DNA of 64,000 nt from positions 1-64,000 of the IMG/VR virus record IMGVR_UViG_3300034063_000546. One strand, 5' to 3'. Positions 1 to 64,000 of the stretch are shown piece after piece. Origin of the DNA: a virus. Made by a program: the position numbers and the translations under genes. The notes under the pieces were generated by a model. The model searched no databases. It was not told the DNA's origin and saw only the letters and a list, made by a program, of their open reading frames with translations. The stretch's first letter is position 1. Each line of letters begins with the position of its first letter.

Positions 1-350
1 ATAAATGTTAGTTGTTCTTTAGTAAGAATCCTCAAAGCTTGTTTTGCCTTTTCATTACTAAAACCATAGTAACGTTTAACATAATCAAGGTCTTTGATTT
101 TATCTTGTCGGAGCCAGGGAGAAAATCTCTTCTTTTTCCTCAGACTATTTATAAAAAAGTCATATTGAAGTTTCTTTGGGAGGAAATGATAGCGATTCAT
201 TTCATTCGCAAACAGAACGCAATCAAGATGACCTGATAGACAACGATTGATAATATAAGGAGCATATTCCTTTTCAAGAGAGGGGTCTTCGTCAATCAGG
301 TGTTGCTTCGTCTGATTAATAGAGTTTAACCAGTCCTTCAATTCAGTCAT
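1..350 (-). CDS. gp62: Sliding clamp loader small subunit gp62 (partial, C terminus beyond window)
   Basis: Small subunit of the T4-type clamp loader. With gp44 it opens and loads the gp45 ring at primer-template ends. The reading frame starts at an ATG at 350-348 and stays open to base 1, giving the first 116 residues. The N-terminal part resembles T4 gp62: an early Tyr-Ile-Ile-Asn-Arg stretch, then HLDCVLFANEMNRY, then LPKKLQYDFF. The start lies inside the end of the methylase gene (8-base overlap), which suggests translational coupling. In T4, 62 directly follows 44; here three genes lie between them. T4 gp62 is about 187 residues, so roughly 70 residues are missing. Recognition is from motif similarity, without an alignment. 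Confidence 0.85.
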   Translation of the reverse strand, partial: MTELKDWLNSINQTKQHLIDEDPSLEKEYAPYIINRCLSGHLDCVLFANEMNRYHFLPKKLQYDFFINSLRKKKRFSPWLRQDKIKDLDYVKRYYGFSNEKAKQALRILTKEQLTF

Positions 351-1245
351 TAATTAAACCTTCTTTTTTTAATTTATCATATTTGTAGCAACCAGCAAAA
401 CTAAACTGAATTTTTGGACCTTCAGTATAATTAGATAACAAAAGTTCTTTACGTTGTTTTTGCTCACGCATATATTCACCAACAGAACGCATCGTATAAG
501 TTAGATCAAACTCAGCAGCGTTCCAGTTTGTAAATCTATCTTTTACGAGTTGGTCAGAATTATAACTAATCAACTGATCCATATCGTTAGCATCACAATC
601 AGCAGCAAACTTATCGTGATCAAATCCTTTGTGCATTGATCCCTTACGCCCGTAGAGATTATCCTTAATGTCATAAGGAGGATCGAGATACATAAAAGCA
701 TCTTTATTTCCATCCATCAGATAATCATACGAATAATTAGTTATACGCCAATGTTCAATCAGTTTAGAATACGCAGGCAGTTTTTCGATACCCCGCAAAC
801 TGAAGTTGGAAATGGAGGCTTGTTGAGAAAATGATGAACTCTCCGTGAGACCACTGAAAGAGCACTTATTGACAATATAGAAAGCCACAGCACGATCAAT
901 GCTAGGCAAACTTTGGTCATTGATTTGCTCCTTTGCTTTAAGAAAAAGTTCCTTTGCTAGTTCTGGTGTATTGTTTCTCAGTTTAAGTTCTTCCAGTTTA
1001 TTTTTAAGATCATTTCCAAAAATCTGGAGTTGTTGCCAGAAATTTACAAGAGGTTCATACAAATCATTCACCCAAATATCTAGGTTGGGATATTTCTTAG
1101 TGATATAAATTGCAACACTTCCTCCGCCAAGAAATGGTTCTCGGAACTCAGCATAGTTGCGAAGATCTGGAAAGTAAGGTCCCATCTTTTCACAAGCACG
1201 GGACTTACCTCCAGGATACCTCAAGGGTGTTTTAAGAGACTTCAT
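343..1245 (-). CDS. dam: DNA adenine N6-methyltransferase, D12 (Dam) class
   Basis: SAM-dependent N6-adenine DNA methyltransferase, 300 residues. The N-terminal SAM-binding motif PLRYPGGKSR is at residues 7-16, the FLGGGSV loop at 38-44 and the catalytic DPPY at 188-191, in the order of the D12/Dam class. Likely roles are protection of phage DNA against host restriction, or marking of phage DNA; the recognition sequence cannot be read from the protein. It lies inside the clamp-loader cluster, overlaps the upstream 69-residue gene by 14 bases and overlaps the gp62 start, so it is probably co-transcribed with replication genes. Size and motifs are complete, with no sign of decay. Confidence 0.9.
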   Translation of the reverse strand: MKSLKTPLRYPGGKSRACEKMGPYFPDLRNYAEFREPFLGGGSVAIYITKKYPNLDIWVNDLYEPLVNFWQQLQIFGNDLKNKLEELKLRNNTPELAKELFLKAKEQINDQSLPSIDRAVAFYIVNKCSFSGLTESSSFSQQASISNFSLRGIEKLPAYSKLIEHWRITNYSYDYLMDGNKDAFMYLDPPYDIKDNLYGRKGSMHKGFDHDKFAADCDANDMDQLISYNSDQLVKDRFTNWNAAEFDLTYTMRSVGEYMREQKQRKELLLSNYTEGPKIQFSFAGCYKYDKLKKEGLIND

Positions 1246-1441
1246 AATCTTTAGGATGATACTTCAAATACTCTCTAAAAGTGAGTTTCATTTCTTTCTG
1301 CGTCATGCCACAATGTTTTGCGGCAGCAGGAAGAGTCATTTTAGCACGAAAGAGACCTTCATTTGCCCCTCTCACATTTTCAGGGGTTGTTTTAACTGCA
1401 ACTTCCTTAAGGGATTTAATGTCAATTTTGAGCAGACCCAT
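1232..1441 (-). CDS. Small hypothetical protein, possible helix-turn-helix
   Basis: A 69-residue protein that I do not recognise. Its middle (AAAKHCGMTQKEMKLTFREY) reads like two short helices joined by a Gly-Met turn, as in small helix-turn-helix DNA-binding proteins, but the match is loose. The ATG start overlaps the end of the upstream gene by 20 bases, and its own 3' end overlaps dam by 14 bases, so it is part of the gp44-dam-gp62 transcript. A regulator of the neighbouring methylase is one possibility, by position only. Confidence 0.6.
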   Translation of the reverse strand: MGLLKIDIKSLKEVAVKTTPENVRGANEGLFRAKMTLPAAAKHCGMTQKEMKLTFREYLKYHPKDYEVS

Positions 1442-1676
1442 TTACACACCTCACAACAATTTCAGTATTTTTAGTTGCTTCTGCCATCTCACGATATCCA
1501 GTTCCAACATAGATTTGACCACCAACAACAGCAACGGCGCAAGCACCCCAGAAGATGTAATACCACTTGGACTTGACCTGATGTTGCTTTTTCAGTTCAT
1601 CGAGTTCTTCGTGAATATCTTGATGATGAAACCTTAATGGTTTTTGTATTAGTGCTTTGAGTTTCTTGTTTTTCAT
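1422..1676 (-). CDS. Small single-pass membrane protein, unknown function
   Basis: 84 residues. A basic N-terminal segment (residues 1-37, with a charged helical stretch HEELDELKKQ) is followed by one hydrophobic segment at about 38-57 (WYYIFWGACAVAVVGGQIYV) and a short polar tail. This is the layout of a single-span inner-membrane protein. The start ATG overlaps the gp44 stop (ATGA), so translation is probably coupled to the clamp loader. A membrane protein inside a replication operon is unusual; it might tether something to the membrane, but nothing in the sequence shows a partner. Confidence 0.6.
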   Translation of the reverse strand: MKNKKLKALIQKPLRFHHQDIHEELDELKKQHQVKSKWYYIFWGACAVAVVGGQIYVGTGYREMAEATKNTEIVVRCVNGSAQN

Positions 1677-2617
1677 TTAAACTCACACTCCACCATTACT
1701 TCGGTCAAGCAGGCAAGCATGTTTATTTCTTGGTCTGCGACAAATGCTCCTTGATACTGATACTTAGCGAGCACAAGAACAGCAGCAGGAATAGAAGCAG
1801 GAACCAGACTTTCGTAAAGAGAATCGTAAATACGACGGAGAAGTACAGTAGTATCATTGTCCAGATTACTGACGACCCACTTACGAACTTCAGAAAAGTT
1901 CTTTTCTTTAAGGTTTTTAACAAGTTCATTTACAGCAATATCCGAAAAAGCAGCAAGAATTCCACTATCAATTTTTCCACCTACCGCATATCTTTGGCAC
2001 TCGTTGAGGACTCGTCGCCAATCGGGGAAGTGCTTATTGATAAGTTCCGCAAGTACTCTTTGATCGAATTCGACGCCCTCCGCATCCAAGATATTTTGTA
2101 AACGCTTGAAGAAGGATCCTGCCAATGCGGTTTTTTCTTTTCCTTTGATGGAGAAGTCAATAACGGCACATCGGGAGTGGAGAGGTTCGATGATTTTATT
2201 TTTGTAGTTGCAGGTGAAGATGAATCGGCAGTTACCAGCAAACTCCTCAATAAACGCCCGTAGTAGGAGTTGTACGTCGTTTCCTGTGTTATCTGCTTCG
2301 TCAATGATGACGACTTTGTGTTTAGCATCTGACGAAAGCGAAACGGTCGAAGCGAAGTTCTTCGCATTGTTTCGGACAGTATCGAGGAATCTACCTTCGT
2401 CGGATCCATTGATGACATAAACATCTACTCCCAATTCATTGCAGAGTGCTTTTGCCACTGTGGTCTTACCAATACCAGGAGGACCAGCAAGAAGCATATT
2501 TGGAATTTCACCCTTATTTAGAAACTCCTGAAAGGTTTTCTTTGTAGTTTCAGGAAGAATACAATCTTCAATTGTTTTAGGGCGATATTTCTCTACCCAA
2601 ATAAAATCACTGTTCAT
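1673..2617 (-). CDS. gp44: Sliding clamp loader large subunit gp44 (AAA+ ATPase)
   Basis: ATPase subunit of the phage clamp loader, 314 residues (T4 gp44 is 319). Walker A GPPGIGKT is at residues 45-52, Walker B VVIIDEAD at about 102-109, and the SRC arginine-finger motif at 148-150, as in RFC and DnaX type loaders. The N terminus carries the family-typical WVEKYRPKTIEDC. With gp62 it loads gp45. Two bases separate its start from the end of the upstream gene. Identification is firm from motif order, length and neighbours gp45 and gp62. Confidence 0.96.
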   Translation of the reverse strand: MNSDFIWVEKYRPKTIEDCILPETTKKTFQEFLNKGEIPNMLLAGPPGIGKTTVAKALCNELGVDVYVINGSDEGRFLDTVRNNAKNFASTVSLSSDAKHKVVIIDEADNTGNDVQLLLRAFIEEFAGNCRFIFTCNYKNKIIEPLHSRCAVIDFSIKGKEKTALAGSFFKRLQNILDAEGVEFDQRVLAELINKHFPDWRRVLNECQRYAVGGKIDSGILAAFSDIAVNELVKNLKEKNFSEVRKWVVSNLDNDTTVLLRRIYDSLYESLVPASIPAAVLVLAKYQYQGAFVADQEINMLACLTEVMVECEFK

Positions 2618-2620
2618 AAT

Positions 2621-3133
2621 TTATACCCAATTAGGTTTTCGTTCAGGCATACGAAGATAATTAGATGCAACCCAAGGTTTGGATGCAATATACATCTTGT
2701 AAGCAGTAAAAGTGTCAATGCTTGTGTCAAGTTTATACTCATCTGGCATAGCACGGGCAAATGGAGTTACTTCTGTAATCTTTCCCTTAGGGAAAAGATA
2801 ATAAGCACCTAGAAGGGTATTATAGCACGAATGGATTTTCCCATAACGTACAGAATACTCATCACACAAGTTCATTCCCCACTTAATTAACCAATAGGCA
2901 TTATGGATACTATCCATTGCCCATTTGGTACAGGGATGATTACGAAACGCTCCTTTTTCTGTCTTGTATGGAGTGTTATCAGACTTATATAAATTGCCAT
3001 AATTGTGACCCCATTTGCTAGAGGCGACAATAGAAAGCATTTGACAGCATTCCAGCGGCATTTTGACAATATGTTTATCGGGAAGGTAGATAGCACTCTC
3101 AGCAGGCCAAGGAGAAGTTACAAAGATGTTCAT
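2621..3133 (-). CDS. Conserved phage protein, possible pyrimidine-dimer glycosylase-like family
   Basis: 170 residues from the ATG at 3133, which overlaps the upstream stop (TGATG); a longer frame would need a TTG start. The N-terminal half has a pattern D-K-H-I-V-K-M-P-L-E-C-C-Q-M-L, followed by FRNHPCTKWA and later NAYWLIKWGMNLCDEY and RYGKIHSC. These invariant-looking Lys, Glu, His, Trp and Glu positions resemble a widespread phage family sometimes annotated as pyrimidine dimer DNA glycosylase, which is compatible with a repair role beside replication genes. I cannot confirm the family without a profile search, so the function stays open. Confidence 0.65.
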   Translation of the reverse strand: MNIFVTSPWPAESAIYLPDKHIVKMPLECCQMLSIVASSKWGHNYGNLYKSDNTPYKTEKGAFRNHPCTKWAMDSIHNAYWLIKWGMNLCDEYSVRYGKIHSCYNTLLGAYYLFPKGKITEVTPFARAMPDEYKLDTSIDTFTAYKMYIASKPWVASNYLRMPERKPNWV

Positions 3134-3555
3134 CAGAAACAATATTTTTGAAGTACATACTTAACTTTGTCTGGTTTATCTTCCATCCAATATGCTTCAT
3201 GTTCCATTTGAGCAGAAGATGAAGATGTTTTCACAGAATTTCTGATATCTTGATATTTAAAGGATGGAAGGCTCATATTTTTTTTAGATATACCGAATGG
3301 TTTATATCCGTTACAAAGATGTGCTACATGAACTGCTTCATGATAAACCGTTTCGTTAATATAAAAGTCTAGGGCAAATCCACTTTTTTTAATATTATTG
3401 GTACATATGATAAACTTTTTTCCAAAGTCTGCATAACCAAAAATATTTTTGTTACTCCTACAATACCCAACATTTTCTTGGACAGAATATCTTGCCCGAT
3501 AAACTTTATTAAGTATATCTTGAGCTTGGGGAGTAAGATAGAGTAAAAATTCCAT
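3133..3555 (-). CDS. Small zincin-like protein (HExxH)
   Basis: 140 residues from the ATG at 3555, which overlaps the gp45 stop (TGATG). The central stretch NETVYHEAVHVAHLC contains HEAVH at residues 72-76, the zinc-binding and catalytic pattern of zincin metallopeptidases, with an extra His at 79. An acidic cluster MEHEAYWMED near residue 118 could supply the third ligand. Before the motif lies a beta-rich region; there is no signal peptide. This fits a minimal SprT/WLM-like metallopeptidase fold. It sits between the clamp gene and the glycosylase-like gene, so a role in processing DNA-bound proteins is conceivable, but that is inference. Confidence 0.65.
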   Translation of the reverse strand: MEFLLYLTPQAQDILNKVYRARYSVQENVGYCRSNKNIFGYADFGKKFIICTNNIKKSGFALDFYINETVYHEAVHVAHLCNGYKPFGISKKNMSLPSFKYQDIRNSVKTSSSSAQMEHEAYWMEDKPDKVKYVLQKYCF

Positions 3556-4241
3556 CAACCAAAGGTCGAATCTGGTTCCAGAGCAATATAATACTTCAGA
3601 TTGTACTTGGTATTTGTAAATTGTGACAGAAGTTTAGAAGACACAACCACATCGTAAGCACCAGGAATGATCTTGATATTTTCTACCTTGAAGTTGAATA
3701 CAAACTCAGAGTCAGTTTCACCAACAACAATAGCGTATTCATTAGAAGTGTCATTCTTCTTATCACGAACCACCAGTTTGATGACACCATTCTCACCAAC
3801 CGCAGAAAGATCGGGGAGTTGATACACTGCTGCTGCCTTGACAAGTTTCTCCAGAGAAGCACTATCCAGTTGGAAGCACACATCAGTTGAAGGTAGTTGA
3901 ATTGCCTTATCGGGAGGAGAAATAATCACATTGGGGTCAGCATAGAAATACTTCACCCGACGCTTGCCTTCTTTGATGCTCAAATATGACTCTTCAGTAA
4001 AGTCTAGATCAGGGTCTTGATGAAGACCCAAACCATTCAAAAACTGGTTCAGATCATAGATGGCAAAGTCACGAGGAAACTCTTCATTGATATCCGCTTC
4101 AGCGAGAATATTTTTTGCCACAGAGATAGTGCGAAGTTGATTACCCTGCTTCACAAGAATTGAGTTGTTGATGCCAGCAAAGTTCTTGAGAAGAGCAAGG
4201 GTGTTGTCAGAGAGTTTCATAGTTTTGTTTGGGAGTTTCAT
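3555..4241 (-). CDS. gp45: Sliding clamp gp45 (DNA polymerase processivity factor, late transcription coactivator)
   Basis: Trimeric sliding clamp of the T4 replisome, which in T4 also activates gp55-dependent late promoters. The frame from ATG 4241 gives 228 residues (T4: 228). Family features are the N-terminal LALLKNFAGIN, a central AIYDLNQFL and the C-terminal ALEPDSTFG, matching T4 gp45's ALEADSTHDF end. There are two in-frame ATGs 21 bases apart (4241 and 4220). The second aligns with the T4 start, and the first seven codons look like a tandem copy of the next seven. The preceding gene stops at 4244. Which ATG is used cannot be decided here. Confidence 0.95.
   Translation of the reverse strand: MKLPNKTMKLSDNTLALLKNFAGINNSILVKQGNQLRTISVAKNILAEADINEEFPRDFAIYDLNQFLNGLGLHQDPDLDFTEESYLSIKEGKRRVKYFYADPNVIISPPDKAIQLPSTDVCFQLDSASLEKLVKAAAVYQLPDLSAVGENGVIKLVVRDKKNDTSNEYAIVVGETDSEFVFNFKVENIKIIPGAYDVVVSSKLLSQFTNTKYNLKYYIALEPDSTFG
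4200..4241 (-). repeat. gp45: Tandem 21-bp duplication at the gp45 start codon
   Basis: The first two heptads of gp45 read MKLPNKT and MKLSDNT. At DNA level each 21-base unit begins with the same nine bases, ATGAAACTC, and about 16 of 21 positions agree. The result is two in-frame start codons in tandem, both without a clear Shine-Dalgarno sequence. Confidence 0.7.
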
Positions 4242-4243
4242 AA

Positions 4244-4654
4244 TCAACGGAATTCGGTAAGTCCATTATCTTTGCGAGAATAATGACCATCAAAGTGAAG
4301 CAGGAGCATAGCATAGTGAATCACTTTCAGAAGGTCACGCTTATTGCGTCCATCTTTATCACCATAGCGACTGCCATACTTGAGGATGTTTGCCTGACAA
4401 AATCCAGCGGCAAGTTTCTTCGCTGCCATCAAGTCAATAGTTTGAATATCGTTGTAACCATCTTCATCTCCACAGTAATGACCGTGATAGGTGCTGGTTA
4501 CATAATCTTCAACGTCTTTGAGAATCTTATCTTCGTTGTATTTCCAGAGATGATTTTTAGGTTCAGTCATAACAGGTGTTTTTTCAATTACAATTTTATC
4601 ATCACTATTCAATGCCATAGTGAATTGGTATTCGGAATAAGGATACTCATCCAT
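4244..4654 (-). CDS. DUF3310-like (nucleotide kinase-type) small protein
   Basis: 136 residues. The C-terminal half contains the pattern IDLMAAKKLAAGFCQANILK followed by YGSRYGDKDGRNKRDLLKVI and HYAMLLLHFD. This resembles the DUF3310 family of small phage proteins, usually written as F-x-x-G-N-x-x-K-Y-x-x-R-x-x-x-K-G-x-x-x-x-D-L-x-K-A-x-x-Y. Such proteins are often found beside replication genes and have been loosely called nucleotide kinases without firm proof. The N-terminal 45 residues are poorly conserved looking, and a second Met at about residue 29 could be an alternative start. It is the first gene after the promoter at 4689-4717 and leads the gp45 cluster. Confidence 0.65.
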   Translation of the reverse strand: MDEYPYSEYQFTMALNSDDKIVIEKTPVMTEPKNHLWKYNEDKILKDVEDYVTSTYHGHYCGDEDGYNDIQTIDLMAAKKLAAGFCQANILKYGSRYGDKDGRNKRDLLKVIHYAMLLLHFDGHYSRKDNGLTEFR

Positions 4655-4660
4655 AATAAA

Positions 4661-4687
4661 GGGGAAGGGTCATAATTTACCTTCCCC
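4661..4687 (-). terminator. GC-rich hairpin after cobS, overlapping a promoter start region
   Basis: On the minus strand an 8-bp perfect stem GGGGAAGG / CCTTCCCC with an 11-base loop is followed by TTTATTATGG. It lies 7 bases past the cobS-like stop. The T tract is weak, so it may act as a leaky terminator or as a structure that covers the start region of the next gene (ATG at 4654). Confidence 0.55.
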
Positions 4688-4688
4688 A

Positions 4689-4717
4689 ATTATATCAGAA
4701 AGGAGCGTCAGGTGCAA
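4689..4717 (-). promoter_or_regulatory. Putative host sigma-70 extended -10 promoter for the gp45 cluster
   Basis: On the minus strand TTGCAC is followed by 17 bases and then TATAAT, with TGA just before the -10, giving the extended form TGnTATAAT. The -10 hexamer starts right after the cobS-like stop codon. The -35 match is weak (only TTG agrees with consensus). The predicted start of transcription, near 4682, lies inside the hairpin at 4661-4687. Confidence 0.5.
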
Positions 4718-5810
4718 CCTGTTCATCAGTGGGCATCTTGAAATCAGCATCCACTTTATCATACAGTTCCAGGAAGGACTGTTTGGTCTCATCGTCGAAA
4801 CGATTCACACACACTTGGATTGCCTTTGCCTTGTCTTGGAAGATGCTGTAAGCACGGATGATATGAACCAGACGGCGGGTGCTGATAATTTCCTCAATGC
4901 CACCATCGTAGAAGGTCTTGCGGATGATGTCTGCCCAATCAACCAGGCGCTTACAGAAGTCACGGTCTTCCACACCAAGGTCCAGAGCGATGCCTTCCAG
5001 AATCTTCTGTTCGGTAGCAGGAGCAGGATAGGACTGCTCAAAGGTCACAGGGAACCGCTCCAGGAACGCCTCATTGAGCACATTGGTGCCGATGAAGCGA
5101 CCGTCATCAGAACCCTTACCCTTGGTGTTTGCAGTGGCGAACACATTGAAACCAGCAGCAGGTTTCACGAAGCGACCAATCTTCTTCAGGAAAACACCTT
5201 TACCTTCAAGGACAGATTGCAGACACAGAATCTTGTTAGAAGCGAGGTCAATCTCATCCAGCAGAAGGATTGCACCACGCTCCAGTGCCTCAATCACAGG
5301 ACCATTGTGCCAGACCGTCTCACCATTAACTAGACGGAAACCACCAATCAGGTCATCCTCATCAGTCTCAATGGTGATATTCACACGAATCAATTCACGC
5401 TTGAGTTGGGAACACGCTTGTTCCACACTGAACGTTTTACCGTTACCCGACAGACCCGTAATGAACGTAGGGTAAAAGAGACGGGACTGAATAATTTTTT
5501 TAATATCGTTAAAGTTACCAAACTTGACGAAGGTATCATCTTTATCAGGAATAAGGTTTTGTTCAGCAGCAGGAAGAACAGCAGGAGCACTGAAAGAACG
5601 CTCAATCTCTTCCACACGTTCTTGAGTCACTTCCAGGTTCCAACGACCACGACCAGTCTTGTAGTTTTCCAGGCGGCGGGTCACAGTCTGAATATTCAGA
5701 CCACGAGAGGCACAGAAACCCTTGAGGTCACCAGAAGTAATTTCAGAACCATACAGTTCTTTGATGGACTCAATCAGTTGGGCGTCATTCACGGCAGACT
5801 TGCGAGGCAT
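4695..5810 (-). CDS. cobS: CobS-like AAA+ ATPase (MoxR/cobaltochelatase-type)
   Basis: 371-residue AAA+ ATPase annotated as cobS in cyanophages. Residues 1-60 form a small basic N-terminal domain. Walker A GLSGNGKT is at 119-126, Walker B ILLLDEID at 181-188, and sensor-like VFATANTKGKGSDD follows. Family knowledge: CobS is the ATPase of cobaltochelatase and works with a CobT-type VWA partner; MoxR ATPases likewise pair with VWA proteins to remodel targets. The next gene upstream (6251-8404) is exactly such a VWA protein. A CobN-like chelatase subunit is absent here, so cobalamin synthesis is only one possible role; protein remodelling is the other. Own promoter candidate at 5843 and terminator-like hairpin after the stop. 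Confidence 0.85.
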   Translation of the reverse strand: MPRKSAVNDAQLIESIKELYGSEITSGDLKGFCASRGLNIQTVTRRLENYKTGRGRWNLEVTQERVEEIERSFSAPAVLPAAEQNLIPDKDDTFVKFGNFNDIKKIIQSRLFYPTFITGLSGNGKTFSVEQACSQLKRELIRVNITIETDEDDLIGGFRLVNGETVWHNGPVIEALERGAILLLDEIDLASNKILCLQSVLEGKGVFLKKIGRFVKPAAGFNVFATANTKGKGSDDGRFIGTNVLNEAFLERFPVTFEQSYPAPATEQKILEGIALDLGVEDRDFCKRLVDWADIIRKTFYDGGIEEIISTRRLVHIIRAYSIFQDKAKAIQVCVNRFDDETKQSFLELYDKVDADFKMPTDEQVAPDAPF

Positions 5811-5842
5811 GGTGTAGTTAGGTGTGTTTTTTAACTGAAGTT

Positions 5843-5848
5843 ATTATA
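5843..5848 (-). promoter_or_regulatory. Putative -10 element upstream of cobS-like gene
   Basis: TATAAT on the minus strand, 4 bases beyond the T tract of the terminator at 5853-5877 and 32 bases before the cobS-like ATG. No good -35 hexamer at 16-18 bp, so it would be a -10-driven promoter of the kind cyanobacterial RNA polymerase also accepts. Confidence 0.4.
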
Positions 5849-5852
5849 CAAG

Positions 5853-5877
5853 AAAAAAAGGGGCAACTGAGTGCCCC
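5853..5877 (-). terminator. Intrinsic terminator after the 62-residue gene
   Basis: Minus-strand GGGGCA-CTCAGT-TGCCCC followed by seven T: a 6-bp GC-rich stem, 6-base loop and clean U tract. It begins 11 bases after the stop of the upstream gene. Confidence 0.85.
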
Positions 5878-5888
5878 ATGTGACAGTT

Positions 5889-6077
5889 TTAGAACTGGAC
5901 CTGTTGGTTTCGCAACTCATTCAAATAATCTTCACTCGCAATATGAGGAGTGTATCCAGGATAAAATTGCTTAACGATAGAACCAATGCCCATCGCAGTG
6001 ATTGCACTATCACACTTTACCCAAACTTCTTTAGTATCGTATTTAACGACGTGTTCAAATGGGAATTTAGATTTCAT
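5889..6077 (-). CDS. Small hypothetical protein
   Basis: 62 residues; not recognised. It has a beta-like N-terminal stretch (FEHVVKYDTKEVWVKCDSAI) and a polar C terminus. The start ATG overlaps the stop of the 48-residue gene (ATGA), and a strong terminator follows. It lies between the VWA protein and the CobS-like ATPase, so it may belong functionally with that pair; this rests on position only. Confidence 0.6.
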   Translation of the reverse strand: MKSKFPFEHVVKYDTKEVWVKCDSAITAMGIGSIVKQFYPGYTPHIASEDYLNELRNQQVQF

Positions 6078-6220
6078 TTTGCTTTCTTTTTGGATTTTTT
6101 ATTCGATGTTGATTTTTTATCACTGTCCATTTTTACTTCTGGAGCAGGAGAAGTTACTGGAGTAGGATCTGCAGGAGTAGGTGCTTCTGGTTCTTGAAAT
6201 AAGTCTGTGAATCTACTCAT
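6074..6220 (-). CDS. 48-residue Pro/Lys-rich protein
   Basis: An ORF that runs ATG at 6220 to TGA at 6074, 48 residues. The N terminus MSRFTDLFQEPEAPTPADP is acidic and proline-rich; the C terminus is a lysine/serine block (KKSTSNKKSKKKAK). The stop overlaps the next start (ATGA), which supports translation. It is unstructured-looking, perhaps a flexible adaptor. It has an octamer GATAAATA 24 bases upstream, so it could be expressed late together with the following 62-residue gene. Confidence 0.6.
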   Translation of the reverse strand: MSRFTDLFQEPEAPTPADPTPVTSPAPEVKMDSDKKSTSNKKSKKKAK

Positions 6221-6244
6221 TGCCTTTATTGAGTTCTATAAAAA

Positions 6245-6252
6245 TATTTATC
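6245..6252 (-). promoter_or_regulatory. Late-promoter-like octamer GATAAATA
   Basis: One mismatch from TATAAATA, 24 bases before the ATG of the 48-residue gene, overlapping the stop codon of the VWA gene. Spacing agrees with other late promoters in the window. Confidence 0.35.
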
Positions 6253-8404
6253 AGGCGACAAGTTCCACAAACTCCCCGAGAATCTTTTTGTTCATTTTCT
6301 TCGACTTGAGACTCTTCACAAAAGCAGATTTGATTTGAGTCTTGGTTGCATCCTCAGAGACAGCAAACTCAGTGTCTTGAGAAAGGGCAGTAGCAGAAAG
6401 ACCAAAGTAGGAATGATAACCTGACTTTTTGATCGTAAATGCCTTTTCTTTTTTCCAAGAACTCATTACTTTATCATGCTCATCACCATACCAACCGTAG
6501 TAACGACGAATGAAGTTGCCAGCATCACGACCTTCTAGAACACGAATACCAATGAAATTAATATCAGCAAACTTGTCCCGCAGATTACGAAGAAAAACAT
6601 CGGTCATTTGATGCCATTCACAATCCAGAGAGTAAGTATTTCCAGTCTTACGGTCACGCAGAAACGAACTGAATCCAATCGCAGCAGTTCCCATAAAAGG
6701 ACCATCTTCCCATTGACGCTTGACTTCACGATGATACTTAATACCACACGCTTCACCATCAGTCAGAATCACGCATTGAACTTTTTGAAGTTTGTTTTCT
6801 TTCTGGAACTTAGGCAGAATCTGATGAAGAGAAATGAGTGCCTCATTCAAGGGGGTGCCAGAAAGAGAAAGTCCCAAAGGAGTTGGATACGCCGAATAAC
6901 TATTGCGTGAAAATGAATGGGCGATACGAAAAATATTCTTCATCTGTTCTTCAAGAGTCTTACCATTCACTTGACTGGTGAGAAGATTCATCATTGAGAA
7001 CCACTCACCAACTTGAATCAGACCATCTTTTTTCTCATAAGCAGTTTCACGAAAACTTGCCTTACCATTCTCATCATAAGAAACCAGAGGATACTCAGTT
7101 GTAAAGGCATAAACCTCAAAAGGAATCGAAACTTTCTTGCAGAACCAGACAAGGTTGAAGAGTTGCTTGACGGTATCCAGCATCACATCACACATTGAAC
7201 CAGACCAATCCAGCACAAACACCAGACCATGATTCTTACCATTGGCAAGAGTGGTGACTTTCTTGAACAGGTCTTCGTTGTATTTGTAAGTATGAAGTTT
7301 AGAACAGTCTAAAACACCAGTGCGAGCAGTCGTAGCACGGGCATAAGAATCTGCTGCCTTGCGACATTCAAACTCTTTGACCAAGTAATTAACTTCCTTT
7401 TGGGCAGAACGCTTGAACTCTACAAACTGCTTATCAACTTCACCAAAGACATTTCCATATCCATATCCACGGTCTTCAAGATAGGAAGACCAAGAGTTTT
7501 TACAGTTGGAGTGAATATCAGCATTTGGAACAATCACCTTTTTCAAGTCAAGTTTAGGCAATTCCAAATAAACATTTTCAGGACCACTGTTATTAACAAG
7601 ATCTTTCAGTGCTTCTTCGAGAGACTCCATCGTCTTGACTTCAGGTTCTTCATTCTTCTCACCACCCATTTCTGGGGTGGTTTCACCCTTTTCTTGAGTA
7701 GTTTCATCAGAAGTAGGAGCACCTTCAGAATCATTAGACTCGGGTTGATCATTATCACCTTCCTGCTGGTCAATGAAGTCGGAAGCGGGTTGATTATCGG
7801 CACCACTCTGCTGGGACTCAAGATTATCCAAAGAAATCTTGGTTTCTTCCTGTTGCTTTTGCTTACAATACTTATAGAGTTCTTCTGCAGCAATCAGAAC
7901 ATCAGCAAAAGTCTCAGTATCGGCAATCAGATTGATAATTTCAGTTTCTTCGCCACGCTCAATCGGAATATCAACATAGTTACCAACCTTGAACCATAGG
8001 TTTGCTCGGTCGGCAAGATTATAAGTTTCCAGTTTATCATCACCAATCTGGAAGAAATCATCGTCAGCGAGTTCCCGATAACCAGCATAGAAGGTCTTAG
8101 CGAGACCAGCATAACGACGCTTCATCAGTTTCTCGATGCGAGCATCCTCTACCACATTCACAAACTGTGGAGGAACTTTTACCTTCTCCAACCAGTCCTC
8201 ATCGGGAGTTTCCAATGCGTGTCCGCACTCGTGGGCGACAAGAAGGTCATACACAGTGTTACTTGCCTTCTCCCACATCGGCAGAGTCAGCACACGGGTA
8301 TGAACGTTGAAGCAGGCAGTCTCCACCTTCTTGTGCTCAACCACAAGGTCTTCAGTGGCAAGAAGTTTGGCAAGTTGGGACTTGATTTCGTGGCGGACGG
8401 TCAT
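6251..8404 (-). CDS. CobT-like protein: HExxH metallopeptidase motif plus von Willebrand A domain
   Basis: 717 residues with three parts. Near the N terminus VAHECGHALE puts HECGH at residues 58-62, a zincin-type HExxH. Residues about 186-262 are an acidic, low-complexity Gln/Glu/Asp linker. The C-terminal half is a CobT-type VWA domain: ARTGVLDCSKLHTYKYNEDL leads into GLVFVLDWSGSM with the MIDAS residues D399, S401 and S403, and later VILTDGEACG. Cyanophage annotations often call this a peptidase. It precedes the CobS-like ATPase, giving the AAA+/VWA pairing seen in metal chelatases and MoxR systems. The ATPase would power, and the VWA domain would position, remodelling of a metal-dependent target; the target is unknown. 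Confidence 0.85.
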   Translation of the reverse strand: MTVRHEIKSQLAKLLATEDLVVEHKKVETACFNVHTRVLTLPMWEKASNTVYDLLVAHECGHALETPDEDWLEKVKVPPQFVNVVEDARIEKLMKRRYAGLAKTFYAGYRELADDDFFQIGDDKLETYNLADRANLWFKVGNYVDIPIERGEETEIINLIADTETFADVLIAAEELYKYCKQKQQEETKISLDNLESQQSGADNQPASDFIDQQEGDNDQPESNDSEGAPTSDETTQEKGETTPEMGGEKNEEPEVKTMESLEEALKDLVNNSGPENVYLELPKLDLKKVIVPNADIHSNCKNSWSSYLEDRGYGYGNVFGEVDKQFVEFKRSAQKEVNYLVKEFECRKAADSYARATTARTGVLDCSKLHTYKYNEDLFKKVTTLANGKNHGLVFVLDWSGSMCDVMLDTVKQLFNLVWFCKKVSIPFEVYAFTTEYPLVSYDENGKASFRETAYEKKDGLIQVGEWFSMMNLLTSQVNGKTLEEQMKNIFRIAHSFSRNSYSAYPTPLGLSLSGTPLNEALISLHQILPKFQKENKLQKVQCVILTDGEACGIKYHREVKRQWEDGPFMGTAAIGFSSFLRDRKTGNTYSLDCEWHQMTDVFLRNLRDKFADINFIGIRVLEGRDAGNFIRRYYGWYGDEHDKVMSSWKKEKAFTIKKSGYHSYFGLSATALSQDTEFAVSEDATKTQIKSAFVKSLKSKKMNKKILGEFVELVA

Positions 8405-8433
8405 AGGTTTGATTTCTTATGGAACCATCATAC

Positions 8434-8460
8434 AAAAAAAGAGGGTGGTTAGACCCTCTT
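8434..8460 (-). terminator. Intrinsic terminator upstream of the CobT-like gene
   Basis: Minus-strand AGAGGGT-CTAACC-ACCCTCT followed by a run of T. It ends the transcription unit of the 8557-9318 gene. A TATGAT -10-like element (8427-8432) follows directly and could start the VWA/CobS unit. Confidence 0.85.
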
Positions 8461-8483
8461 ATGTGCCAGTTTGGAAAGTGGTT

Positions 8484-8567
8484 TCATTCATCCCGAAGTC
8501 TTTGTGCATAACCATACCTTGCATCTAATGCAGCATCGGATGCCTTTTCATAAGGATTAGAGTCCTC
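8484..8567 (-). other. Open, ATG-less reading frame: possible frameshifted C-terminal tail of the preceding gene
   Basis: Directly after the stop at 8557-8559 the +1 frame stays open for 27 codons, ending in TGA at 8484-8486, with a protein-like sequence (DSNPYEKASDAALDARYGY, then AQRLRDE). It contains SNPY and DAA-x-RYG elements that also occur in the last 40 residues of the annotated protein. There is no ATG in this frame, so it could only be translated by a +1 shift, or it marks a mutational frameshift or duplication relic. Confidence 0.4.
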
Positions 8568-9318
8568 TTAAACTAGGTATATCTCCTCTATTATCATCAT
8601 AAGGATTACTTTGACTTGCACCATATCTTCCAGCTGCATCAGATCTATTTCCCTGATATGCTCTTGTTCTTGCTTCTCTTTTTTCTGGAGTAGAACCTTT
8701 TATTCTTCTTTTTATTTTTCCAATACGAGTATTTGGATTATAAGTAATCGCACCTCTAATATCTTCAATAATATCTTCTCTCCACTCTTCACTCATATTT
8801 GCCATAATGGCAAGTGCTGCCTTGTTGGTGTCTGCGTAACCTTCGGCAACTAGATGCTCAAGAATGTAGTCAAAGAGATCTGTCTCTTCACGAAGTCTTG
8901 GATTTGTTAAAGCATCATTAATCTCACCCATTTTTCCTCTAGGAGATCCCTTACCACCATCACCATCATCTTTCATAGCTTGTGTTCTCAATGCACCTGC
9001 TCTCTTGATCATTGCTTCTCTCTTTTTTCCAGGAGGAAGTTTTTTAAATCCTCTCCCTACTGGACCATATGGAAGACCTGCTTCATCAAGTTCAACTTCT
9101 TCCTTCATTTTCTTTTCATCTTCTTTATCTTCATCTTCCTTTTCAGTTACCTTTTCACCCTTCTCTTCTTTACCTTTTTTATGCTTACCTTCTTTGTGCT
9201 TTCCACCTTCATCCTTCTCAGATTCTTCCTTCTCACCCTCTTCCATTTCGGGTTCTTCTTTCTTTTCGTAGATAGAAGAATAGGCACTCATCATGCCTAA
9301 AATTTCTTTTGATTCCAT
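8557..9318 (-). CDS. Charged late virion-type protein with gp21-like cleavage motif
   Basis: 253 residues. After an N-terminal GMMSAYSSIYE comes a very acidic/lysine low-complexity stretch (about residues 18-72), then EEVELDEAGLPYG. LDE-A matches the T4 gp21 prohead protease consensus (I/L-x-E before A, G or S). The C-terminal half has a compact helical block DLFDYILEHLVAEGYADT and AALAIMANMSEEWREDII that recurs in cyanophage structural proteins. A perfect TATAAATA lies 21 bases before the start, so expression is late. A core or internal head protein is the best guess. The C terminus may continue in another frame (8484-8571). Confidence 0.7.
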   Translation of the reverse strand: MESKEILGMMSAYSSIYEKKEEPEMEEGEKEESEKDEGGKHKEGKHKKGKEEKGEKVTEKEDEDKEDEKKMKEEVELDEAGLPYGPVGRGFKKLPPGKKREAMIKRAGALRTQAMKDDGDGGKGSPRGKMGEINDALTNPRLREETDLFDYILEHLVAEGYADTNKAALAIMANMSEEWREDIIEDIRGAITYNPNTRIGKIKRRIKGSTPEKREARTRAYQGNRSDAAGRYGASQSNPYDDNRGDIPSLRGL

Positions 9319-9334
9319 TGTTACAAATACTTTT

Positions 9335-9481
9335 TCAAATATTTATAAAATAAGAAGCGTCCCCGTGATGGAGACGCTTCTTGAGTGCTTGGCGACGTGC
9401 CTTTGCTTGTCGGAGTGCTTGCGGTTTTAGTTTCCGCTTCTGCTCCTTTTTAGAGTGGTGTTGCCAGTTGGGGAGTTTCAT
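9335..9481 (-). CDS. 48-residue basic protein, 3' end doubling as terminator and promoter
   Basis: ATG at 9481 overlaps the gp46 stop (ATGA); stop TGA at 9335. The product is strongly basic: KKEQKRKLKPQALRQAKARR followed by QALKKRLHHGD, probably a single Arg/Lys helix able to bind nucleic acid. The last 16 codons contain an intrinsic-terminator hairpin (9352-9382) and the late promoter TATAAATA (9340-9347) of the next unit. The overlap with gp46 supports translation. I do not recognise the family. Confidence 0.6.
   Translation of the reverse strand: MKLPNWQHHSKKEQKRKLKPQALRQAKARRQALKKRLHHGDASYFINI
9340..9347 (-). promoter_or_regulatory. Late promoter TATAAATA for the 253-residue gene
   Basis: Perfect T4-type late octamer on the minus strand, 21 bases before the ATG at 9318, located inside the 3' end of the 48-residue ORF and just after a terminator hairpin. 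Confidence 0.75.
9352..9382 (-). terminator. Terminator hairpin inside the end of the 48-residue ORF
   Basis: Minus-strand stem of 10 bp, AAGAAGCGTC / GACGCTTCTT, with an 11-base loop, followed by ATTTTAT. It closes the recombination gene unit (UvsW to gp46). Confidence 0.75.
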
Positions 9482-11208
9482 TCGTCTTGTGGCGATGCAG
9501 ACATTCTACGGGAAAAACCTTTGACTTTCTCGAACCTTATGACACTTTCAAATTTGTCATGAAGGTCTGTCTTATGGGAAATCACAAAAATATTAGCATC
9601 CTTAATCACATAACGAATAATCTTAAGGAACTCATCGGTGCCAAATCCATCGAGTGAAGAATCAAACACCTCATCCATAATCAGCAGATTGGTATTGACG
9701 GAATTTTTGACTCGTGCCACTTCTCTCCAAGTGAAGAGGAGTGCCAGGTCAATTCTCATTTTCTCACCTTCACTGAATGAACTATAAGAAAAGTCTTCGT
9801 GAATGGGAGACTTTACCGTTTCGTTAAACTCTTCATCAAGATGGAAGTTGATATAAAAATCCATCATCTGAAGATAACGATTCACCTGCTGATTTATGAA
9901 CGGAAGATACTTTTTGATTATCTTCGTTTTAACGCCATCGTCCTTGAGTAAGGAATAGGCAAAATCGTAATAAACGATTTCTTCTTTTTTCTTTGAAAGG
10001 TCTTCGAATGTTTTTTGGAGATTGGTTTGAAATTCTTCTAACTTCTCATGCTCAGTATTTCTGTTTGCAAGGTTTTGGGTAATAGTTTGAATTTCAGATT
10101 CAAGGTCTCGTATTTGTCTCTGGTTGAGGGAAATCCGAGTATTGTTTTGAGAAATCTCATGGTTGAGTTTCGTAATCTCCTTAGATAGAACTGTGAATTG
10201 ACGCTCTCGTTCCTGTTCTAACTTTATAGTCTCCTCAAGTTCCTGAAAACCTTTCTGGAGTTCCTTTGCCTTATTTTGAGCGTCTGCTATTCTATTTAAC
10301 CGAAACTCTTCTTCTATAGTTTGAGTACAGGTAGGGCATACCGTATTTTCTGTGAAAAACTTATGTTCTTTCGTAATCACAGATACTTTCTGAGAAATCT
10401 TACCCTTTAGATTGTTAAGCTTTACTAACTTATCATCAGCACCAATGACTTCTTCCTGTTCCTTAGTGTAAGCAAAAATCTGCTCTTCGGTCTTAGAGTT
10501 TTCAGTCATATAAATGCCAACTTCGGCATCTAAATTGGCAATCTTTTCTTTATTGACATTAATATTGGCATTACCACGATTCTCAAGTTCCTCAATAAAC
10601 TCCTGCTGCATCTTCATCTTATCCTTAAGAGTTTCTTTCTTAAGTTCAAGAGATTTAATCTGATCCTTTTTCTCACGAATCTTATCCTTAATGAGATTAT
10701 TCATCGCAGAGAAAATACGAATATCCAGAAGGTCCTCAATCACTTCCCGACGATTCGCAGTGGTCAATTGCATAAAGGGTACAAAAGTGCTAGAACCCAG
10801 AATCACAATCTGAGTAAAAGACTTGTAATTAACCTTGAGGATATTTTCTTCTAAAATACGTTGATTTGCTCTATCATCTGCTTCTTTATGCAGAGAAACG
10901 CCATTCACTTCAATGTCAAAAATATTTGGTTTGATGCCACGACGGACAAGATAGTCCCTACTATTCACAGAGAACTCAATCTCGACAAGACAATCTTTCT
11001 CATTCGTAGTATTAACCAATTGAGGTTTGTTGATCTTACGAAATGGTTTATTAAAAAGTGCAAACGTTAGAGCATCAAGAACTGTCGATTTACCAGCACC
11101 ATTTGTACCAATAATCAAATTAGTATGATTTTTCTGAAAATCAATTTCGCTCCAATGATTTCCAGTGCTTAAAAAGTTTTTCCAACGAATTTTTTTAAAA
11201 GTTATCAT
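9478..11208 (-). CDS. gp46: Recombination endonuclease subunit gp46 (Rad50-like SMC ATPase)
   Basis: 576 residues (T4 gp46: 560). Walker A GTNGAGKST is at 34-42. A long coiled coil carries the zinc-hook CPTC at 291-294. The ABC signature FSEGEK is at 478-483 and Walker B LLIMDEVFD at 508-516. With gp47 it forms the phage Mre11-Rad50 complex that resects double-strand ends for recombination-dependent replication and can help degrade host DNA. It starts inside the stop of the DUF3110-like gene. All motifs are intact. Confidence 0.97.
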   Translation of the reverse strand: MITFKKIRWKNFLSTGNHWSEIDFQKNHTNLIIGTNGAGKSTVLDALTFALFNKPFRKINKPQLVNTTNEKDCLVEIEFSVNSRDYLVRRGIKPNIFDIEVNGVSLHKEADDRANQRILEENILKVNYKSFTQIVILGSSTFVPFMQLTTANRREVIEDLLDIRIFSAMNNLIKDKIREKKDQIKSLELKKETLKDKMKMQQEFIEELENRGNANINVNKEKIANLDAEVGIYMTENSKTEEQIFAYTKEQEEVIGADDKLVKLNNLKGKISQKVSVITKEHKFFTENTVCPTCTQTIEEEFRLNRIADAQNKAKELQKGFQELEETIKLEQERERQFTVLSKEITKLNHEISQNNTRISLNQRQIRDLESEIQTITQNLANRNTEHEKLEEFQTNLQKTFEDLSKKKEEIVYYDFAYSLLKDDGVKTKIIKKYLPFINQQVNRYLQMMDFYINFHLDEEFNETVKSPIHEDFSYSSFSEGEKMRIDLALLFTWREVARVKNSVNTNLLIMDEVFDSSLDGFGTDEFLKIIRYVIKDANIFVISHKTDLHDKFESVIRFEKVKGFSRRMSASPQDE

Positions 11209-11474
11209 GATTTAGGAATAGGAGGAATAACAATGTCATTAGATGTAATCACAGCATATTTGTAATTATGCATTTTACAAGTCTTTATTGCAATATCATC
11301 ATCAACTTCAACGACTTCCATTTCTTTAGAATAATTGGCATCGTCTTCTAACATTAAGGCGTATCTTACTGCATCATCTTCTTCTTCAAACATAAAAAGA
11401 ACTTTTTCTCCATACTTGTCATGGACTGCATAGGCACCATCATCCTTTCTATCTTTAAGAGTTAGAAGATACAT
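11205..11474 (-). CDS. DUF3110-like small protein (cyanobacterial family)
   Basis: 89 residues from the ATG at 11474, which overlaps the gp47 stop (TAATG); the longer frame would need TTG. The segment KVLFMFEEEDDAVRYALMLE matches what I know of DUF3110, a small family of cyanobacteria and plastids (pattern V-L-M-F-E-x-E-D-D-A-x-R-Y-A-x-x-L-E). The remainder is acidic and ends in PPIPKS. It sits between the two subunits of the recombination nuclease and is probably host-derived. The function of the family is unknown; coupling to gp46/gp47 might suggest modulation of the nuclease. Confidence 0.7.
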   Translation of the reverse strand: MYLLTLKDRKDDGAYAVHDKYGEKVLFMFEEEDDAVRYALMLEDDANYSKEMEVVEVDDDIAIKTCKMHNYKYAVITSNDIVIPPIPKS

Positions 11475-12511
11475 TACTCGACTTCGCAAGCTTGCTTATA
11501 CAAATCTTGAAATATTCCTTTGATAATGTTTTTATCAAAATCAAATTCTGCCTCATCAATATAGCGGTTCAGAATTGAAATGGTACTCTCTTCTTCATCA
11601 ATGTCAAACTCTTCATTTTCTTGAATCTCAAAGTTCTCAACAATCTTGAGTTCTTGAATTCCAGCAGTATAGAGTTTATCAATAAACTTTTCAAAGTCTT
11701 TTGGTTTTGTCTTTTTACGAACAATCACCTTGACAATTTTATTCTCATATTCAGAAGCATCGAACAACTGATACGGAGTATCCTCATAATAAACATTATA
11801 AAACAATTTATAAGGATTATTAATTGGAGTGTGAGTGAGGGTTTCCGTATCAAAGATATGAAATCCGCGAGTATCATTCACATCTGTCCAGTACATTTCA
11901 TAAGGATTACCGAGATAGAAAATGCGTCCATTATCAGAACGAGTGTGGTAATGCCCAGAAAATACTTTTGTGAAGTTCTTAAAAATATCTGCTTCCAGTC
12001 CATGCTCCTCCATAATCAAATTTCGATTCACACGAAAACCTTGAAGTTCCAAATGACCCATAGCAACTTTTGCTTTGGTCTTCTTGATCTGAACTAAAGA
12101 CTCTTCATAATTCTCACTGCAAATCCATGGCAGCATCATGATATCAAGATTTCCAACTTTAGCAGTTTGAGGAGAACTATAAGTACGAATATTAGGATAA
12201 GTCTGAAGTAGAAGGTTTGGAGAATTTACACTATTGGTATTCTTGTAATAACAATCATGATTACCAATAATCATATGGACTTCATACTTACGCATGGGTT
12301 CAAATACAACACGCTTTGCCCACTCTAAACTTTGATAATCGATTGACTTACGACTATCAAAAGCATCTCCCATATGGATGACTGCTTCTACCCCATGCTC
12401 CTCAAGGGCAGGGAAGAAGACATTCTTATAGAAGAGTTCAAAGTGATCATGAAGATACTTAGAACCCTTCCTTGCCCCATAATGCGTATCTGTAATGATG
12501 GCAACCTTCAT
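11474..12511 (-). CDS. gp47: Recombination endonuclease subunit gp47 (Mre11-like)
   Basis: 345 residues (T4 gp47: 339). Calcineurin-type phosphoesterase motifs are present: DTH at residues 8-10, GD at 48-49, GNHD at 83-86, GHLE at about 152-155 and GHYH at 186-189. These build the two-metal nuclease site. The C-terminal part would bind the gp46 coiled-coil base. The start overlaps the gp55 stop by four bases. The protein works with gp46 in end resection and recombination-primed replication. Confidence 0.97.
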   Translation of the reverse strand: MKVAIITDTHYGARKGSKYLHDHFELFYKNVFFPALEEHGVEAVIHMGDAFDSRKSIDYQSLEWAKRVVFEPMRKYEVHMIIGNHDCYYKNTNSVNSPNLLLQTYPNIRTYSSPQTAKVGNLDIMMLPWICSENYEESLVQIKKTKAKVAMGHLELQGFRVNRNLIMEEHGLEADIFKNFTKVFSGHYHTRSDNGRIFYLGNPYEMYWTDVNDTRGFHIFDTETLTHTPINNPYKLFYNVYYEDTPYQLFDASEYENKIVKVIVRKKTKPKDFEKFIDKLYTAGIQELKIVENFEIQENEEFDIDEEESTISILNRYIDEAEFDFDKNIIKGIFQDLYKQACEVE

Positions 12512-12981
12512 CGGTTCCTGTATGTAATGTTATCTTTAATGGTATTATAGTCGCTACTGTGCCCAGAAAGCAAGCTATCATCAACCATCATAACCTCATC
12601 AAACCCTGTTCTCTCAATAATTTTAGATTTGATATCGAGTTGCTTCTTCTCTTTCTGGATCCTACGGAGAAAAGCGTAGTGAATGATTTGAGTAAAATAT
12701 GCAAAAGGATTTTGAGATTTCTCTGGATTAAAATTGTGAATATACTGAACACAGTTTTCTATGCCATCAGAAATCATATCATCCCGAAACATATAATTCA
12801 CAAAATTTGGTTTGTATGACAAATGAGTTGCAATCTTTAGAAAGCATTCGCCCAGATAGTTTGTAATGCGAGGTTTGGGTAATCCCTTTTCCTTGGCATC
12901 GGCAACTTTGTTCCTATAGACGATAAGTGCTTCTAATAACTCTTTGTTATTCACATAATGTTCTGATTTCTTCTTTGGCAT
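12508..12981 (-). CDS. gp55: Late transcription sigma factor gp55
   Basis: 157 residues (T4 gp55: 185). It is a compact sigma-like protein that directs RNA polymerase to TATAAATA late promoters and contacts the gp45 clamp. The central part FRDDMISDGIENCVQYIHNF and NPFAYFTQIIHYAFLRRIQK corresponds to the sigma region-2-like segment of T4 gp55. It has a strong host-type promoter just upstream (13017-13045). The annotated ATG has no close Shine-Dalgarno sequence; the nearest AGGA serves an out-of-frame ATG 13 bases upstream that opens a 14-codon ORF overlapping the gp55 start. Confidence 0.93.
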   Translation of the reverse strand: MPKKKSEHYVNNKELLEALIVYRNKVADAKEKGLPKPRITNYLGECFLKIATHLSYKPNFVNYMFRDDMISDGIENCVQYIHNFNPEKSQNPFAYFTQIIHYAFLRRIQKEKKQLDIKSKIIERTGFDEVMMVDDSLLSGHSSDYNTIKDNITYRNR

Positions 12982-13016
12982 TGCTTGTCATCTTTATCCT
13001 AATATTAATTTTCTTA

Positions 13017-13045
13017 ATTATAGCACAAACACAGAGTCTTGACAA
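13017..13045 (-). promoter_or_regulatory. Host sigma-70 type promoter upstream of gp55
   Basis: Minus-strand TTGTCA, 17-base spacer, TATAAT: a near-perfect bacterial housekeeping promoter. The predicted transcript starts near 13010, giving a leader of about 30 bases before the gp55 ATG at 12981. It fits early or middle expression of the late sigma factor by unmodified host polymerase. Confidence 0.85.
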
Positions 13046-13095
13046 ATTAGAAAAATATGACTAGACTACGTTTGTTAAGGTTGAAGATAATAATA

Positions 13096-13509
13096 TTAAA
13101 GATCTTTAGATTCCTTATTTTGATTAAAGAGTTTTTCAAGTTTCTTACGGGCTTCATCGACAGTAGAGACATATCCCATGTCTGTTGATACTCCTACTTG
13201 ACCAGAAGGTTTATAGACATCAATACTATCATCATCAATATAATCATTATAGATATCTATCATCTTTTTATCTCTTGTTTCAGTCATTGTAATGACCTTA
13301 TCATATTTGATTAGAAATACATCATCATCTGTCAATTCCATCCATGGTTTAACTTTGATAAATGAACCATGGGGACTATGAACGATTTTAAAACTTAGTG
13401 GATTTTGTGCGACTATGATGGGATCTCCATCGTTTTCATCAATGGAAATTAGTGAAAGAATTTCTTCTCCAGAAACTAATTTAATAACACAATAAAACTC
13501 TTCTCCCAT
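13096..13509 (-). CDS. Conserved hypothetical protein, Sm-like N terminus possible
   Basis: 137 residues; not recognised with certainty. The N-terminal FYCVIKLVSGEEILSLISID has the alternating pattern and central G-E-E of a short twisted beta-sheet such as the Sm fold, followed by PIIVAQNPLSFKI. The C-terminal third ends in a charged helix (DEARKKLEKLF). The ATG overlaps the UvsW stop (TAATG), so it is the distal gene of the UvsW transcript, just before the gp55 promoter. An RNA- or protein-binding role would be a guess. Confidence 0.6.
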   Translation of the reverse strand: MGEEFYCVIKLVSGEEILSLISIDENDGDPIIVAQNPLSFKIVHSPHGSFIKVKPWMELTDDDVFLIKYDKVITMTETRDKKMIDIYNDYIDDDSIDVYKPSGQVGVSTDMGYVSTVDEARKKLEKLFNQNKESKDL

Positions 13510-14972
13510 TAGTTTTTAAGCGGTATGTTTACAATATCATAATTAAAGTTTTCTTCGTTATAAACTTTGATTCTTTCTATTAGATGATTGAGTGTATAAT
13601 TTTTTCTTGACTTGTAACTAATATCATCGGCAATGTCATATAGAGTTGCCTTTGTTTTATTGTCACCTTTTCTTAGGACTCTTCCGATTGATTGGAGGTT
13701 TCTGATTCTTGATTTACTAGGGGAAGCAAAGATGACATTATGTAGATTTCTTATGTTAATACCAGTAGAAAAAGTCCCGTAAGAAGCAACTATTATTGCA
13801 TTGTTTTCTTTTTCAGTAATTTCTCTGACTTTTTCTCGGTCCTCAGTATCTACACCGCCATGAACAAAGAAGACATGACGTTCTTCAACTGTGCTACTAT
13901 TTATGAGTTCGTACAAAGGTTGTCCATGACCCTCTACTCTTGAAAATAGAATTAAAGTATTACCTTTAAGATCAATGGCAAGGTTTCTTATAAACTTATT
14001 GCGCTTTTCATGGTTGATAATATACTGAACTTCTTCTTCAAAGTTTTCAAACTTATTTGGTGGATGTTTCAATAGAAGAATATTAATATCCAGTTTGGCA
14101 ACGTGACCCTTCTGCATCAGTTCCTCTGTTCTGATGATTTTGTATGAAGGACCAAATAAACCTTCTAAAACCCACTTATGTGTTTGTGTGCCGTCTAGGG
14201 TTCCTGTAAAACCGTAACGATATTTTGCATCTGAAAGTTTTGTCATTATAGATACTAATGACTTTGATTTAAACTGGTGTGCTTCATCTCCAACGACCAC
14301 ATTAAATCTTGAGAAATATTGTCGGGGAAGTTTGTAGATGGACTGCCAGGTCGTAATGATTACCTGAGAGTCTGTTTCTCTTTCTTTACCTGCATAAATC
14401 TTGTGGCAATATGAACCCACATCCCACCCATAATCTGCAAAGTCTTTATACATCTGCTCTACAAGGGATGTCGTCGGCACGACTATCAGAGTATTTTGTC
14501 CTTTCTCAACGTAATATCTCACAATCGAATATATCATCAACGACTTTCCAGAGGCAGTTGGAGATATCAACAACTTTCGATTATGTTTTAAAGCGTCGTA
14601 TACTCCCTCAACTTGGTATTCGCGGGGAGCATACTTGCAAATAGAAGTCATATAATCCTTGACTCCCTCTTTTGAGATCATATCATTGACTTCAAAAGGA
14701 AGACCATAAAACTTATTGTTTGTAAACTCATAAGTGTATTCATGAGTTTCACAGAAACGGGTAAGTTTATCTAATAGACCGACATAGATTTCGCCCGTCT
14801 GTGTATTGAATAAACGTATCTTTCCGTCCCAGTGTCTATTGCGAAACTGAGGCATGAATTTTGCTCCAGGCACATCAAATGTGAACTGATCCGCAAGTTC
14901 ATAATAGACGTGTGGTTCTGCTTTTATCTGAAGATATACCTCATTCTTTTTCGATATAACCAAGTGTGACAT
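13509..14972 (-). CDS. uvsW: UvsW helicase (RNA-DNA and branched DNA)
   Basis: 487-residue superfamily 2 helicase. Motif I ISPTASGKS is at 136-144, motif II DEAH at 229-232, and motif VI is seen as QSIGRVLRKG. The N-terminal 100 residues match the small T4 UvsW domain that reads PQFRNRHWDGKIRLFN. In T4, UvsW unwinds R-loops and branched intermediates, shutting off origin replication in favour of recombination-primed replication. In T4 it is a late gene; here an AATAAATA late-type octamer lies 21 bases upstream. Confidence 0.95.
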   Translation of the reverse strand: MSHLVISKKNEVYLQIKAEPHVYYELADQFTFDVPGAKFMPQFRNRHWDGKIRLFNTQTGEIYVGLLDKLTRFCETHEYTYEFTNNKFYGLPFEVNDMISKEGVKDYMTSICKYAPREYQVEGVYDALKHNRKLLISPTASGKSLMIYSIVRYYVEKGQNTLIVVPTTSLVEQMYKDFADYGWDVGSYCHKIYAGKERETDSQVIITTWQSIYKLPRQYFSRFNVVVGDEAHQFKSKSLVSIMTKLSDAKYRYGFTGTLDGTQTHKWVLEGLFGPSYKIIRTEELMQKGHVAKLDINILLLKHPPNKFENFEEEVQYIINHEKRNKFIRNLAIDLKGNTLILFSRVEGHGQPLYELINSSTVEERHVFFVHGGVDTEDREKVREITEKENNAIIVASYGTFSTGINIRNLHNVIFASPSKSRIRNLQSIGRVLRKGDNKTKATLYDIADDISYKSRKNYTLNHLIERIKVYNEENFNYDIVNIPLKN

Positions 14973-14993
14973 AAGTTCATATCAATACAAAAA

Positions 14994-15001
14994 TATTTAT
15001 T
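14994..15001 (-). promoter_or_regulatory. Late promoter-like AATAAATA for uvsW
   Basis: One base from TATAAATA, 21 bases before the uvsW ATG, immediately after the terminator at 15007-15030. T4 uvsW is also late-transcribed. Confidence 0.6.
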
Positions 15002-15006
15002 GACAT

Positions 15007-15030
15007 AAAAAAGGGGGTCAATTGAACCCC
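15007..15030 (-). terminator. Intrinsic terminator overlapping the uvsY stop
   Basis: Minus-strand GGGGT-TCAATTG-ACCCC followed by C and six T. The last UvsY codons and the TGA stop lie within the hairpin. Confidence 0.8.
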
Positions 15031-15449
15031 GCTTGGAACCTATGCCATTCAATAGCATTTTTGATTTGATATGTGCGATTAGAAATTGTCTTGATAACTT
15101 CCTCAAGAAACTTCAACATAATGTCATAGTATCTTATCTTGAGTTCTACCTTAGAAAGTTTTTCATCGCCATCCATATGCCTCTGTAATGCCTCTTTGTC
15201 CCTAACTTTATATGGAAAGGGTTCTTCTTCATACACCTCTATAGGTGCCTTTCCTGTGTAGTAATTATGACGTTCTAATTTAACTCTGTTATAAGTCTCC
15301 CTTGCCCTTTCACGCAATAAAGTAATTGTGTTGTAGATTGTATAATACTTAGCATGAAGTTGCGGTATTTTTAAAGACTCATCATGTAAATTGTCAGGGT
15401 CGATGACAGAATCTCTCTGCCACATCTCCTGAATTTCATCAAGATTCAT
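15018..15449 (-). CDS. uvsY: Recombination mediator UvsY
   Basis: 143 residues (T4 UvsY: 137). The N terminus MNLDEIQEMWQRDSVID and the helical, basic middle (KIPQLHAKYYTIYNTITLL, RERARETYNRVKLERHNYY) match UvsY. It helps load the UvsX recombinase on gp32-coated single-stranded DNA. The start overlaps the upstream structural gene (ATGA). Position beside UvsW, gp55 and gp46/47 agrees with the cyanophage core arrangement. Confidence 0.93.
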   Translation of the reverse strand: MNLDEIQEMWQRDSVIDPDNLHDESLKIPQLHAKYYTIYNTITLLRERARETYNRVKLERHNYYTGKAPIEVYEEEPFPYKVRDKEALQRHMDGDEKLSKVELKIRYYDIMLKFLEEVIKTISNRTYQIKNAIEWHRFQAGFN

Positions 15450-15991
15450 AGGGGTTTGCCGTTTTTATCCAGGATATTATAGACAGTATACTTGAAAGTG
15501 GCATCTGCTGTAAAGTAGGAATAGTCCTGTTCCTTCGCATCAAAAGTCAAAGAACTTAAAGACACTGGGTATAAATCTTTAAATTTAATTATAGCAATAT
15601 CTCTAAAGTTGCTATTTAAAATATGAAGAGAACCATCACTGAAAACAAGATTTGGATCTCTTATATCATCTTCATTTGTTGTCAGTTCTTTATATTGACT
15701 TGTGGATTCTGGAAATCCGATTCCAGTTAACCAATTATGTACAGAAGAATAATTTTCTAGATTTTCATCAACTATAAATGATAAACGAAGATCTCCGTAT
15801 GTTAATTTTTCCCCTGGAATATCAATATTTTTTAGGTATGATGGTTGTATTGCAGTTGCTAAGCTAATTTCTGGGATATTTGCGGAAGACGAAAAGAAAT
15901 CAACCTTTGGATATTTTGCTAATGAAAATTTAAATCCAATTGGCGATAAAAAATTCCTATTCGAAATTTGTTTAGCAAAAGGTGATGCCAT
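15446..15991 (-). CDS. Tail tube-like structural protein (gp19/gp54 fold candidate)
   Basis: 181 residues. The pattern GFKFSLAKYPKVDFFSSSAN, then IPEISLATAIQPSYLKNIDI, then GEKLTYGDLRLSFIVDENL and VHNWLTGIGFPES resembles tail-tube proteins, in which a membrane-like N-terminal strand is followed by a P-G-x-x-L-x-x-x-x-L-x-F-x-V-D strand pair and the NYxxxxxWL segment. It could be the tube initiator (a gp54 analogue) or a tube paralogue. It follows the gp23 terminator and shares a transcript with uvsY. No exact family assignment is possible here. Confidence 0.6.
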   Translation of the reverse strand: MASPFAKQISNRNFLSPIGFKFSLAKYPKVDFFSSSANIPEISLATAIQPSYLKNIDIPGEKLTYGDLRLSFIVDENLENYSSVHNWLTGIGFPESTSQYKELTTNEDDIRDPNLVFSDGSLHILNSNFRDIAIIKFKDLYPVSLSSLTFDAKEQDYSYFTADATFKYTVYNILDKNGKPL

Positions 15992-16013
15992 TGTGTTTTA
16001 TTTTTATTTAGAT

Positions 16014-16039
16014 AAAAAAAGAGGGTCTTGCGACCCTCT
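16014..16039 (-). terminator. Strong terminator after gp23
   Basis: Minus-strand AGAGGGTC-GCAA-GACCCTCT followed by a run of seven T: 8-bp stem with a stable GCAA tetraloop (GNRA type). It ends the head gene unit. Confidence 0.92.
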
Positions 16040-16059
16040 GAGTGATATGTGAATCGAGA

Positions 16060-17481
16060 TCACATTAGGTTGGTTACCTTTACTCTTCTGTAGTAACGGT
16101 TTGCGTTTGCCTTGAGGCGTCCTAGACCCGCAGTGGTTCCCTCAGCGAATGGGTTGGCAACTAGACCATAACGGGTCTTAAAGCCAATCTTAGGCTGGAA
16201 GGTGTTCTCACCAACGGCACGTACCATTTGGAGAGGAACATATGGGCAATAGAACAGACCAGCATCGTAAGGTGAAGAACCCTTATAACCGACAACGTAG
16301 TACTGGTTAGCAGATACGTTTGCCGAATATGGGTCAATATATACACGATACTTGCCTTGGAGAACACCAGCGAAGGTGTTACCAGTGTCATCAACGTTGA
16401 GGTTAGCGTTGAGTGCAGGGGTGTAATCAAGAACACCTGCCATGGTGAGTGCCGAAGCAACGTCAGCAGAGCAGAGGATCATGTTACCCTTGCCACGACG
16501 AGTTCTCTGGGCGATAGCGTTTGCATCACGCTCGATCTGGAAGATCAGACCCTTGAACTTCTCAACTGACCAACGACCGTTGGAGTCAACGTCGAGGTCG
16601 AAAGTACCAGCGGTTGCAGTATTAACAGCAGCACCAGACTCAGCAATCTTGTAGATGGTACGAATAACTTCGCGGTTGATTTCAGCAAGAATCTCAGTTG
16701 AGAGAATGTTTGCTAATTCAGCCTCAGCATTCAGACCGTGGATTGCCTTGAGGTCTTGAGCGAGTTCTAGTGAGTACTCAGCTTTCAGAGCTCTTGACTT
16801 AGCGGTAACGGTGACTTTCTCGATCGAGAATGCCATCTGGTTGAACTGGTCGCCAGAGCCATCACCTAGGTCTTCTGCATAATCGGTACGCATACCCTGA
16901 CCAACAGGATATGTAGTAGCGGTTTGTGAACCTTCTGGGTTCAGGAGACCTGGGTTAGCAGCACTTGCGTGACCAGCGGTAGTACCGAAACCAACGGAAG
17001 CACCGTCAGAACCAGCAACATAAAGACCAGACTCAAGATCGAATCCGTCGTTCTGACCTGAATATGCGGTATTTGCTTCGTCGAAGAATGCTTCGCCGTT
17101 AGCAGCAGCATCCATGGTTCCGTACTTGGAACGCATTGCGAAGATGAGTCCAGTAGGACCGTTCATTGGTTGAACGCCTGCGAGGTCATAAGCGACCAGG
17201 TTAGGCATTGAACGTCTGATTAGGGAGATCAGAACAGGGTCGAAACCTGCGACAGGTGAAGAAGCAGCACCACCAAAACCAGCATTACCAGTGCTTGAGA
17301 AGGTGTTTACGGTTGGAGCTTCATAGAGAAACTGACGCTCTTCGCGGAGAGCGGTCTCTTGGTTCTCTAGCAGGATAGCGGTAACAGCTCTACGATGAGA
17401 ATCTTTGATTGGATCAAGACCTTCGTAATCGAGAACTGGACTCCACTTCTCCTGCAATTGTTCTGCATTGAACATTTGCAT
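16060..17481 (-). CDS. gp23: Major capsid protein gp23
   Basis: 473 residues (T4 gp23: 521, precursor). N-terminal FNAEQLQEKWSPVLDYEGLD, the block PNLVAYDLAGVQPMNGPTGL and the C-terminal YGLVANPFAEGTTAGLGRL are typical of T4-like capsid proteins. LYE-A at residues 52-55 fits a gp21 cleavage site, so the mature protein would begin near Ala55; T4 gp23 is cut at an equivalent place. The first ATG has AGAGG at good spacing; a second ATG two codons later is also possible. It sits directly after scaffold gp22 with a small AT hairpin between them and a strong terminator behind. Confidence 0.97.
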   Translation of the reverse strand: MQMFNAEQLQEKWSPVLDYEGLDPIKDSHRRAVTAILLENQETALREERQFLYEAPTVNTFSSTGNAGFGGAASSPVAGFDPVLISLIRRSMPNLVAYDLAGVQPMNGPTGLIFAMRSKYGTMDAAANGEAFFDEANTAYSGQNDGFDLESGLYVAGSDGASVGFGTTAGHASAANPGLLNPEGSQTATTYPVGQGMRTDYAEDLGDGSGDQFNQMAFSIEKVTVTAKSRALKAEYSLELAQDLKAIHGLNAEAELANILSTEILAEINREVIRTIYKIAESGAAVNTATAGTFDLDVDSNGRWSVEKFKGLIFQIERDANAIAQRTRRGKGNMILCSADVASALTMAGVLDYTPALNANLNVDDTGNTFAGVLQGKYRVYIDPYSANVSANQYYVVGYKGSSPYDAGLFYCPYVPLQMVRAVGENTFQPKIGFKTRYGLVANPFAEGTTAGLGRLKANANRYYRRVKVTNLM

Positions 17482-17523
17482 GGGGGTTTACCTCTTTTGA
17501 AGTTTAAGTTTGACTGGTATTAT

Positions 17524-17541
17524 CTAAAAATCACTTTTTAG
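17524..17541 (-). other. AT-rich hairpin between gp22 and gp23
   Basis: Minus-strand CTAAAAA-GTGA-TTTTTAG, a perfect 7-bp stem spanning the gp22 stop. Too AT-rich for a strong terminator; it may protect or help process the gp23 message. Confidence 0.35.
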
Positions 17542-18637
17542 CGACTCTACCAAGAGTCTGAAGATAAGCTTCCATCATTGTCGAAACTGATTGAGTCTCT
17601 TCAGTAATGGTTTCTTCAGTAATGTGGTCAGAATCGTCTTTTTGAGCACCAGCATTTGATGGGAAGTATGATTCCCTCAGGGTTACTAGTTTCTCACGAT
17701 AGGTATCTTCACTATCAAACTCAACATTTTCGGCAAGAGAAGCGAGCTTGTCCTTCTGAGAAAGTGCAAGACCTTCAGCGACATCTGCAAAGATTACATC
17801 AGCAACTGACTCGGCTAATCTTCTATTAAGAGCAACATTCTTTTCGATTTGCTCGTTGAGTTTAGACTCCATTTCATCTAGTTTATCTACCATACTCTCT
17901 AAAACATCATATTTATCTTCAGGGATTGTTACATAATGATCTTCAAAAAGACTCTTCATTCCAGTGAGGAATGATTCAGTCATTTCGGTCTTCAGACCGT
18001 GCTCAACTGCGAGTTGATTTTCTTTAATCCACTCGTCAGCAACATACTCTAGGTAAGCATCAACTCTTTCAGTGAGTGATACTTTGATTTCTTCGATCTC
18101 TTCTACGATAGCAGCTTCATATGCTGCTTGCATCTCTTCTTTGACCGTGGCAACTTTTGCCTTGATTGCAGCTTCGAAGATTGTACGTGCTTTCTCTTGG
18201 AATTCCTCAGAAAGCTCTTCACCAGCAAGAAGGGCATTGACATCCTCTTCAATGTCATACTCTTCTTCGGTTTCTTCTTCAACAACTTCTTCAGCAGCCT
18301 CTTCAGACTCACCTTCAGCTTCGACTTCGGTTTCTGCTTCTGCTTCAACTACTTCAGCATCTTCCTCATCTTCTGCTTCTTCCTTCATCGCCTTCATAGG
18401 CTCAGCAGGCTTAGCACCACGATTAACGATATCATGAACAGTTTTGACTCTTGGTTCAGCAAGTTTTGCTGAATCGTCGTCTGCACGATAGTTATCTGGG
18501 GTAGGGCCACCTAAATCTTCCCAATTGCCAGTTTGCCCAGGTGCAATACCTGTGGTTAGCTTTGGCATTGGTTCGGCGGGGGCGGCTCCTTTGGTTACTA
18601 CGTTTTCCATTTCTTGTAAATTGCTACCAACGGACAT
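17531..18637 (-). CDS. gp22: Prohead scaffold core protein gp22
   Basis: 368 residues (T4 gp22: 269). A very acidic Glu/Ala block (about residues 85-135) is followed by long amphipathic helices (FQEKARTIFEAAIKAKVATV, LNEQIEKNVALNRRLAESVA), the architecture of the T4 scaffold that gp21 later digests to peptides. The C terminus MMEAYLQTLGRVAKK resembles cyanophage gp22. The N-terminal 80 residues hold three similar segments built around K-G/R-A-x-P-A-E-P-M, a small internal repeat. A perfect TATAAATA lies 30 bases upstream. Confidence 0.93.
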   Translation of the reverse strand: MSVGSNLQEMENVVTKGAAPAEPMPKLTTGIAPGQTGNWEDLGGPTPDNYRADDDSAKLAEPRVKTVHDIVNRGAKPAEPMKAMKEEAEDEEDAEVVEAEAETEVEAEGESEEAAEEVVEEETEEEYDIEEDVNALLAGEELSEEFQEKARTIFEAAIKAKVATVKEEMQAAYEAAIVEEIEEIKVSLTERVDAYLEYVADEWIKENQLAVEHGLKTEMTESFLTGMKSLFEDHYVTIPEDKYDVLESMVDKLDEMESKLNEQIEKNVALNRRLAESVADVIFADVAEGLALSQKDKLASLAENVEFDSEDTYREKLVTLRESYFPSNAGAQKDDSDHITEETITEETQSVSTMMEAYLQTLGRVAKK

Positions 18638-18667
18638 TTGTTTAGATATTTGGATATAATCTATATT

Positions 18668-18675
18668 TATTTATA
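18668..18675 (-). promoter_or_regulatory. Late promoter TATAAATA for gp22-gp23
   Basis: Perfect late octamer, 30 bases before the gp22 ATG, in the short gap after gp21. It would drive the scaffold and major capsid genes separately from the protease. Confidence 0.75.
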
Positions 18676-18677
18676 AA

Positions 18678-19328
18678 TTATAGATTTGAAAGAAATTCCT
18701 GGAACAATTCAATTTTGTTTTCCTGGAGTCTTTTTTCATCAACAAGAGTGTTGATTCTTTTCTGAGTTTGTTCGGCAAGTCTTTCACGAAGAATTCCACC
18801 TTCCCAAACCCACTCTTTACCTTCCATAATTCCCTGAACAAAAGCATCAGGAGCAGAAGGGTCGGCAACGATATCTGCCGCAGTTGCAAGCATGAAATCT
18901 TCGCCAACAATTTTGTGACCTTCGTTGGTCATTTTTAATGAACCAACACCACGAGAAGAAACGCCGAGACAAACACCTTCACCAATGAGGGACTTTGCAA
19001 TCTTACCCATTGGAGTTTCTAGGAGTTGTGCCTTACCAATAAAATTAGTTCCCTTTTGCTCAAGAGAAACAATCTTATGAGAAACACGGTCAAGATTGAC
19101 GGTAGGACCATCAGGATGGCCAAGTTCTCCTAAAGCACGACCTTTAGCAACAAAGGCTTCATTATATCTTTCGACTTCTCTTGAAAGAGTTGCCATTGGA
19201 TACATTCTTCCATTGCGATTGCAAATATCACCTTGAAGGAAAATACCCTCAATATACATTTTCTTTTCAGCACCTTTTCCTTCGGTGATGAATTTTACCT
19301 GTTGTACTTCTTCTGTGATGAGTTTCAT
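18678..19328 (-). CDS. gp21: Prohead core protease gp21
   Basis: 216 residues (T4 gp21: 212). Serine protease that cleaves head precursors after Glu in I/L-x-E motifs. The His-containing LGELGHPDGP (H71) and the Ser-containing LGVSSRGVGS (S124/S125) are the two catalytic segments of this family. The N terminus starts MKLITEEVQQVKFITE and the C terminus NKIELFQEFLSNL. It lies between the gp67-like core gene and gp22, as in T4. Confidence 0.95.
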   Translation of the reverse strand: MKLITEEVQQVKFITEGKGAEKKMYIEGIFLQGDICNRNGRMYPMATLSREVERYNEAFVAKGRALGELGHPDGPTVNLDRVSHKIVSLEQKGTNFIGKAQLLETPMGKIAKSLIGEGVCLGVSSRGVGSLKMTNEGHKIVGEDFMLATAADIVADPSAPDAFVQGIMEGKEWVWEGGILRERLAEQTQKRINTLVDEKRLQENKIELFQEFLSNL

Positions 19329-19329
19329 T

Positions 19330-19593
19330 TTAGTTTGTAAATGCTACTTTATTTGCTTTAATTGCACTGCTAGACCAAATAACATCAGAAGGTGGTTTTG
19401 CTAAAAACTCAACAGATCCCCCTGGCATTGCAAAATAATTTGTTGATGCAGCACCAACTAAGGTACTAATTCCAACTGTCACAATTCCTGCAGTATTGTT
19501 ATACAAACGAACGCAAGTTGCATCACTGATACTTGATGCAGCCCCTGCTGTCGTTGGTGTTGTTACTTCTGTTGCAACGATTTTGGTAAGCAT
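19330..19593 (-). CDS. Small virion-type hypothetical protein
   Basis: 87 residues, inserted between the gp67-like gene and gp21. Rich in Ala, Thr, Ser and Val, with a beta-sandwich look (ATCVRLYNNTAGIVTVGIST, YFAMPGGSVEFLAKPPSDVI). Such small beta proteins in cyanophages are often found in virions, perhaps as capsid decoration, but I do not recognise a family. Its ATG overlaps the previous stop (TAATG), so it shares the late transcript from 19789. Confidence 0.65.
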   Translation of the reverse strand: MLTKIVATEVTTPTTAGAASSISDATCVRLYNNTAGIVTVGISTLVGAASTNYFAMPGGSVEFLAKPPSDVIWSSSAIKANKVAFTN

Positions 19594-19766
19594 TATGCTT
19601 TTTCCTCTTCTGAATCTACTTCTTCCATACTGAATAAAGAGTTAGCTACTTCTGGGCGAAGTGCTTCAATCTTTTCCCCAGCTTTTGCAAAAAGTGCATC
19701 TTTAATTTGTGCTGAAATATCTGAGGGGGAAGCATCAGACACTACCATGTTAATAAGGTCTTCCAT
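19593..19766 (-). CDS. gp67: Prohead core protein, gp67-like
   Basis: 57 residues, ATG at 19766, stop TAA at 19593. Sequence MEDLINMVVSDASPSDISAQ then IKDALFAKAGEKIEALRPEV and an acidic tail (MEEVDSEEEKA). T4 gp67 is a similarly small core protein with an N-terminal helix (MEGLIEAIKSND...) and an acidic tail, encoded between 20 and 21, the same position. A late promoter lies 22 bases upstream. The protein would be incorporated into the prohead core and degraded by gp21. Confidence 0.75.
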   Translation of the reverse strand: MEDLINMVVSDASPSDISAQIKDALFAKAGEKIEALRPEVANSLFSMEEVDSEEEKA

Positions 19767-19788
19767 TTTTTTAATATAGTAATATGAT

Positions 19789-19796
19789 TATTTATA
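19789..19796 (-). promoter_or_regulatory. Late promoter TATAAATA for the gp67-gp21 unit
   Basis: Perfect octamer, 22 bases before the gp67-like ATG, in the gap after gp20. Confidence 0.78.
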
Positions 19797-19798
19797 TT

Positions 19799-21487
19799 TT
19801 AGATCTTCCCGCCTTTTGGTTCTGGTAAAACCCCTGCTTCAGTTGCATCACCACTTGGAGCTGGCGGTTCAATTGGAACTTCTCCCATTTGACCATTTAT
19901 TTGATCTCCACCTGCAGGTTGTTGAGGTAGAGGTTCTCCAGTAATTGGATCAACTTGAGATGGGTCTGGAAGAATTCCTTTTTTAATTTCATCCTCAATT
20001 TGCTCATCAATCTCAATAATTTCAGAATCAGTTTGGCGAAGAATTCTTTTTCTTACATATTCTGTTGAGTAATACTTACCAATGTAAGGTTCTACTGTTG
20101 CAAGAATGCCAAGTCTATTTTGAATAAGTTCTGCTTCTTTAAGTTCAGCAAACTGATTATCATATAAAAAGTCATACTGAATATGATCACTGATTTTTTC
20201 CCAATCTTCTGCTGCAATAATGTTCTTGAGAATCAATTGCGTCTTCAATAAATCATTGAATAAATTTGCAAATCTTTTTCTAAGTCTTCCTACAAATTTA
20301 GAGAAATTGAGTTCATCTCTGAGAATCTCTGATGAACGACCAAGATTGAATCCATCCCCACCGCCAGGTAGTCTTGATTCTGGAACACCTAATGAACGAT
20401 ACAATTTCTTTTGGAAATATTCAATGTCAGAAAGTTCTCCAAGATTTTGCCCGCCAGGAAGAGTTGTGATTTCTGTACCACGACCACCCTCTCTTCTTGG
20501 AAGCCAAAAGTCTTCAAGCATGGACATCATTTTTTTATCATCACGAATCTCACCTGTATTTGCATCATAGACCATTTTATTTCTATAACGCATCATCACA
20601 TCTTTAAGGTATTGCTCTGCCTTTACCTTTGGAAGATTACCAACATCGATGTAGAAAATTCTGCGTTCTGGAGCACGAGATAATCTATAGATAACCAAAG
20701 AGTCCTCAATCATTCTTAGTTGATTGAGTGCTTTGATTGCCTTATGTAGATATGAAAGAACTGTACTTTTATTTCTATCGATTAATCCAGAAGTACAATA
20801 TGTAATTGAATCTTTTGCAATTTTGATTGTACCTTTTTGTCCAGTGAATCCTGAAAATCCACCAGGACCTTTCATACTATCTTGAGTATATACAAAATAC
20901 TCTTCGATTTCAGGATAAGTAATACTTTCTTTAGTATAATTAAGATTGGCAGTTTGAAGTTTATTTGGATCTCTTTTCTTTTCTTGTCTAATGTGCTTAA
21001 TTTTTAGTGGGTCAATGTATCTTAATTCCTTGATGCCATCTGTTGGATTTTTAAGATCAATAACCTTTAGATAAAAAATTCTTCCATCAACATACCAATT
21101 TCTAAAAATTTCGTGACATTTTTTGTCAAAGTCTAAAATTTCTTTGATATATTTAAACTCTTCTCTAATTGCAGATTTTAATCTATCACTAGCATTCAAA
21201 TTTGAAAGTTCAATCTCTACAGGGGAATCATACAAATCGCTAACGATTGCTTCATTTACAACATCTTCAATGGCTTTATCACATTCTGGGTGTAAAGCCA
21301 TTTCACGATATCTTTTGATTAAATCAAACTCAGTTCTATATACCCCTTCTATATCAACATACTGACCATAAAATCCAGATTGGAGATAGAAATCAACCCC
21401 GTCCTCATTATTAGGGGGGACGGGGGATGCTATGGATTTGGATTTTTGTTCTGAATCTTCAATCGAAAAACCAAAAAGTTTCGCCAT
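19799..21487 (-). CDS. gp20: Portal vertex protein gp20
   Basis: 562 residues (T4 gp20: 524). Typical portal segments are DLIKRYREMALHPECDKAIE, NRNKSTVLSYLHKAIKALNQ, LRMIEDSLVIYRLSRAPERR and GSLGVPESRLPGG-like RSLGVPESRLPGGGDGFNLG. The dodecameric portal nucleates prohead assembly, passes DNA in and out, and binds gp17 and the neck. The last 60 residues are Pro/Gly-rich and disordered-looking (PLPQQPAGGDQINGQMGEVP). It is downstream of gp19, in T4 order. Confidence 0.97.
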   Translation of the reverse strand: MAKLFGFSIEDSEQKSKSIASPVPPNNEDGVDFYLQSGFYGQYVDIEGVYRTEFDLIKRYREMALHPECDKAIEDVVNEAIVSDLYDSPVEIELSNLNASDRLKSAIREEFKYIKEILDFDKKCHEIFRNWYVDGRIFYLKVIDLKNPTDGIKELRYIDPLKIKHIRQEKKRDPNKLQTANLNYTKESITYPEIEEYFVYTQDSMKGPGGFSGFTGQKGTIKIAKDSITYCTSGLIDRNKSTVLSYLHKAIKALNQLRMIEDSLVIYRLSRAPERRIFYIDVGNLPKVKAEQYLKDVMMRYRNKMVYDANTGEIRDDKKMMSMLEDFWLPRREGGRGTEITTLPGGQNLGELSDIEYFQKKLYRSLGVPESRLPGGGDGFNLGRSSEILRDELNFSKFVGRLRKRFANLFNDLLKTQLILKNIIAAEDWEKISDHIQYDFLYDNQFAELKEAELIQNRLGILATVEPYIGKYYSTEYVRKRILRQTDSEIIEIDEQIEDEIKKGILPDPSQVDPITGEPLPQQPAGGDQINGQMGEVPIEPPAPSGDATEAGVLPEPKGGKI

Positions 21488-21520
21488 TTTATAACTTGAA
21501 TTTATCTATTATTCTATTAT

Positions 21521-22111
21521 TTAGTTGATGTTTTCTCCACCCGCTTGAGGAGCATTACCCTTGATAGCTTCCCACCAATGCACTTGCATCTCAACTGTGA
21601 ATTCCTGAATGCCCTCAGTATCATACGAAAGGTTAATTGGAGCAATATTAGTTGGGAAGATATCATAGAAATGATATGCTCTCAGAGTTTCTCCACTACG
21701 ATCTAACTGATAGACAAATGCATCTGCTTGATAAGATGCAGGATCAGTTGAACCAGTGTTATCAGATACTCTGTTGATTGAATTCATCCACTTCTCAAAT
21801 GCCGAACGAATTGCAAAATCAGTATCGTTGATAACGGTGATTGTCCAACTATCAAAGGTTCTGTCGCCAGCAACATGAAGAACACGACCTCTAAATGGAA
21901 CGGTCACATCCGAAATGTTCGAAGCAGGTAAGTTTGCTGCTTTAACTAAGAATCTTGCTTTATCAAGAACTTCTGAACTTGCTGGAGCAATATCTGGGAA
22001 TGAAAGTACAACCTCAAACAGGTTGCTTCTAGCACCACCACCAGTCAGCTTACTCTTGAAGTCGGTAATCTTTCTTAATGGGGGTGGATTTAATTGGGTT
22101 CTGGTAGCCAT
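21521..22111 (-). CDS. gp19: Tail tube protein gp19
   Basis: 196 residues (T4 gp19: 163). NLFEVVLSFPDIAP, AANLPASNISDVTVPFRGR, FDSWTITVINDTDFAIRSAF, EKWMNSINR and the C-terminal YDTEGIQEFTVEMQVHWWEA follow the T4 tail tube pattern. Hexameric rings stack to form the inner tube through which DNA passes. The start is preceded by AGAGG. It lies directly between sheath gp18 and portal gp20. Confidence 0.95.
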   Translation of the reverse strand: MATRTQLNPPPLRKITDFKSKLTGGGARSNLFEVVLSFPDIAPASSEVLDKARFLVKAANLPASNISDVTVPFRGRVLHVAGDRTFDSWTITVINDTDFAIRSAFEKWMNSINRVSDNTGSTDPASYQADAFVYQLDRSGETLRAYHFYDIFPTNIAPINLSYDTEGIQEFTVEMQVHWWEAIKGNAPQAGGENIN

Positions 22112-22133
22112 AGTTTTAAAACCTCTAAGTTAA

Positions 22134-24305
22134 TTAAACAGTACCGATTACTTCTTCAAAAGCAACACCAGTTCTGGTGGCAACAAAAGTTAGTCCGATG
22201 AAATTGATAGAACGAGCAGGTTTGATGTATATATCAGCAACAAACTCATTTGCATCAATGACAGCGGCAGTGTTGTTTGTTTCGTCACAAACAACAACAT
22301 AATCAAAGATTCCTCTCTTGGCTTGAACATCACGAAGGAATGGTTCAACAATATTTACAAAGTTAGTTCTTGTAATTTCATCGTTGAATTCAAAAAGTTG
22401 ATCTCTAGCAGCTGCTGAGATTGCATCTTCCAGATAGAGGAATAGTCTGCGAACATTGATTCTATCAAATGCAGATGCTCTTGCGAGAGCAGTCTTATCA
22501 CCAAAGAGAATGATTCCAGAACCAGGTGAGAAGATTACTGGATTAATTCTTGCAGAGTAGAGACGATCTCTCTGTGCCTTAGATGGATTATATGCTAGTT
22601 TAATAGCATTCAGGATAGTTCCTCTAGAAGTACCCGCTGGTGAGAACCATGGGAAATTGTTGATATCATTTCTGGCGCAGAGTCCAGCCATGTCTCCATT
22701 TAGTGGAACATATCTAAATGTATTATTAAATCTATCAAACATGTACTTATATCCACTATCAAATACAGCATATGATGAAGAAGTCAGTGGAGCGTAGAAA
22801 CTAAGTACATTATCTGTAATTGTTGAAGCAGAATTTACAGTAGCACTTCCAACTGCAGTTTCTGTAAGGAATGCACCCCTATATGGTGAGATGAATGCAA
22901 TGGCATCTTTTCTAATTTCAGCAACAGAAATTAGTTTGTTTGCTAATGCTTGTGCGTTTTCTTTTCCATATCCAGCTGAACCCATGATTAGGAAATTAAT
23001 ATTATATTCCTCAGTATTTTCAAATAAATCATATCCACCACTGATATCTGCAATCGAAGAACTTAAAGCACCTGTCGTTGCAATTCCACTGCTATAGTCA
23101 TAGTTATATCCTTTTTCAAGAGTTAATGTGTTATTTCCAGTTGCTGAGAAAATAATACCCTCAGCTTCTTGGTCCCATGCATTATCTGATTGTAGAGTAA
23201 ATCCACTGCTGAATCCAGTTGTAACGATTCCAGCAGGTTGGGAACCACCAAAGATATATGCTGAGTTATCTGCAAGATATCCTCTCCAATATGATGGAGA
23301 ACCTACAGAGAACTCTGCATCTTTTGCTTTGGAAAGTGAAAGATGCTTCTCAAGAATTGTCCCAACAGTGCCAGTAACTTCTCCAGTACCATCAATTACA
23401 ACCACATGAATTTCATCATGTCTTGCATTTCTAGTTTCTGCATATGCAGTTGTACCAGGTCTGCTTGCAATTGAATTCCATGCAATTGTTACAGTTGTAA
23501 TTCCAGCAGAAGAAATTACAATATTTTGATTGTCGAACCAATCTGAGACTCCACTATAAGAGGATGATGCATATGCGACGGACGAACCATTTGTGTGGAA
23601 ACCAACCGATCCTGTTGCATTAAATGCATAAACTCCGCTTGGAGTATAATCTATTGGTGTTACAACTGATGTGGATGAGACTTTGCTCTGAATCTTAACG
23701 CTAACGGTACTTTGTCCAATTCCAGTAACAACCCCTCTTAACGTAAATCCAGTTAATGAAGAAGTTGTACCAGCACCAATATCGGTTTTACCATCAAGAC
23801 CTTGAGTTACTCCGTAACCAACTGCAAGACCTGCAGTGCTAATTCCTGTCAGAATTTGGTCTGCTCTTGAGTCGATAAGTGCAACCTTTAGACCATTTCC
23901 CCATGAACCTGGGTTTTTAGCTACCACAGTTACATTGGGAATGACATTCTCATCATATTGCTTATTTGTATAGTCGTCAAGACTATTAATTGTAACGCTA
24001 GTTGCTGCTCCTGCTAGAGCATTAGTTAAAGATGTTCCTGATGCTCTTACAACTCTTAGGGCTCCACCATATGCCAAATAAGATGAAGCAGTTAGCCACT
24101 GCTCATAGTGCTTATCAATTGTATATGGCTTACCAAAAACATTGAGTAGCTCCTGCTCATTTTGAATTAGTGTTGGCAAATTAACAGGGCCTTTGGCAAA
24201 AGGTGCAACAATAGCACCAACTTTATCAGAGGTTGGGTCTATCCTTCCATTAGTAAGATCAACCTCTCTTACTACAATTCCAGGAGATGCTAAATTTATA
24301 GGCAT
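22134..24305 (-). CDS. gp18: Tail sheath protein gp18
   Basis: 723 residues (T4 gp18: 659). N-terminal INLASPGIVVREVDLTNGRI and C-terminal YIKPARSINFIGLTFVATRT with GVAFEEVIG are the conserved sheath-core ends. KFNDEITRTNF-like FEFNDEITRTNFVNIVEPFL and RDVQAKRGIFDYVVVCDETN are also diagnostic. The middle (about residues 100-400) is a variable surface-exposed region with many Gly/Thr/Ser. Hexameric rings contract to drive the tube into the host. AATAAATA lies 35 bases upstream. Confidence 0.97.
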   Translation of the reverse strand: MPINLASPGIVVREVDLTNGRIDPTSDKVGAIVAPFAKGPVNLPTLIQNEQELLNVFGKPYTIDKHYEQWLTASSYLAYGGALRVVRASGTSLTNALAGAATSVTINSLDDYTNKQYDENVIPNVTVVAKNPGSWGNGLKVALIDSRADQILTGISTAGLAVGYGVTQGLDGKTDIGAGTTSSLTGFTLRGVVTGIGQSTVSVKIQSKVSSTSVVTPIDYTPSGVYAFNATGSVGFHTNGSSVAYASSSYSGVSDWFDNQNIVISSAGITTVTIAWNSIASRPGTTAYAETRNARHDEIHVVVIDGTGEVTGTVGTILEKHLSLSKAKDAEFSVGSPSYWRGYLADNSAYIFGGSQPAGIVTTGFSSGFTLQSDNAWDQEAEGIIFSATGNNTLTLEKGYNYDYSSGIATTGALSSSIADISGGYDLFENTEEYNINFLIMGSAGYGKENAQALANKLISVAEIRKDAIAFISPYRGAFLTETAVGSATVNSASTITDNVLSFYAPLTSSSYAVFDSGYKYMFDRFNNTFRYVPLNGDMAGLCARNDINNFPWFSPAGTSRGTILNAIKLAYNPSKAQRDRLYSARINPVIFSPGSGIILFGDKTALARASAFDRINVRRLFLYLEDAISAAARDQLFEFNDEITRTNFVNIVEPFLRDVQAKRGIFDYVVVCDETNNTAAVIDANEFVADIYIKPARSINFIGLTFVATRTGVAFEEVIGTV

Positions 24306-24340
24306 CTTTATTCTCCGTGCTATCCAGAATTATCTGAAAT

Positions 24341-24348
24341 TATTTATT
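24341..24348 (-). promoter_or_regulatory. Late promoter-like AATAAATA for gp18-gp19-gp20
   Basis: One base from consensus, 35 bases before the gp18 ATG, in the 84-base gap after the zinc-ribbon gene. Confidence 0.6.
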
Positions 24349-24389
24349 AAAAAGTCTATTTTGAATGGGGAAGCCATGCATGAGTATGA

Positions 24390-24620
24390 TCACCAGTCAG
24401 GATATTCCCACTTTATTATTCCCCTTGGTCTCTTTCTAGTTTCTGTAGTCCTCTTAACAGTACATTCTTTGCATTCATAAGAATATGCAGATGGAAAAGA
24501 ACCTCTATCCTTGCGAGTTAAGTAAAAGTCTTCTAATAAATTTTTAACTTTTCCACAAACTCTACATCTCCTATCGAAAAATAATAAATGTTCTAATTCT
24601 ATCTCCTTATCTAAATCCAT
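24390..24620 (-). CDS. Small zinc-ribbon protein
   Basis: 76 residues from the ATG at 24620, which overlaps the gp17 stop (TGATG); the longer frame needs GTG. Two CxxC pairs, CRVCG and CKEC, 26 residues apart from first to third Cys, with the connecting FYLTRKDRGSFPSAYSYE, form a four-cysteine zinc site. The same layout opens many phage HNH endonucleases, but no HNH core follows. Coupled to the large terminase; HNH proteins often accompany terminases, so a DNA-binding helper in packaging is possible but unproven. Confidence 0.7.
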   Translation of the reverse strand: MDLDKEIELEHLLFFDRRCRVCGKVKNLLEDFYLTRKDRGSFPSAYSYECKECTVKRTTETRKRPRGIIKWEYPDW

Positions 24621-26314
24621 CACATGTAGTCCCACATGTAGGACCTATCCCCATATTCATCAACATTCCATATTTCCAAAGTTTCCTGTCTATTTGATTT
24701 GCTTGCAATCATCCAACGATCACCAGTATCTTGATCAATAATACTTTCCATATCATCTAAACCATCTGAAAGAAATCCAAATGGTGACATATCTTGTTCT
24801 ATCTGATTTTTTTGCTCCTCATAAATTCTTTTTCTTATATCATTGTCTGTCATCTCTTTAAAATAGTCTTGAGCAACAAGCCATGCAAAAATAACCAAAC
24901 ACATTGCTAAGTCATCATTGCAACCTTCTTCTGCTTCGAACGATCTATTTTTTTGTATAAATGTTGTCAATTCTGAAATAACATCATAATCATAAATCAT
25001 CAACTTATCATCTTCAATAAGAGTTTTCAAGTTGGAGCATCCTAATTTTTTAACGGATGCAGTCATTCGAACTCCCAGCTGAGATTTCTTGCCACTAAAT
25101 CCCGAACCAACAATCTGTCCCGCCCTACCTCTCATAGAGCACATAAGAATGTTGTCATATTCTAAATCAAAGTGAAGAATATTTGATACTTGGTCCCCAA
25201 TATCATTTACTTCAATTAAAACCCAAGAATCATTATAACCTTTTGCTACTTCATGTATGATACTTGGAAATAGCATTGGTTTGATTTCATTATTTTTATA
25301 CTTACCAACAACTCGATAAGGAAACTCTGTAATATCAAAGATTACAAATGCAGAATAGTCATTGCCAATTCCACGAGCCACATCGACAGTCATTAAATAG
25401 TTGTGCTCTTCTATTGGTTCTTCATAGATATCAAGACCTTTATTTCTTTTTATTGGGTCATTATATACTAAAGTTTTTAACTTACTTGGATTAACTAGAG
25501 TATCAACAGATCCTAAGAATTCACACTCGAACTCAACTTTAAACTGTTGTTCTGAGGTGTTAGCAATCGTCTGCTCTTTCCATACAGCGTCTCTACCAGG
25601 TACTTCGGACCAATGAACGTCTGTTGGCACATATTCATTTCTACCGCGTTCAGAGTCATGCCACATACGGTAGAAGTGATTCATACCGCGTGGTGTAGAA
25701 ACAATAATTACCTTTGTGCTTTGTCCAGAAGAAATAGTAGGATAAACAGAGGCAAAGAAGTCATCAGCAATGTGATTCGGGATGAAAGCGAACTCGTCAA
25801 GAAAGATGATATTATAGGATCCGCCTCGGACAGCAGATGAAGAAGTAGAGTTAGCCGAAATCTTGGAGCCATTTTCTAGTTCTAAAGATCCTTTATTCCA
25901 TGATATGATACCCTGTTGCATCCATTTAGGTAAGTTTTCATAAGCAAGTTGTAATCTTTGAAGTAAGTCTCTTGCTGTAGATGCTTTGTTCGCTAGAATA
26001 GCTATATTAACATTATCGTTGAATACTGCATAATGTAACAAATATGAAACACAAGTCGTAGATTTACCCGTCTGGCGGGGCATCTTACAAATATTAAATC
26101 TGTTCTTGTGGAAATTATCAATTAATTTTTCTTGAAACGGATACATCTTAAATGGCACAAGACCGTGATCCAGAGAAACAATTTTAATATAATTTCTGGC
26201 AAAATAAACAGGATTTTCTTTACACTTTAAGAACTCAATAATTTGTTCTTCGGTAAATTCAATTTGTGTATTTGCTTTTTTTAGATTAGGATTACCAAGA
26301 TAAACTTCACTCAT
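24620..26314 (-). CDS. gp17: Terminase large subunit gp17 (packaging ATPase-nuclease)
   Basis: 564 residues (T4 gp17: 610). ATPase domain: Walker A CKMPRQTGKST at about 76-86 and Walker B IIFLDEFAF at 169-177, with coupling motif VIIVSTPRG. The C-terminal RNase H-like nuclease begins at LMTVDVARGIGNDYSAFVIF and includes the acidic EEGCNDDLAM. It pumps DNA through gp20 and cuts the concatemer by headful. It stops 4 bases from the upstream virion gene and overlaps the zinc-ribbon gene. Confidence 0.97.
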   Translation of the reverse strand: MSEVYLGNPNLKKANTQIEFTEEQIIEFLKCKENPVYFARNYIKIVSLDHGLVPFKMYPFQEKLIDNFHKNRFNICKMPRQTGKSTTCVSYLLHYAVFNDNVNIAILANKASTARDLLQRLQLAYENLPKWMQQGIISWNKGSLELENGSKISANSTSSSAVRGGSYNIIFLDEFAFIPNHIADDFFASVYPTISSGQSTKVIIVSTPRGMNHFYRMWHDSERGRNEYVPTDVHWSEVPGRDAVWKEQTIANTSEQQFKVEFECEFLGSVDTLVNPSKLKTLVYNDPIKRNKGLDIYEEPIEEHNYLMTVDVARGIGNDYSAFVIFDITEFPYRVVGKYKNNEIKPMLFPSIIHEVAKGYNDSWVLIEVNDIGDQVSNILHFDLEYDNILMCSMRGRAGQIVGSGFSGKKSQLGVRMTASVKKLGCSNLKTLIEDDKLMIYDYDVISELTTFIQKNRSFEAEEGCNDDLAMCLVIFAWLVAQDYFKEMTDNDIRKRIYEEQKNQIEQDMSPFGFLSDGLDDMESIIDQDTGDRWMIASKSNRQETLEIWNVDEYGDRSYMWDYM

Positions 26315-26317
26315 AAT

Positions 26318-27748
26318 TTAGTAAATCTCCCTCCACTGAAGAGCAGCAGCAACGCTAGCAGTGGCATTACCAGTAGTAGTGATGGTTCTTACAACAAGCA
26401 CATAAATTTCAGAGTTTGATGAATCTATATTTTGAACAATAATATTTTTCTTTGCCTGACTTAACGTACCAGAAGCAACTGGTGAAAGTGAGTTTTGTGA
26501 TGCACCAGAAGGAACATAACCAGATGCAAAAACATCACCATTATTGTAAGTTGTTGCATTAATACAAAACTCAACACCACTATTATCAGAAGCAGAAGTC
26601 CAAGTTAAAGTTCCCGCATTACTCAAATAAGCAGAACTTGGAAGTTTTATAACTTTATAAACAATACTATTTGTTTCACAGAATAATGAAATATTATTCA
26701 ATTTAACTGATATTCTATTTGGATATCCCTGAAAAATATTTTTGAGACGAATGGCAACCAAAGGAAGTTCTGTTCCTGCTGGTGTTGGTGTGGTTCTTGT
26801 AGCAGTCATTGTATAAGCAAAGTCAATACCACTTTCTACATATCCACCTTCTGACATTACAGAAGAACAAATCTGATCAAATGATGCTCCAATACCTACA
26901 CCAGTATTTCGGAGTTCGCAACGAACTGGTAGGTTTGGATTTGCAATATAAACTGTGCTCTGATAGTTGGAATGGTTGAATTCGTGTGCGGTGATGAGTT
27001 GTCCATTATGAGCAAATCCACAACGAACTCTACCAACACCTAACCACTGAAAATCTATAAATGCAAGTTGAGTTTTTGTAATATCTAAATTGAACCCAGA
27101 AGTTCCCGTTCCATCACATTTATCTCTGTTCCATTGTGATTGTGGAATCCTGGTTTCGGTTGCAATACCACTTACAAAAGTTCTGATTACCCAATTGTTT
27201 GTTCCAATACCAGTATTTATTCCATCAGAAGTATTAAGACCCACCTGTTCAAAATAAATTCCGTCTCTATCATCAAAATATCCAGTTCTTTTAGTTGCAT
27301 TTCGTTGAGGAGCATAGAAGTTAAAAGAACTAAAAATTAGTTGTCCTTTTCCTGGTTGATAGTGATGATAAAACTTCGTTTGATGAACACTAAATGCAGT
27401 TGTTCCAATACCAGTTTGTAATCTTGCACACGCTTGGTTTTGCAAAAATGATACTGTTGAACCTGCACCAGAAACACTATCCAAAAAGTTTGGGTCAATA
27501 GCATATAAGTGCTTGTAGTCGCCAAGAGTAAATGGTTCAGAAACTCTACTCCTACCAAATGCATCAACAGCATTTGTATCTGGGTTGATAGTAATAAGAG
27601 TATCTGATGAAATTCCAACAGTTCCAGTAACTGGAAATGGGTTGTCAAGTGTAACTACCTCGCCATTTTTATTGGCGATCATATTAACTTCAAAAAGAGT
27701 TCTCTCTTGATTTAAAAAATCTTGAGTACTTTTATTAAATTGTGCCAT
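26318..27748 (-). CDS. Cyanophage virion structural protein
   Basis: 476 residues, placed between the gp17 gene and the capsid-targeted small protein. The region VDAFGRSRVSEPFTLGDYKH carries the DAFGRxRVSxP pattern found in many phage structural and fibre-like proteins. The rest is beta-rich: FYHHYQPGKGQLIFSSFNFY, GYFDDRDGIYFEQ and a C-terminal domain with alternating Thr/Ser/Ala and AALQWREIY at the end. It is likely a surface or head/neck protein; the precise location cannot be read. It is not part of the T4 core, but it is common in cyanomyoviruses by my recollection. Confidence 0.7.
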   Translation of the reverse strand: MAQFNKSTQDFLNQERTLFEVNMIANKNGEVVTLDNPFPVTGTVGISSDTLITINPDTNAVDAFGRSRVSEPFTLGDYKHLYAIDPNFLDSVSGAGSTVSFLQNQACARLQTGIGTTAFSVHQTKFYHHYQPGKGQLIFSSFNFYAPQRNATKRTGYFDDRDGIYFEQVGLNTSDGINTGIGTNNWVIRTFVSGIATETRIPQSQWNRDKCDGTGTSGFNLDITKTQLAFIDFQWLGVGRVRCGFAHNGQLITAHEFNHSNYQSTVYIANPNLPVRCELRNTGVGIGASFDQICSSVMSEGGYVESGIDFAYTMTATRTTPTPAGTELPLVAIRLKNIFQGYPNRISVKLNNISLFCETNSIVYKVIKLPSSAYLSNAGTLTWTSASDNSGVEFCINATTYNNGDVFASGYVPSGASQNSLSPVASGTLSQAKKNIIVQNIDSSNSEIYVLVVRTITTTGNATASVAAALQWREIY

Positions 27749-27751
27749 AAA

Positions 27752-28060
27752 TCACTGACCCCAAGACAATCTCTCTGGTTGATATCTTTGTGCGTTTTTA
27801 ATTCTTGAAGTATTTACCTGATTTGGATAAACGTTATGAACGATTGCTCCAGGATATTCTCCTTGGATTTGTTCTGCAAGTTCATTTTTGGGAAGCATCT
27901 TGCCTTCCACTTCCAAACGATACATCTTCCCTTCCCAAACAACGTCGGCAAAGAAAGACTCGGTTGCTTGTTCTGGTTGAGAGGAACCTACATTTAGAGT
28001 TCCATTGAAATCACCATTGATAGTGATACTTTCTGAAATAAATTGTTGAAAAGATTTCAT
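27752..28060 (-). CDS. Putative internal head protein with T4-type capsid-targeting N terminus
   Basis: 102 residues. The N terminus MKSFQQFISES matches, position by position, the T4 capsid-targeting sequence of internal proteins (MKTYQEFIAEA), including the I-x-E-(A/S) gp21 cleavage site after residue 10. After cleavage a 92-residue mature protein would remain: acidic first, then SFFADVVWEGKMYRLEVEGK, a small beta fold. In T4, such proteins enter the prohead core, are trimmed by gp21 and are injected with DNA. It lies beside the 682-residue protein that carries a related KTFQQFMED segment. Confidence 0.6.
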   Translation of the reverse strand: MKSFQQFISESITINGDFNGTLNVGSSQPEQATESFFADVVWEGKMYRLEVEGKMLPKNELAEQIQGEYPGAIVHNVYPNQVNTSRIKNAQRYQPERLSWGQ

Positions 28061-28061
28061 T

Positions 28062-30110
28062 TTAGTTACAGTTCCAACGACGTAGTGCTTTGTTAATTCT
28101 TGAATCTGGGTCTCTTGCAGTTTTTGCAGAAGTCAGTTTTGATTTCATGCCTTTCATTCGACGGCAGAAGTTAGCACGGCGTTTCGCTCTTTTACCTTTT
28201 GGTTTCTTCTCAGTTACTGCAGTCTGAAGTTTTGAACCAGGATTCTCACGACGATAAGCATCTACTGCTGCTTGACTCAATCCATCAGTTTTATCCTGAC
28301 GATTGACTTTCTGCCAATCTTCCATAAACTGTTGGAAGGTTTTTAAGTCTGGTTCATAATGTGCAACCTGCATCTCTTTTTTAGGTTCTTTTTTAGCAAG
28401 TGGTGAATTGATTCCTTGTCTAATCTGTTGATATTTTTGATCTATTTTTCCAGCAGCACCAGGATTCCCTTGCTTCAGTCTATCAACATCTTGTGGAGTC
28501 ATTCCACCCATACCTGTTGTCTTTTTACCACCAATTTCAAAACTAGGACCTTCACCAAGTAAGTCACTACCAATACCTTTAGTTGGTTTTAATGGTTCTG
28601 GTTTGATGATATCAATAAACTCTGCGTAATGATTTCCATTAGCATCTTCAATAGATACGCTCTCCTTATTCATTTCACCACTATCAACATAATCTGCTGC
28701 AGTGTCGATGTAATCAGCTGCTTTTGTAATCTTTGACTGAACCCATGCTTCTATCTCACCTTCACCTTTCTTCATTTTTTTCTTAAGTCTATTTGCAGCC
28801 TTAATGATTGTTGAAAGTTCTGAACGAGCCATTGAATACTCGTGGTCATAGGCTTCATTAGCAGGATGGACCGTTGCAATATTAAATTTTTCTTGATTTG
28901 ATGGTTCGTATGGTATTGAAAACATGGACCAATATTTTGGACCATATCTGCACTCACGCATCTTTTCCATTTTTTTGCACTTTGGACAATATCTCATTTC
29001 ATTTTCAAAAATTGGACCATCCCAATCATATGCAAGTGCATTAGTACTCTCTGATTTTGTTCCCCAGTTATCAGCACCTTTTTTGCGGCATTGAACAAGT
29101 GCTCCAGATGCATATGCACTTGGCCAAACCTTAAATCTTGCTTTTACTTTGTGATAACAGGCATCTTTGTTACCACTACCTTTGCCTGGTTTATCTTTCG
29201 ATGCTTCGTTGAGTTCCATTGCTTCTTTGATTCCTGGTTCTGCTTTGACGTAATTTTTATCTTTTTTGCCTTTAGCAAAAGTTGGAACATTTGTTGGTTT
29301 TGCTGCTCCAGATTTTTGTTGCTGCCCCTTATCTTTTTGACGCTTACGGCGAATTGCTGATCTAATTAACGCTTCACCTTTTTTACCTTTTTTCTTTAAA
29401 GACTTTAATCTTCCGCTACTAAAACATTTAGGAGTTTTAGTTTCACCTGGTTCATTTGCACATGGAGAACCATCTGCCTGAACCCATCCTGGTTTTCCAC
29501 TTTTAGATTTGGAACCTTTAAACCAATGGTGAAGGGTTCCTTCATTAATCCAATCATCTGGAGTTTTTTGATGCTTATCAACAAATGCATTATGCAATTG
29601 TTTAGCAGTCATATCATGCTTTTTCATAATTTTTCTCATGAGACCATCAATAGAATCATAAGAAGTATCATCTAATTTTTTTAATCCTGATTCGAGTTCT
29701 TCAACAGCATCATCCTCACAACCACAATGCTCCTTTACATCTTTAAATTTCTTATGATGTTTTTTAGCATCTGCCTCCATTTTTTTCAAACGAGTATAAT
29801 AATCTGGAATTTCATCTAGATGCTGAAGAGCAATATCTGTTGCAAGATCTTTATCCTTTGTGTGTTCATGCTCGATTGGAATTCCCATTTCAAGTTGCTT
29901 TTTTATAAAAGAAACTTCAAGGCGATGTTTCTTTGCAATTTGTTCAACTGTCTTATGGGACTTTACTTCGTGCATTTCATTGAATGGAGATTCGGATTTA
30001 GTCTCTTCACCACGTTGTCTTTTTTTACGAGCAGCACAATGAGCCTTTTGAGAAAATCCACTAGGATTATCACAATTTATTGATCTTTTATATTTGTCAG
30101 ACCAACTCAT
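28062..30110 (-). CDS. Mosaic, Lys-rich virion-type protein with several short conserved modules
   Basis: 682 residues, very basic. It is a chain of short Cys/Lys modules: NCDNPSGFSQKAHCAARKKR at 9-28; TKDKDLATDIALQHLDEIPD with YYTRLKKME (DUF5661-like) around 85-115; PGWVQADGSPCANEPGETKT with KCFSSGRLKSLKKKGKKGEA (DUF5872-like) around 205-250; ACYHKVKARFKVWPSAYASG around 315; a CPKCKKMEKMREC zinc knuckle around 375; KTFQQFMEDW at 590-599; and FCRRMKGMKSKLTSAK near the end. Three gp21-type sites occur (INE-G, IKE-A, LNE-A). It is probably a head or internal DNA-associated protein. Module names are from memory. Confidence 0.6.
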   Translation of the reverse strand: MSWSDKYKRSINCDNPSGFSQKAHCAARKKRQRGEETKSESPFNEMHEVKSHKTVEQIAKKHRLEVSFIKKQLEMGIPIEHEHTKDKDLATDIALQHLDEIPDYYTRLKKMEADAKKHHKKFKDVKEHCGCEDDAVEELESGLKKLDDTSYDSIDGLMRKIMKKHDMTAKQLHNAFVDKHQKTPDDWINEGTLHHWFKGSKSKSGKPGWVQADGSPCANEPGETKTPKCFSSGRLKSLKKKGKKGEALIRSAIRRKRQKDKGQQQKSGAAKPTNVPTFAKGKKDKNYVKAEPGIKEAMELNEASKDKPGKGSGNKDACYHKVKARFKVWPSAYASGALVQCRKKGADNWGTKSESTNALAYDWDGPIFENEMRYCPKCKKMEKMRECRYGPKYWSMFSIPYEPSNQEKFNIATVHPANEAYDHEYSMARSELSTIIKAANRLKKKMKKGEGEIEAWVQSKITKAADYIDTAADYVDSGEMNKESVSIEDANGNHYAEFIDIIKPEPLKPTKGIGSDLLGEGPSFEIGGKKTTGMGGMTPQDVDRLKQGNPGAAGKIDQKYQQIRQGINSPLAKKEPKKEMQVAHYEPDLKTFQQFMEDWQKVNRQDKTDGLSQAAVDAYRRENPGSKLQTAVTEKKPKGKRAKRRANFCRRMKGMKSKLTSAKTARDPDSRINKALRRWNCN

Positions 30111-30122
30111 TGAAAAAACACA

Positions 30123-30536
30123 TTACTCTTTATTATTTAGAAAACCTTGTTTAAGTAGTTTTGACAAATCGGCAGTTGATCCAACAAATAGTGCATTATT
30201 GTTAGTAACATTTGTTGTTTTAACCTTATCTTCTTCTACTTCCTTAAGTTTCTTTTGAAGGTCAATCAACTTATCAGTTGTATCAGCAACACTTTTAATG
30301 AGTTGTCCAGCAACTTCATATGCCCTAGGACTACCACCTTCTCCCGCAAGCTCCATAATGCCATTGATGGCCTCTTGACCTTTTTCAATCAAAGAATACA
30401 AATTGGCACGAGTATATTCATAATCTTTTTTAATATCATCTTTATTTCCACCAACAATTTCAACATCTGTTGGTTGTTTTTCAACGATGCTAGAATCTGT
30501 ATTAAAGGTCAAATCTAAATTTTCATATCCAGGCAT
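30123..30536 (-). CDS. gp16: Terminase small subunit gp16
   Basis: 137 residues (T4 gp16: 164). The central helices DYEYTRANLYSLIEKGQEAI, GSPRAYEVAGQLIKSVADTT and DKLIDLQKKLKEVEED match the T4 pattern ([44 protein letters not shown]). The C-terminal NNALFVGSTADLSKLL corresponds to T4 NATVFMGSPTELMDEI. It recognises DNA and stimulates gp17. It lies between gp15 and the 682-residue protein; in T4, 16 is directly before 17, so three genes are inserted here. Confidence 0.93.
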   Translation of the reverse strand: MPGYENLDLTFNTDSSIVEKQPTDVEIVGGNKDDIKKDYEYTRANLYSLIEKGQEAINGIMELAGEGGSPRAYEVAGQLIKSVADTTDKLIDLQKKLKEVEEDKVKTTNVTNNNALFVGSTADLSKLLKQGFLNNKE

Positions 30537-30542
30537 GATATT

Positions 30543-31388
30543 TTATACATCTCCACCTTGAACAATATTGTATCTTCTAGAGTCTGTAAAGAATTCCGTT
30601 GTCTCTGAGAATCCAAAGTCATCATCTGGTCCAAGAAGTGCATCATCAATTTGTGTTATGACTCCATCATTGTTCAGATCTTCAAGTGCCTTTGGAGTGA
30701 CAGTATATCTCATTTCCCTCTTAGCAGAGGTTGTATTTGTACCACTATATGTATCAACTTGAACTTTTCTGATAAGACCGTCTGTTGTATCGGAAATGGC
30801 ACCAAACAGATATGTTTTAACAGTAAATGATAGTGTATAAATTAAAGCTCTTCTTGTACTGAAATCACCTTCATAATCATCTGTAAATGAAACATTATTC
30901 AGAATGATTGGCATATCTCTTTTTTCTCCAATTGAATCCACTAAGTCAATTGTTAGATTCAATGCTGGTTGAAAGCATGGTAAAATTTGCTCAACGATTT
31001 GAAGAGCATCATCATTTAGTTTGCAATAAATTGATAAATCGAATCCAATATTATATGGAACTGGCATAAAAACTTTCTTCAAATTAGTTCCATCAGAAGC
31101 TTTAAATGATTGGGTTACGCCTGCTTTTCTACTTGCATCATAACTTAGAGAAACCATTTCAAATGACATTCTTGGTAGAGTCATTGCAATTGGTTTATTC
31201 AATTCCGATTGCTCAGTCAATCTAGCAAGAAACTTTTGTCTAGGACCATATGATAAAGGAACTCTAAGTTCATCAACTACATTAACATCATTTTTATCAT
31301 AATGCCTAATGTAAATTTGATTAAACAGGGTTCCAAATCCTATAATAGTTTTTCTAATAATTTCGTGATAATAGTAAGTACCTAACAT
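30543..31388 (-). CDS. gp15: Tail completion / sheath stabiliser gp15
   Basis: 281 residues (T4 gp15: 272). N-terminal YYYHEIIRKTIIGFGTLFNQ, IYIRHYDKNDVN, PLSYGPRQKFLARL and PRMSFEMVSLSYDASRK are diagnostic. The protein forms the terminal hexamer at the head-proximal end of the tail, binding gp18/gp19 and then the gp13/gp14 neck. Start overlaps the gp14 stop (TAATG). Confidence 0.95.
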   Translation of the reverse strand: MLGTYYYHEIIRKTIIGFGTLFNQIYIRHYDKNDVNVVDELRVPLSYGPRQKFLARLTEQSELNKPIAMTLPRMSFEMVSLSYDASRKAGVTQSFKASDGTNLKKVFMPVPYNIGFDLSIYCKLNDDALQIVEQILPCFQPALNLTIDLVDSIGEKRDMPIILNNVSFTDDYEGDFSTRRALIYTLSFTVKTYLFGAISDTTDGLIRKVQVDTYSGTNTTSAKREMRYTVTPKALEDLNNDGVITQIDDALLGPDDDFGFSETTEFFTDSRRYNIVQGGDV

Positions 31389-34300
31389 TAGTAATTTCCA
31401 AATGGATTCGATTCTGAGAAGTCTATAATTTGATCTGCTTCAAATTCAATTTCATCATTTTCTTCATAGTCATCTAAGTTTCTCAATGAAGCTGCAGCAG
31501 GAACTTCGCTGAGAGTTAAATATTCATCAACAACATATATAGCCGATGAAGCGGCGCCAACTAAAAGTTCGCCAGGAACAAACTTGCCATTTTCAATAGA
31601 AATCTGAATAATCCTATCATCAGCATCCCAACGCTTAACCCTTGCAGTGGTGCTTGAAATTGATCCAGTCACAACTTCATTAAACCAATACGTACCAACT
31701 CCAATGATTACTGGAGGTGATCCAATCGTAACCGTTGGTGGTGATTGATATCCAGAACCTGGGTCATCAATCAAGATATAATCAATTTCATTAGTAACAG
31801 AATTCAATACCGCTCTTCCTCTTGCAGTTGTAAATCCAGCGGTAAAGTCTCTATCTGTTACAGTATTTGCAATGCTTACCGTAGGAGCAACTGTGTATCC
31901 AATACCTGGTTTTGTGATGACAACAGAAGTTATAGTGCCACTGACTCCAACAACGCCATAACCTTCTGGAATTTGTCCAAGAGGTCCAGAAATAGTTACT
32001 GAAGGTGTTGCCGTATATCCAAGACCAGGATTTGTTATTAAAATCTGATTCAGTCTTCCTGAAGATCTTAGGTTTGCAATAGCAGTTGCTCTAAAGTTTG
32101 AACCAACTCCAGTTGGACCAGATACAGTTACATTTGGATTGGTTAGGTATCCATATCCACCATAAGTTAGAGTTACTGAAGTAAGAACTCCAGACGTGAC
32201 GCTTGCTATTCCAGTTGCTCTGAAATCTGAAGGTGTTCCTGTTGGCGCTTCAATTGCAGCAGAAACAATTGATGTTACAATACCAGAAAGAGTAGTACTA
32301 TTATTATCTAGAGATATTACTCTTCCGTTTGATATTGAGCATCCAATACTAATTGAATTCAATGTTCCAATACTATTTTCAAAATCATCAAATAATACTG
32401 TATTGGAGTTTGGAACTGGAGTGGATGTTGGAACTGCAGATGTTCCTGTCGAAACCTTTGTCCCAAAAATATCGTCCAATAAAATTCCACTATTTGTAGA
32501 ATTTTTAATAACGGGTGGAGTTATATCTGCATTTGTTACCAGTTCAATAACAGTTACTGTTGGGAATGAGTATCCGCTAGTATCTGTTCCATCAACGGTA
32601 AGTGTAACTGTCTGTACTGGAGGTGGATCATAGTCAGATGATAAGTATAGATAATGCCAAGTATCGTCAAGAGCATAGACATTTGAAGTTAATGATATTG
32701 TTCCGATACCAACTTCAAAATATCCTGAAGAATTAACTCTCATATCAACATTGTTAGCATACCCACCATTGGATAATCTGTTCAGTTCTATGAAAGTTGA
32801 AACACCTGATAATGTAGATGGAACTTTAACAAACATTTGAATAGAACCAGTTATTCCAATAGAGACGACACCTGCTCCAGAAATTGCTGGTCTAGTAATA
32901 TTTCTATTCGGTTCTGTTGAAATTATTTTCCAAGAATTTGAACCAAATTTTGGTTGATTGACAAATCCAGGACTTAATACTAAGAAATCAATATTTAATG
33001 ATGGCTCAGTTGTATAGTACCTACCTGAGCTCAATAGTGAATATGAAATTGTAGATATACCACCAGATGAGACTAGTGAAGAAGATACTCTGGCAGTTGA
33101 TGCTATACCTGTAGGGTTATCAAAGGTTAATGTTGGATTTGTGATGTAGAATTGTCCAGAAGATGCTATCGAAATGCTAGAGACAGTCTCTCCATAAACT
33201 AGCCCACCAACTGCGATAACTGTTGCAGTTGATCCAACTCCTGTTGGACTATCAATTGTAATAGTTGGAGCCTGACTATATCCTATACCAATATTTGCAA
33301 TATTAAATGAGGATAACTGCTCATTTTGAATATTTGCAGTGGCAATTGCCGTTACAAAACCAATTGGATTTGGGGGACTAAAAGTAACTCCTATACTTAG
33401 TTTTGGAGAGTAACTAGAACCACCATTATTAATTACTACTCTATCTAACGCTGTGTCTGCTATAACTGCGGTTCCTGCTGCACCAATAAATGTGGGACCA
33501 GAGAAAGTAACACTTGGTGATGTGGTGTATCCTTGCCCACCAGAAGTTACAGGCACAAAAGATACCCCCTTTCGATAAACATCTATAGAGCAAGTTGCTG
33601 CCGCACCCGTACCACCTCCACCGCTAATTGTTATAGTAGGTATTGAAGTATATCCCCAACCAGCGTCTTTTAATACAATTTCTTTGATTGAACGGACTCC
33701 AGCAACTGAAGTTGTAATTGCAACTGCTTGTGCAGTTCTTCCGAATGCAGGAGCATTAGAAAATGTTACAGTTGGAGTCGATGTATATCCATATCCATCA
33801 TTATTCAAATAGATTTTTCTAACATAATTGCTGTTTATATCTGCACCAAGAACTGCTGTTTGACCATAACCCACTAATCTGAGTGATAGAATTTCTCCTT
33901 GATTTGCGATTACAGCATCTACATCTTCATTACCAGTATCAAAGACTTCATTCTCATATTCAAAGAGTTCGCATGATAACTCATACACATAACCTTTTCC
34001 AAGTTGATAAAATGGTTTTTCATGCTCAACAAATTTAACTTCAAATAATCTTTGACCAAGTGGAAAATAAATTACATCACCTTCTCTAGGTCTTAAAGCT
34101 ACTTCTACTTCATATGCATCTTCTTCCTGTAAAAATGGACTAATAAATTCTTCAAATCTTTCTCTTGAAATAACTAAATTCAATTCATCCTTTAAACTCA
34201 TCCCAAATTTAGTTAAAATATCTCCAGCACCAGTATATCCCTCATAATTATTTACATATGCTTCTAGTAAATAAGAATCATCGAATTTTGAAGTTTGAAC

Positions 34301-34447
34301 TTCTTCGATAATTGTTTTTTTATTAACAAAAAATCTAGGAACATATACAACTTCAACACCATACATTCTTAACTGTTCATTGATTAAATCCTGAACAAGT
34401 CTTTGTTCAGCAGCGGATCCTTGTAAGAAAAAGGGATTTAATGCCAT
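31388..34447 (-). CDS. gp14: Neck protein gp14 with very large beta-repeat insertion
   Basis: 1019 residues, against 256 in T4. The first 190 residues are gp14-like (NPFFLQGSAAEQRLVQDLIN, GVEVVYVPRF, YEGYTGAGDILTKFGMSLKD), and the last 60 (LRNLDDYEENDEIEFEADQI) are the usual cyanophage gp14 end. Between them are about 11 copies of a module G-x-G-Y-(T/S)-x-x-P-x-(V/L)-T-(I/F)-S-x-P (for example GWGYTSIPTITISG, GGYGYLTNPNVTVSG), split by a LamG-like segment (about 505-620: IELNRLSNGG, ALDDTWHYLYLS). The core closes the head after packaging; the insertion probably projects from the neck like whiskers or fibres. Confidence 0.88.
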   Translation of the reverse strand: MALNPFFLQGSAAEQRLVQDLINEQLRMYGVEVVYVPRFFVNKKTIIEEVQTSKFDDSYLLEAYVNNYEGYTGAGDILTKFGMSLKDELNLVISRERFEEFISPFLQEEDAYEVEVALRPREGDVIYFPLGQRLFEVKFVEHEKPFYQLGKGYVYELSCELFEYENEVFDTGNEDVDAVIANQGEILSLRLVGYGQTAVLGADINSNYVRKIYLNNDGYGYTSTPTVTFSNAPAFGRTAQAVAITTSVAGVRSIKEIVLKDAGWGYTSIPTITISGGGGTGAAATCSIDVYRKGVSFVPVTSGGQGYTTSPSVTFSGPTFIGAAGTAVIADTALDRVVINNGGSSYSPKLSIGVTFSPPNPIGFVTAIATANIQNEQLSSFNIANIGIGYSQAPTITIDSPTGVGSTATVIAVGGLVYGETVSSISIASSGQFYITNPTLTFDNPTGIASTARVSSSLVSSGGISTISYSLLSSGRYYTTEPSLNIDFLVLSPGFVNQPKFGSNSWKIISTEPNRNITRPAISGAGVVSIGITGSIQMFVKVPSTLSGVSTFIELNRLSNGGYANNVDMRVNSSGYFEVGIGTISLTSNVYALDDTWHYLYLSSDYDPPPVQTVTLTVDGTDTSGYSFPTVTVIELVTNADITPPVIKNSTNSGILLDDIFGTKVSTGTSAVPTSTPVPNSNTVLFDDFENSIGTLNSISIGCSISNGRVISLDNNSTTLSGIVTSIVSAAIEAPTGTPSDFRATGIASVTSGVLTSVTLTYGGYGYLTNPNVTVSGPTGVGSNFRATAIANLRSSGRLNQILITNPGLGYTATPSVTISGPLGQIPEGYGVVGVSGTITSVVITKPGIGYTVAPTVSIANTVTDRDFTAGFTTARGRAVLNSVTNEIDYILIDDPGSGYQSPPTVTIGSPPVIIGVGTYWFNEVVTGSISSTTARVKRWDADDRIIQISIENGKFVPGELLVGAASSAIYVVDEYLTLSEVPAAASLRNLDDYEENDEIEFEADQIIDFSESNPFGNY
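31660..33840 (-). repeat. gp14: Protein-level beta-repeat blocks in gp14
   Basis: Two blocks, roughly 32935-33840 (7 repeats) and 31660-32170 (4 repeats), each unit about 45 residues with the core GxGYxxxPxVTxSGPxGxG and an alternating Ala/Thr/Val strand. The same module also appears in the 4169-residue protein, gp8 and the 2362-residue protein. Confidence 0.65.
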
Positions 34448-35289
34448 TATCCAATAAAGTCGTAAGGTGGAAGTTCGTAATCCATTGACATTCTCTTTGT
34501 TATTTCATCAATTTCTCTTTCTGCATCTTCATAAATCTCTCTACCATTTAATTCAATTCCACCAGGTAACTTAACGCCACGGAACTTGATTAGATTTTGT
34601 CCCCATTGTCTTTTGATCAATGCAGTTAAGTATCTTTTAACAAAACTATCATTATATACTTTAGAAAAATCTGTTGGGTCAAGTGCTCTATAACAATCCA
34701 TAACTAACCAAGTATCAACTGTTTTTGCCCCCCAATCAATATCTAAATATAATCTATTTTGCCTTTTATTAAATCTTATTTGCTTATCTGTTGAAAGTAA
34801 AAAATCAATATCTTCTAGATATGTTTTTACCATTGCATACTGTAAGAGTTCAACTGAATTAAAGTAGTATAAATCATTCAAGAATAGTTGATACTTAATA
34901 CTCCACATTCCAGATGAAACGGAACTCGTATCAAACTTATATATTTTTTCAATCCCAATTACAGAGTCTGGAACTTGAATATAGTTTGAATTTTCGTAAA
35001 AGTTAAAAGATGTGGATCCATAACCCGTAATTGTAGAACTCGCAGTTGTAGTTACAATTCCAACACCATTGTCATTTTTTGCTCTTCCTCTATCAATATC
35101 CGCTTGCGTTATCTTGTACTTTAAGTACATTCTTTCAACACCATCAAAATGACGCTCATTAAAAAATTGAATTGCATCATCAACCAGATCATCAATCTGA
35201 TCATCATCTACGTTTATTTCTAAAACAGGAGCTCCTAATTTTCTTAAACAATAGTCAATCAATTGTTGGCGTGTTGATGGTTTTGCCAT
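34447..35289 (-). CDS. gp13: Neck protein gp13
   Basis: 280 residues (T4 gp13: 309). N-terminal TRQQLIDYCLRKLGAPVLEI, NVDDDQIDDLVDDAIQFFNE, later VYNDSFVKRYLTALIKRQWG and KFRGVKLPGGIELNG, all typical. gp13 and gp14 form the neck that plugs the filled head and joins it to the tail. Start and stop both overlap neighbours (TAATG). Confidence 0.95.
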   Translation of the reverse strand: MAKPSTRQQLIDYCLRKLGAPVLEINVDDDQIDDLVDDAIQFFNERHFDGVERMYLKYKITQADIDRGRAKNDNGVGIVTTTASSTITGYGSTSFNFYENSNYIQVPDSVIGIEKIYKFDTSSVSSGMWSIKYQLFLNDLYYFNSVELLQYAMVKTYLEDIDFLLSTDKQIRFNKRQNRLYLDIDWGAKTVDTWLVMDCYRALDPTDFSKVYNDSFVKRYLTALIKRQWGQNLIKFRGVKLPGGIELNGREIYEDAEREIDEITKRMSMDYELPPYDFIG

Positions 35290-35654
35290 TAGAGTTCTCC
35301 CTCATTAGGTTTAGTATCTTCTATCAACTCAACATCCTCACTCGTAACTGTCTTTTTGATCTTTTTCTTTGGTGGCATAGAAACCAATCCAAATTGCATT
35401 TCTGACTCTACAGTTTCTAATAACTTCCTTTCTTCCTCCTCTAATCTTTCCATTTCAGCAATTTTCAATTCGGCAATAATTGCTTTTGCCTTTTCCAATT
35501 CAGCAATTAAATCTTGAACTCTTTTATTTAATCCATCAATAATTTGATTACTAGAAGAAACACGAGCTTCTAAAGCAATCACTTGATTTAATAAATCAAA
35601 AGATTTCTGTTGATAAGAACCTAATAAAATTTTATAATCTACGTCTGAAGCCAT
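35289..35654 (-). CDS. Coiled-coil protein of the neck gene cluster
   Basis: 121 residues. Residues about 12-75 form a long heptad-patterned coiled coil (NQVIALEARVSSSNQIIDGL, NKRVQDLIAELEKAKAIIAE). The C-terminal 40 residues are Lys- then Glu-rich and disordered-looking. There is no T4 counterpart by sequence; its place next to gp13 recalls the T4 whisker gene wac (fibritin, a trimeric coiled coil), but the length and composition do not support homology. It leads a late unit: GATAAATA lies 22 bases upstream and its stop overlaps the gp13 start. Confidence 0.7.
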   Translation of the reverse strand: MASDVDYKILLGSYQQKSFDLLNQVIALEARVSSSNQIIDGLNKRVQDLIAELEKAKAIIAELKIAEMERLEEEERKLLETVESEMQFGLVSMPPKKKIKKTVTSEDVELIEDTKPNEGEL

Positions 35655-35676
35655 ATTAATGATTCCATAATAAAGT

Positions 35677-35684
35677 TATTTATC
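35677..35684 (-). promoter_or_regulatory. Late promoter-like GATAAATA for the neck unit
   Basis: One mismatch from TATAAATA, 22 bases before the coiled-coil gene that leads gp13-gp14-gp15-gp16. Confidence 0.5.
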
Positions 35685-35686
35685 TA

Positions 35687-37810
35687 TCAGAATGCACCAC
35701 CATCGATTGTGATATTTTGAAGGAATCTTTCTCCACCTACGCATGTAATAACTTGAGATTGACCAGCACAATCATTAACCCAAAGAGAACCAATTTCAAT
35801 CGGTGCATAAACAACATCCGACATAACGCTTGAAGTTTCTGTTACAGATGATGCAACAGCAACTCTATTTACAGATTCATCCCAATAAATTGCAGCTTTT
35901 TTCGCTGATGTTGTGTAATAATGCATTACAACACCAACATCAATATTTTGATCGGTTGATGGTGGTACTAAGCTGCCTCCACTATTAACTAATCCAAGTT
36001 CAATAATACTATCTTCAACTTTAAGTTGTTCAGTATTAACAATTGTTTGGGTTCCAAGTACAGTAATATCGCCTGTGATTGTGACACTACTTGCAAAACT
36101 TACATTACCAGTAGTATTTGAAACTGTGATTGAAGGAGACCCATCAGCAGCATTAATAGTTCCTGTTCTAATAATGGGAGCTGATAATGTAGTTGTATTT
36201 GCATTATATGATAGAGTTGGATCTACATATGCAGTTTGTCCTGCTCCAGCGGTTGATGAATCAACAAAGGTTAGATATCTTGTATTGGAATCAACTACGG
36301 ATGAGACATCAATTGATGATGATCTAGTTGCTGTTGAAATTGTACCTGTAATTGTACCAGTGATTGTACCAGTGACTACAAGGTCATCTTCAACACGAAC
36401 TGTAGTTGCAACTTCTCCAGACTTAAGGATTAAGTTTCCAGAGTTTGTACTAATAATATTAGTACCTTCAGTTCCAACACCAATATTACCAATTAATGCA
36501 CCACCAGATGTTACCTTGATACCAGAAGTAAATGTTGCAAATCCAGTTGTATTTGTCTGTGCAGTAATATCAACTGTATTTGTTGCAGCATCAAGTCTTA
36601 GATTACCTGAAGATGTATCAATTTGAGTTGTACTATTAACTCCTATTTGAATATTTTTGACGGTCTCGCTACCAACAATCGTAGAATTACCTTGAACATC
36701 AAGATTTCCTAATACACTAGCATCACCAACTGTTACTACTCTTGAATCTGCACCTGTTAAGAATAGAGACCCTGATGTTGTATTAATGGTTCTCGCTGAA
36801 GTAATACCAATAGTAACATTGGCACCCCTTAATCCACTAGTAGCCGATACAATTCCACTAAAGCTACCATTTAACCAGGTTTTTCCCTGAGTTGCATCAC
36901 CAATATTATAAGCATTGTCGATATTTGGAAGCCAGTTTCCTTCTACATCAGCATTAACAATAATATTATCTGTCTCAGCATTTCCAAGAGTAATGTCACC
37001 ATTGAAAACTGCATTACCCTCAAAAGTCGATGCTTGAGATACACTTAGAGCAGCACCAACATAAAGGTTTTGTGCAATACTAGCACCACCCTTAACATCT
37101 AACGCACCTTGACCAAGGTTTGTTGTGTTGGCAGTGCTAGCAATCGTTGTAACACCTGTAATAGAAGCACCAGCACCAACGAAAAGATTTCTCGCTAATC
37201 CTACCCCACCGTTAATAACAACTGCTCCAGTGCTCGTAGAAGTCGAGTCTGTGGTGCTTGTGACTCTAAGACCAGATACAAAAGTTCCTAACCCAGAAAC
37301 TTGAATCTGACCACCGATATTTGTATTCTTTTCTACTCCAAGACCACCATCTACAACTAAAGAACCAGTATCTTTATTAAATGAATCTGTAGTATCCGAA
37401 ACATAAACTGCAGACTGGAATGTACTAAATCCAGTAACATATAGACTTGATAAATTAACTTGTGTTAATGCACTTGACCAGGATAACTGACCATTTGCAT
37501 CAGATTGCAGCAGACCACCAGCTACTGGTGTTGCTGGTAGTACATAAGTAGTTACACCTGCTAGTACATTGGGTGCCTTAAGACTTATTCTGTTCGAACC
37601 GTTTCTATCTACTAAGTTTAAATATGCAGACTCAATTCCGTCTTCTCTAGTCCAATATCTTTGACTTCCGAAGAATTTATTATTACCAATCGTATCATCA
37701 AGACCAATGTAGAAATCATAAAAGTCAGTTGTAAATCCTGGTTCCCCCGCTCCAAGTGCTGGCAATCCAGCGTAATTACCTCTTTTAAACTGAATTACGG
37801 CGGCTGTCAT
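35687..37810 (-). CDS. Tail fibre-like protein with repeated beta units
   Basis: 707 residues. The N terminus IQFKRGNYAGLPALGAGEPG then FYIGLDD resembles the virion-attachment end of many phage fibres (Q-F-R-R-G...L-x-x-G-E-P-x...I-G-x-G, as in Mtd-type proteins). Residues about 130-270 hold three to four copies of a unit (DTGSLVVDGGLGVEKNTNIG, STGAVVINGGVGLARNLFVG, GQGALDVKGGASIAQNLYVG). The C-terminal part (VEDSIIELGL, YYTTSAKKAAIYWDESVNRV) ends in CVGGERFLQNITIDGGAF. It is a likely trimeric adhesin or short fibre. A perfect late promoter lies 36 bases upstream. Confidence 0.75.
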   Translation of the reverse strand: MTAAVIQFKRGNYAGLPALGAGEPGFTTDFYDFYIGLDDTIGNNKFFGSQRYWTREDGIESAYLNLVDRNGSNRISLKAPNVLAGVTTYVLPATPVAGGLLQSDANGQLSWSSALTQVNLSSLYVTGFSTFQSAVYVSDTTDSFNKDTGSLVVDGGLGVEKNTNIGGQIQVSGLGTFVSGLRVTSTTDSTSTSTGAVVINGGVGLARNLFVGAGASITGVTTIASTANTTNLGQGALDVKGGASIAQNLYVGAALSVSQASTFEGNAVFNGDITLGNAETDNIIVNADVEGNWLPNIDNAYNIGDATQGKTWLNGSFSGIVSATSGLRGANVTIGITSARTINTTSGSLFLTGADSRVVTVGDASVLGNLDVQGNSTIVGSETVKNIQIGVNSTTQIDTSSGNLRLDAATNTVDITAQTNTTGFATFTSGIKVTSGGALIGNIGVGTEGTNIISTNSGNLILKSGEVATTVRVEDDLVVTGTITGTITGTISTATRSSSIDVSSVVDSNTRYLTFVDSSTAGAGQTAYVDPTLSYNANTTTLSAPIIRTGTINAADGSPSITVSNTTGNVSFASSVTITGDITVLGTQTIVNTEQLKVEDSIIELGLVNSGGSLVPPSTDQNIDVGVVMHYYTTSAKKAAIYWDESVNRVAVASSVTETSSVMSDVVYAPIEIGSLWVNDCAGQSQVITCVGGERFLQNITIDGGAF

Positions 37811-37846
37811 CTAGATTGCCTCGCTTTTGATACTCTTTCCTTTAGG

Positions 37847-37854
37847 TATTTATA
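37847..37854 (-). promoter_or_regulatory. Late promoter TATAAATA for the fibre-like gene
   Basis: Perfect octamer, 36 bases before the ATG at 37810; a GAGG ribosome site follows in the leader. Confidence 0.75.
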
Positions 37855-37858
37855 TTTT

Positions 37859-38173
37859 TTACCAAGTTCCACCATCTAAATCAATATTATTTGCTCTAGA
37901 TTGATCTGTATCCAAAGCATCGATAAAAGAACCTGGTAATCCAGCAGCAGAAGCTGTATTTACCGTTGCAGCGGCTGCTACTAAAATTTGATCTGGATCT
38001 ACAAATACATATTTGTTCAGAGCAGCATTATAAACCATAACAAACTTATCAGCTCTACCCGAGATATCTATATCTGATATATCAGATAATTTAATTCCAG
38101 ATCCAGCAAATGAGTTGGATGCAATTACTCTAATTGTGTTTTGTTGTCCTACTCTAGCCTTTATAGATGTCAT
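37859..38173 (-). CDS. Small virion-type protein
   Basis: 104 residues. IKARVGQQNTIRVIASNSFA is followed by DIDISGRADKFVMVYNAALN, KYVFVDPDQ and an Ala-rich segment; the end is NNIDLDGGTW. That end is close to the last residues of the adjacent fibre-like protein (NITIDGGAF). It starts at an ATG overlapping the upstream stop. It is likely a structural accessory of the fibre region. No enzyme motif. Confidence 0.65.
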   Translation of the reverse strand: MTSIKARVGQQNTIRVIASNSFAGSGIKLSDISDIDISGRADKFVMVYNAALNKYVFVDPDQILVAAAATVNTASAAGLPGSFIDALDTDQSRANNIDLDGGTW

Positions 38174-38511
38174 TAAGTTGTTACTCCTTCTCTGACTAAA
38201 GCGTTTCCTTCGATAACCCTTGTTTTGTATCCAGTAGAGCTAGTAATTACTATATCGTAAACATATCTACCTGGTTTTAAATCTGCGGTTTGACCAGAAG
38301 TTAAGGCAATTCCAACTGTACCATTAGCAGCATTACTTATTGTTGCTGTAAATGCTGTAGAAGAAGAACTGGCAGGATGTTTTTTAAGTTTGGATGCTAT
38401 GGAATAATTTGTCAGATTAAAAGAAGTATCACCTTGAGTGTTAGTCAGATTAAATGTTTGGAAAAAGTCAGTACCACAATTAATCACTAAATTTGATACA
38501 TATACTGCCAT
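38173..38511 (-). CDS. Small beta-sandwich virion-type protein
   Basis: 112 residues, beta-rich and Thr/Ser-rich: INCGTDFFQTFNLTNTQGDT, YSIASKLKKHPASSSSTAFT, TVGIALTSGQTADLKPGRYV and YDIVITSSTGYKTRVIEGNA, an immunoglobulin-like baseplate or fibre accessory pattern (the LxPGxYxYDI strand recalls BppU-type N-terminal domains). A hairpin lies 12-30 bases upstream of its start. It overlaps the next gene by one base. Confidence 0.65.
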   Translation of the reverse strand: MAVYVSNLVINCGTDFFQTFNLTNTQGDTSFNLTNYSIASKLKKHPASSSSTAFTATISNAANGTVGIALTSGQTADLKPGRYVYDIVITSSTGYKTRVIEGNALVREGVTT

Positions 38512-38522
38512 CTACTTTTTGA

Positions 38523-38541
38523 AATAACATCTCATGTTATT
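38523..38541 (-). other. Perfect hairpin between small genes
   Basis: AATAACAT-GAG-ATGTTATT on the minus strand, an 8-bp perfect stem with a 3-base loop, overlapping the stop of the 60-residue gene by two bases. Weak U tract after it; a leaky terminator or mRNA stabiliser is possible. Confidence 0.4.
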
Positions 38542-38722
38542 ATTTAGTTCCGATAGACTCTAAAGAAATAATAGTCTCCTGGGTTTTCAAAAATAATTTG
38601 ACATAGCATTTTGCAACATCTCGCATTTTCTCTAAATCATTACACGCATCAATTTCTCTTGAGATTTTTGCATATTCAAAATTTTTGTTTAGATTTTCTA
38701 AAGTAATTTCGTCAGGATTCAT
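38540..38722 (-). CDS. Small helical hypothetical protein
   Basis: 60 residues, mostly helical and charged (ITLENLNKNFEYAKISREID, MRDVAKCYVKLFLKTQETII). The ATG lies inside the last codons of the upstream 69-residue gene (11-base overlap). It is not recognised; two tiny charged proteins in tandem between virion genes is a feature shared, as far as I recall, by other cyanomyoviruses. They may be chaperones or assembly factors for the large protein upstream. Confidence 0.6.
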   Translation of the reverse strand: MNPDEITLENLNKNFEYAKISREIDACNDLEKMRDVAKCYVKLFLKTQETIISLESIGTK

Positions 38723-38921
38723 TTTTTAAAAGTTGTACTAATAGAGTTTTAATTTCACTTAATTCATTTTTCAATTCCAATATTTCTTGTTTTTCTTTAT
38801 TCCTTCTTTCCCTTTGTTTAATATACTGCGAATATTCATATTCATCTGTATTAATTATTGCACCAGAACTTGTATCTCTGTACAAGTTCTTTTCGCCTTC
38901 AACACGAATCATTTTTTTCAT
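38712..38921 (-). CDS. Small conserved cyanophage protein with coiled-coil tail
   Basis: 69 residues from the ATG at 38921, one base after the upstream stop (TAATATG); a longer frame has no support. MIRVEGEKNLYRDTSSGAII then NTDEYEYSQYIKQRERR is followed by a heptad-type helix (EILELKNELSEIKTLLVQLL). The R-D-x-x-S-x-A-I-x-N-x-D segment looks like a conserved motif. It is possibly an assembly factor for the adjacent virion proteins; function unknown. Confidence 0.65.
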   Translation of the reverse strand: MKKMIRVEGEKNLYRDTSSGAIINTDEYEYSQYIKQRERRNKEKQEILELKNELSEIKTLLVQLLKNES

Positions 38922-38922
38922 A

Positions 38923-41900
38923 TTAAGCCAATGCAATAGCACGAATATCCTTAAATTTAGGAGATTTTGCCTCATTGGTTCCACTCATAACAATTTTAAT
39001 AGAATATCCAGTAAATTGCTCTAAATCATCAACACTGAATTGATATTCAATGAATTCATTTTCCCTACTAGAGCGAACTAGTTTATCTGGTTTTCCATTA
39101 TTGTTTGCTTCATTAACAATAGTATCCCCAAAACCATCGTTATTTGTATCAGTTAAGTTATCATAACCAGGGAACAGATTATATGATTGTGCAATTTCAC
39201 TAGAGTCTGCTTTAAAGAGTCTATAAAGAACTCTAAAATCTGCAGAGGAGTCTCTGTATGCTGAAACAAAGACTTTAAGTGAAGTTGCTGGTTGAGATAA
39301 ATTAACTCTCTGAGACACATAGATAGCAGAATGAGGGTCTCCGCTTAGTTGATTAACTCTAGAGTCATTTGCATAGTCAAGTATTGGATTATTGAGACGA
39401 TTTCTTCCAAGAGCAACAAATGCTGTCTGAGTATCGATCGCAGGGGAAAGATTTGGATCATTAGACTTCATTGAAACATTAACAGTTAGAGATCTGTTCT
39501 TTGGAAGTGTGGTTAATCTTGTTGTCTCATTGATTCTTGAACATACAATTCTTGGAGATGAAAGGTCATTAATTTGATTGAGTTGAACTGCTTCAAATCC
39601 ATTATCCAAGAATGATACCTCTGAACCACCTGCACTTGTGCCAGAAACTGTTCTAATTGAACCAGAAACTGATGAAGACTGACCTGGTGTAATTACATTG
39701 AATTGTGGGATAATAGAATTATACTGAATATTTTGAGAAACCGAAATATCATCTCCACCAACTTGAGACTCAAGTGAGAAGTTCAATTGCGATTCTCCAG
39801 TGGAACGAGAACCCCTATCAATTTCAATATTATAACTATCGATATCATTGAGACTTCTTAACGTTGCATCAGAGGACATGTCATGGGTTTTATTTACTCT
39901 TGTTAAAGAAACATCTCCAATTTCATACTTATAAACAGGGTCATTTACATAGTGTTTTCTAATAGCAGTTCCATCAACACCTCTGGTTGCAATTCCAAGT
40001 ACGCCACTGCCAATGCTATTATAGTAGATAACTTCATTATTAACTTTTAGATATCCAAATGCTGTAGTTATTCCTTCAAATCTTGAAAATCCAGTGGTAT
40101 TAGCTAATGAAATTGTAGTATCTGTTATATCTAAATCAACGGTTAGGGAAGTTGGATTTGTATTTGGTTTAACTCCACTAATAGTAACTTTATTATTATT
40201 GGAAGTCATGCCATGATTAAACTGAGTAACTTCTAGAACATTTCCAGAATATTGACCACCAACAGCTGTTGATGTAATAACTACAGTATTCGCATATGAA
40301 ACTTGAGTTGTATCATTAGTATAAACTTGAAGACTGCCACCTAAAAGGAAATTGTCACCCTGTACATTAGTCAAATATAGTGTATCATATCCATCAATTC
40401 CACTGATAGACAGTCTAGCACCTGTACCAGAATTGCCAACATCTGCTGTAACAACTCCAACAACATCACCAACAGAAAATCCTTTTCCAGTTGCAATACC
40501 AGTTGTATTGATTACGACTTGATTAAGTTTTCCTGTATTGAAGAATGAAACTGATTGTGCAATTAAATCACTACCATTTCCTGTAATTGGGTATAGGCGA
40601 ACATTTGGATATGAACCGCCAGAATAACCAGCACCAGTAGAAATCGTTGTAATTCCAGTGAATGAAACACCACCTCCAACTCTTTCAATGTATCCATTAG
40701 CCAGAGAAGTGCTTGCCTTAACTCTCTTACCAGGTACTAATTGTTGTTTGATAGAGTTTAAATAAACAGTTGTAATACCAACATTAATTTTTCTTGGGAA
40801 GATTCTTATTGAATCTGGAATTAATTTTTGAATATTGGAGTCACCAACTTCTAACTTTGGATTGTAGAAGAATGCAGATCCAGATTGGGAAGTAAATTTC
40901 GCTTTATAAAGTTTGAATTTCAAATCTTCAAATTGGCTCGCTGTCCAAATAGTACCATTTTGGGATTTAAATAGACTTCCTCCAATATATTGTTTCGTTA
41001 CCATTACAGACTCTGCATCTGGTAAATTCTGCCCATTTACAGTCTTTTCACCCATTCTCGCAACCCAAAGTTCATAATTATTCGTTGTAGGTGCAAGAAC
41101 AACAATTGCATATTCTCTTTGTGGTTGTAAGTATATTGGTGATGGGAAAGTTACTTTTGTTGCAACAGATGCATCTGAAGATATTCCAATTTGACTTGGT
41201 TCTAAAATTACTCTCGCAAAATCTTGTACAAGTCTATCAGTAGGTGTTCCAAGTTCAACATCTCTAACTTCAACATAGCATTTTTCATTTTCATCTTTGC
41301 TTGCAAAGTATAAATCTACTGCAGTTAAGAAAGCACCCGTCTCATCAACAGTGAATGATTGTGCAAGTGGATCCTTTCCACCACCTCTATTAGGTGGTGG
41401 TGGGGGTGGAGTTCTTACAATAACAGTATCTTGTCTGTAAGTATCTACTATTCCGCTAGCAGAATATGTTGTTTCACCACTACTGATCAGCAAACTACCA
41501 GGAAGTGGAGTTGCATTTGTTGAGCTAGTTGTTAGTTTAAATGTTCTACTACCAGTTTGAATTCTTATTGATGGTGGAGGAGTTGTTAGTGGATCTCTAA
41601 TGAAGAATGAACCAATTAAATCACCAAAAGTGTCAGCTACTAATCTAATATTCGAAACTATGCAGGTGGCACCACTAGTTTGTCCAACAAGAGTCATTCC
41701 ACTTGTAACATAACCACTATATTTGCCTAGAACTTCTTCCGAGAGTGAAGCAATATCAATATTTAAAACCGTTGCAGATGCTGAATATTGAGTACTTAAT
41801 GATAATGAGGTATTATATGGATTTGAATTGTACGTTGTTGTTGGTGTTAAATATGGTCCAGATTTGTGATCGGGTCTAGATGTTCTAAAAGTAATGAGTT

Positions 41901-44900
41901 TAGATGCACCTACAAACCCATCTACAGTCTCTCCGACTGAGAAAGTTCCAGATTGCATTTCAATTTCAAGTAGTTTGGGAACAACATCAATACCCGATAT
42001 TCCATCAAGGAATGGGTAGTATCTTCCTAATGGTTTTAATCCACCAGATGCAAATTGTACGTTTCTAGAACGCATGTACGTGTCTGGTTCTGAACTAATT
42101 AGAACATTATCGATGTAGGAACCATTCCATCCACCAGTTATTGTTCTAGTTCCACCAGGGACATATACGTTTCTAACCCAGTTATCCGAAGCTGGTGAGA
42201 GAATAACTCTTCCAATATATTCAACCATTTGGAATGGATTTACATTTTCAACTCTTGAAGCTAATGGTTGCTGAATCCATTCCTTTTCTTCATAATTGAG
42301 AGTGATTAAATCTCCAGTCTTCTTGACATTTGGATCTAGAAGTGCCAAATTGCTGCTAAAGTCTGCAGTATCGGAGTTAATGGAATCTGATAATGCTGGT
42401 TCTAATTTTAATGAATAGAAATCAGTTGGTGTCTTTAATTCTTTGCTTTCAGTATCAACATCAGACTTTGAATCAAAGTTTGTCAAATCCATTCTTCCAT
42501 TATCAGAAAAATCATCTACAAAGAATCCTGACTTAAACCTTGATAGTCCATCAGCATCTTGTATTTGAAGACTCTTTGTATTAAGTTCTAACAAACTTAA
42601 AGATGTTACTGTTTCTAAGGTTTCTATTCTGTCCTCTAGTTTTCCAATATCTCTCATCGTATATCTTCTATTATCAATTAAATTAATAGAAGCATCTTTT
42701 ACATTGTATAAGTATGGTGGGTAAGATATTGTAGCGATTGTCATCGCTTCTTCAACATTTACTGGTTCTTTAGGTGGAGTTGAAGAAGTTCCTTTAACTA
42801 CACTGATATTTCCTTGTTTATCTAAAACAACTTTATCAACTCTTGATAGATAATACTTATATCCTAAAATGGAACTTTCATTTGGAGAAACAACCAAATT
42901 GGTATTTACTGATGACGAACCAAATGTGCGACTAGAAAAATCAAATGGGGAACTTGAAGTTGAAGTAAAATCGGAAACCCTTGGTCTAAAGTCAATTACA
43001 TCAGAAGCTCTTGTATTATTTGCTAGTATTGGAATATCTTTTGTATATCTTTCTTTATCATAAGAATTTACTGTGTAGAAGTCACCAGTATCGTTTGATG
43101 GGACAACATACTTATCAAATATAATCAGTAGCTTTCTGGAAGGTGATACAGTACCTCTATTTCTAACAATTCTAGAGTAATCGTAATATTGCTCTTTTTG
43201 ACCCTTATCTAGAGAATATCTATCTGTAATGTTTAAATAACTTCCAGATGTAATTGCTTGAATTGATGATTGAATATTTGATTCACTAAAAGTAACTAAC
43301 TCACCGACAACAAATTTATTTGAGTTTAGATAAACAAATTGAATATCTGTTGAAGATGGTTTATTTACAATTTGAGCAACAGATCCACTTTCAGAACCTG
43401 TAATTTTTTCACCAATAATTGCATTAATGTCAAGTCCTAACCCACTAACAAATTGTAAAGTATCTAAAGTTGGTGTTGAAGTTGATAAAGACTCATAAAC
43501 TGCAATCAGTTTTACAGCGTCTGGGACATTCAGTGATATTTCTCTATCTTCAACTCTTAGACCATAATAAGGACTCGTTGATAGTCCAGAAATTGATGTT
43601 GAAACTCCAGAAGAAGTAGAACTTACGATTATCTGAGCACTTCTAATATAATCCTTTCTTTTACTTTTTACAGCCTGCCTCTTGATTGTTGTATTAACTG
43701 TTACGCTACCAATTCCAGATCTTAATCCAGTAAAGTTTATTTGTGAATTATTTGCAGATAACGATACTTGGTCTGAAGTTAGTTGTTCAACTGCACCATC
43801 ATTATAAATTATCGAATATCTATCGCTATCATAAGGTTCAAAAAATGCACTACTAAATCCTAAAGTATTTGTATTGAGACTTAAATTTCCAGAGGGGCTT
43901 GTAGATTGTCCATTTACTTGCTTTACAATTGTTACCGTAGATGAATTTAAATCTACAGTGGAAACATTTGGAGAAGATAATTTAGCATATAAAAATGCGT
44001 TATCTTCATTTTGAACTTTTGGAAGTCCGATGGTAAAAGTAGCATCAACTGTTCCCGATCCTGGAACTCCACCATCACATACTCCAAAAACTGTGCTAAC
44101 TCCAGTCAGATACAAATATTGTAAATCTGTTGATACTGCTGTTACTCTATTATATGTTTCAGTTGTGAATCCAGGTCTTTGATATCTAATTATCGTATTG
44201 GTTGATATTCCACTGAAGGTTTTTCCAGCACATGTTGCAATACCAATGGAATTAACAGTAATTGTATCAGTTATTGAAAATCCTGTTGGGATTTTTCTAT
44301 CTAAAATAGTATCTGCAGAAAAATCTGTGGTTATTCCAGATGCAGTTGTATATGATTGATAAACCGATTTTATGTCCTTAATACTATTTGTTTCTACAGC
44401 AACAATGGATCTTCTATATTCAGAAGATTCATTAATTAAAACTTGCTCTCCAACAATAAAGTTTCCAGAAGTTTGAGAAAGATAGATTCCTGTGGTCCCA
44501 GATGGTCCTGGAGCTTGTACAAGATAACCTGAAGCTCCACTACTTAAACCTCTAATATAACTTGTCGCTGGACAAAATCCAGAAAATACAAGTTCATTTA
44601 AAGTTATTTTTGTATAAGTTTGGATATCAAAAAGATATAGATTAAATGCTGAGCTTTCATTTACATAATCTGAATTTGCTGAAAATGAATAAACTCTCGC
44701 TCTACCAATTGTTTCACCAGATGCTGCATTATTAGAAGTTTTTCTATATGTTTGTAGATCAACATAGTTATTATTATTATTTAATCCAACAAATGGGCAT
44801 CCACGAACGTTATTGACTTTTACTAGATTTCCCATTTCAAATGGGATTGAAGCAGATGTTACTGTTTCTAAATCTCTAGGTTTTTCTACATCTAAGATTG

Positions 44901-46011
44901 TTGTTCCTGGAAAATCAATATCATATCCTCTAACATAAGCTTTTCCTGGAGAAATTTTTACGCAAACTAAGTCATCAGATGGGGTATTATTTTGCTCTGT
45001 TTTTTGATCAGAATTATAAATTCCACCATTGGATAACCTATCATTTAAAGATTCTGCTAATTCAACGCCAAAAGCCCCAACGGAATAATCTCCAGATTCT
45101 TCAAAAGTTCTCTTTGCGAAATAATCTTTGATTATTGAATATGTTGATTTATCCTGCAGTTTTTTAATTTCACCATTATCAATTCTTACTAGTTCAATAA
45201 AATTCTTATCATCAAAATCTGTTAATACTTTTTTTGCTAAAACAGTTGAAATTTTTAATCTATCTGCTCCAGGAGCGGCATAGTTGGAAAATCCACGAGC
45301 ATTATCATAAAGGGAAGAATCATCGCCAGAAGAAATTAATTCTTCAGAAATATTAAATCCAACTCTATATGAAGATGAATTTGAGTATGGATCTAATATA
45401 ATAGTGTCTTTTTGTACTTGTACAAAAGTTCCTCTAATAAAATAAACACCCTCACTAACATGAACGGCTGAGGATACTGAAGTTGCACTGCTATCTACGC
45501 AAGAAGCAAAACTATCACCAACCTGGAGAGTTGTATTGCCATATGTTATAGATTCTTGAAGAATTAGAGTTTCCCCATCATTAAATGGTGCTGGTTCTAA
45601 ATCTATATTTGCGTTTATATATTTTACATATATTGTAGGATATTCAATATCTAAATCTGGTGGAAGTAGAATCTTTTGTACAGATGCAGTTACTCCAGAT
45701 TCAGCACCTGTGATTTTTTTACCAACAATACTATTCAAATAAATTGAAATATCAATTCCAAAATGTTGTGGGTTTAATTTGACTGCATTGTAAAGTCTAT
45801 CATATGTGACTCCACCAGGAATCACCATTGATCCATCTTTGAAAATATGACTACCAAAAGATTCAATTTGATTCTGTAGAATAGACTGTAGAGTCGTTAA
45901 TTCTCTAGCTTGTACAGGATATCCTGGTTTAAATAAGACACGATAAAAATTATCATTCTTATCAAAATCATCATAATATGGATTGATATTTAAATTAGTT
46001 TTTTGTGGCAT
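38923..46011 (-). CDS. Large virion protein (2362 residues), DUF4815-like N terminus, baseplate/fibre region
   Basis: The N terminus NPYYDDFDKNDNFYRVLFKP, GYPVQARELTTLQSILQNQI, ESFGSHIFKDGSMVIPGG matches the start of a family (DUF4815-like) of phage baseplate or fibre proteins. The long middle is Ser/Thr/Gly-rich. At about residue 1535 a proline run (PPPPPPNRGGGKDPLAQSF) precedes a segment FTVDETGAFLTAVDLYFASK with SFVEVRD-like EKCYVEVRD, typical of jelly-roll fibre domains. A module GYLKVNNEVIYYNSI plus ATRGVDGT recurs in the 4169-residue protein. It occupies the place of T4 genes 9-12. It lies 2 bases from gp8. Confidence 0.75.
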   Translation of the reverse strand: MPQKTNLNINPYYDDFDKNDNFYRVLFKPGYPVQARELTTLQSILQNQIESFGSHIFKDGSMVIPGGVTYDRLYNAVKLNPQHFGIDISIYLNSIVGKKITGAESGVTASVQKILLPPDLDIEYPTIYVKYINANIDLEPAPFNDGETLILQESITYGNTTLQVGDSFASCVDSSATSVSSAVHVSEGVYFIRGTFVQVQKDTIILDPYSNSSSYRVGFNISEELISSGDDSSLYDNARGFSNYAAPGADRLKISTVLAKKVLTDFDDKNFIELVRIDNGEIKKLQDKSTYSIIKDYFAKRTFEESGDYSVGAFGVELAESLNDRLSNGGIYNSDQKTEQNNTPSDDLVCVKISPGKAYVRGYDIDFPGTTILDVEKPRDLETVTSASIPFEMGNLVKVNNVRGCPFVGLNNNNNYVDLQTYRKTSNNAASGETIGRARVYSFSANSDYVNESSAFNLYLFDIQTYTKITLNELVFSGFCPATSYIRGLSSGASGYLVQAPGPSGTTGIYLSQTSGNFIVGEQVLINESSEYRRSIVAVETNSIKDIKSVYQSYTTASGITTDFSADTILDRKIPTGFSITDTITVNSIGIATCAGKTFSGISTNTIIRYQRPGFTTETYNRVTAVSTDLQYLYLTGVSTVFGVCDGGVPGSGTVDATFTIGLPKVQNEDNAFLYAKLSSPNVSTVDLNSSTVTIVKQVNGQSTSPSGNLSLNTNTLGFSSAFFEPYDSDRYSIIYNDGAVEQLTSDQVSLSANNSQINFTGLRSGIGSVTVNTTIKRQAVKSKRKDYIRSAQIIVSSTSSGVSTSISGLSTSPYYGLRVEDREISLNVPDAVKLIAVYESLSTSTPTLDTLQFVSGLGLDINAIIGEKITGSESGSVAQIVNKPSSTDIQFVYLNSNKFVVGELVTFSESNIQSSIQAITSGSYLNITDRYSLDKGQKEQYYDYSRIVRNRGTVSPSRKLLIIFDKYVVPSNDTGDFYTVNSYDKERYTKDIPILANNTRASDVIDFRPRVSDFTSTSSSPFDFSSRTFGSSSVNTNLVVSPNESSILGYKYYLSRVDKVVLDKQGNISVVKGTSSTPPKEPVNVEEAMTIATISYPPYLYNVKDASINLIDNRRYTMRDIGKLEDRIETLETVTSLSLLELNTKSLQIQDADGLSRFKSGFFVDDFSDNGRMDLTNFDSKSDVDTESKELKTPTDFYSLKLEPALSDSINSDTADFSSNLALLDPNVKKTGDLITLNYEEKEWIQQPLASRVENVNPFQMVEYIGRVILSPASDNWVRNVYVPGGTRTITGGWNGSYIDNVLISSEPDTYMRSRNVQFASGGLKPLGRYYPFLDGISGIDVVPKLLEIEMQSGTFSVGETVDGFVGASKLITFRTSRPDHKSGPYLTPTTTYNSNPYNTSLSLSTQYSASATVLNIDIASLSEEVLGKYSGYVTSGMTLVGQTSGATCIVSNIRLVADTFGDLIGSFFIRDPLTTPPPSIRIQTGSRTFKLTTSSTNATPLPGSLLISSGETTYSASGIVDTYRQDTVIVRTPPPPPPNRGGGKDPLAQSFTVDETGAFLTAVDLYFASKDENEKCYVEVRDVELGTPTDRLVQDFARVILEPSQIGISSDASVATKVTFPSPIYLQPQREYAIVVLAPTTNNYELWVARMGEKTVNGQNLPDAESVMVTKQYIGGSLFKSQNGTIWTASQFEDLKFKLYKAKFTSQSGSAFFYNPKLEVGDSNIQKLIPDSIRIFPRKINVGITTVYLNSIKQQLVPGKRVKASTSLANGYIERVGGGVSFTGITTISTGAGYSGGSYPNVRLYPITGNGSDLIAQSVSFFNTGKLNQVVINTTGIATGKGFSVGDVVGVVTADVGNSGTGARLSISGIDGYDTLYLTNVQGDNFLLGGSLQVYTNDTTQVSYANTVVITSTAVGGQYSGNVLEVTQFNHGMTSNNNKVTISGVKPNTNPTSLTVDLDITDTTISLANTTGFSRFEGITTAFGYLKVNNEVIYYNSIGSGVLGIATRGVDGTAIRKHYVNDPVYKYEIGDVSLTRVNKTHDMSSDATLRSLNDIDSYNIEIDRGSRSTGESQLNFSLESQVGGDDISVSQNIQYNSIIPQFNVITPGQSSSVSGSIRTVSGTSAGGSEVSFLDNGFEAVQLNQINDLSSPRIVCSRINETTRLTTLPKNRSLTVNVSMKSNDPNLSPAIDTQTAFVALGRNRLNNPILDYANDSRVNQLSGDPHSAIYVSQRVNLSQPATSLKVFVSAYRDSSADFRVLYRLFKADSSEIAQSYNLFPGYDNLTDTNNDGFGDTIVNEANNNGKPDKLVRSSRENEFIEYQFSVDDLEQFTGYSIKIVMSGTNEAKSPKFKDIRAIALA

Positions 46012-46013
46012 CT

Positions 46014-47588
46014 TTAAAATTCCAGGATAATTTTAACGTCTTCTTTTTGTCTAGAATTTCTTGAAACAAGAGGTCTATTATCTAAGTAAATAATATCCCC
46101 TGTTCCTTTATTTATCTCAGATGCTGCAAGACCATTTGTAAATTGTATTCCAAGATTTATATTTTTATTTCCAGTTGGATTTGTAGTGATTCCAGTATAT
46201 CCAGTATCAACAGAACCAGAGAACCCATCAGTAGTGGTTATTGTTCCTCCAGATGATGAGAATTCGTATCTTCTACCTAAGCTACTAACTCCAACATAAT
46301 CCTGCTGATCATAAGTTGATGGGTGGTAGAATAAAGATCTATCTGTAAAGTATTTGATTACTTTAGTCTCTTCATCATATGAAGCAACATAACCAACCGC
46401 AGTAACATTATTACCATCAACAACTACACTTTGGGATATTTCTTTTCCAATCGTTAAATAATTTTCACCACTGATAGTACCATCATTTCTCAACTTAATC
46501 GCATTTGTTGCAGAAAATTGACTTTCATCATAAACATTAGTTGAATTGACTCTTAATGGATTTTTTACAACTGAAACTTGGGCAAATGCAGTATCAGTTG
46601 GAAAATCTTTATTTGAATCATCAAATCTAGCATAAAGCAATACTCTATCAGTCCCTAATTCCTTATAGATATCATATCCATGACCTCTAGATGGTGGAAT
46701 AATTGGAATTAGTTTTGCTGGGTTGCTGATATTACCTGCTGGTTGTAGAGGTCCCAAATCTACCATAGCATAAGTATAATTCTTTCCTCCAGCAGATACA
46801 ACAGCAGAAGTTATTTTTCCACCACTATCTACTGAAATAACTGCTTTACCACCAGTTCCATCTCCAACTATATTTACTTCACCTGAACTATAATTTTGTC
46901 CAGGGTTATCGATATAGATTTTTTTAATTTGATTTTCATTAACAGTGGAATCACCGTTTTCTCTGACAGATTGGATTTGGGAATCTGTACTGGTGCTCCA
47001 ATTTGAAGGAACAGAAATATATTCTGTAGAATCAAATTTTATAATATCACTTGGGGATACAGTAAATAAGTATTTCCAGGTATATCCATCACCACTATTT
47101 CCAGCTACTGATGGTTCTAAATCAGTAAAAAGTGGTTCATCTTGAGATGCATTTCCAGTTGTATTGATTCCACTCGATCCATTATCAATGCAAATATAGA
47201 CTCTATAATCACTATTCATTACATAATAATTTGCATCGTATAAACGACTTGATGAAGTTACTGGAGATAGGTTTGTTGTGCTATAATCATGTCTGTAGAT
47301 TTCATATCTGCTTCCTCTAGTCCAATCAATTCTCCTTACCAATCTCCTAACATTTGAAGAAGTAACTTTTTTCCCAAAGAGAGAAGTATCTTGAACATGG
47401 GACAAATAACTAAAATTATCTGTTGGGGTTTCTACATTATCATTCCAGTTAGTCACTCTACCAAAACCGACTTGTGTTGGGTTTGGCAGTCCAACAACAA
47501 TGTAATAGGAATTATTGGTACTATCTACCGATTCAACAAAATTGTTTGCATTTAATATTCTAAATTGATCAGTTATAATTGCCGACAT
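46014..47588 (-). CDS. gp8: Baseplate wedge protein gp8
   Basis: 524 residues (T4 gp8: 334). Shared with T4 gp8: an N-terminal ITDQFRILNANNFVES, a GRVTNWND segment like T4 FGRSEPWSS, VRRLVRRIDWTRGSRYEIYR (T4: VIPRRDWGDTRY), SGDGYTWKYLFTVSPSD (T4: PGDGYVWEYLFEIPPD) and the C-terminal GDIIYLDNRPLVSRNSRQKE (T4: GEMIYMENRPPIIMAMDQTE). The extra length includes two G-Q/K-N-Y beta repeats in the middle. gp8 is a wedge arm that couples baseplate change to sheath contraction. TAATAAATA lies 19 bases upstream. Confidence 0.92.
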   Translation of the reverse strand: MSAIITDQFRILNANNFVESVDSTNNSYYIVVGLPNPTQVGFGRVTNWNDNVETPTDNFSYLSHVQDTSLFGKKVTSSNVRRLVRRIDWTRGSRYEIYRHDYSTTNLSPVTSSSRLYDANYYVMNSDYRVYICIDNGSSGINTTGNASQDEPLFTDLEPSVAGNSGDGYTWKYLFTVSPSDIIKFDSTEYISVPSNWSTSTDSQIQSVRENGDSTVNENQIKKIYIDNPGQNYSSGEVNIVGDGTGGKAVISVDSGGKITSAVVSAGGKNYTYAMVDLGPLQPAGNISNPAKLIPIIPPSRGHGYDIYKELGTDRVLLYARFDDSNKDFPTDTAFAQVSVVKNPLRVNSTNVYDESQFSATNAIKLRNDGTISGENYLTIGKEISQSVVVDGNNVTAVGYVASYDEETKVIKYFTDRSLFYHPSTYDQQDYVGVSSLGRRYEFSSSGGTITTTDGFSGSVDTGYTGITTNPTGNKNINLGIQFTNGLAASEINKGTGDIIYLDNRPLVSRNSRQKEDVKIILEF

Positions 47589-47607
47589 TTTTAAACGGTT
47601 TTCTTTC

Positions 47608-47616
47608 TATTTATTA
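47608..47616 (-). promoter_or_regulatory. Late promoter-like TAATAAATA for gp8
   Basis: Contains AATAAATA, 19 bases before the gp8 ATG, in the 31-base gap after the giant gene. Confidence 0.55.
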
Positions 47617-47619
47617 AGG

Positions 47620-50600
47620 TTAATCTGGTAGAATTTTTCTAATAGCTCCATTATCTCTCAATCCATACCCTCTTCTTTGAATTGTTGGGAACGTTGATAG
47701 TCCAGAATTAATTGTTCTTCCAGATACACCAATAGATATTGGATTACTTGCTCTGGATAGAGAAGATAATCTACCCCATGAATAATATCCATTAGGATTA
47801 TAAATTGATGTTCCTAATGTTTGGATTCCAGTTGTCACTGTATTAGATCTGATATTACAAACAATTTCATTCAATGCTGGTAAAGCACTTACTCTGTAAA
47901 TGTTATCAACGTATTGAGTTCCTACACCAATAACATCATTATTATTTGAATAAATTGATGTAACTCCACTACCAACATTTGTACCAGATACAAATATATG
48001 ATATCCAACTTGAAGATCAGTATATGCATTAACAAAGAACTTGAGTGCAAGGGCAGTTCCAATTCCAGCGGTAGTTGTAATTCCAGTTATGATTCCAGAG
48101 AAACCTTGAACTATAGAAATATCTTTTACTAGTTCTGAAATTACTTTTGGTTGTTCAACGAGAATTTGTGGTGGATTCGTGCTTGTATAACCAAATCCAG
48201 GTTTTACCAAAGTTACTGAAGACACAGAACCATTTACAATTGTTGCAGTAGCACTTGCAATTGAAGTAGAATTTTGTGGTCCAGCAGTTGTGCCAACACC
48301 AACTGAAGATCTCTTAGGAGCTGAAAACTTAACAGAAACTGTTGCAGTTGTGTATCCAAATCCCGCATTGGTTATCGTTAATCCAGATATAGTACCAGCG
48401 ACTGATACTGTTGCAGAAATTGCAGCAGCAACTGGAGACTTATCTTCAATTATTAATGCATCAAATGATGGAATGTTAATACTGGATTCATCCTCTTCAT
48501 AATTAAAGAATCTAGCGTTATCGACAAATATTTCATTATCTCCAGATTGAATTGTTTTAATAACTCTTGCTGTTGGATAAATTTGACCCTCTAAAGAATC
48601 CCTATCTTTATAAACAATATCACCATTAATAATTAAGTCTCTTTTCTGCTTAGACCAATCTATAGAGCGATAATTAAATTCATCAATTCCAATATTTTGA
48701 TAAAGATCTGTCTCTAGTGTATCTGAAGTTGGGATATCATAAACAGTTCTTTGAGAAATTTGAGACAATGACGTTGAAATTCCATTTGCCCTATTAACAA
48801 ATACTGAATCTCCAATTTTTATCGTCTCTAAAATATCAGTCTGTTCGCTATCAACACCTCTAGTTCCATTATAGAAGAATATGGAAATATTATCTTCAAC
48901 TTTAGGTGCTGAAATAAACTGAATTGAAGAACCACCATCAAATATATAAGCAGATTTTGGTTCTTGTAATACACCATTTAAGAATACTAGTAAGACAGCA
49001 TCTAAATCTATGAGTGCGGAATCATTATTTTTCTCATCTTTTTCAAAACTCACTAGCTCGGAATTGTATCTGAGTGGGAATACGGAGCGAGTTCCATTTT
49101 GAAGTGGTTTAATTGAATCAATAAAGTCTAATTGTCCAAATTGCCATGATGCAAATTTATCATAATAAACATCAAGGACTGTTAATTGAAAATCTGCTAC
49201 TGGAGAAACCAAACCTTTCGCGGTAACTAGACCAACTGGTTTAAATACATCTCCAATTTCAAATGCATATCCAGGTCTATTAATAATGAATTTGGAAACT
49301 TCAAATAGTGATCCTGGCGCGATAGTTCTTGAACCAGGTATTGTTCCTAGACCGACAGCATATGTTACAATACCAACAAATGTTGTGATTGCTGAGGCAA
49401 CATCAGCACAATCTCCAGGGTTATATACTCCAGGTAATTCAGAAATATCACCTTCAATAGTATAATCAAAGACTTGAGTTTCACTAGAGTACCCACCAAT
49501 GGTTATAGACTCATTTCTCATGGCTTGAATTGCCATATCTCTTGCTTGTTGGAATGCATAGATTGATTCTGCTTCCTCTCCAGCAAGGTACGCATTGTCG
49601 ATATAAATCTTACCAGCATCATATACTGAGTCATTACCACCATATTGGAGATTGTATGTAATACACTCTAAAACATCAACAATATCATCAATACAATTTT
49701 GATTTCCACCTGGAACTGTAAATGCTGGGAATGCCGCTAACATTCTACCTACAGCAACTTCACCAATTAACGTCTTATTTGCAAGAATCAATCTTGCAGC
49801 ATCTGCATTTCTTCCAGAAGTTATTGGATTTGAATTTGGACCGACTTCTAAAGAAATTAATGCATTTAGTCCAGTAGTGGTAGTAGATCCAATTCCTAAT
49901 CTAGAAACCCCAGTGATTTGTAGATTTTCATAAGTTGGTTCGGAAACTAAAATATCAGGATTTGCTGTATATCCATTTCCACCAACAATAACAGTAAATG
50001 ATAGACTTCCACCAGCTCCAACATTGGCTCTAATTGAAGCTGCTACTCCAGTATGTCCAGGTTGATAAACACTAACACCAATTGCTGTAAGTCCATTATA
50101 TCCAGATCCAAGAATATCTGTACTACCCAATCCAACAGATACAATCGAACCACCTGCACCAACCACAGCAGTCACAGAAGCACCAACAAGGGGTGCAAAA
50201 CCTAATCCATTTGTTGATCCAAGAGAAACAATCAAACCGCCTCTTGGGAATTGATTTTGATTTACATCCGAAATAGATGTAACTTTTGTTCCATCAGTAG
50301 ATGTAATACCAGTAAATGTTATACTGGATATTCCAGCACTTTCTCCATATAAGAAATTATTACCCGCATTATTTACAGTTGTTGGTGTCTGGAATAATCC
50401 ATTGATTAAAACTAATCCACTTCCAGTCTCAATACCACTAGTATTGACGCCAGCAATAGTAAGTCTAAAAGTCTGCCCAATACCAGTGAAGTCTTGGGAA
50501 ATATCATCATATATTAAATTATTTTCATAATTTTGTCTTAAGAAAACTCTACCATTAAATTTAGAAAATGGTCTTGGAAGTCCGCTATCATCTAAAGTTA

Positions 50601-53600
50601 CTAATCCACTTCCTTTTGGTGGATCTGTAAAGAATACTTTGTTTCCAACAATGTTGTAAGAACCTTTATAAACTCTAGCTGTTGAAGCATCCATATGACT
50701 GGTAGCTACTGTACCAACAAATCCCCTTTCAACATTGACTAATTTAATCATGCCCGTAGATATTGGACCAGTGCTGGTAGTTCCTAGTCCAACTCCAGCG
50801 ACTTTCATATACTCATCTTCAACTCTAATAATATCACCAGTCACAATTGAAGAAATTCCACTGATTGAGAAAACAGTTTCTCCTGTTCCAATGAAACCAC
50901 CATTACCATCAACTGTATATACTATTGGGGTCCAAGCGAGTGGAGACTGAATGACATCATCAACTGCAATTATGGTTTTTTCATTTTTCTTAACCATCTC
51001 AAATATATGTGCATTTCCACTACCTAAAGTCGTGAAAGTTACAGAAATTCCAGCGGTTGCATATTCTGGTCTTGTTGCAATTCTAAATTCGGTGTTATTA
51101 TCTTTAATAGCCCACACTCTATATGGAAGTCTGTTTGTCACTACTCCAACAGAATCTGCAGTTAAACCAATGCCAACAGGCGCAGAAGAAACTCCAGCAA
51201 TAGTAGAACCAGGTTTATAAATTAAAGCTTCTCCAGTACTAAAGAAGTGATTTGGAATTGTGAATTTACCTGTTGCTGGGTTTAAAATTGAACTATCTTG
51301 AGGATTAAATTCTTTTGTAAAAATTGGAGTGTTATTATACTCTAGTTCAAATTCCGTTTTATTGATTCTCTTACTATTAAATGAATCAAATAATCCTATT
51401 CCGATACTTTGTGTTCTATTAAATCCATAGGTTATTTCTGGGTAAGAATTTTCTAAATCTAAATCGGTATAAATTATTTCATTATATGACTTAATAGTAA
51501 CTATACCAGTTACTGATGCATCTGGGAAAAATCTTACTCGAACATTGCCAGATGAAATATCTGCACCAAAAGTACCAATACCCGTGGTACTTCCAACCGA
51601 TAAGAAAGGATACTGTGTAGAAAATACATCGGTTCCATCGGCATTGATTGTTAGTATCTGATGTAGTGCATATGTTGAACCATAGCTAACACTAACTAAA
51701 GATTTGATTGATGTAATCTCTGAGGATGTACATGTTAGGATAGTTGTAACACCAGTACCAACAACATAATTGGATTGGTATTTTGCACTTCTCTCCGTAC
51801 CTTCTGGTTGGAAATCATTTATAAATCTAATTGTTCCAATTCCAGCAGATGTTGAACCAAATCCAACTGCATTAGTTAATACTCTAACTTGAGACGTAGT
51901 TGGATTTGTATATTTTAATGTTAATGTCCCACCCACTAAAGAAGCATCAAATTCTCCAAAATCATTAAAAGATATTCCTTCAGAAGAATTAGAATCAAAG
52001 TAATAATCTGCTAGATAAGTATTTGTTCCATCATGACTCAAATAAACTTCCACAAAATTCATTGTATTATCATTCAAGTTAGAAATATGGAACATTGAAT
52101 GGACAGCATCATATTGATTAGCTGGATATTCAAAAATAGTTGCAGTAGAACCAGCAGAAACTAAAGTATTTGTAGATAGGTTTTTAACCAGACCAATAGA
52201 AGTTGATGCAACTCCAACAACATTTGGATTTAAAACTTCCTTAATAAATTTTATGTCATAATCAGTATCATATGGATCATTTGGTGTAAATCTCAGGGAA
52301 AGAACATCAAATGTATCAATATTTCCAGTTACATCAGCAAATTCCTCTTCTTTCCATATAGTAGTTAATGCATCAGTTTCGAATCCAGGAGAGAATGTTA
52401 TACCAAGTCCAGTATTTGATAAATATCCCTTTCTTAGAGTAAATACTGATTCCTGGTTATTATCATACATCAGCAATAATTCATATAGTGCTATTTGAGT
52501 TCCTGAGGTATTTCTAATCTGAACTAAGAATCTTGCAAAGGAATCTGTATATTCATCCAAATCAATAAATGTATCTGATACATTTTCTTTATTTGTAAAT
52601 TGATCGCTAACATCATCTATTGATAGAACTCTATTTGTTTTGCAAATCAAACCATCTACAAACTTTTTATTAAAAGTCTTTAAGAACTTAGATGTCCCAT
52701 TTTGAGTAGAAGTATCTTTTGATAATGCAAATCCGTAGATTGTATCAACTCTCTTATCTTCACTTACATCATAAATTATTAGACCATCTACAGAAGTAGA
52801 TCCGATCGAGACTTTTTTATTAGATATAATTTCAGTATCTACAAAGTTTTTAAGTCCAGTTGTATGTAAAAGTCTATTGATTGTATCAATTGAGTCTTTA
52901 TATTGGATTGTACTCTTTACAGAATATGAGAGATTTTGGTAATAGTCATTATCTGGTAAAACCTGAATATCATTATTTAATTGCCCACTATTTGTTTTCC
53001 AACCAAGAGAAGCAGTTACTCCATATCCAACATTGAATTTACCTCTACTATGGATAATTTCCGAAATAGTTCCCACAGAACCAGATTCTGTTCCCCTAAC
53101 AATGTCAGATTCTTTAAATGAATCTCTACCAGATATTTTGATATAATCTTTTAGAACTGCAGAAATGTAAAGATCTGAAGGTAGATTATTTAAATATAAA
53201 TTCTCCCCTACTAAAAATTCAGTTCTCTTTTGATTTACTTTGAATTTTGGATAGTTTGAGTATTTTGTAATTGTCGCATAAGAACCTTGTATTGTATCAG
53301 CAATTCCTGGATTTGCTGTATATCCAGATAGATTAAATCTAACTATAGCTGGTATAAGATTTTCATAAGAAGAAACAGTGAAGAATGTATATCCATAATC
53401 TTCGGAATTAAATCCAGATCCACCTACTCCATTTTTTGTAATACCCTCTACAAAAATTAAGTCTCCCGCATTAAACACGTTAGTCGTAAATCCAACTAGA
53501 GGTGTAGTTAAGAAACAAGTTACTATGCCAGAAGCAGATGATTGTATGGTGGAAATACCGACTCCATTTGAGTTATTAGTCGTAAATAAAGTTTTTGAGT

Positions 53601-56600
53601 TGAAACTAAGTCCAGTTGGAGATTCAAAAATTTCAACAGATGATATTGAATTTGAATTTATTTTTGGAACTAATATTCCACTATTAACCTTTTCCCCAGT
53701 TTCGTCATCAACAATCACAATTTCTGGTGCGGAGCTATAATTTCTACCACCATCAATAACTTCAATGCTATCAATTGTTAATGAATCTTTTAATTTAATC
53801 GTTGGTGGAATATTTGCTTCAGGTCTAAGAGTATTATCAGAAGGATATTCAAAAGATTGTTCTATAATTCTTATATCTCTTACTTTACCTATTTCATTAG
53901 ATTTTACAAATAAATTAGCATCTCTTCCATTATCAGTGATGATACTTGTTATGCCAGGTAAAGTTTTATAAGTTTTTGTACTAAAATTAACAGAAATTTT
54001 GTCAATAGGTCCAGATGCTGTTTTTGAGGTGGTAGAATACTCTAGAGCAGAAGTATTATTTTGGTTATATAAAGTATTTTCTGGTTGTGATGATAGTGAG
54101 ACAATAAACGTAGTTGTTCCTACACCAACAACAGAATAATTTTGATTATAGTAACTATTAATGAAAGAAATCTCACAATAATTTCTTACACTAACATCAG
54201 CTGTAGAAATATATCCAGATTTTTCAATATTATAAAATAGAGAATTTGGAAGTAACTCTGAATAATTTAAAGTAAGTTTAGCAGTGCTAGTCACCCCAAC
54301 TGTTCCAACACCAATTGTTGATATGATTGAAGTATTTGCTATTGATACAAATTTGTTATTAAAGTCTTTATCTGAGTATAGATTAAAATTGTAACCACTC
54401 AATGAAGAATCGCTTAGATCAAATACTAAATTATTTCCTTTGATTGGTTGTAATTTTGGATTAACTAAGGACAATGCTTGATTAGAACCACCAGTAGATG
54501 CAATTGAAACTATTACTGGTGGGTTGGATACGGAGTCTTCATAAGTTATTGTTAATTTGATATTGTCTTTATCTACTCTATAAACATAATAAACTCCCGT
54601 CGATAGCCCAGAAGATACTAAATCAGATGCTGAATAATAAACTTTATCACCAGTTTTATATGAATGTGATGTTATGTTTATTGTATCTAATGCTGGATTA
54701 ACACGATATGAATTGAAACCTACTGGATTAACCAATAACTTTTGAATATCTGACGCAAATTTTAATTTAACCGCAGTAGAAGTTCCAATACCTACAGATT
54801 GGTTAGGAACAACATTTAAAGTAACTGAATCACCTGGAATAAGTCCATGTGCTGTGGATACTGATACAACGGCATCATTTTTTTGAATGGTGCATGTTAT
54901 TTGATTATATGTTGGTTCAAATGAATATTCAAAATTATTAGAACCATTTGTTCTAAAGAACAAACCCTTAGTATTTGTCGTTAGACCAACTTGAGTTACT
55001 ATACCAATGTAGTCTTTTGATTTGTTAATAGCATAGACATATTCAAATGAAGAGTTTAGCAAATTAAATGGTGATGAAGTTTCTGTATTTGAAACAGAAA
55101 TAGGATCTCCACTCTTCTTCCTAATGATAAGTCTTTGATTTGTTTTAAATGGGTGATCTGGTAAATAAATGCTTTGTGTAGGAATATCTATTTGATAATT
55201 TAATTCTCCTAGAGAATAAGTAACTGCTACTCCAACTCCAGATGTTGTACCAACACCAACAGACTGATTTGGATTGAAATATACCTTTGAATTTAAATCC
55301 GAATCAAAATATTGTAATGGTAATCCAATTTCAATAAAGTTGGGATATACAAATCCCAAAGTGCTAGTTGTGTGAGAAGTCCCACTTACACCCCTTTTAA
55401 CTCTTAATAATTTTCTTTCCGAAAAAATATTTAGTACTGACATTATTTCAGTACCTATTCCTATACTTGAACCTATAGAAAGGGTATTTGGTATAGTAGA
55501 AATATAAATGTCTGTTACTAAACCAGATTGAGTAACTGGATTTGATGGAATATCTTTAAATACGGTAAATCTATCTGTTGATATTGATACCTGTCTATTT
55601 CCAGCTATTTTTGGAACAAATGTTGATAGACCAGATATTGATACAATATCACGATTATTTAATACATGGAATGGTGTAATATAAACTCTTGCTTTATTTT
55701 TATCTTCCCAGGTTAGAACCGCATTAGAATATTCTATAGTTGATGATGCAATAGATGTTATTGTCTTACCCTTTAGAGAAGAAACTACAGCTGATGCACC
55801 TTCAGCATTTGAATTCGAATTATCAAATACTAATGCATCATTTAATTTATAGTCAATGCCGTTTTTTGTAACCTCAACTGTTTTTATTTGACCCTTTTCA
55901 ATAGATGTAATTATCGACTCTTGATTAAATTGTGAGTCATCTTCAATAATAAAATCATTTTGAGAGTATTCATCTGAAATTTTATATGGATAAGTATTTC
56001 TAACTAGATCTGATTTTGAAAAATCAAAGTCTTGATCTAAATTATTTTCAGCATATAGAGACCTAAATCTATTGCCAATAAAATATGGGAATTTTGGTTG
56101 ATATAATCCATCCGTTGTTATTCCAGCAAAATATGCATATGTTCCATTTGGAAAGTCTGGAGTTTTGCAAAATCTTCCATTGTGTATATCTAAGTCTCCA
56201 GAATTATCAAATTTATAGTCTTCAACAAAGAATCCTGGCACAAATCCAGATGGTCTATCAACGATAACTGAAGTATCTTCAACATATCCTGGTTTTAATA
56301 TGACTATACCTTGTGCTGAATTAATTGGATTTCTATATCCATATGGTCCATATATTGGATTTCCATCATATGCCCACCCAATAATTGGTGAATGAGAAGA
56401 CCCGTTATCATTGAATTCATTTGTTGCAAGTTCATTTAAGTAGGAAATATTGCAATATTCTAACCCAGTGTTTAATTTTGGATGTAGATATTCAGATCCA
56501 TATCTCTTTGCATCATTTAAAGTTAAATCTCTAACCTTTGTTTCTAGTTTTACATTTCTTCCAGCAGAAACTACCTTGATAGATGTTGTTGATTGTGTAT

Positions 56601-59600
56601 ATCCTATTCCAGAATTAATTACAACAACATTAACAATTTGACCATTATTAATTATTGGGCGTAAGACTGCTCCACTACCTTCACCAACTACCGTTAATGA
56701 TGGGGTTGAATAATACTCAGTTCCCTTATTTCTTATATCTACTCTGACAATTTTTCCTGCAAGAACAACTGGATAAAGAGTAGCATCTTTACCATTTTTA
56801 ATTGATATGTTGGGTTTTCTTTCAAAGTTTAAAACTGTACTACCATATCCACTACCAGATTCATATAGGTACAAATCAACAATACTACCACGAACAATGG
56901 GTGTGCATGTAATTACACCAACATTCGTCGATCCATATGCAACATTAACTGTGACACTGACATCTGGATATTTAAAAATATGATATCCACTTCCAGTATT
57001 TGAAAATTTAGTAAAAATATTTCTAGTATAATTTGTTGATATTGTTGCACCTATTCCAGCATCTGCCAATCTAAAGGAATCATTATCTTTCTTTATAATA
57101 TAGTATCTGTTTGATGTTGATAGACCAGAAATTGGGGTGCCAGTATATTGATATTCAACAATATCACCCTCTTTAAAATTATGATCAGTAAAACTAATTG
57201 TATGCTCTATTGTAGAAATTCCTACTGGTTTAACATATAGTTTTCTATTTTGATATCCAGACCCAGAATCTAAGACTTTAATTGACTTTAAAGTCTTTTT
57301 ACCGAGATAAGTTCTAAACTTATGGATTCCTGTATTTGACGCTGTTGTGAATCCAACTGTATTAATTCCAGTTATGTAATCATTAAAAGATGGATACAAT
57401 CTAACAGTTTTATTATTTAAAACCCTTACAAAATAAGTTGCATTTTCCAGCAGGAATCTATTTTGATCAGCATTTGAACCAAGATATGTTCCGATACTAA
57501 CTGGAGAATTTCCGTTAGATTTATATACTACAGCTTCACCATTTGAAAATTCGTGATTCGATAGAAATGTTATTGTTTCTGCAGTTTCGCCAACGCCACC
57601 AAAATTACTCAGAAGTCTCGCATCAAAATCAACTTCTCTAAAAGTTTTTTCTACAATAGGTTCTAATAAACATCCACTACCATTACCACCTTGAATACTT
57701 AATGAAATAACTTTTTCAAGTTCAATATTTTGCGGATCTACTAGTACTTCTTTAACAGAACCACTTATAACTGGTTGAACAAGTGAAGTTGTACCAGATC
57801 CAGTTGGTGGTCCAGATACAATTATTTGTGGTGGATTAACTACATCATAATCAATTCCAGAGTTTAAAATGCTTATAGATTTTAATGGTCCATAATAAAT
57901 CTTATCTTGAGATTTATAATTTTTTATTTCGACACCATTGACCAACATTCCAATAAACTCTTTATCATTCTCTACTCCATCATTATCTTTGATGACTTCT
58001 CTAAGTGGAAATTTCCTTAATAATTTTTGTGGTTCAATATTTTTATTAAATTTAGATTCCACTACAAAACTATGCTTTCCACCAACTCCAGGAGAAAGAG
58101 GATTGAATGTAATATAATCATCTATTTGAATAAATGAATTTGATGCATATAATTTTATTTGTTTTGGATCAGTTAATACTTTTACAAAATATTTCCCTGT
58201 AGCAAGTCCAGATATTGGTGTTGTTTCTGGACTATAGATTACAGCATCTCCTGTCAAAAATGGTATAGAAGTTGGGAATGAAATAATAGAATAATCATCA
58301 TCTGATAGTTCTTTTTGAATTGCACCGCTTTGAGTAGTTGCTGCGCCAATAAAAGTCGAAGCTGTACCAACTCTTATTGATGGTTTGGATGGTGTTGCAT
58401 CAAGTCTGAAAGTGTATGATGGCAAAGAATTCGATGCCACATACATAAATTCATTTGCATCATCGGAATACACATTCTGAACATCTGCAAATAAAGTATC
58501 ATTACCATACTTCAACGGTACTAATTCACTAGATGTTTTCTTAATGATTCTTCTTAATAGATGTGGTATCGAAGTCGAAGTGGTATATCCAACATAACTT
58601 AAGGTAACTTCTTTTGTTCCCCCATCAATACCTGTTACTTTTGCATTGGAAATTCTAACAGAACCAGTAACAGCATTAATAATATCAACTCTATCATTAA
58701 CCTTTAAACTAGAAGAATCTATATCAGATTTTAAAGTAAAAACTTTAGATGATAGATTAAAAGAATCAACTTCAAAAGTACAGCTAGTATTATATACCCA
58801 AGAATTTGCAAAAATTTGCTTATAAGTTCTGTCGTTGGGGTTGCTTGGATTTTTTATTAAGTCACCTAGGTGTTTGATATAAATTTTTTCATTTTCAAGA
58901 TTTAAAGCTTTATCTTCAATCATCTGTAAATTTGAAATTATGGAACATACTTTTAATTCTACTTTCTTATCTAAATTTCCATTTTCAAATCCAAAAATTG
59001 TCTGATTTGATCTTATCGAATCTTTGTTCGAAATATTTTCAGATATACCTGAACAATTTAAAAGTTGATTTACAGTTTTATCTGTATATACAATAGTATT
59101 ATTTCCAGATATTGCTGTCCCAGATTTCTCAAATCCAATTGTCGAATCTACAGTAATAATTGAAGATCCTATTGAAACATCACCAATTACTTTAGTATTT
59201 GCTGTTACTGTAAGGTCACCTTCAATTAAGTCTTGATCGCTATACCCAATGAATAAACCTAGTTTATAATATACTTTATTTTTTCTGGTTAAAATTTCTA
59301 CTTCAGATACAGCTGCACTTGTTTTAGTATCTAAAGAACTATAAATTGTTTGCCCAACTAAATTATTTGGATTTCCAGAAATTGCTTCGGTTAAAATAAT
59401 AACTCTTCTAATGTACTCTGAATCAGATGGTTTAAAAAGAAATTGCTCTAGGTCAATTACTTTTGGAGTAACTCCATACAAAACTTTATAGAGGATTTTA
59501 AAAGATTCTTCAGTACCTTTTGACTGATAGAATGATCTTGCTTCTTTTAGAAAATTGCCAACATTTAAATCGGAAACAAAATCAACATTTTCCAAACCTG

Positions 59601-60129
59601 GAGCAATAGAATATTTGATTTTATTATAAAATTCTTTTAAAAATAGAGAGCTTAGATTTTGTACAGAAGAATATTGCGTATGTGAAGATGCGGTTGTTTC
59701 TGAAAAAACTAATTCTTCTGGATTATTTGAATCTCTATAACTAGTAATTCCACTAAATCCTCTAACACATCCAGTGAAAGAGTTTGTTGTAATTCCAGTA
59801 TATGTAATAATTTCATCATCAATCTTTAGCAAACCATAATATTGGGGAAATCCCTTTGTACTCAAAACATTGATTGTTGAGCTAGTAGAGGTGATTGAAG
59901 AAGTTATTGAAGTGAATCCAACAATAACTTCTGGAGTTAAGTTGTCAAGATTAATGTAAGAATTAAAATTCTCAGAAATATCCGATGGACCACTTGGATA
60001 TTCTTGAGAAATATAATATTGTTTTAAAAATTCAGATGCCTTTGGGCTTTCATCTAATATGAATGCAGGTAACTGATTTTCAATAATTTGATATGCCTTT
60101 ACCTTTGATTCGATACCAGTTTGAATCAT
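47620..60129 (-). CDS. Giant baseplate-region protein (4169 residues) at the gp7 position, YHYH domain
   Basis: It lies between gp6 and gp8, where T4 has gp7 (1032 residues). The first 250 residues (NQLPAFILDESPKASEFLKQ, VGNFLKEARSFYQSKGTEES, FKILYKVLYGVTPKVIDLEQ) look like a conserved wedge-docking domain. At about residue 1250 SPIIGWAYDGNPIYGPYGYR is the YHYH-domain hallmark. Scattered beta modules of the GxGYxxxP type recur, plus an E-x-I-x-Y...RG-x-x-GT module (three copies). Around 3438-3606 there is a Cys-containing helical domain (AFTVPGGNQNCIDDIVDVLE, YIDNAYLAGEEAESIYAFQQ). It ends with PNGYYSWGRLSSLSRASNPI and GYGLRDNGAIRKILPD. It is probably wedge plus long external adhesin. Confidence 0.75.
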   Translation of the reverse strand: MIQTGIESKVKAYQIIENQLPAFILDESPKASEFLKQYYISQEYPSGPSDISENFNSYINLDNLTPEVIVGFTSITSSITSTSSTINVLSTKGFPQYYGLLKIDDEIITYTGITTNSFTGCVRGFSGITSYRDSNNPEELVFSETTASSHTQYSSVQNLSSLFLKEFYNKIKYSIAPGLENVDFVSDLNVGNFLKEARSFYQSKGTEESFKILYKVLYGVTPKVIDLEQFLFKPSDSEYIRRVIILTEAISGNPNNLVGQTIYSSLDTKTSAAVSEVEILTRKNKVYYKLGLFIGYSDQDLIEGDLTVTANTKVIGDVSIGSSIITVDSTIGFEKSGTAISGNNTIVYTDKTVNQLLNCSGISENISNKDSIRSNQTIFGFENGNLDKKVELKVCSIISNLQMIEDKALNLENEKIYIKHLGDLIKNPSNPNDRTYKQIFANSWVYNTSCTFEVDSFNLSSKVFTLKSDIDSSSLKVNDRVDIINAVTGSVRISNAKVTGIDGGTKEVTLSYVGYTTSTSIPHLLRRIIKKTSSELVPLKYGNDTLFADVQNVYSDDANEFMYVASNSLPSYTFRLDATPSKPSIRVGTASTFIGAATTQSGAIQKELSDDDYSIISFPTSIPFLTGDAVIYSPETTPISGLATGKYFVKVLTDPKQIKLYASNSFIQIDDYITFNPLSPGVGGKHSFVVESKFNKNIEPQKLLRKFPLREVIKDNDGVENDKEFIGMLVNGVEIKNYKSQDKIYYGPLKSISILNSGIDYDVVNPPQIIVSGPPTGSGTTSLVQPVISGSVKEVLVDPQNIELEKVISLSIQGGNGSGCLLEPIVEKTFREVDFDARLLSNFGGVGETAETITFLSNHEFSNGEAVVYKSNGNSPVSIGTYLGSNADQNRFLLENATYFVRVLNNKTVRLYPSFNDYITGINTVGFTTASNTGIHKFRTYLGKKTLKSIKVLDSGSGYQNRKLYVKPVGISTIEHTISFTDHNFKEGDIVEYQYTGTPISGLSTSNRYYIIKKDNDSFRLADAGIGATISTNYTRNIFTKFSNTGSGYHIFKYPDVSVTVNVAYGSTNVGVITCTPIVRGSIVDLYLYESGSGYGSTVLNFERKPNISIKNGKDATLYPVVLAGKIVRVDIRNKGTEYYSTPSLTVVGEGSGAVLRPIINNGQIVNVVVINSGIGYTQSTTSIKVVSAGRNVKLETKVRDLTLNDAKRYGSEYLHPKLNTGLEYCNISYLNELATNEFNDNGSSHSPIIGWAYDGNPIYGPYGYRNPINSAQGIVILKPGYVEDTSVIVDRPSGFVPGFFVEDYKFDNSGDLDIHNGRFCKTPDFPNGTYAYFAGITTDGLYQPKFPYFIGNRFRSLYAENNLDQDFDFSKSDLVRNTYPYKISDEYSQNDFIIEDDSQFNQESIITSIEKGQIKTVEVTKNGIDYKLNDALVFDNSNSNAEGASAVVSSLKGKTITSIASSTIEYSNAVLTWEDKNKARVYITPFHVLNNRDIVSISGLSTFVPKIAGNRQVSISTDRFTVFKDIPSNPVTQSGLVTDIYISTIPNTLSIGSSIGIGTEIMSVLNIFSERKLLRVKRGVSGTSHTTSTLGFVYPNFIEIGLPLQYFDSDLNSKVYFNPNQSVGVGTTSGVGVAVTYSLGELNYQIDIPTQSIYLPDHPFKTNQRLIIRKKSGDPISVSNTETSSPFNLLNSSFEYVYAINKSKDYIGIVTQVGLTTNTKGLFFRTNGSNNFEYSFEPTYNQITCTIQKNDAVVSVSTAHGLIPGDSVTLNVVPNQSVGIGTSTAVKLKFASDIQKLLVNPVGFNSYRVNPALDTINITSHSYKTGDKVYYSASDLVSSGLSTGVYYVYRVDKDNIKLTITYEDSVSNPPVIVSIASTGGSNQALSLVNPKLQPIKGNNLVFDLSDSSLSGYNFNLYSDKDFNNKFVSIANTSIISTIGVGTVGVTSTAKLTLNYSELLPNSLFYNIEKSGYISTADVSVRNYCEISFINSYYNQNYSVVGVGTTTFIVSLSSQPENTLYNQNNTSALEYSTTSKTASGPIDKISVNFSTKTYKTLPGITSIITDNGRDANLFVKSNEIGKVRDIRIIEQSFEYPSDNTLRPEANIPPTIKLKDSLTIDSIEVIDGGRNYSSAPEIVIVDDETGEKVNSGILVPKINSNSISSVEIFESPTGLSFNSKTLFTTNNSNGVGISTIQSSASGIVTCFLTTPLVGFTTNVFNAGDLIFVEGITKNGVGGSGFNSEDYGYTFFTVSSYENLIPAIVRFNLSGYTANPGIADTIQGSYATITKYSNYPKFKVNQKRTEFLVGENLYLNNLPSDLYISAVLKDYIKISGRDSFKESDIVRGTESGSVGTISEIIHSRGKFNVGYGVTASLGWKTNSGQLNNDIQVLPDNDYYQNLSYSVKSTIQYKDSIDTINRLLHTTGLKNFVDTEIISNKKVSIGSTSVDGLIIYDVSEDKRVDTIYGFALSKDTSTQNGTSKFLKTFNKKFVDGLICKTNRVLSIDDVSDQFTNKENVSDTFIDLDEYTDSFARFLVQIRNTSGTQIALYELLLMYDNNQESVFTLRKGYLSNTGLGITFSPGFETDALTTIWKEEEFADVTGNIDTFDVLSLRFTPNDPYDTDYDIKFIKEVLNPNVVGVASTSIGLVKNLSTNTLVSAGSTATIFEYPANQYDAVHSMFHISNLNDNTMNFVEVYLSHDGTNTYLADYYFDSNSSEGISFNDFGEFDASLVGGTLTLKYTNPTTSQVRVLTNAVGFGSTSAGIGTIRFINDFQPEGTERSAKYQSNYVVGTGVTTILTCTSSEITSIKSLVSVSYGSTYALHQILTINADGTDVFSTQYPFLSVGSTTGIGTFGADISSGNVRVRFFPDASVTGIVTIKSYNEIIYTDLDLENSYPEITYGFNRTQSIGIGLFDSFNSKRINKTEFELEYNNTPIFTKEFNPQDSSILNPATGKFTIPNHFFSTGEALIYKPGSTIAGVSSAPVGIGLTADSVGVVTNRLPYRVWAIKDNNTEFRIATRPEYATAGISVTFTTLGSGNAHIFEMVKKNEKTIIAVDDVIQSPLAWTPIVYTVDGNGGFIGTGETVFSISGISSIVTGDIIRVEDEYMKVAGVGLGTTSTGPISTGMIKLVNVERGFVGTVATSHMDASTARVYKGSYNIVGNKVFFTDPPKGSGLVTLDDSGLPRPFSKFNGRVFLRQNYENNLIYDDISQDFTGIGQTFRLTIAGVNTSGIETGSGLVLINGLFQTPTTVNNAGNNFLYGESAGISSITFTGITSTDGTKVTSISDVNQNQFPRGGLIVSLGSTNGLGFAPLVGASVTAVVGAGGSIVSVGLGSTDILGSGYNGLTAIGVSVYQPGHTGVAASIRANVGAGGSLSFTVIVGGNGYTANPDILVSEPTYENLQITGVSRLGIGSTTTTGLNALISLEVGPNSNPITSGRNADAARLILANKTLIGEVAVGRMLAAFPAFTVPGGNQNCIDDIVDVLECITYNLQYGGNDSVYDAGKIYIDNAYLAGEEAESIYAFQQARDMAIQAMRNESITIGGYSSETQVFDYTIEGDISELPGVYNPGDCADVASAITTFVGIVTYAVGLGTIPGSRTIAPGSLFEVSKFIINRPGYAFEIGDVFKPVGLVTAKGLVSPVADFQLTVLDVYYDKFASWQFGQLDFIDSIKPLQNGTRSVFPLRYNSELVSFEKDEKNNDSALIDLDAVLLVFLNGVLQEPKSAYIFDGGSSIQFISAPKVEDNISIFFYNGTRGVDSEQTDILETIKIGDSVFVNRANGISTSLSQISQRTVYDIPTSDTLETDLYQNIGIDEFNYRSIDWSKQKRDLIINGDIVYKDRDSLEGQIYPTARVIKTIQSGDNEIFVDNARFFNYEEDESSINIPSFDALIIEDKSPVAAAISATVSVAGTISGLTITNAGFGYTTATVSVKFSAPKRSSVGVGTTAGPQNSTSIASATATIVNGSVSSVTLVKPGFGYTSTNPPQILVEQPKVISELVKDISIVQGFSGIITGITTTAGIGTALALKFFVNAYTDLQVGYHIFVSGTNVGSGVTSIYSNNNDVIGVGTQYVDNIYRVSALPALNEIVCNIRSNTVTTGIQTLGTSIYNPNGYYSWGRLSSLSRASNPISIGVSGRTINSGLSTFPTIQRRGYGLRDNGAIRKILPD

Positions 60130-60130
60130 A

Positions 60131-62038
60131 TTATCCTCTCTTTAGCTCTCCGTTTGAATAACTTGAAGTTACTTTAAATCCTACTCCTGAAATCTTCTCA
60201 CCAGAAGAAATAGTATCCTTTACCATATTTATGGTGCTCTTTGAAACATCAAAATCCAAATACAAATCTTTTAATCCAATAACATCATTCGATTCTGGAT
60301 ATGCTTGAATCTCAATAATATTGTTTTCTAGTTCAGTTTCTGTAATAACTGTAGTTGAAAGCATTATTTCTCCAGTAACATAATCAACAGTTCCAGCAGA
60401 TTTAATAATTACTCTATTTGTATTATTTTCTTTGATTTGCTTTACGATTGATAAAATTCCAGTCTTCTTATCTGCATTTGGAACATCTGTTAAATAAACT
60501 GTTTCCAATTCTCCAGAAATTTTAAATCCAGTGGATTTAATATTAAATCCAGCAGAATCCACATGGAAAGCATTTCCAAAGCAAAGTTCATATTGAGCAG
60601 ATTGATTAACTAATGCTTTTAAATTCCTTCTAATTCTTACTCGGGTAATATTTGAAGTAATTGATCTATCTACATTATCAATTACATTCAAAATTTTACT
60701 ATACTTAAATCTACCACCAAACTTATTAACCTCAACAGAATTAGAATAAGATTGTAGTGAATTGGTAATATTAGTTTTTAAATCATTGACATTATTAACT
60801 TGTGAAGAATTATAATAGACATATGAATCAATCTCAACATAAAGAACCTTCAGATCTATAATTTTTTGATTGATACCTGTCAGTGAATAATTTTTTAATC
60901 GACTTAAAATAAAATCTTTATCGAAGTCAGATATAAAATCTCCATTTTTTGGTTTAATACTTATCTGAACTGTTCCAAATTGAGGTGGATTTAATTCTTC
61001 ACCCCCAACAACAGATACTGATTCTGTATTTGGATAGATTGATTGAATAATCGCTTCATAATCTCTAGCTGTTACTGCCCTATATTGTGCTGAGTACAAT
61101 CTTGGTGCAAAATATTTAATTGATTCTACTGGTTCAATGCTTGTTCCATTAGAAGACTTATTAACTGTAGTTAAGGTTGTAGAAGATACCGTTGCAGATC
61201 CTCCTAGAGAATCAACAAATGTACCTGCAAAAGCAAAATTTGTAGCTCCATTCCCCTCTTCACCATCAGTAACAATATAAGTTACTGTGATGATTGTGCC
61301 ATTTTCAAGTTTTTTACCAAAGTAACCATCACCAAAAAGTAATTCATACTTCTCATCCTGTATCTCTTGAATTAAATAAATTTCAGAAGTTGAATTAATG
61401 CTCAGAATATTATCAACTCTTTGATATTCTCTACCTACCCCTGTATCTGATGTACCTTTTACTTTAACTATAATAGTCTGAGTATCAATATATGAGTTAT
61501 CTAAGATAAATCTTTGGTCTAAACTACCATCAACTGTAAAGGTCTTTTTCAGTAAAGTTCCTTGGTAAATCTCAATTGGTTCGTCAGCAGTTCCAAAAGT
61601 TGCTGTCTGATTTGTGACTGTGGTAGTTATATTTTCTGGGATTGAAAAGATATATGAATTCTCATTTGATGCCGTTCCAACGCACACAGGACCCCTTGCT
61701 TCAAGAGTTAGGGTAGGGCTGGTGAATGAACTACTAACGCCCACCTGAAGCGTTACAGACGCTCTGGAGCATGTCCTAGAGCGAGGAACATATCCTATCG
61801 TTCTGGCAAGAGATACGACGTTTTCACGAAGAGTTGCTGAGTCAAGAAATGCCTCATTGGCTGCCATATTCGTGTTAAATGCATTAATATAAGTGTTATA
61901 TGCTAGGGCATTTAACAAGACAGAGAAATTAGAACCTTCAAAATCAAAGTCCGTGAAGTTGCTGTTCGCACGGAGATAATCCTTGATTGAAGTCTTGATT
62001 TGATCGAAGTCTAGATTCGTAAATTTAGTGAAAGGCAT
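60131..62038 (-). CDS. gp6: Baseplate wedge protein gp6
   Basis: 635 residues (T4 gp6: 660). FTKFTNLDFDQIKTSIKDYL, FTDFDFEGSNFSVLLNALAY, NTYINAFNTNMAANEAFLDS and SLARTIGYVPRSRTCSRASV are highly typical, as are APRLYSAQYRAVTARDYEAI and SVVGGEELNPPQFGTVQISI. gp6 dimers form the backbone ring of the baseplate and bind gp25 and gp53. One base separates it from gp25 and from the giant gene, so the three share a transcript from 62463. Confidence 0.96.
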   Translation of the reverse strand: MPFTKFTNLDFDQIKTSIKDYLRANSNFTDFDFEGSNFSVLLNALAYNTYINAFNTNMAANEAFLDSATLRENVVSLARTIGYVPRSRTCSRASVTLQVGVSSSFTSPTLTLEARGPVCVGTASNENSYIFSIPENITTTVTNQTATFGTADEPIEIYQGTLLKKTFTVDGSLDQRFILDNSYIDTQTIIVKVKGTSDTGVGREYQRVDNILSINSTSEIYLIQEIQDEKYELLFGDGYFGKKLENGTIITVTYIVTDGEEGNGATNFAFAGTFVDSLGGSATVSSTTLTTVNKSSNGTSIEPVESIKYFAPRLYSAQYRAVTARDYEAIIQSIYPNTESVSVVGGEELNPPQFGTVQISIKPKNGDFISDFDKDFILSRLKNYSLTGINQKIIDLKVLYVEIDSYVYYNSSQVNNVNDLKTNITNSLQSYSNSVEVNKFGGRFKYSKILNVIDNVDRSITSNITRVRIRRNLKALVNQSAQYELCFGNAFHVDSAGFNIKSTGFKISGELETVYLTDVPNADKKTGILSIVKQIKENNTNRVIIKSAGTVDYVTGEIMLSTTVITETELENNIIEIQAYPESNDVIGLKDLYLDFDVSKSTINMVKDTISSGEKISGVGFKVTSSYSNGELKRG

Positions 62039-62039
62039 T

Positions 62040-62441
62040 TTATCTTGCTGCCTCTAATATAAATGTGTATTCTTGTGTTGGTATTTCTTGACCAATAATA
62101 TCAAAATTAACGGTTACTTCAAAAGCATTATCATCTGGTCTTGCTTCTACAATAACAACTAAATTAGAAATTCTTGGTTCATAATTAGAAATTGCTTCTG
62201 CAATTTCATTTTCAAGAACTGATGCTGTACCTGCATCAACAAATTCAAATAATGTAGAATAAACGTCAGATCCAAAGAGAGAGTCAAAAAATCTCTCTCC
62301 TTGGATCGTTTCAACAATATTTCTCACTGAGCGACGAATAGCAGCTTCATTTTTCAATACAGGCAAGTCCTTTGTAACAGGGTGAGGTTCAAAGGACAAA
62401 CTTATATCTTTAAATCCGCGTGAAATGCGTTGAACTGCCAT
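62040..62441 (-). CDS. gp25: Baseplate wedge protein gp25
   Basis: 133 residues (T4 gp25: 132). RISRGFKDISLSFEPHPVTK, DLPVLKNEAAIRRSVRNIVE and TIQGERFFDSLFGSDVYSTL match the gp25 family, including the conserved EPR segment (NYEPRISNLVVIV). The family was once called lysozyme-like but serves as a wedge-sheath connector shared with type VI secretion (TssE). It leads the baseplate operon behind a perfect late promoter. Confidence 0.96.
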   Translation of the reverse strand: MAVQRISRGFKDISLSFEPHPVTKDLPVLKNEAAIRRSVRNIVETIQGERFFDSLFGSDVYSTLFEFVDAGTASVLENEIAEAISNYEPRISNLVVIVEARPDDNAFEVTVNFDIIGQEIPTQEYTFILEAAR

Positions 62442-62462
62442 TTAATGATTATTTCTTCACTT

Positions 62463-62470
62463 TATTTATA
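62463..62470 (-). promoter_or_regulatory. Late promoter TATAAATA for the baseplate operon
   Basis: Perfect octamer, 21 bases before gp25. It overlaps the 31-base gap after the 81-residue gene. It would transcribe gp25, gp6 and the giant gene. Confidence 0.8.
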
Positions 62471-62471
62471 C

Positions 62472-62717
62472 CTATTGCCAGGGAGAACCATAGTTTGGTT
62501 CTGTTCCATATTCCCAATCATCGTAACTTTCATCATTTCGAATTTTCTTATGTAAATCACTCTGTTCTTTAAGATGATGTTTTTTTCCAAGTTCATCATG
62601 CATAATTTCTTGAATGACTTTTGGTTTTTCAGTTGAAGAATAATCTGTAACCAATTTAGTTGTACCCCACATGTGGTACATGTAATTTTCGTCTCTATCT
62701 ACTGGTAGATTTGACAT
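62472..62717 (-). CDS. Small hypothetical cyanophage protein
   Basis: 81 residues, strongly charged and His-rich: LPVDRDENYMYHMWGTTKLV, KVIQEIMHDELGKKHHLKEQ, and a C terminus rich in Tyr, Trp and Asp (DDWEYGTEPNYGSPWQ). No known domain seen. It has a good Shine-Dalgarno (AGGAG) 6 bases before the ATG that touches a perfect hairpin (62726-62746), so its translation may be structure-controlled. Confidence 0.6.
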   Translation of the reverse strand: MSNLPVDRDENYMYHMWGTTKLVTDYSSTEKPKVIQEIMHDELGKKHHLKEQSDLHKKIRNDESYDDWEYGTEPNYGSPWQ

Positions 62718-62725
62718 TTTAGCTC

Positions 62726-62746
62726 CTGTTTTAATGAATAAAACAG
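62726..62746 (-). promoter_or_regulatory. Hairpin abutting the ribosome-binding site of the 81-residue gene
   Basis: Minus-strand CTGTTTTA-TTCAT-TAAAACAG, 8-bp perfect stem. Its 3' arm runs into the AGGAG ribosome site. Confidence 0.45.
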
Positions 62747-62756
62747 AACTTTTATA

Positions 62757-62776
62757 AAGGAGGTTGCTATCTCCTT
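62757..62776 (-). terminator. Hairpin terminator candidate after speD
   Basis: Minus-strand AAGGAG-ATAGCAAC-CTCCTT then TATAAAAG. Six-bp stem with a weak U tract, 9 bases after the speD stop; together with the hairpin at 62726 it fills the 67-base gap. Confidence 0.5.
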
Positions 62777-62784
62777 GTTTTTAT

Positions 62785-63111
62785 TTAACGATCTATCTCT
62801 CTAATCTTATAATCATCCGAATTTAAGTATTTTAAAATCTCTAAAGCAATTAATTTTGGGTTTCCTTCACCACAAGTATAGACATCTACAGCAATGCACC
62901 CATTTTCTGGCCAAGTATGGCAAGAAACATGACTTTCTGATAGGGCAATCACGACCGTACATCCTTGTGGAAGGAAACAATGTGAAAAAATGTTTAAAAT
63001 TGTCATTTTTGCTCTCTTTACTCCACTCTCCATCGCATTTTGGAGTGAAGTAACATCATTTAAAAGAGAGAAATCAACACCATGCACCTCTAACAGCAGG
63101 TGCTTGCCCAT
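62785..63111 (-). CDS. speD: S-adenosylmethionine decarboxylase proenzyme SpeD
   Basis: 108 residues from ATG 63111 (an earlier TTG at 63126 is possible). Pyruvoyl enzyme that decarboxylates SAM to supply aminopropyl groups for spermidine. IALSESHVSCHTWPENG carries the self-cleavage site between E59 and S60 (Ser becomes the pyruvoyl group) and H65; C80 in DVYTCGEGNP is the catalytic Cys. Spacing S, +5 H, +20 C equals that of bacterial class 1b SpeD. It is a known cyanophage metabolic gene; polyamines may help neutralise packaged DNA. A late-type octamer lies upstream. Confidence 0.95.
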   Translation of the reverse strand: MGKHLLLEVHGVDFSLLNDVTSLQNAMESGVKRAKMTILNIFSHCFLPQGCTVVIALSESHVSCHTWPENGCIAVDVYTCGEGNPKLIALEILKYLNSDDYKIREIDR

Positions 63112-63149
63112 CGAAAAGTGTTCCAATTCAGTTTTAGCAACAAAAAATG

Positions 63150-63157
63150 TATTTATT
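63150..63157 (-). promoter_or_regulatory. Late promoter-like AATAAATA upstream of speD
   Basis: One base from consensus, 38 bases before the ATG at 63111 and overlapping the last base of the upstream stop codon. Confidence 0.5.
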
Positions 63158-63663
63158 TACGATTTCCAGTGGTTATTTGGTTGCTCCCACCAAAAATGAA
63201 GGTCCTCTACAGTGTCGTCATAGTACAAACTGACAAAATCACTCTTGAAAGCACTATGAACGTTCTCACAGAGGGCAACTGTATAGATGTTTCCACCTGT
63301 CATACGACTCATGATCTCTGTAATCCAGGTATAATTACCTCCACGAATGACTCCTGCTTCAATCAAGACGAAATTATCCCATCTTGTCTGCCATTTCATG
63401 AAGTTTTGAGTAAATTCTAACTTATAATCACGTACCTCTTCATCAGGGAAAGGTACATTAACTGCTTCAATATGAAAAATCTCCCCATCCATGGTCAATG
63501 AATGAGAGAGATGTTGTGTAACGATTGCTGAGTAGTCAGGAGAGACCATTAGAAAGCAAGTATTAGACGGATGAATGTCTAAATTTGCCATTTTGAGTCT
63601 ATAGGTCATCTCCTGAATTAAAGACTTTTCCTTATCTTCCGAGATAAAGAGGAGTTGTTTCAT
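63157..63663 (-). CDS. Conserved hypothetical protein with PRPP-loop-like segment
   Basis: 168 residues. SLIQEMTYRLKMANLDIHPS and a segment WDNFVLIEAGVIRGGNYTWI have the shape of a phosphoribosyltransferase PRPP-binding loop (four hydrophobics, acidic, then hydrophobics and Gly-Gly), but the usual two acidic residues are reduced to Glu-Ala and the Thr is replaced. The family could be a degenerate PRTase or something unrelated. It is followed by speD; the ATG overlaps the stop of the preceding 51-residue gene (ATGA). Confidence 0.65.
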   Translation of the reverse strand: MKQLLFISEDKEKSLIQEMTYRLKMANLDIHPSNTCFLMVSPDYSAIVTQHLSHSLTMDGEIFHIEAVNVPFPDEEVRDYKLEFTQNFMKWQTRWDNFVLIEAGVIRGGNYTWITEIMSRMTGGNIYTVALCENVHSAFKSDFVSLYYDDTVEDLHFWWEQPNNHWKS

Positions 63664-63815
63664 CCTTTTCCTTGTCCTCTATACTTTTTACGAGCCGAGT
63701 TACGCGAGGTAGCGGCATATTTAGTTCCTCCACCTTGTCCTTGCCGAGATCTTTTAGGAGGACCTGGAATATAAGTCTTACCTTTACTTAATCCGCCTAC
63801 TTTGGGTTTTGCCAT
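63660..63815 (-). CDS. 51-residue basic Gly-rich protein
   Basis: ATG at 63815, TGA at 63660 overlapping the next ATG. Sequence MAKPKVGGLSKGKTYIPGPP then KRSRQGQGGGTKYAATSRNS and ARKKYRGQGKG: entirely basic, Gly-rich, no hydrophobic core, like a nucleic-acid-binding tail such as ribosomal-protein extensions. It starts 32 bases inside the upstream gene. It is probably an RNA- or DNA-binding peptide; identity unknown. Confidence 0.65.
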   Translation of the reverse strand: MAKPKVGGLSKGKTYIPGPPKRSRQGQGGGTKYAATSRNSARKKYRGQGKG

Positions 63816-63987
63816 ATCGTGTGACTCCTATAATTTCAGTTTCAAGTTCGTCGGGACTTGGAGAACCTGTCTGATAGAATTGAATCGCCAGGCCCTCCAT
63901 AATATCGAAGTACTCTTCCTCTGTGAGGTCTGAGTAAATCTTACGACCTTTACAAAGTATATTGTAAGTTTCGTAAGTTTCTTCCAT
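63784..63987 (-). CDS. Small hypothetical protein
   Basis: 67 residues. EETYETYNILCKGRKIYSDL and TEEEYFDIMEGLAIQFYQTG, with an acidic helical middle and a basic end (YGKTQSRRIK). This is the common short phage pattern of a strand followed by a TEEEYFDxMEGLAxxFY helix, often found in cyanophages beside replication or metabolic genes. Function unknown. Its 3' end overlaps the 51-residue ORF by 32 bases, so both could be translated from one message. Confidence 0.6.
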   Translation of the reverse strand: MEETYETYNILCKGRKIYSDLTEEEYFDIMEGLAIQFYQTGSPSPDELETEIIGVTRYGKTQSRRIK

Positions 63988-64000
63988 TGTATCAGATGAT

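Follow-up and report, generated by a model that had tools for sequence, protein, structure and literature searches.

A small protein of a T4-like cyanophage with a probable T4-type capsid-targeting leader, and the occurrence of this leader on unrelated cargo

We consider it probable that a 102-aa protein encoded by a T4-like cyanophage is packaged by a capsid-targeting sequence (CTS) of the T4 type and is processed by gp21. The gene lies in the window, i.e. the whole 64,000-nucleotide stretch of the virus record IMGVR_UViG_3300034063_000546 that was analysed here, and the features of interest are collected in Table 1, where a slash marks the position of a cut as it does in the text. The short N-terminal leader of this protein appears to behave as a portable signal for capsid targeting and gp21 processing. 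This reading is supported by a constant leader in front of unrelated cargo, by the conservation of the residues that are critical in T4 (positions 4, 7, 8 and 10) and by an excess of A, S or G at P1', as well as by the presence of an S77 protease and of the gp23 site FLYE/A in the window and by the enrichment of leader proteins in virion proteomes.

Table 1. Features of the window that bear on the leader and on its predicted processing
Feature	Position	Strand	Evidence and remarks
gp23 residues 51-55, FLYE/A	17317..17331	minus	aligned to the T4 gp23 maturation site FLTE/A; gp23 Pfam E 1.7e-149
gp22-type scaffold (T4_CASP)	17531..18637	minus	Pfam E 3.6e-80; predicted docking partner of the leader
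gp21-type prohead protease (Peptidase_S77)	18678..19328	minus	Pfam E 3.6e-36; predicted processing enzyme
phrog_1645 virion structural protein, no leader	26318..27748	minus	E 2e-123; constant downstream neighbour by synteny
Predicted mature 92-residue protein (SITING...SWGQ), phrog_1742 domain	27755..28030	minus	profile match E 2e-41, alignment
Beta-beta-alpha-beta core, residues 33-80, confidently modelled	27821..27964	minus	AlphaFold2 models
Leader codons 1-10, MKSFQQFISE	28031..28060	minus	predicted CTS with a predicted gp21 cut behind E10; residue roles from T4 (PMC9026906)
Basic 682-aa multidomain protein (DUF5661, DUF6321)	28062..30110	minus	pI 9.5; directly upstream of the 102-aa gene
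Internal leader-like LKTFQQFMED, D at position 10	28317..28346	minus	just before DUF6321 in the 682-aa protein

The gene and its leader

An open reading frame of 102 codons with an ATG start was found at positions 27752-28060, as a sequence-only reading of this DNA had claimed, and it runs on the minus strand, which that reading did not give. The protein starts with MKSFQQFISES, and the 92 residues counted after E10 agree with the length that had been given for the remainder. The likeness to the T4 leader at nearly every position was likewise confirmed: MKTYQEFIAEA, the N-terminus of both IPII and IPIII of T4 (read from NC_000866), is identical at 6 of 11 positions and the other five are conservative (S/T, F/Y, Q/E, S/A and S/A), and the N-terminus of IPI (MKTFKEFTSTT) matches at 5 positions. 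The leader has an aromatic residue at positions 4 and 7, a hydrophobic residue at position 8 and E10.

The protein is a member of phrog_1742 (E 2.1e-41, residues 1-101 of the protein against 1-106 of the 108 profile positions), a family that has no function assigned to date and whose alignment contains many residues that are invariant across cyanophages. A Pfam search with the protein gave no domain match. The computed pI of the mature part is 5.0, i.e. it is acidic, as opposed to the basic internal proteins of T4 (pI 9.0-9.7).

Head-maturation proteins and the proposed mechanism

The window is T4-like, as its gp21, gp22 and gp23 genes are recognised by Pfam and its terminase genes by Pfam and PHROGs. 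According to a review (PMC9026906), the first 10 residues of IPIII are enough for packaging, and mutagenesis of the leader assigns residues 4 and 7 to targeting and residues 8 and 10 to processing. The leader positions that are conserved here are the same four. The review proposes the CTS, a concept known from T-even phages, as a general mechanism of T4-like phages.

The maturation sites of gp23 could be aligned between T4 (FLTE/A), the window (FLYE/A), S-SKS1 (FLSE/A), S-SCSM1 (FLAE/A), S-SZBM1 (ILTE/A), S-CREM2 (LLTE/A) and Syn33 (ILNE/T). T4 and the six cyanophages have the core [FIL][LI]xE in common, which is followed by A in 6 of the 7, and the predicted leader site FISE/S matches this core.

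By analogy with T4, F4 and F7 of the leader would dock the protein to the prohead core, which is built from the gp22 scaffold, and the gp21 of the phage would then cut after E10 at F-I-S-E/S, a site of the same class as FLYE/A of gp23; a protein of 92 residues would stay behind in the head along with the DNA. The protein would subsequently be ejected with the DNA, and our leading guess is that parts of the basic multidomain protein next to it would accompany it into the host. If the protein is packaged, its injection is likely, judging from the T4 precedent.

We regard it as very unlikely that the leader targets the protein and stays uncleaved, so that the full 102-aa form is packaged. Targeting and processing are indeed separable in T4, where a D in position 10 abolishes processing and leaves targeting intact (PMC9026906), but E10 is invariant in the 51 relatives described below and among the leader ORFs of four genomes, and A, S or G are preferred at P1'.

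Controls and relatives

IMG/VR was searched with a degenerate DNA pattern for MK[ST]FxxFIxE, in which residues 4, 7, 8 and 10 are fixed, and at least 120 loci matched, as opposed to 0 matches in IMG/VR for a pattern of equal composition in scrambled order. With a looser motif, counted in the window and in three complete cyanophage genomes (S-CREM2, S-SCSM1 and S-SZBM1), 9 matching starts were found, as compared with 1.4 on average and 6 at most when the motif was permuted 300 times. These two controls rule out a chance resemblance. The 127 leader matches correspond to 116 distinct 30-nt DNA sequences, so the constraint acts on the peptide, and a copied DNA cassette was rejected as the source of the leader.

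Relatives of the mature domain were sought in IMG/VR with a 95-residue query, a composite of the protein from L133 and S-SCSM1 gp30, that begins at residue 12; as the query lacks the leader, the relatives were not selected on it. The leader nevertheless stands at the true N-terminus of all 51 unique relatives, E10 is present in every one of them, and nearly all have F4, F7 and a hydrophobic residue at position 8. The sequence-only reading had named homologues that lack the leader and are non-virion proteins as a finding that would refute it; the relatives all keep the leader. Two unique sequences, L281 and L298, looked leaderless, but in both a second small domain precedes the domain as its fusion partner and has its own leader at the N-terminus. 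The protein of L232 starts with MSKSFKQFLSEG.

The leader on unrelated cargo

Leader proteins with a length of 40 aa or more numbered 138; without their leaders they fell into 55 sequence clusters, and the cargo includes cytidylyltransferase, GNAT acetyltransferase, HNH nuclease, ADP-ribosyltransferase and DUF6267. Residue 11 had no part in the search pattern; A, S or G occupies this position in 27 of the 55 clusters versus a background of 22% (p = 1e-5), and A by itself is found in 17 of them (p = 6e-8); such an excess is expected for the P1' position of a gp21 site.

Leader genes also occur in tandem, five in L167 and four in L178. The respective regions (L167:5912-9422 and L178:142-1752) consist of small genes with a common leader and differing downstream sequences, and they look like head-cargo islands. 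Another leader-tagged protein (L181:6037-6816) has an ART-PolyVal ADP-ribosyltransferase domain (E 1e-23) and is a functional parallel to Alt of T4.

Among the 16 large contigs that bear a leader, 9 contain the S77 protease and 2 more contain the T4 portal; neither was found in the other 5, all of which may be fragments. One of these 5, the 132-kb contig L150 with its leader gene, may be a fragment or may come from a different phage group with a similar leader. A search of seven leader contigs for the gp23 family gave no match, and as the controls were likewise without a match, this result says nothing about the contigs.

Genomic neighbourhood

In the window the gene is located between gp16 (30123-30536) and gp17 (24620-26314), and the same neighbourhood, with varying details, is found in S-SKS1, S-CAM9, Syn33, S-SCSM1 and S-SZBM1. 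The end of the gp17 gene is overlapped by the gene of an 81-aa endonuclease VII-like protein (24390-24635; phrog_4723, E 1e-35). The start codon of the 102-aa gene directly follows the stop codon of the 682-aa gene (28060 versus 28062), so the two genes are probably co-expressed.

The 682-aa protein is a mosaic, and several of its stretches recur as leader proteins in their own right: DUF5661 in L103, L127, L088 and L144, residues 132-277 in L106, residues 422-484 in L109, and DUF6321 in L126 (69% identity over 87 residues). The corresponding neighbour proteins of S-CAM9 and S-SCSM1 in turn contain an embedded relative of this 102-aa domain, and that of S-SCSM1, gp29, which holds a paralogous copy of the domain, was detected in the virion by mass spectrometry. 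These findings suggest that the 682-aa protein may be a packaged multidomain precursor, and this basic mosaic is a possible polyprotein that is cut in the prohead. Sites of the type [ILVMF]xE/[AGS] were counted in the multidomain neighbours and no single protein was significantly enriched (4 in the window protein versus 2.0 expected, P 0.13), so it is no more than a suggestion that the 682-aa protein is cut. The internal leader-like segment of this protein carries the D10 that blocks processing in T4 (PMC9026906).

The fixed synteny and the wide conservation would be expected of a core or assembly component no less than of a defence effector. We give considerable weight, somewhat below an even chance, to the reading that the protein is packaged by its leader and is a core component of the head or its assembly, or a partner of the basic protein next to it, rather than an effector that acts on the host. 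Such a role would agree with the fixed site between gp16 and gp17 and the same two neighbour genes in all five of the above phages, with the conservation of phrog_1742 across cyanophages as opposed to the fast-changing internal proteins of T4, with the location of an acidic protein next to a basic one, and with the presence of a phrog_1742-like domain inside the neighbour protein in S-CAM9 and S-SCSM1. However, many proteins with the same leader are enzymes without an obvious role in assembly.

Fold of the mature domain

For the window protein and a divergent family member, the AlphaFold models agree on the beta-beta-alpha-beta core, and the region that follows the leader is modelled with low confidence. 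When these two phrog_1742 members are compared with the PDB, T7 Gp2 (4lk0_M) comes first or close to first, with weak Foldseek scores (E 0.1 and 0.43, target TM 0.69 and 0.61) and VIA Z scores of 4.8 and 5.0 (rmsd 2.5 and 2.6 over 49-50 residues) that are tied with those of unrelated small folds. No match above Z 5 was found in the fold search of the PDB, and the search of PDB chains by sequence gave no relative at E < 0.5. A Gp2-like fold of the mature domain is thus only a lead from the models. It is tempting to speculate that the injected domain would bind the RNA polymerase of the host, as T7 Gp2 does, and the RNA polymerase-binding protein YkzG is also among the matches; we nevertheless hold this very unlikely, since the match scores are tied with those of ribosomal proteins that have the same small arrangement and sequence comparison points to no PDB relative.

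Leader proteins in virion proteomes

Leader-motif N-termini were compared with the published mass spectrometry lists of S-CREM2, S-SCSM1 and S-SZBM1, which differ in depth. Virion detection is given for 52 of the 219 S-CREM2 proteins (PMC10665884, Table 3), and the phage has exactly four leader-motif ORFs, all of which are listed there as virion proteins (p = 0.003): gp6 (SAM hydrolase/lyase), gp13 (unknown), gp14 (kinase) and gp154 (cytidylyltransferase). The listed virion proteins of S-SCSM1 include the NMNAT gp91, whose N-terminus is MKSFLQFLKEAA, and the cytidylyltransferase gp140 of S-SZBM1, also detected in the virion, starts with MRFRQFIIEA, a variant that is one residue shorter. Pooled over the three phages, 5 of 8 leader proteins were detected in virions versus 1.5 expected (p = 0.008). 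In their paper (PMC10665884) the authors of the S-CREM2 study left open whether the enzymes are virion cargo or a contamination by highly expressed proteins, and the leader favours virion carriage.

Two S-CREM2 proteins deserve a comment of their own. The leader-tagged virion protein gp6 (L206:3837-5081) has an S-adenosylmethionine lyase domain (PF23780, E 2e-19) and is a candidate injected anti-restriction enzyme. The virion protein gp12 (L206:7704-10313) had no Pfam match at E 0.01 and has a leader-like RFASFMAEA at residues 18-26; its annotation as Cas9 looks doubtful.

The claim of the sequence-only reading that the N-terminus is a CTS with a gp21 cleavage site has gained from the constancy and modularity of the leader, from the P1' preference, from the presence of gp21, gp22 and gp23 and from the other leader proteins in virions; as regards the 102-aa protein itself it is weakened in that the published virion lists include neither of the direct phrog_1742 homologues, S-SCSM1 gp30 and S-SZBM1 gp191. 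Another leader protein, S-SZBM1 gp192, is also absent from its list, which comprises 30 proteins only. Of the two homologues gp30 is predicted to give few good tryptic peptides and gp191 should give several. The flanking neighbours of the gene have virion-detected homologues, i.e. gp29 and gp31 in S-SCSM1 and gp190 in S-SZBM1.

The shared N-terminus could in principle be a feature of translation start or folding, or could be left over from gene shuffling, and have nothing to do with the capsid, and leader genes are short, shuffled and often adjacent, so the leader could spread with gene duplication. We find this highly improbable in view of the diversity of the DNA that encodes the leader, the conservation of the T4-critical residues and the enrichment in virion proteomes.

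Comparison with known systems

The leader can be compared with known packaging systems of T4-like phages. The resemblance to the T4 internal proteins IPI, IPII and IPIII lies in the 10-residue N-terminal leader with F or Y at position 4, F7, I8 and E10, in the small residue 11 (IPII and IPIII), in a short mature protein and in a T4-like phage with gp21, gp22 and gp23. On the other hand, no similarity was noted past the leader, and the 102-aa protein is acidic and not basic. Furthermore, its gene is widely conserved at its place between gp16 and gp17, and the protein is known here from sequence, its homologues being absent from two virion lists.

The virion enzymes of cyanophages (S-CREM2 gp6, gp14 and gp154, S-SCSM1 gp91) have the same kind of leader and belong to T4-like cyanophages, but they are large, they have been detected in virions and their cargo is unrelated to the 92-residue domain. 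Alt of T4 is a packaged ADP-ribosyltransferase that is processed by gp21. Alt and the polyvalent proteins of phages are likewise packaged cargo cut by the prohead protease, and one of the leader proteins from IMG/VR has the ART-PolyVal domain; unlike these, the 102-aa protein has no Pfam domain.

The CTS is known from T-even phages. Among the covered titles and passages of the openly accessible journal literature we found no paper that applies the concept to cyanophages or states that they have a CTS, and the string MKTYQEFIAEA was not found.

A broader reading, which we put slightly short of an even chance, is that a single short leader would be the general signal by which marine T4-like phages load their heads. 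The proteins packaged in this way would form a large, reshuffled repertoire, including SAM lyase, kinase, NMNAT, ADP-ribosyltransferase, acetyltransferase, HNH nuclease and many proteins of unknown function. Some of them would be encoded in tandem arrays, and others would be made as multidomain precursors, from which gp21 may release several parts within the prohead; the pair of the 102-aa protein and the adjacent 682-aa protein would be one example. The leader can serve as a sequence rule that predicts which proteins are loaded into the heads of marine T4-like phages and are probably injected. It offers an explanation for the enzymes that are repeatedly seen in cyanophage virions (NMNAT, kinase, SAM lyase). 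Dozens of uncharacterised proteins from viruses that are very abundant in the ocean also become candidates for early-acting factors through their leader.
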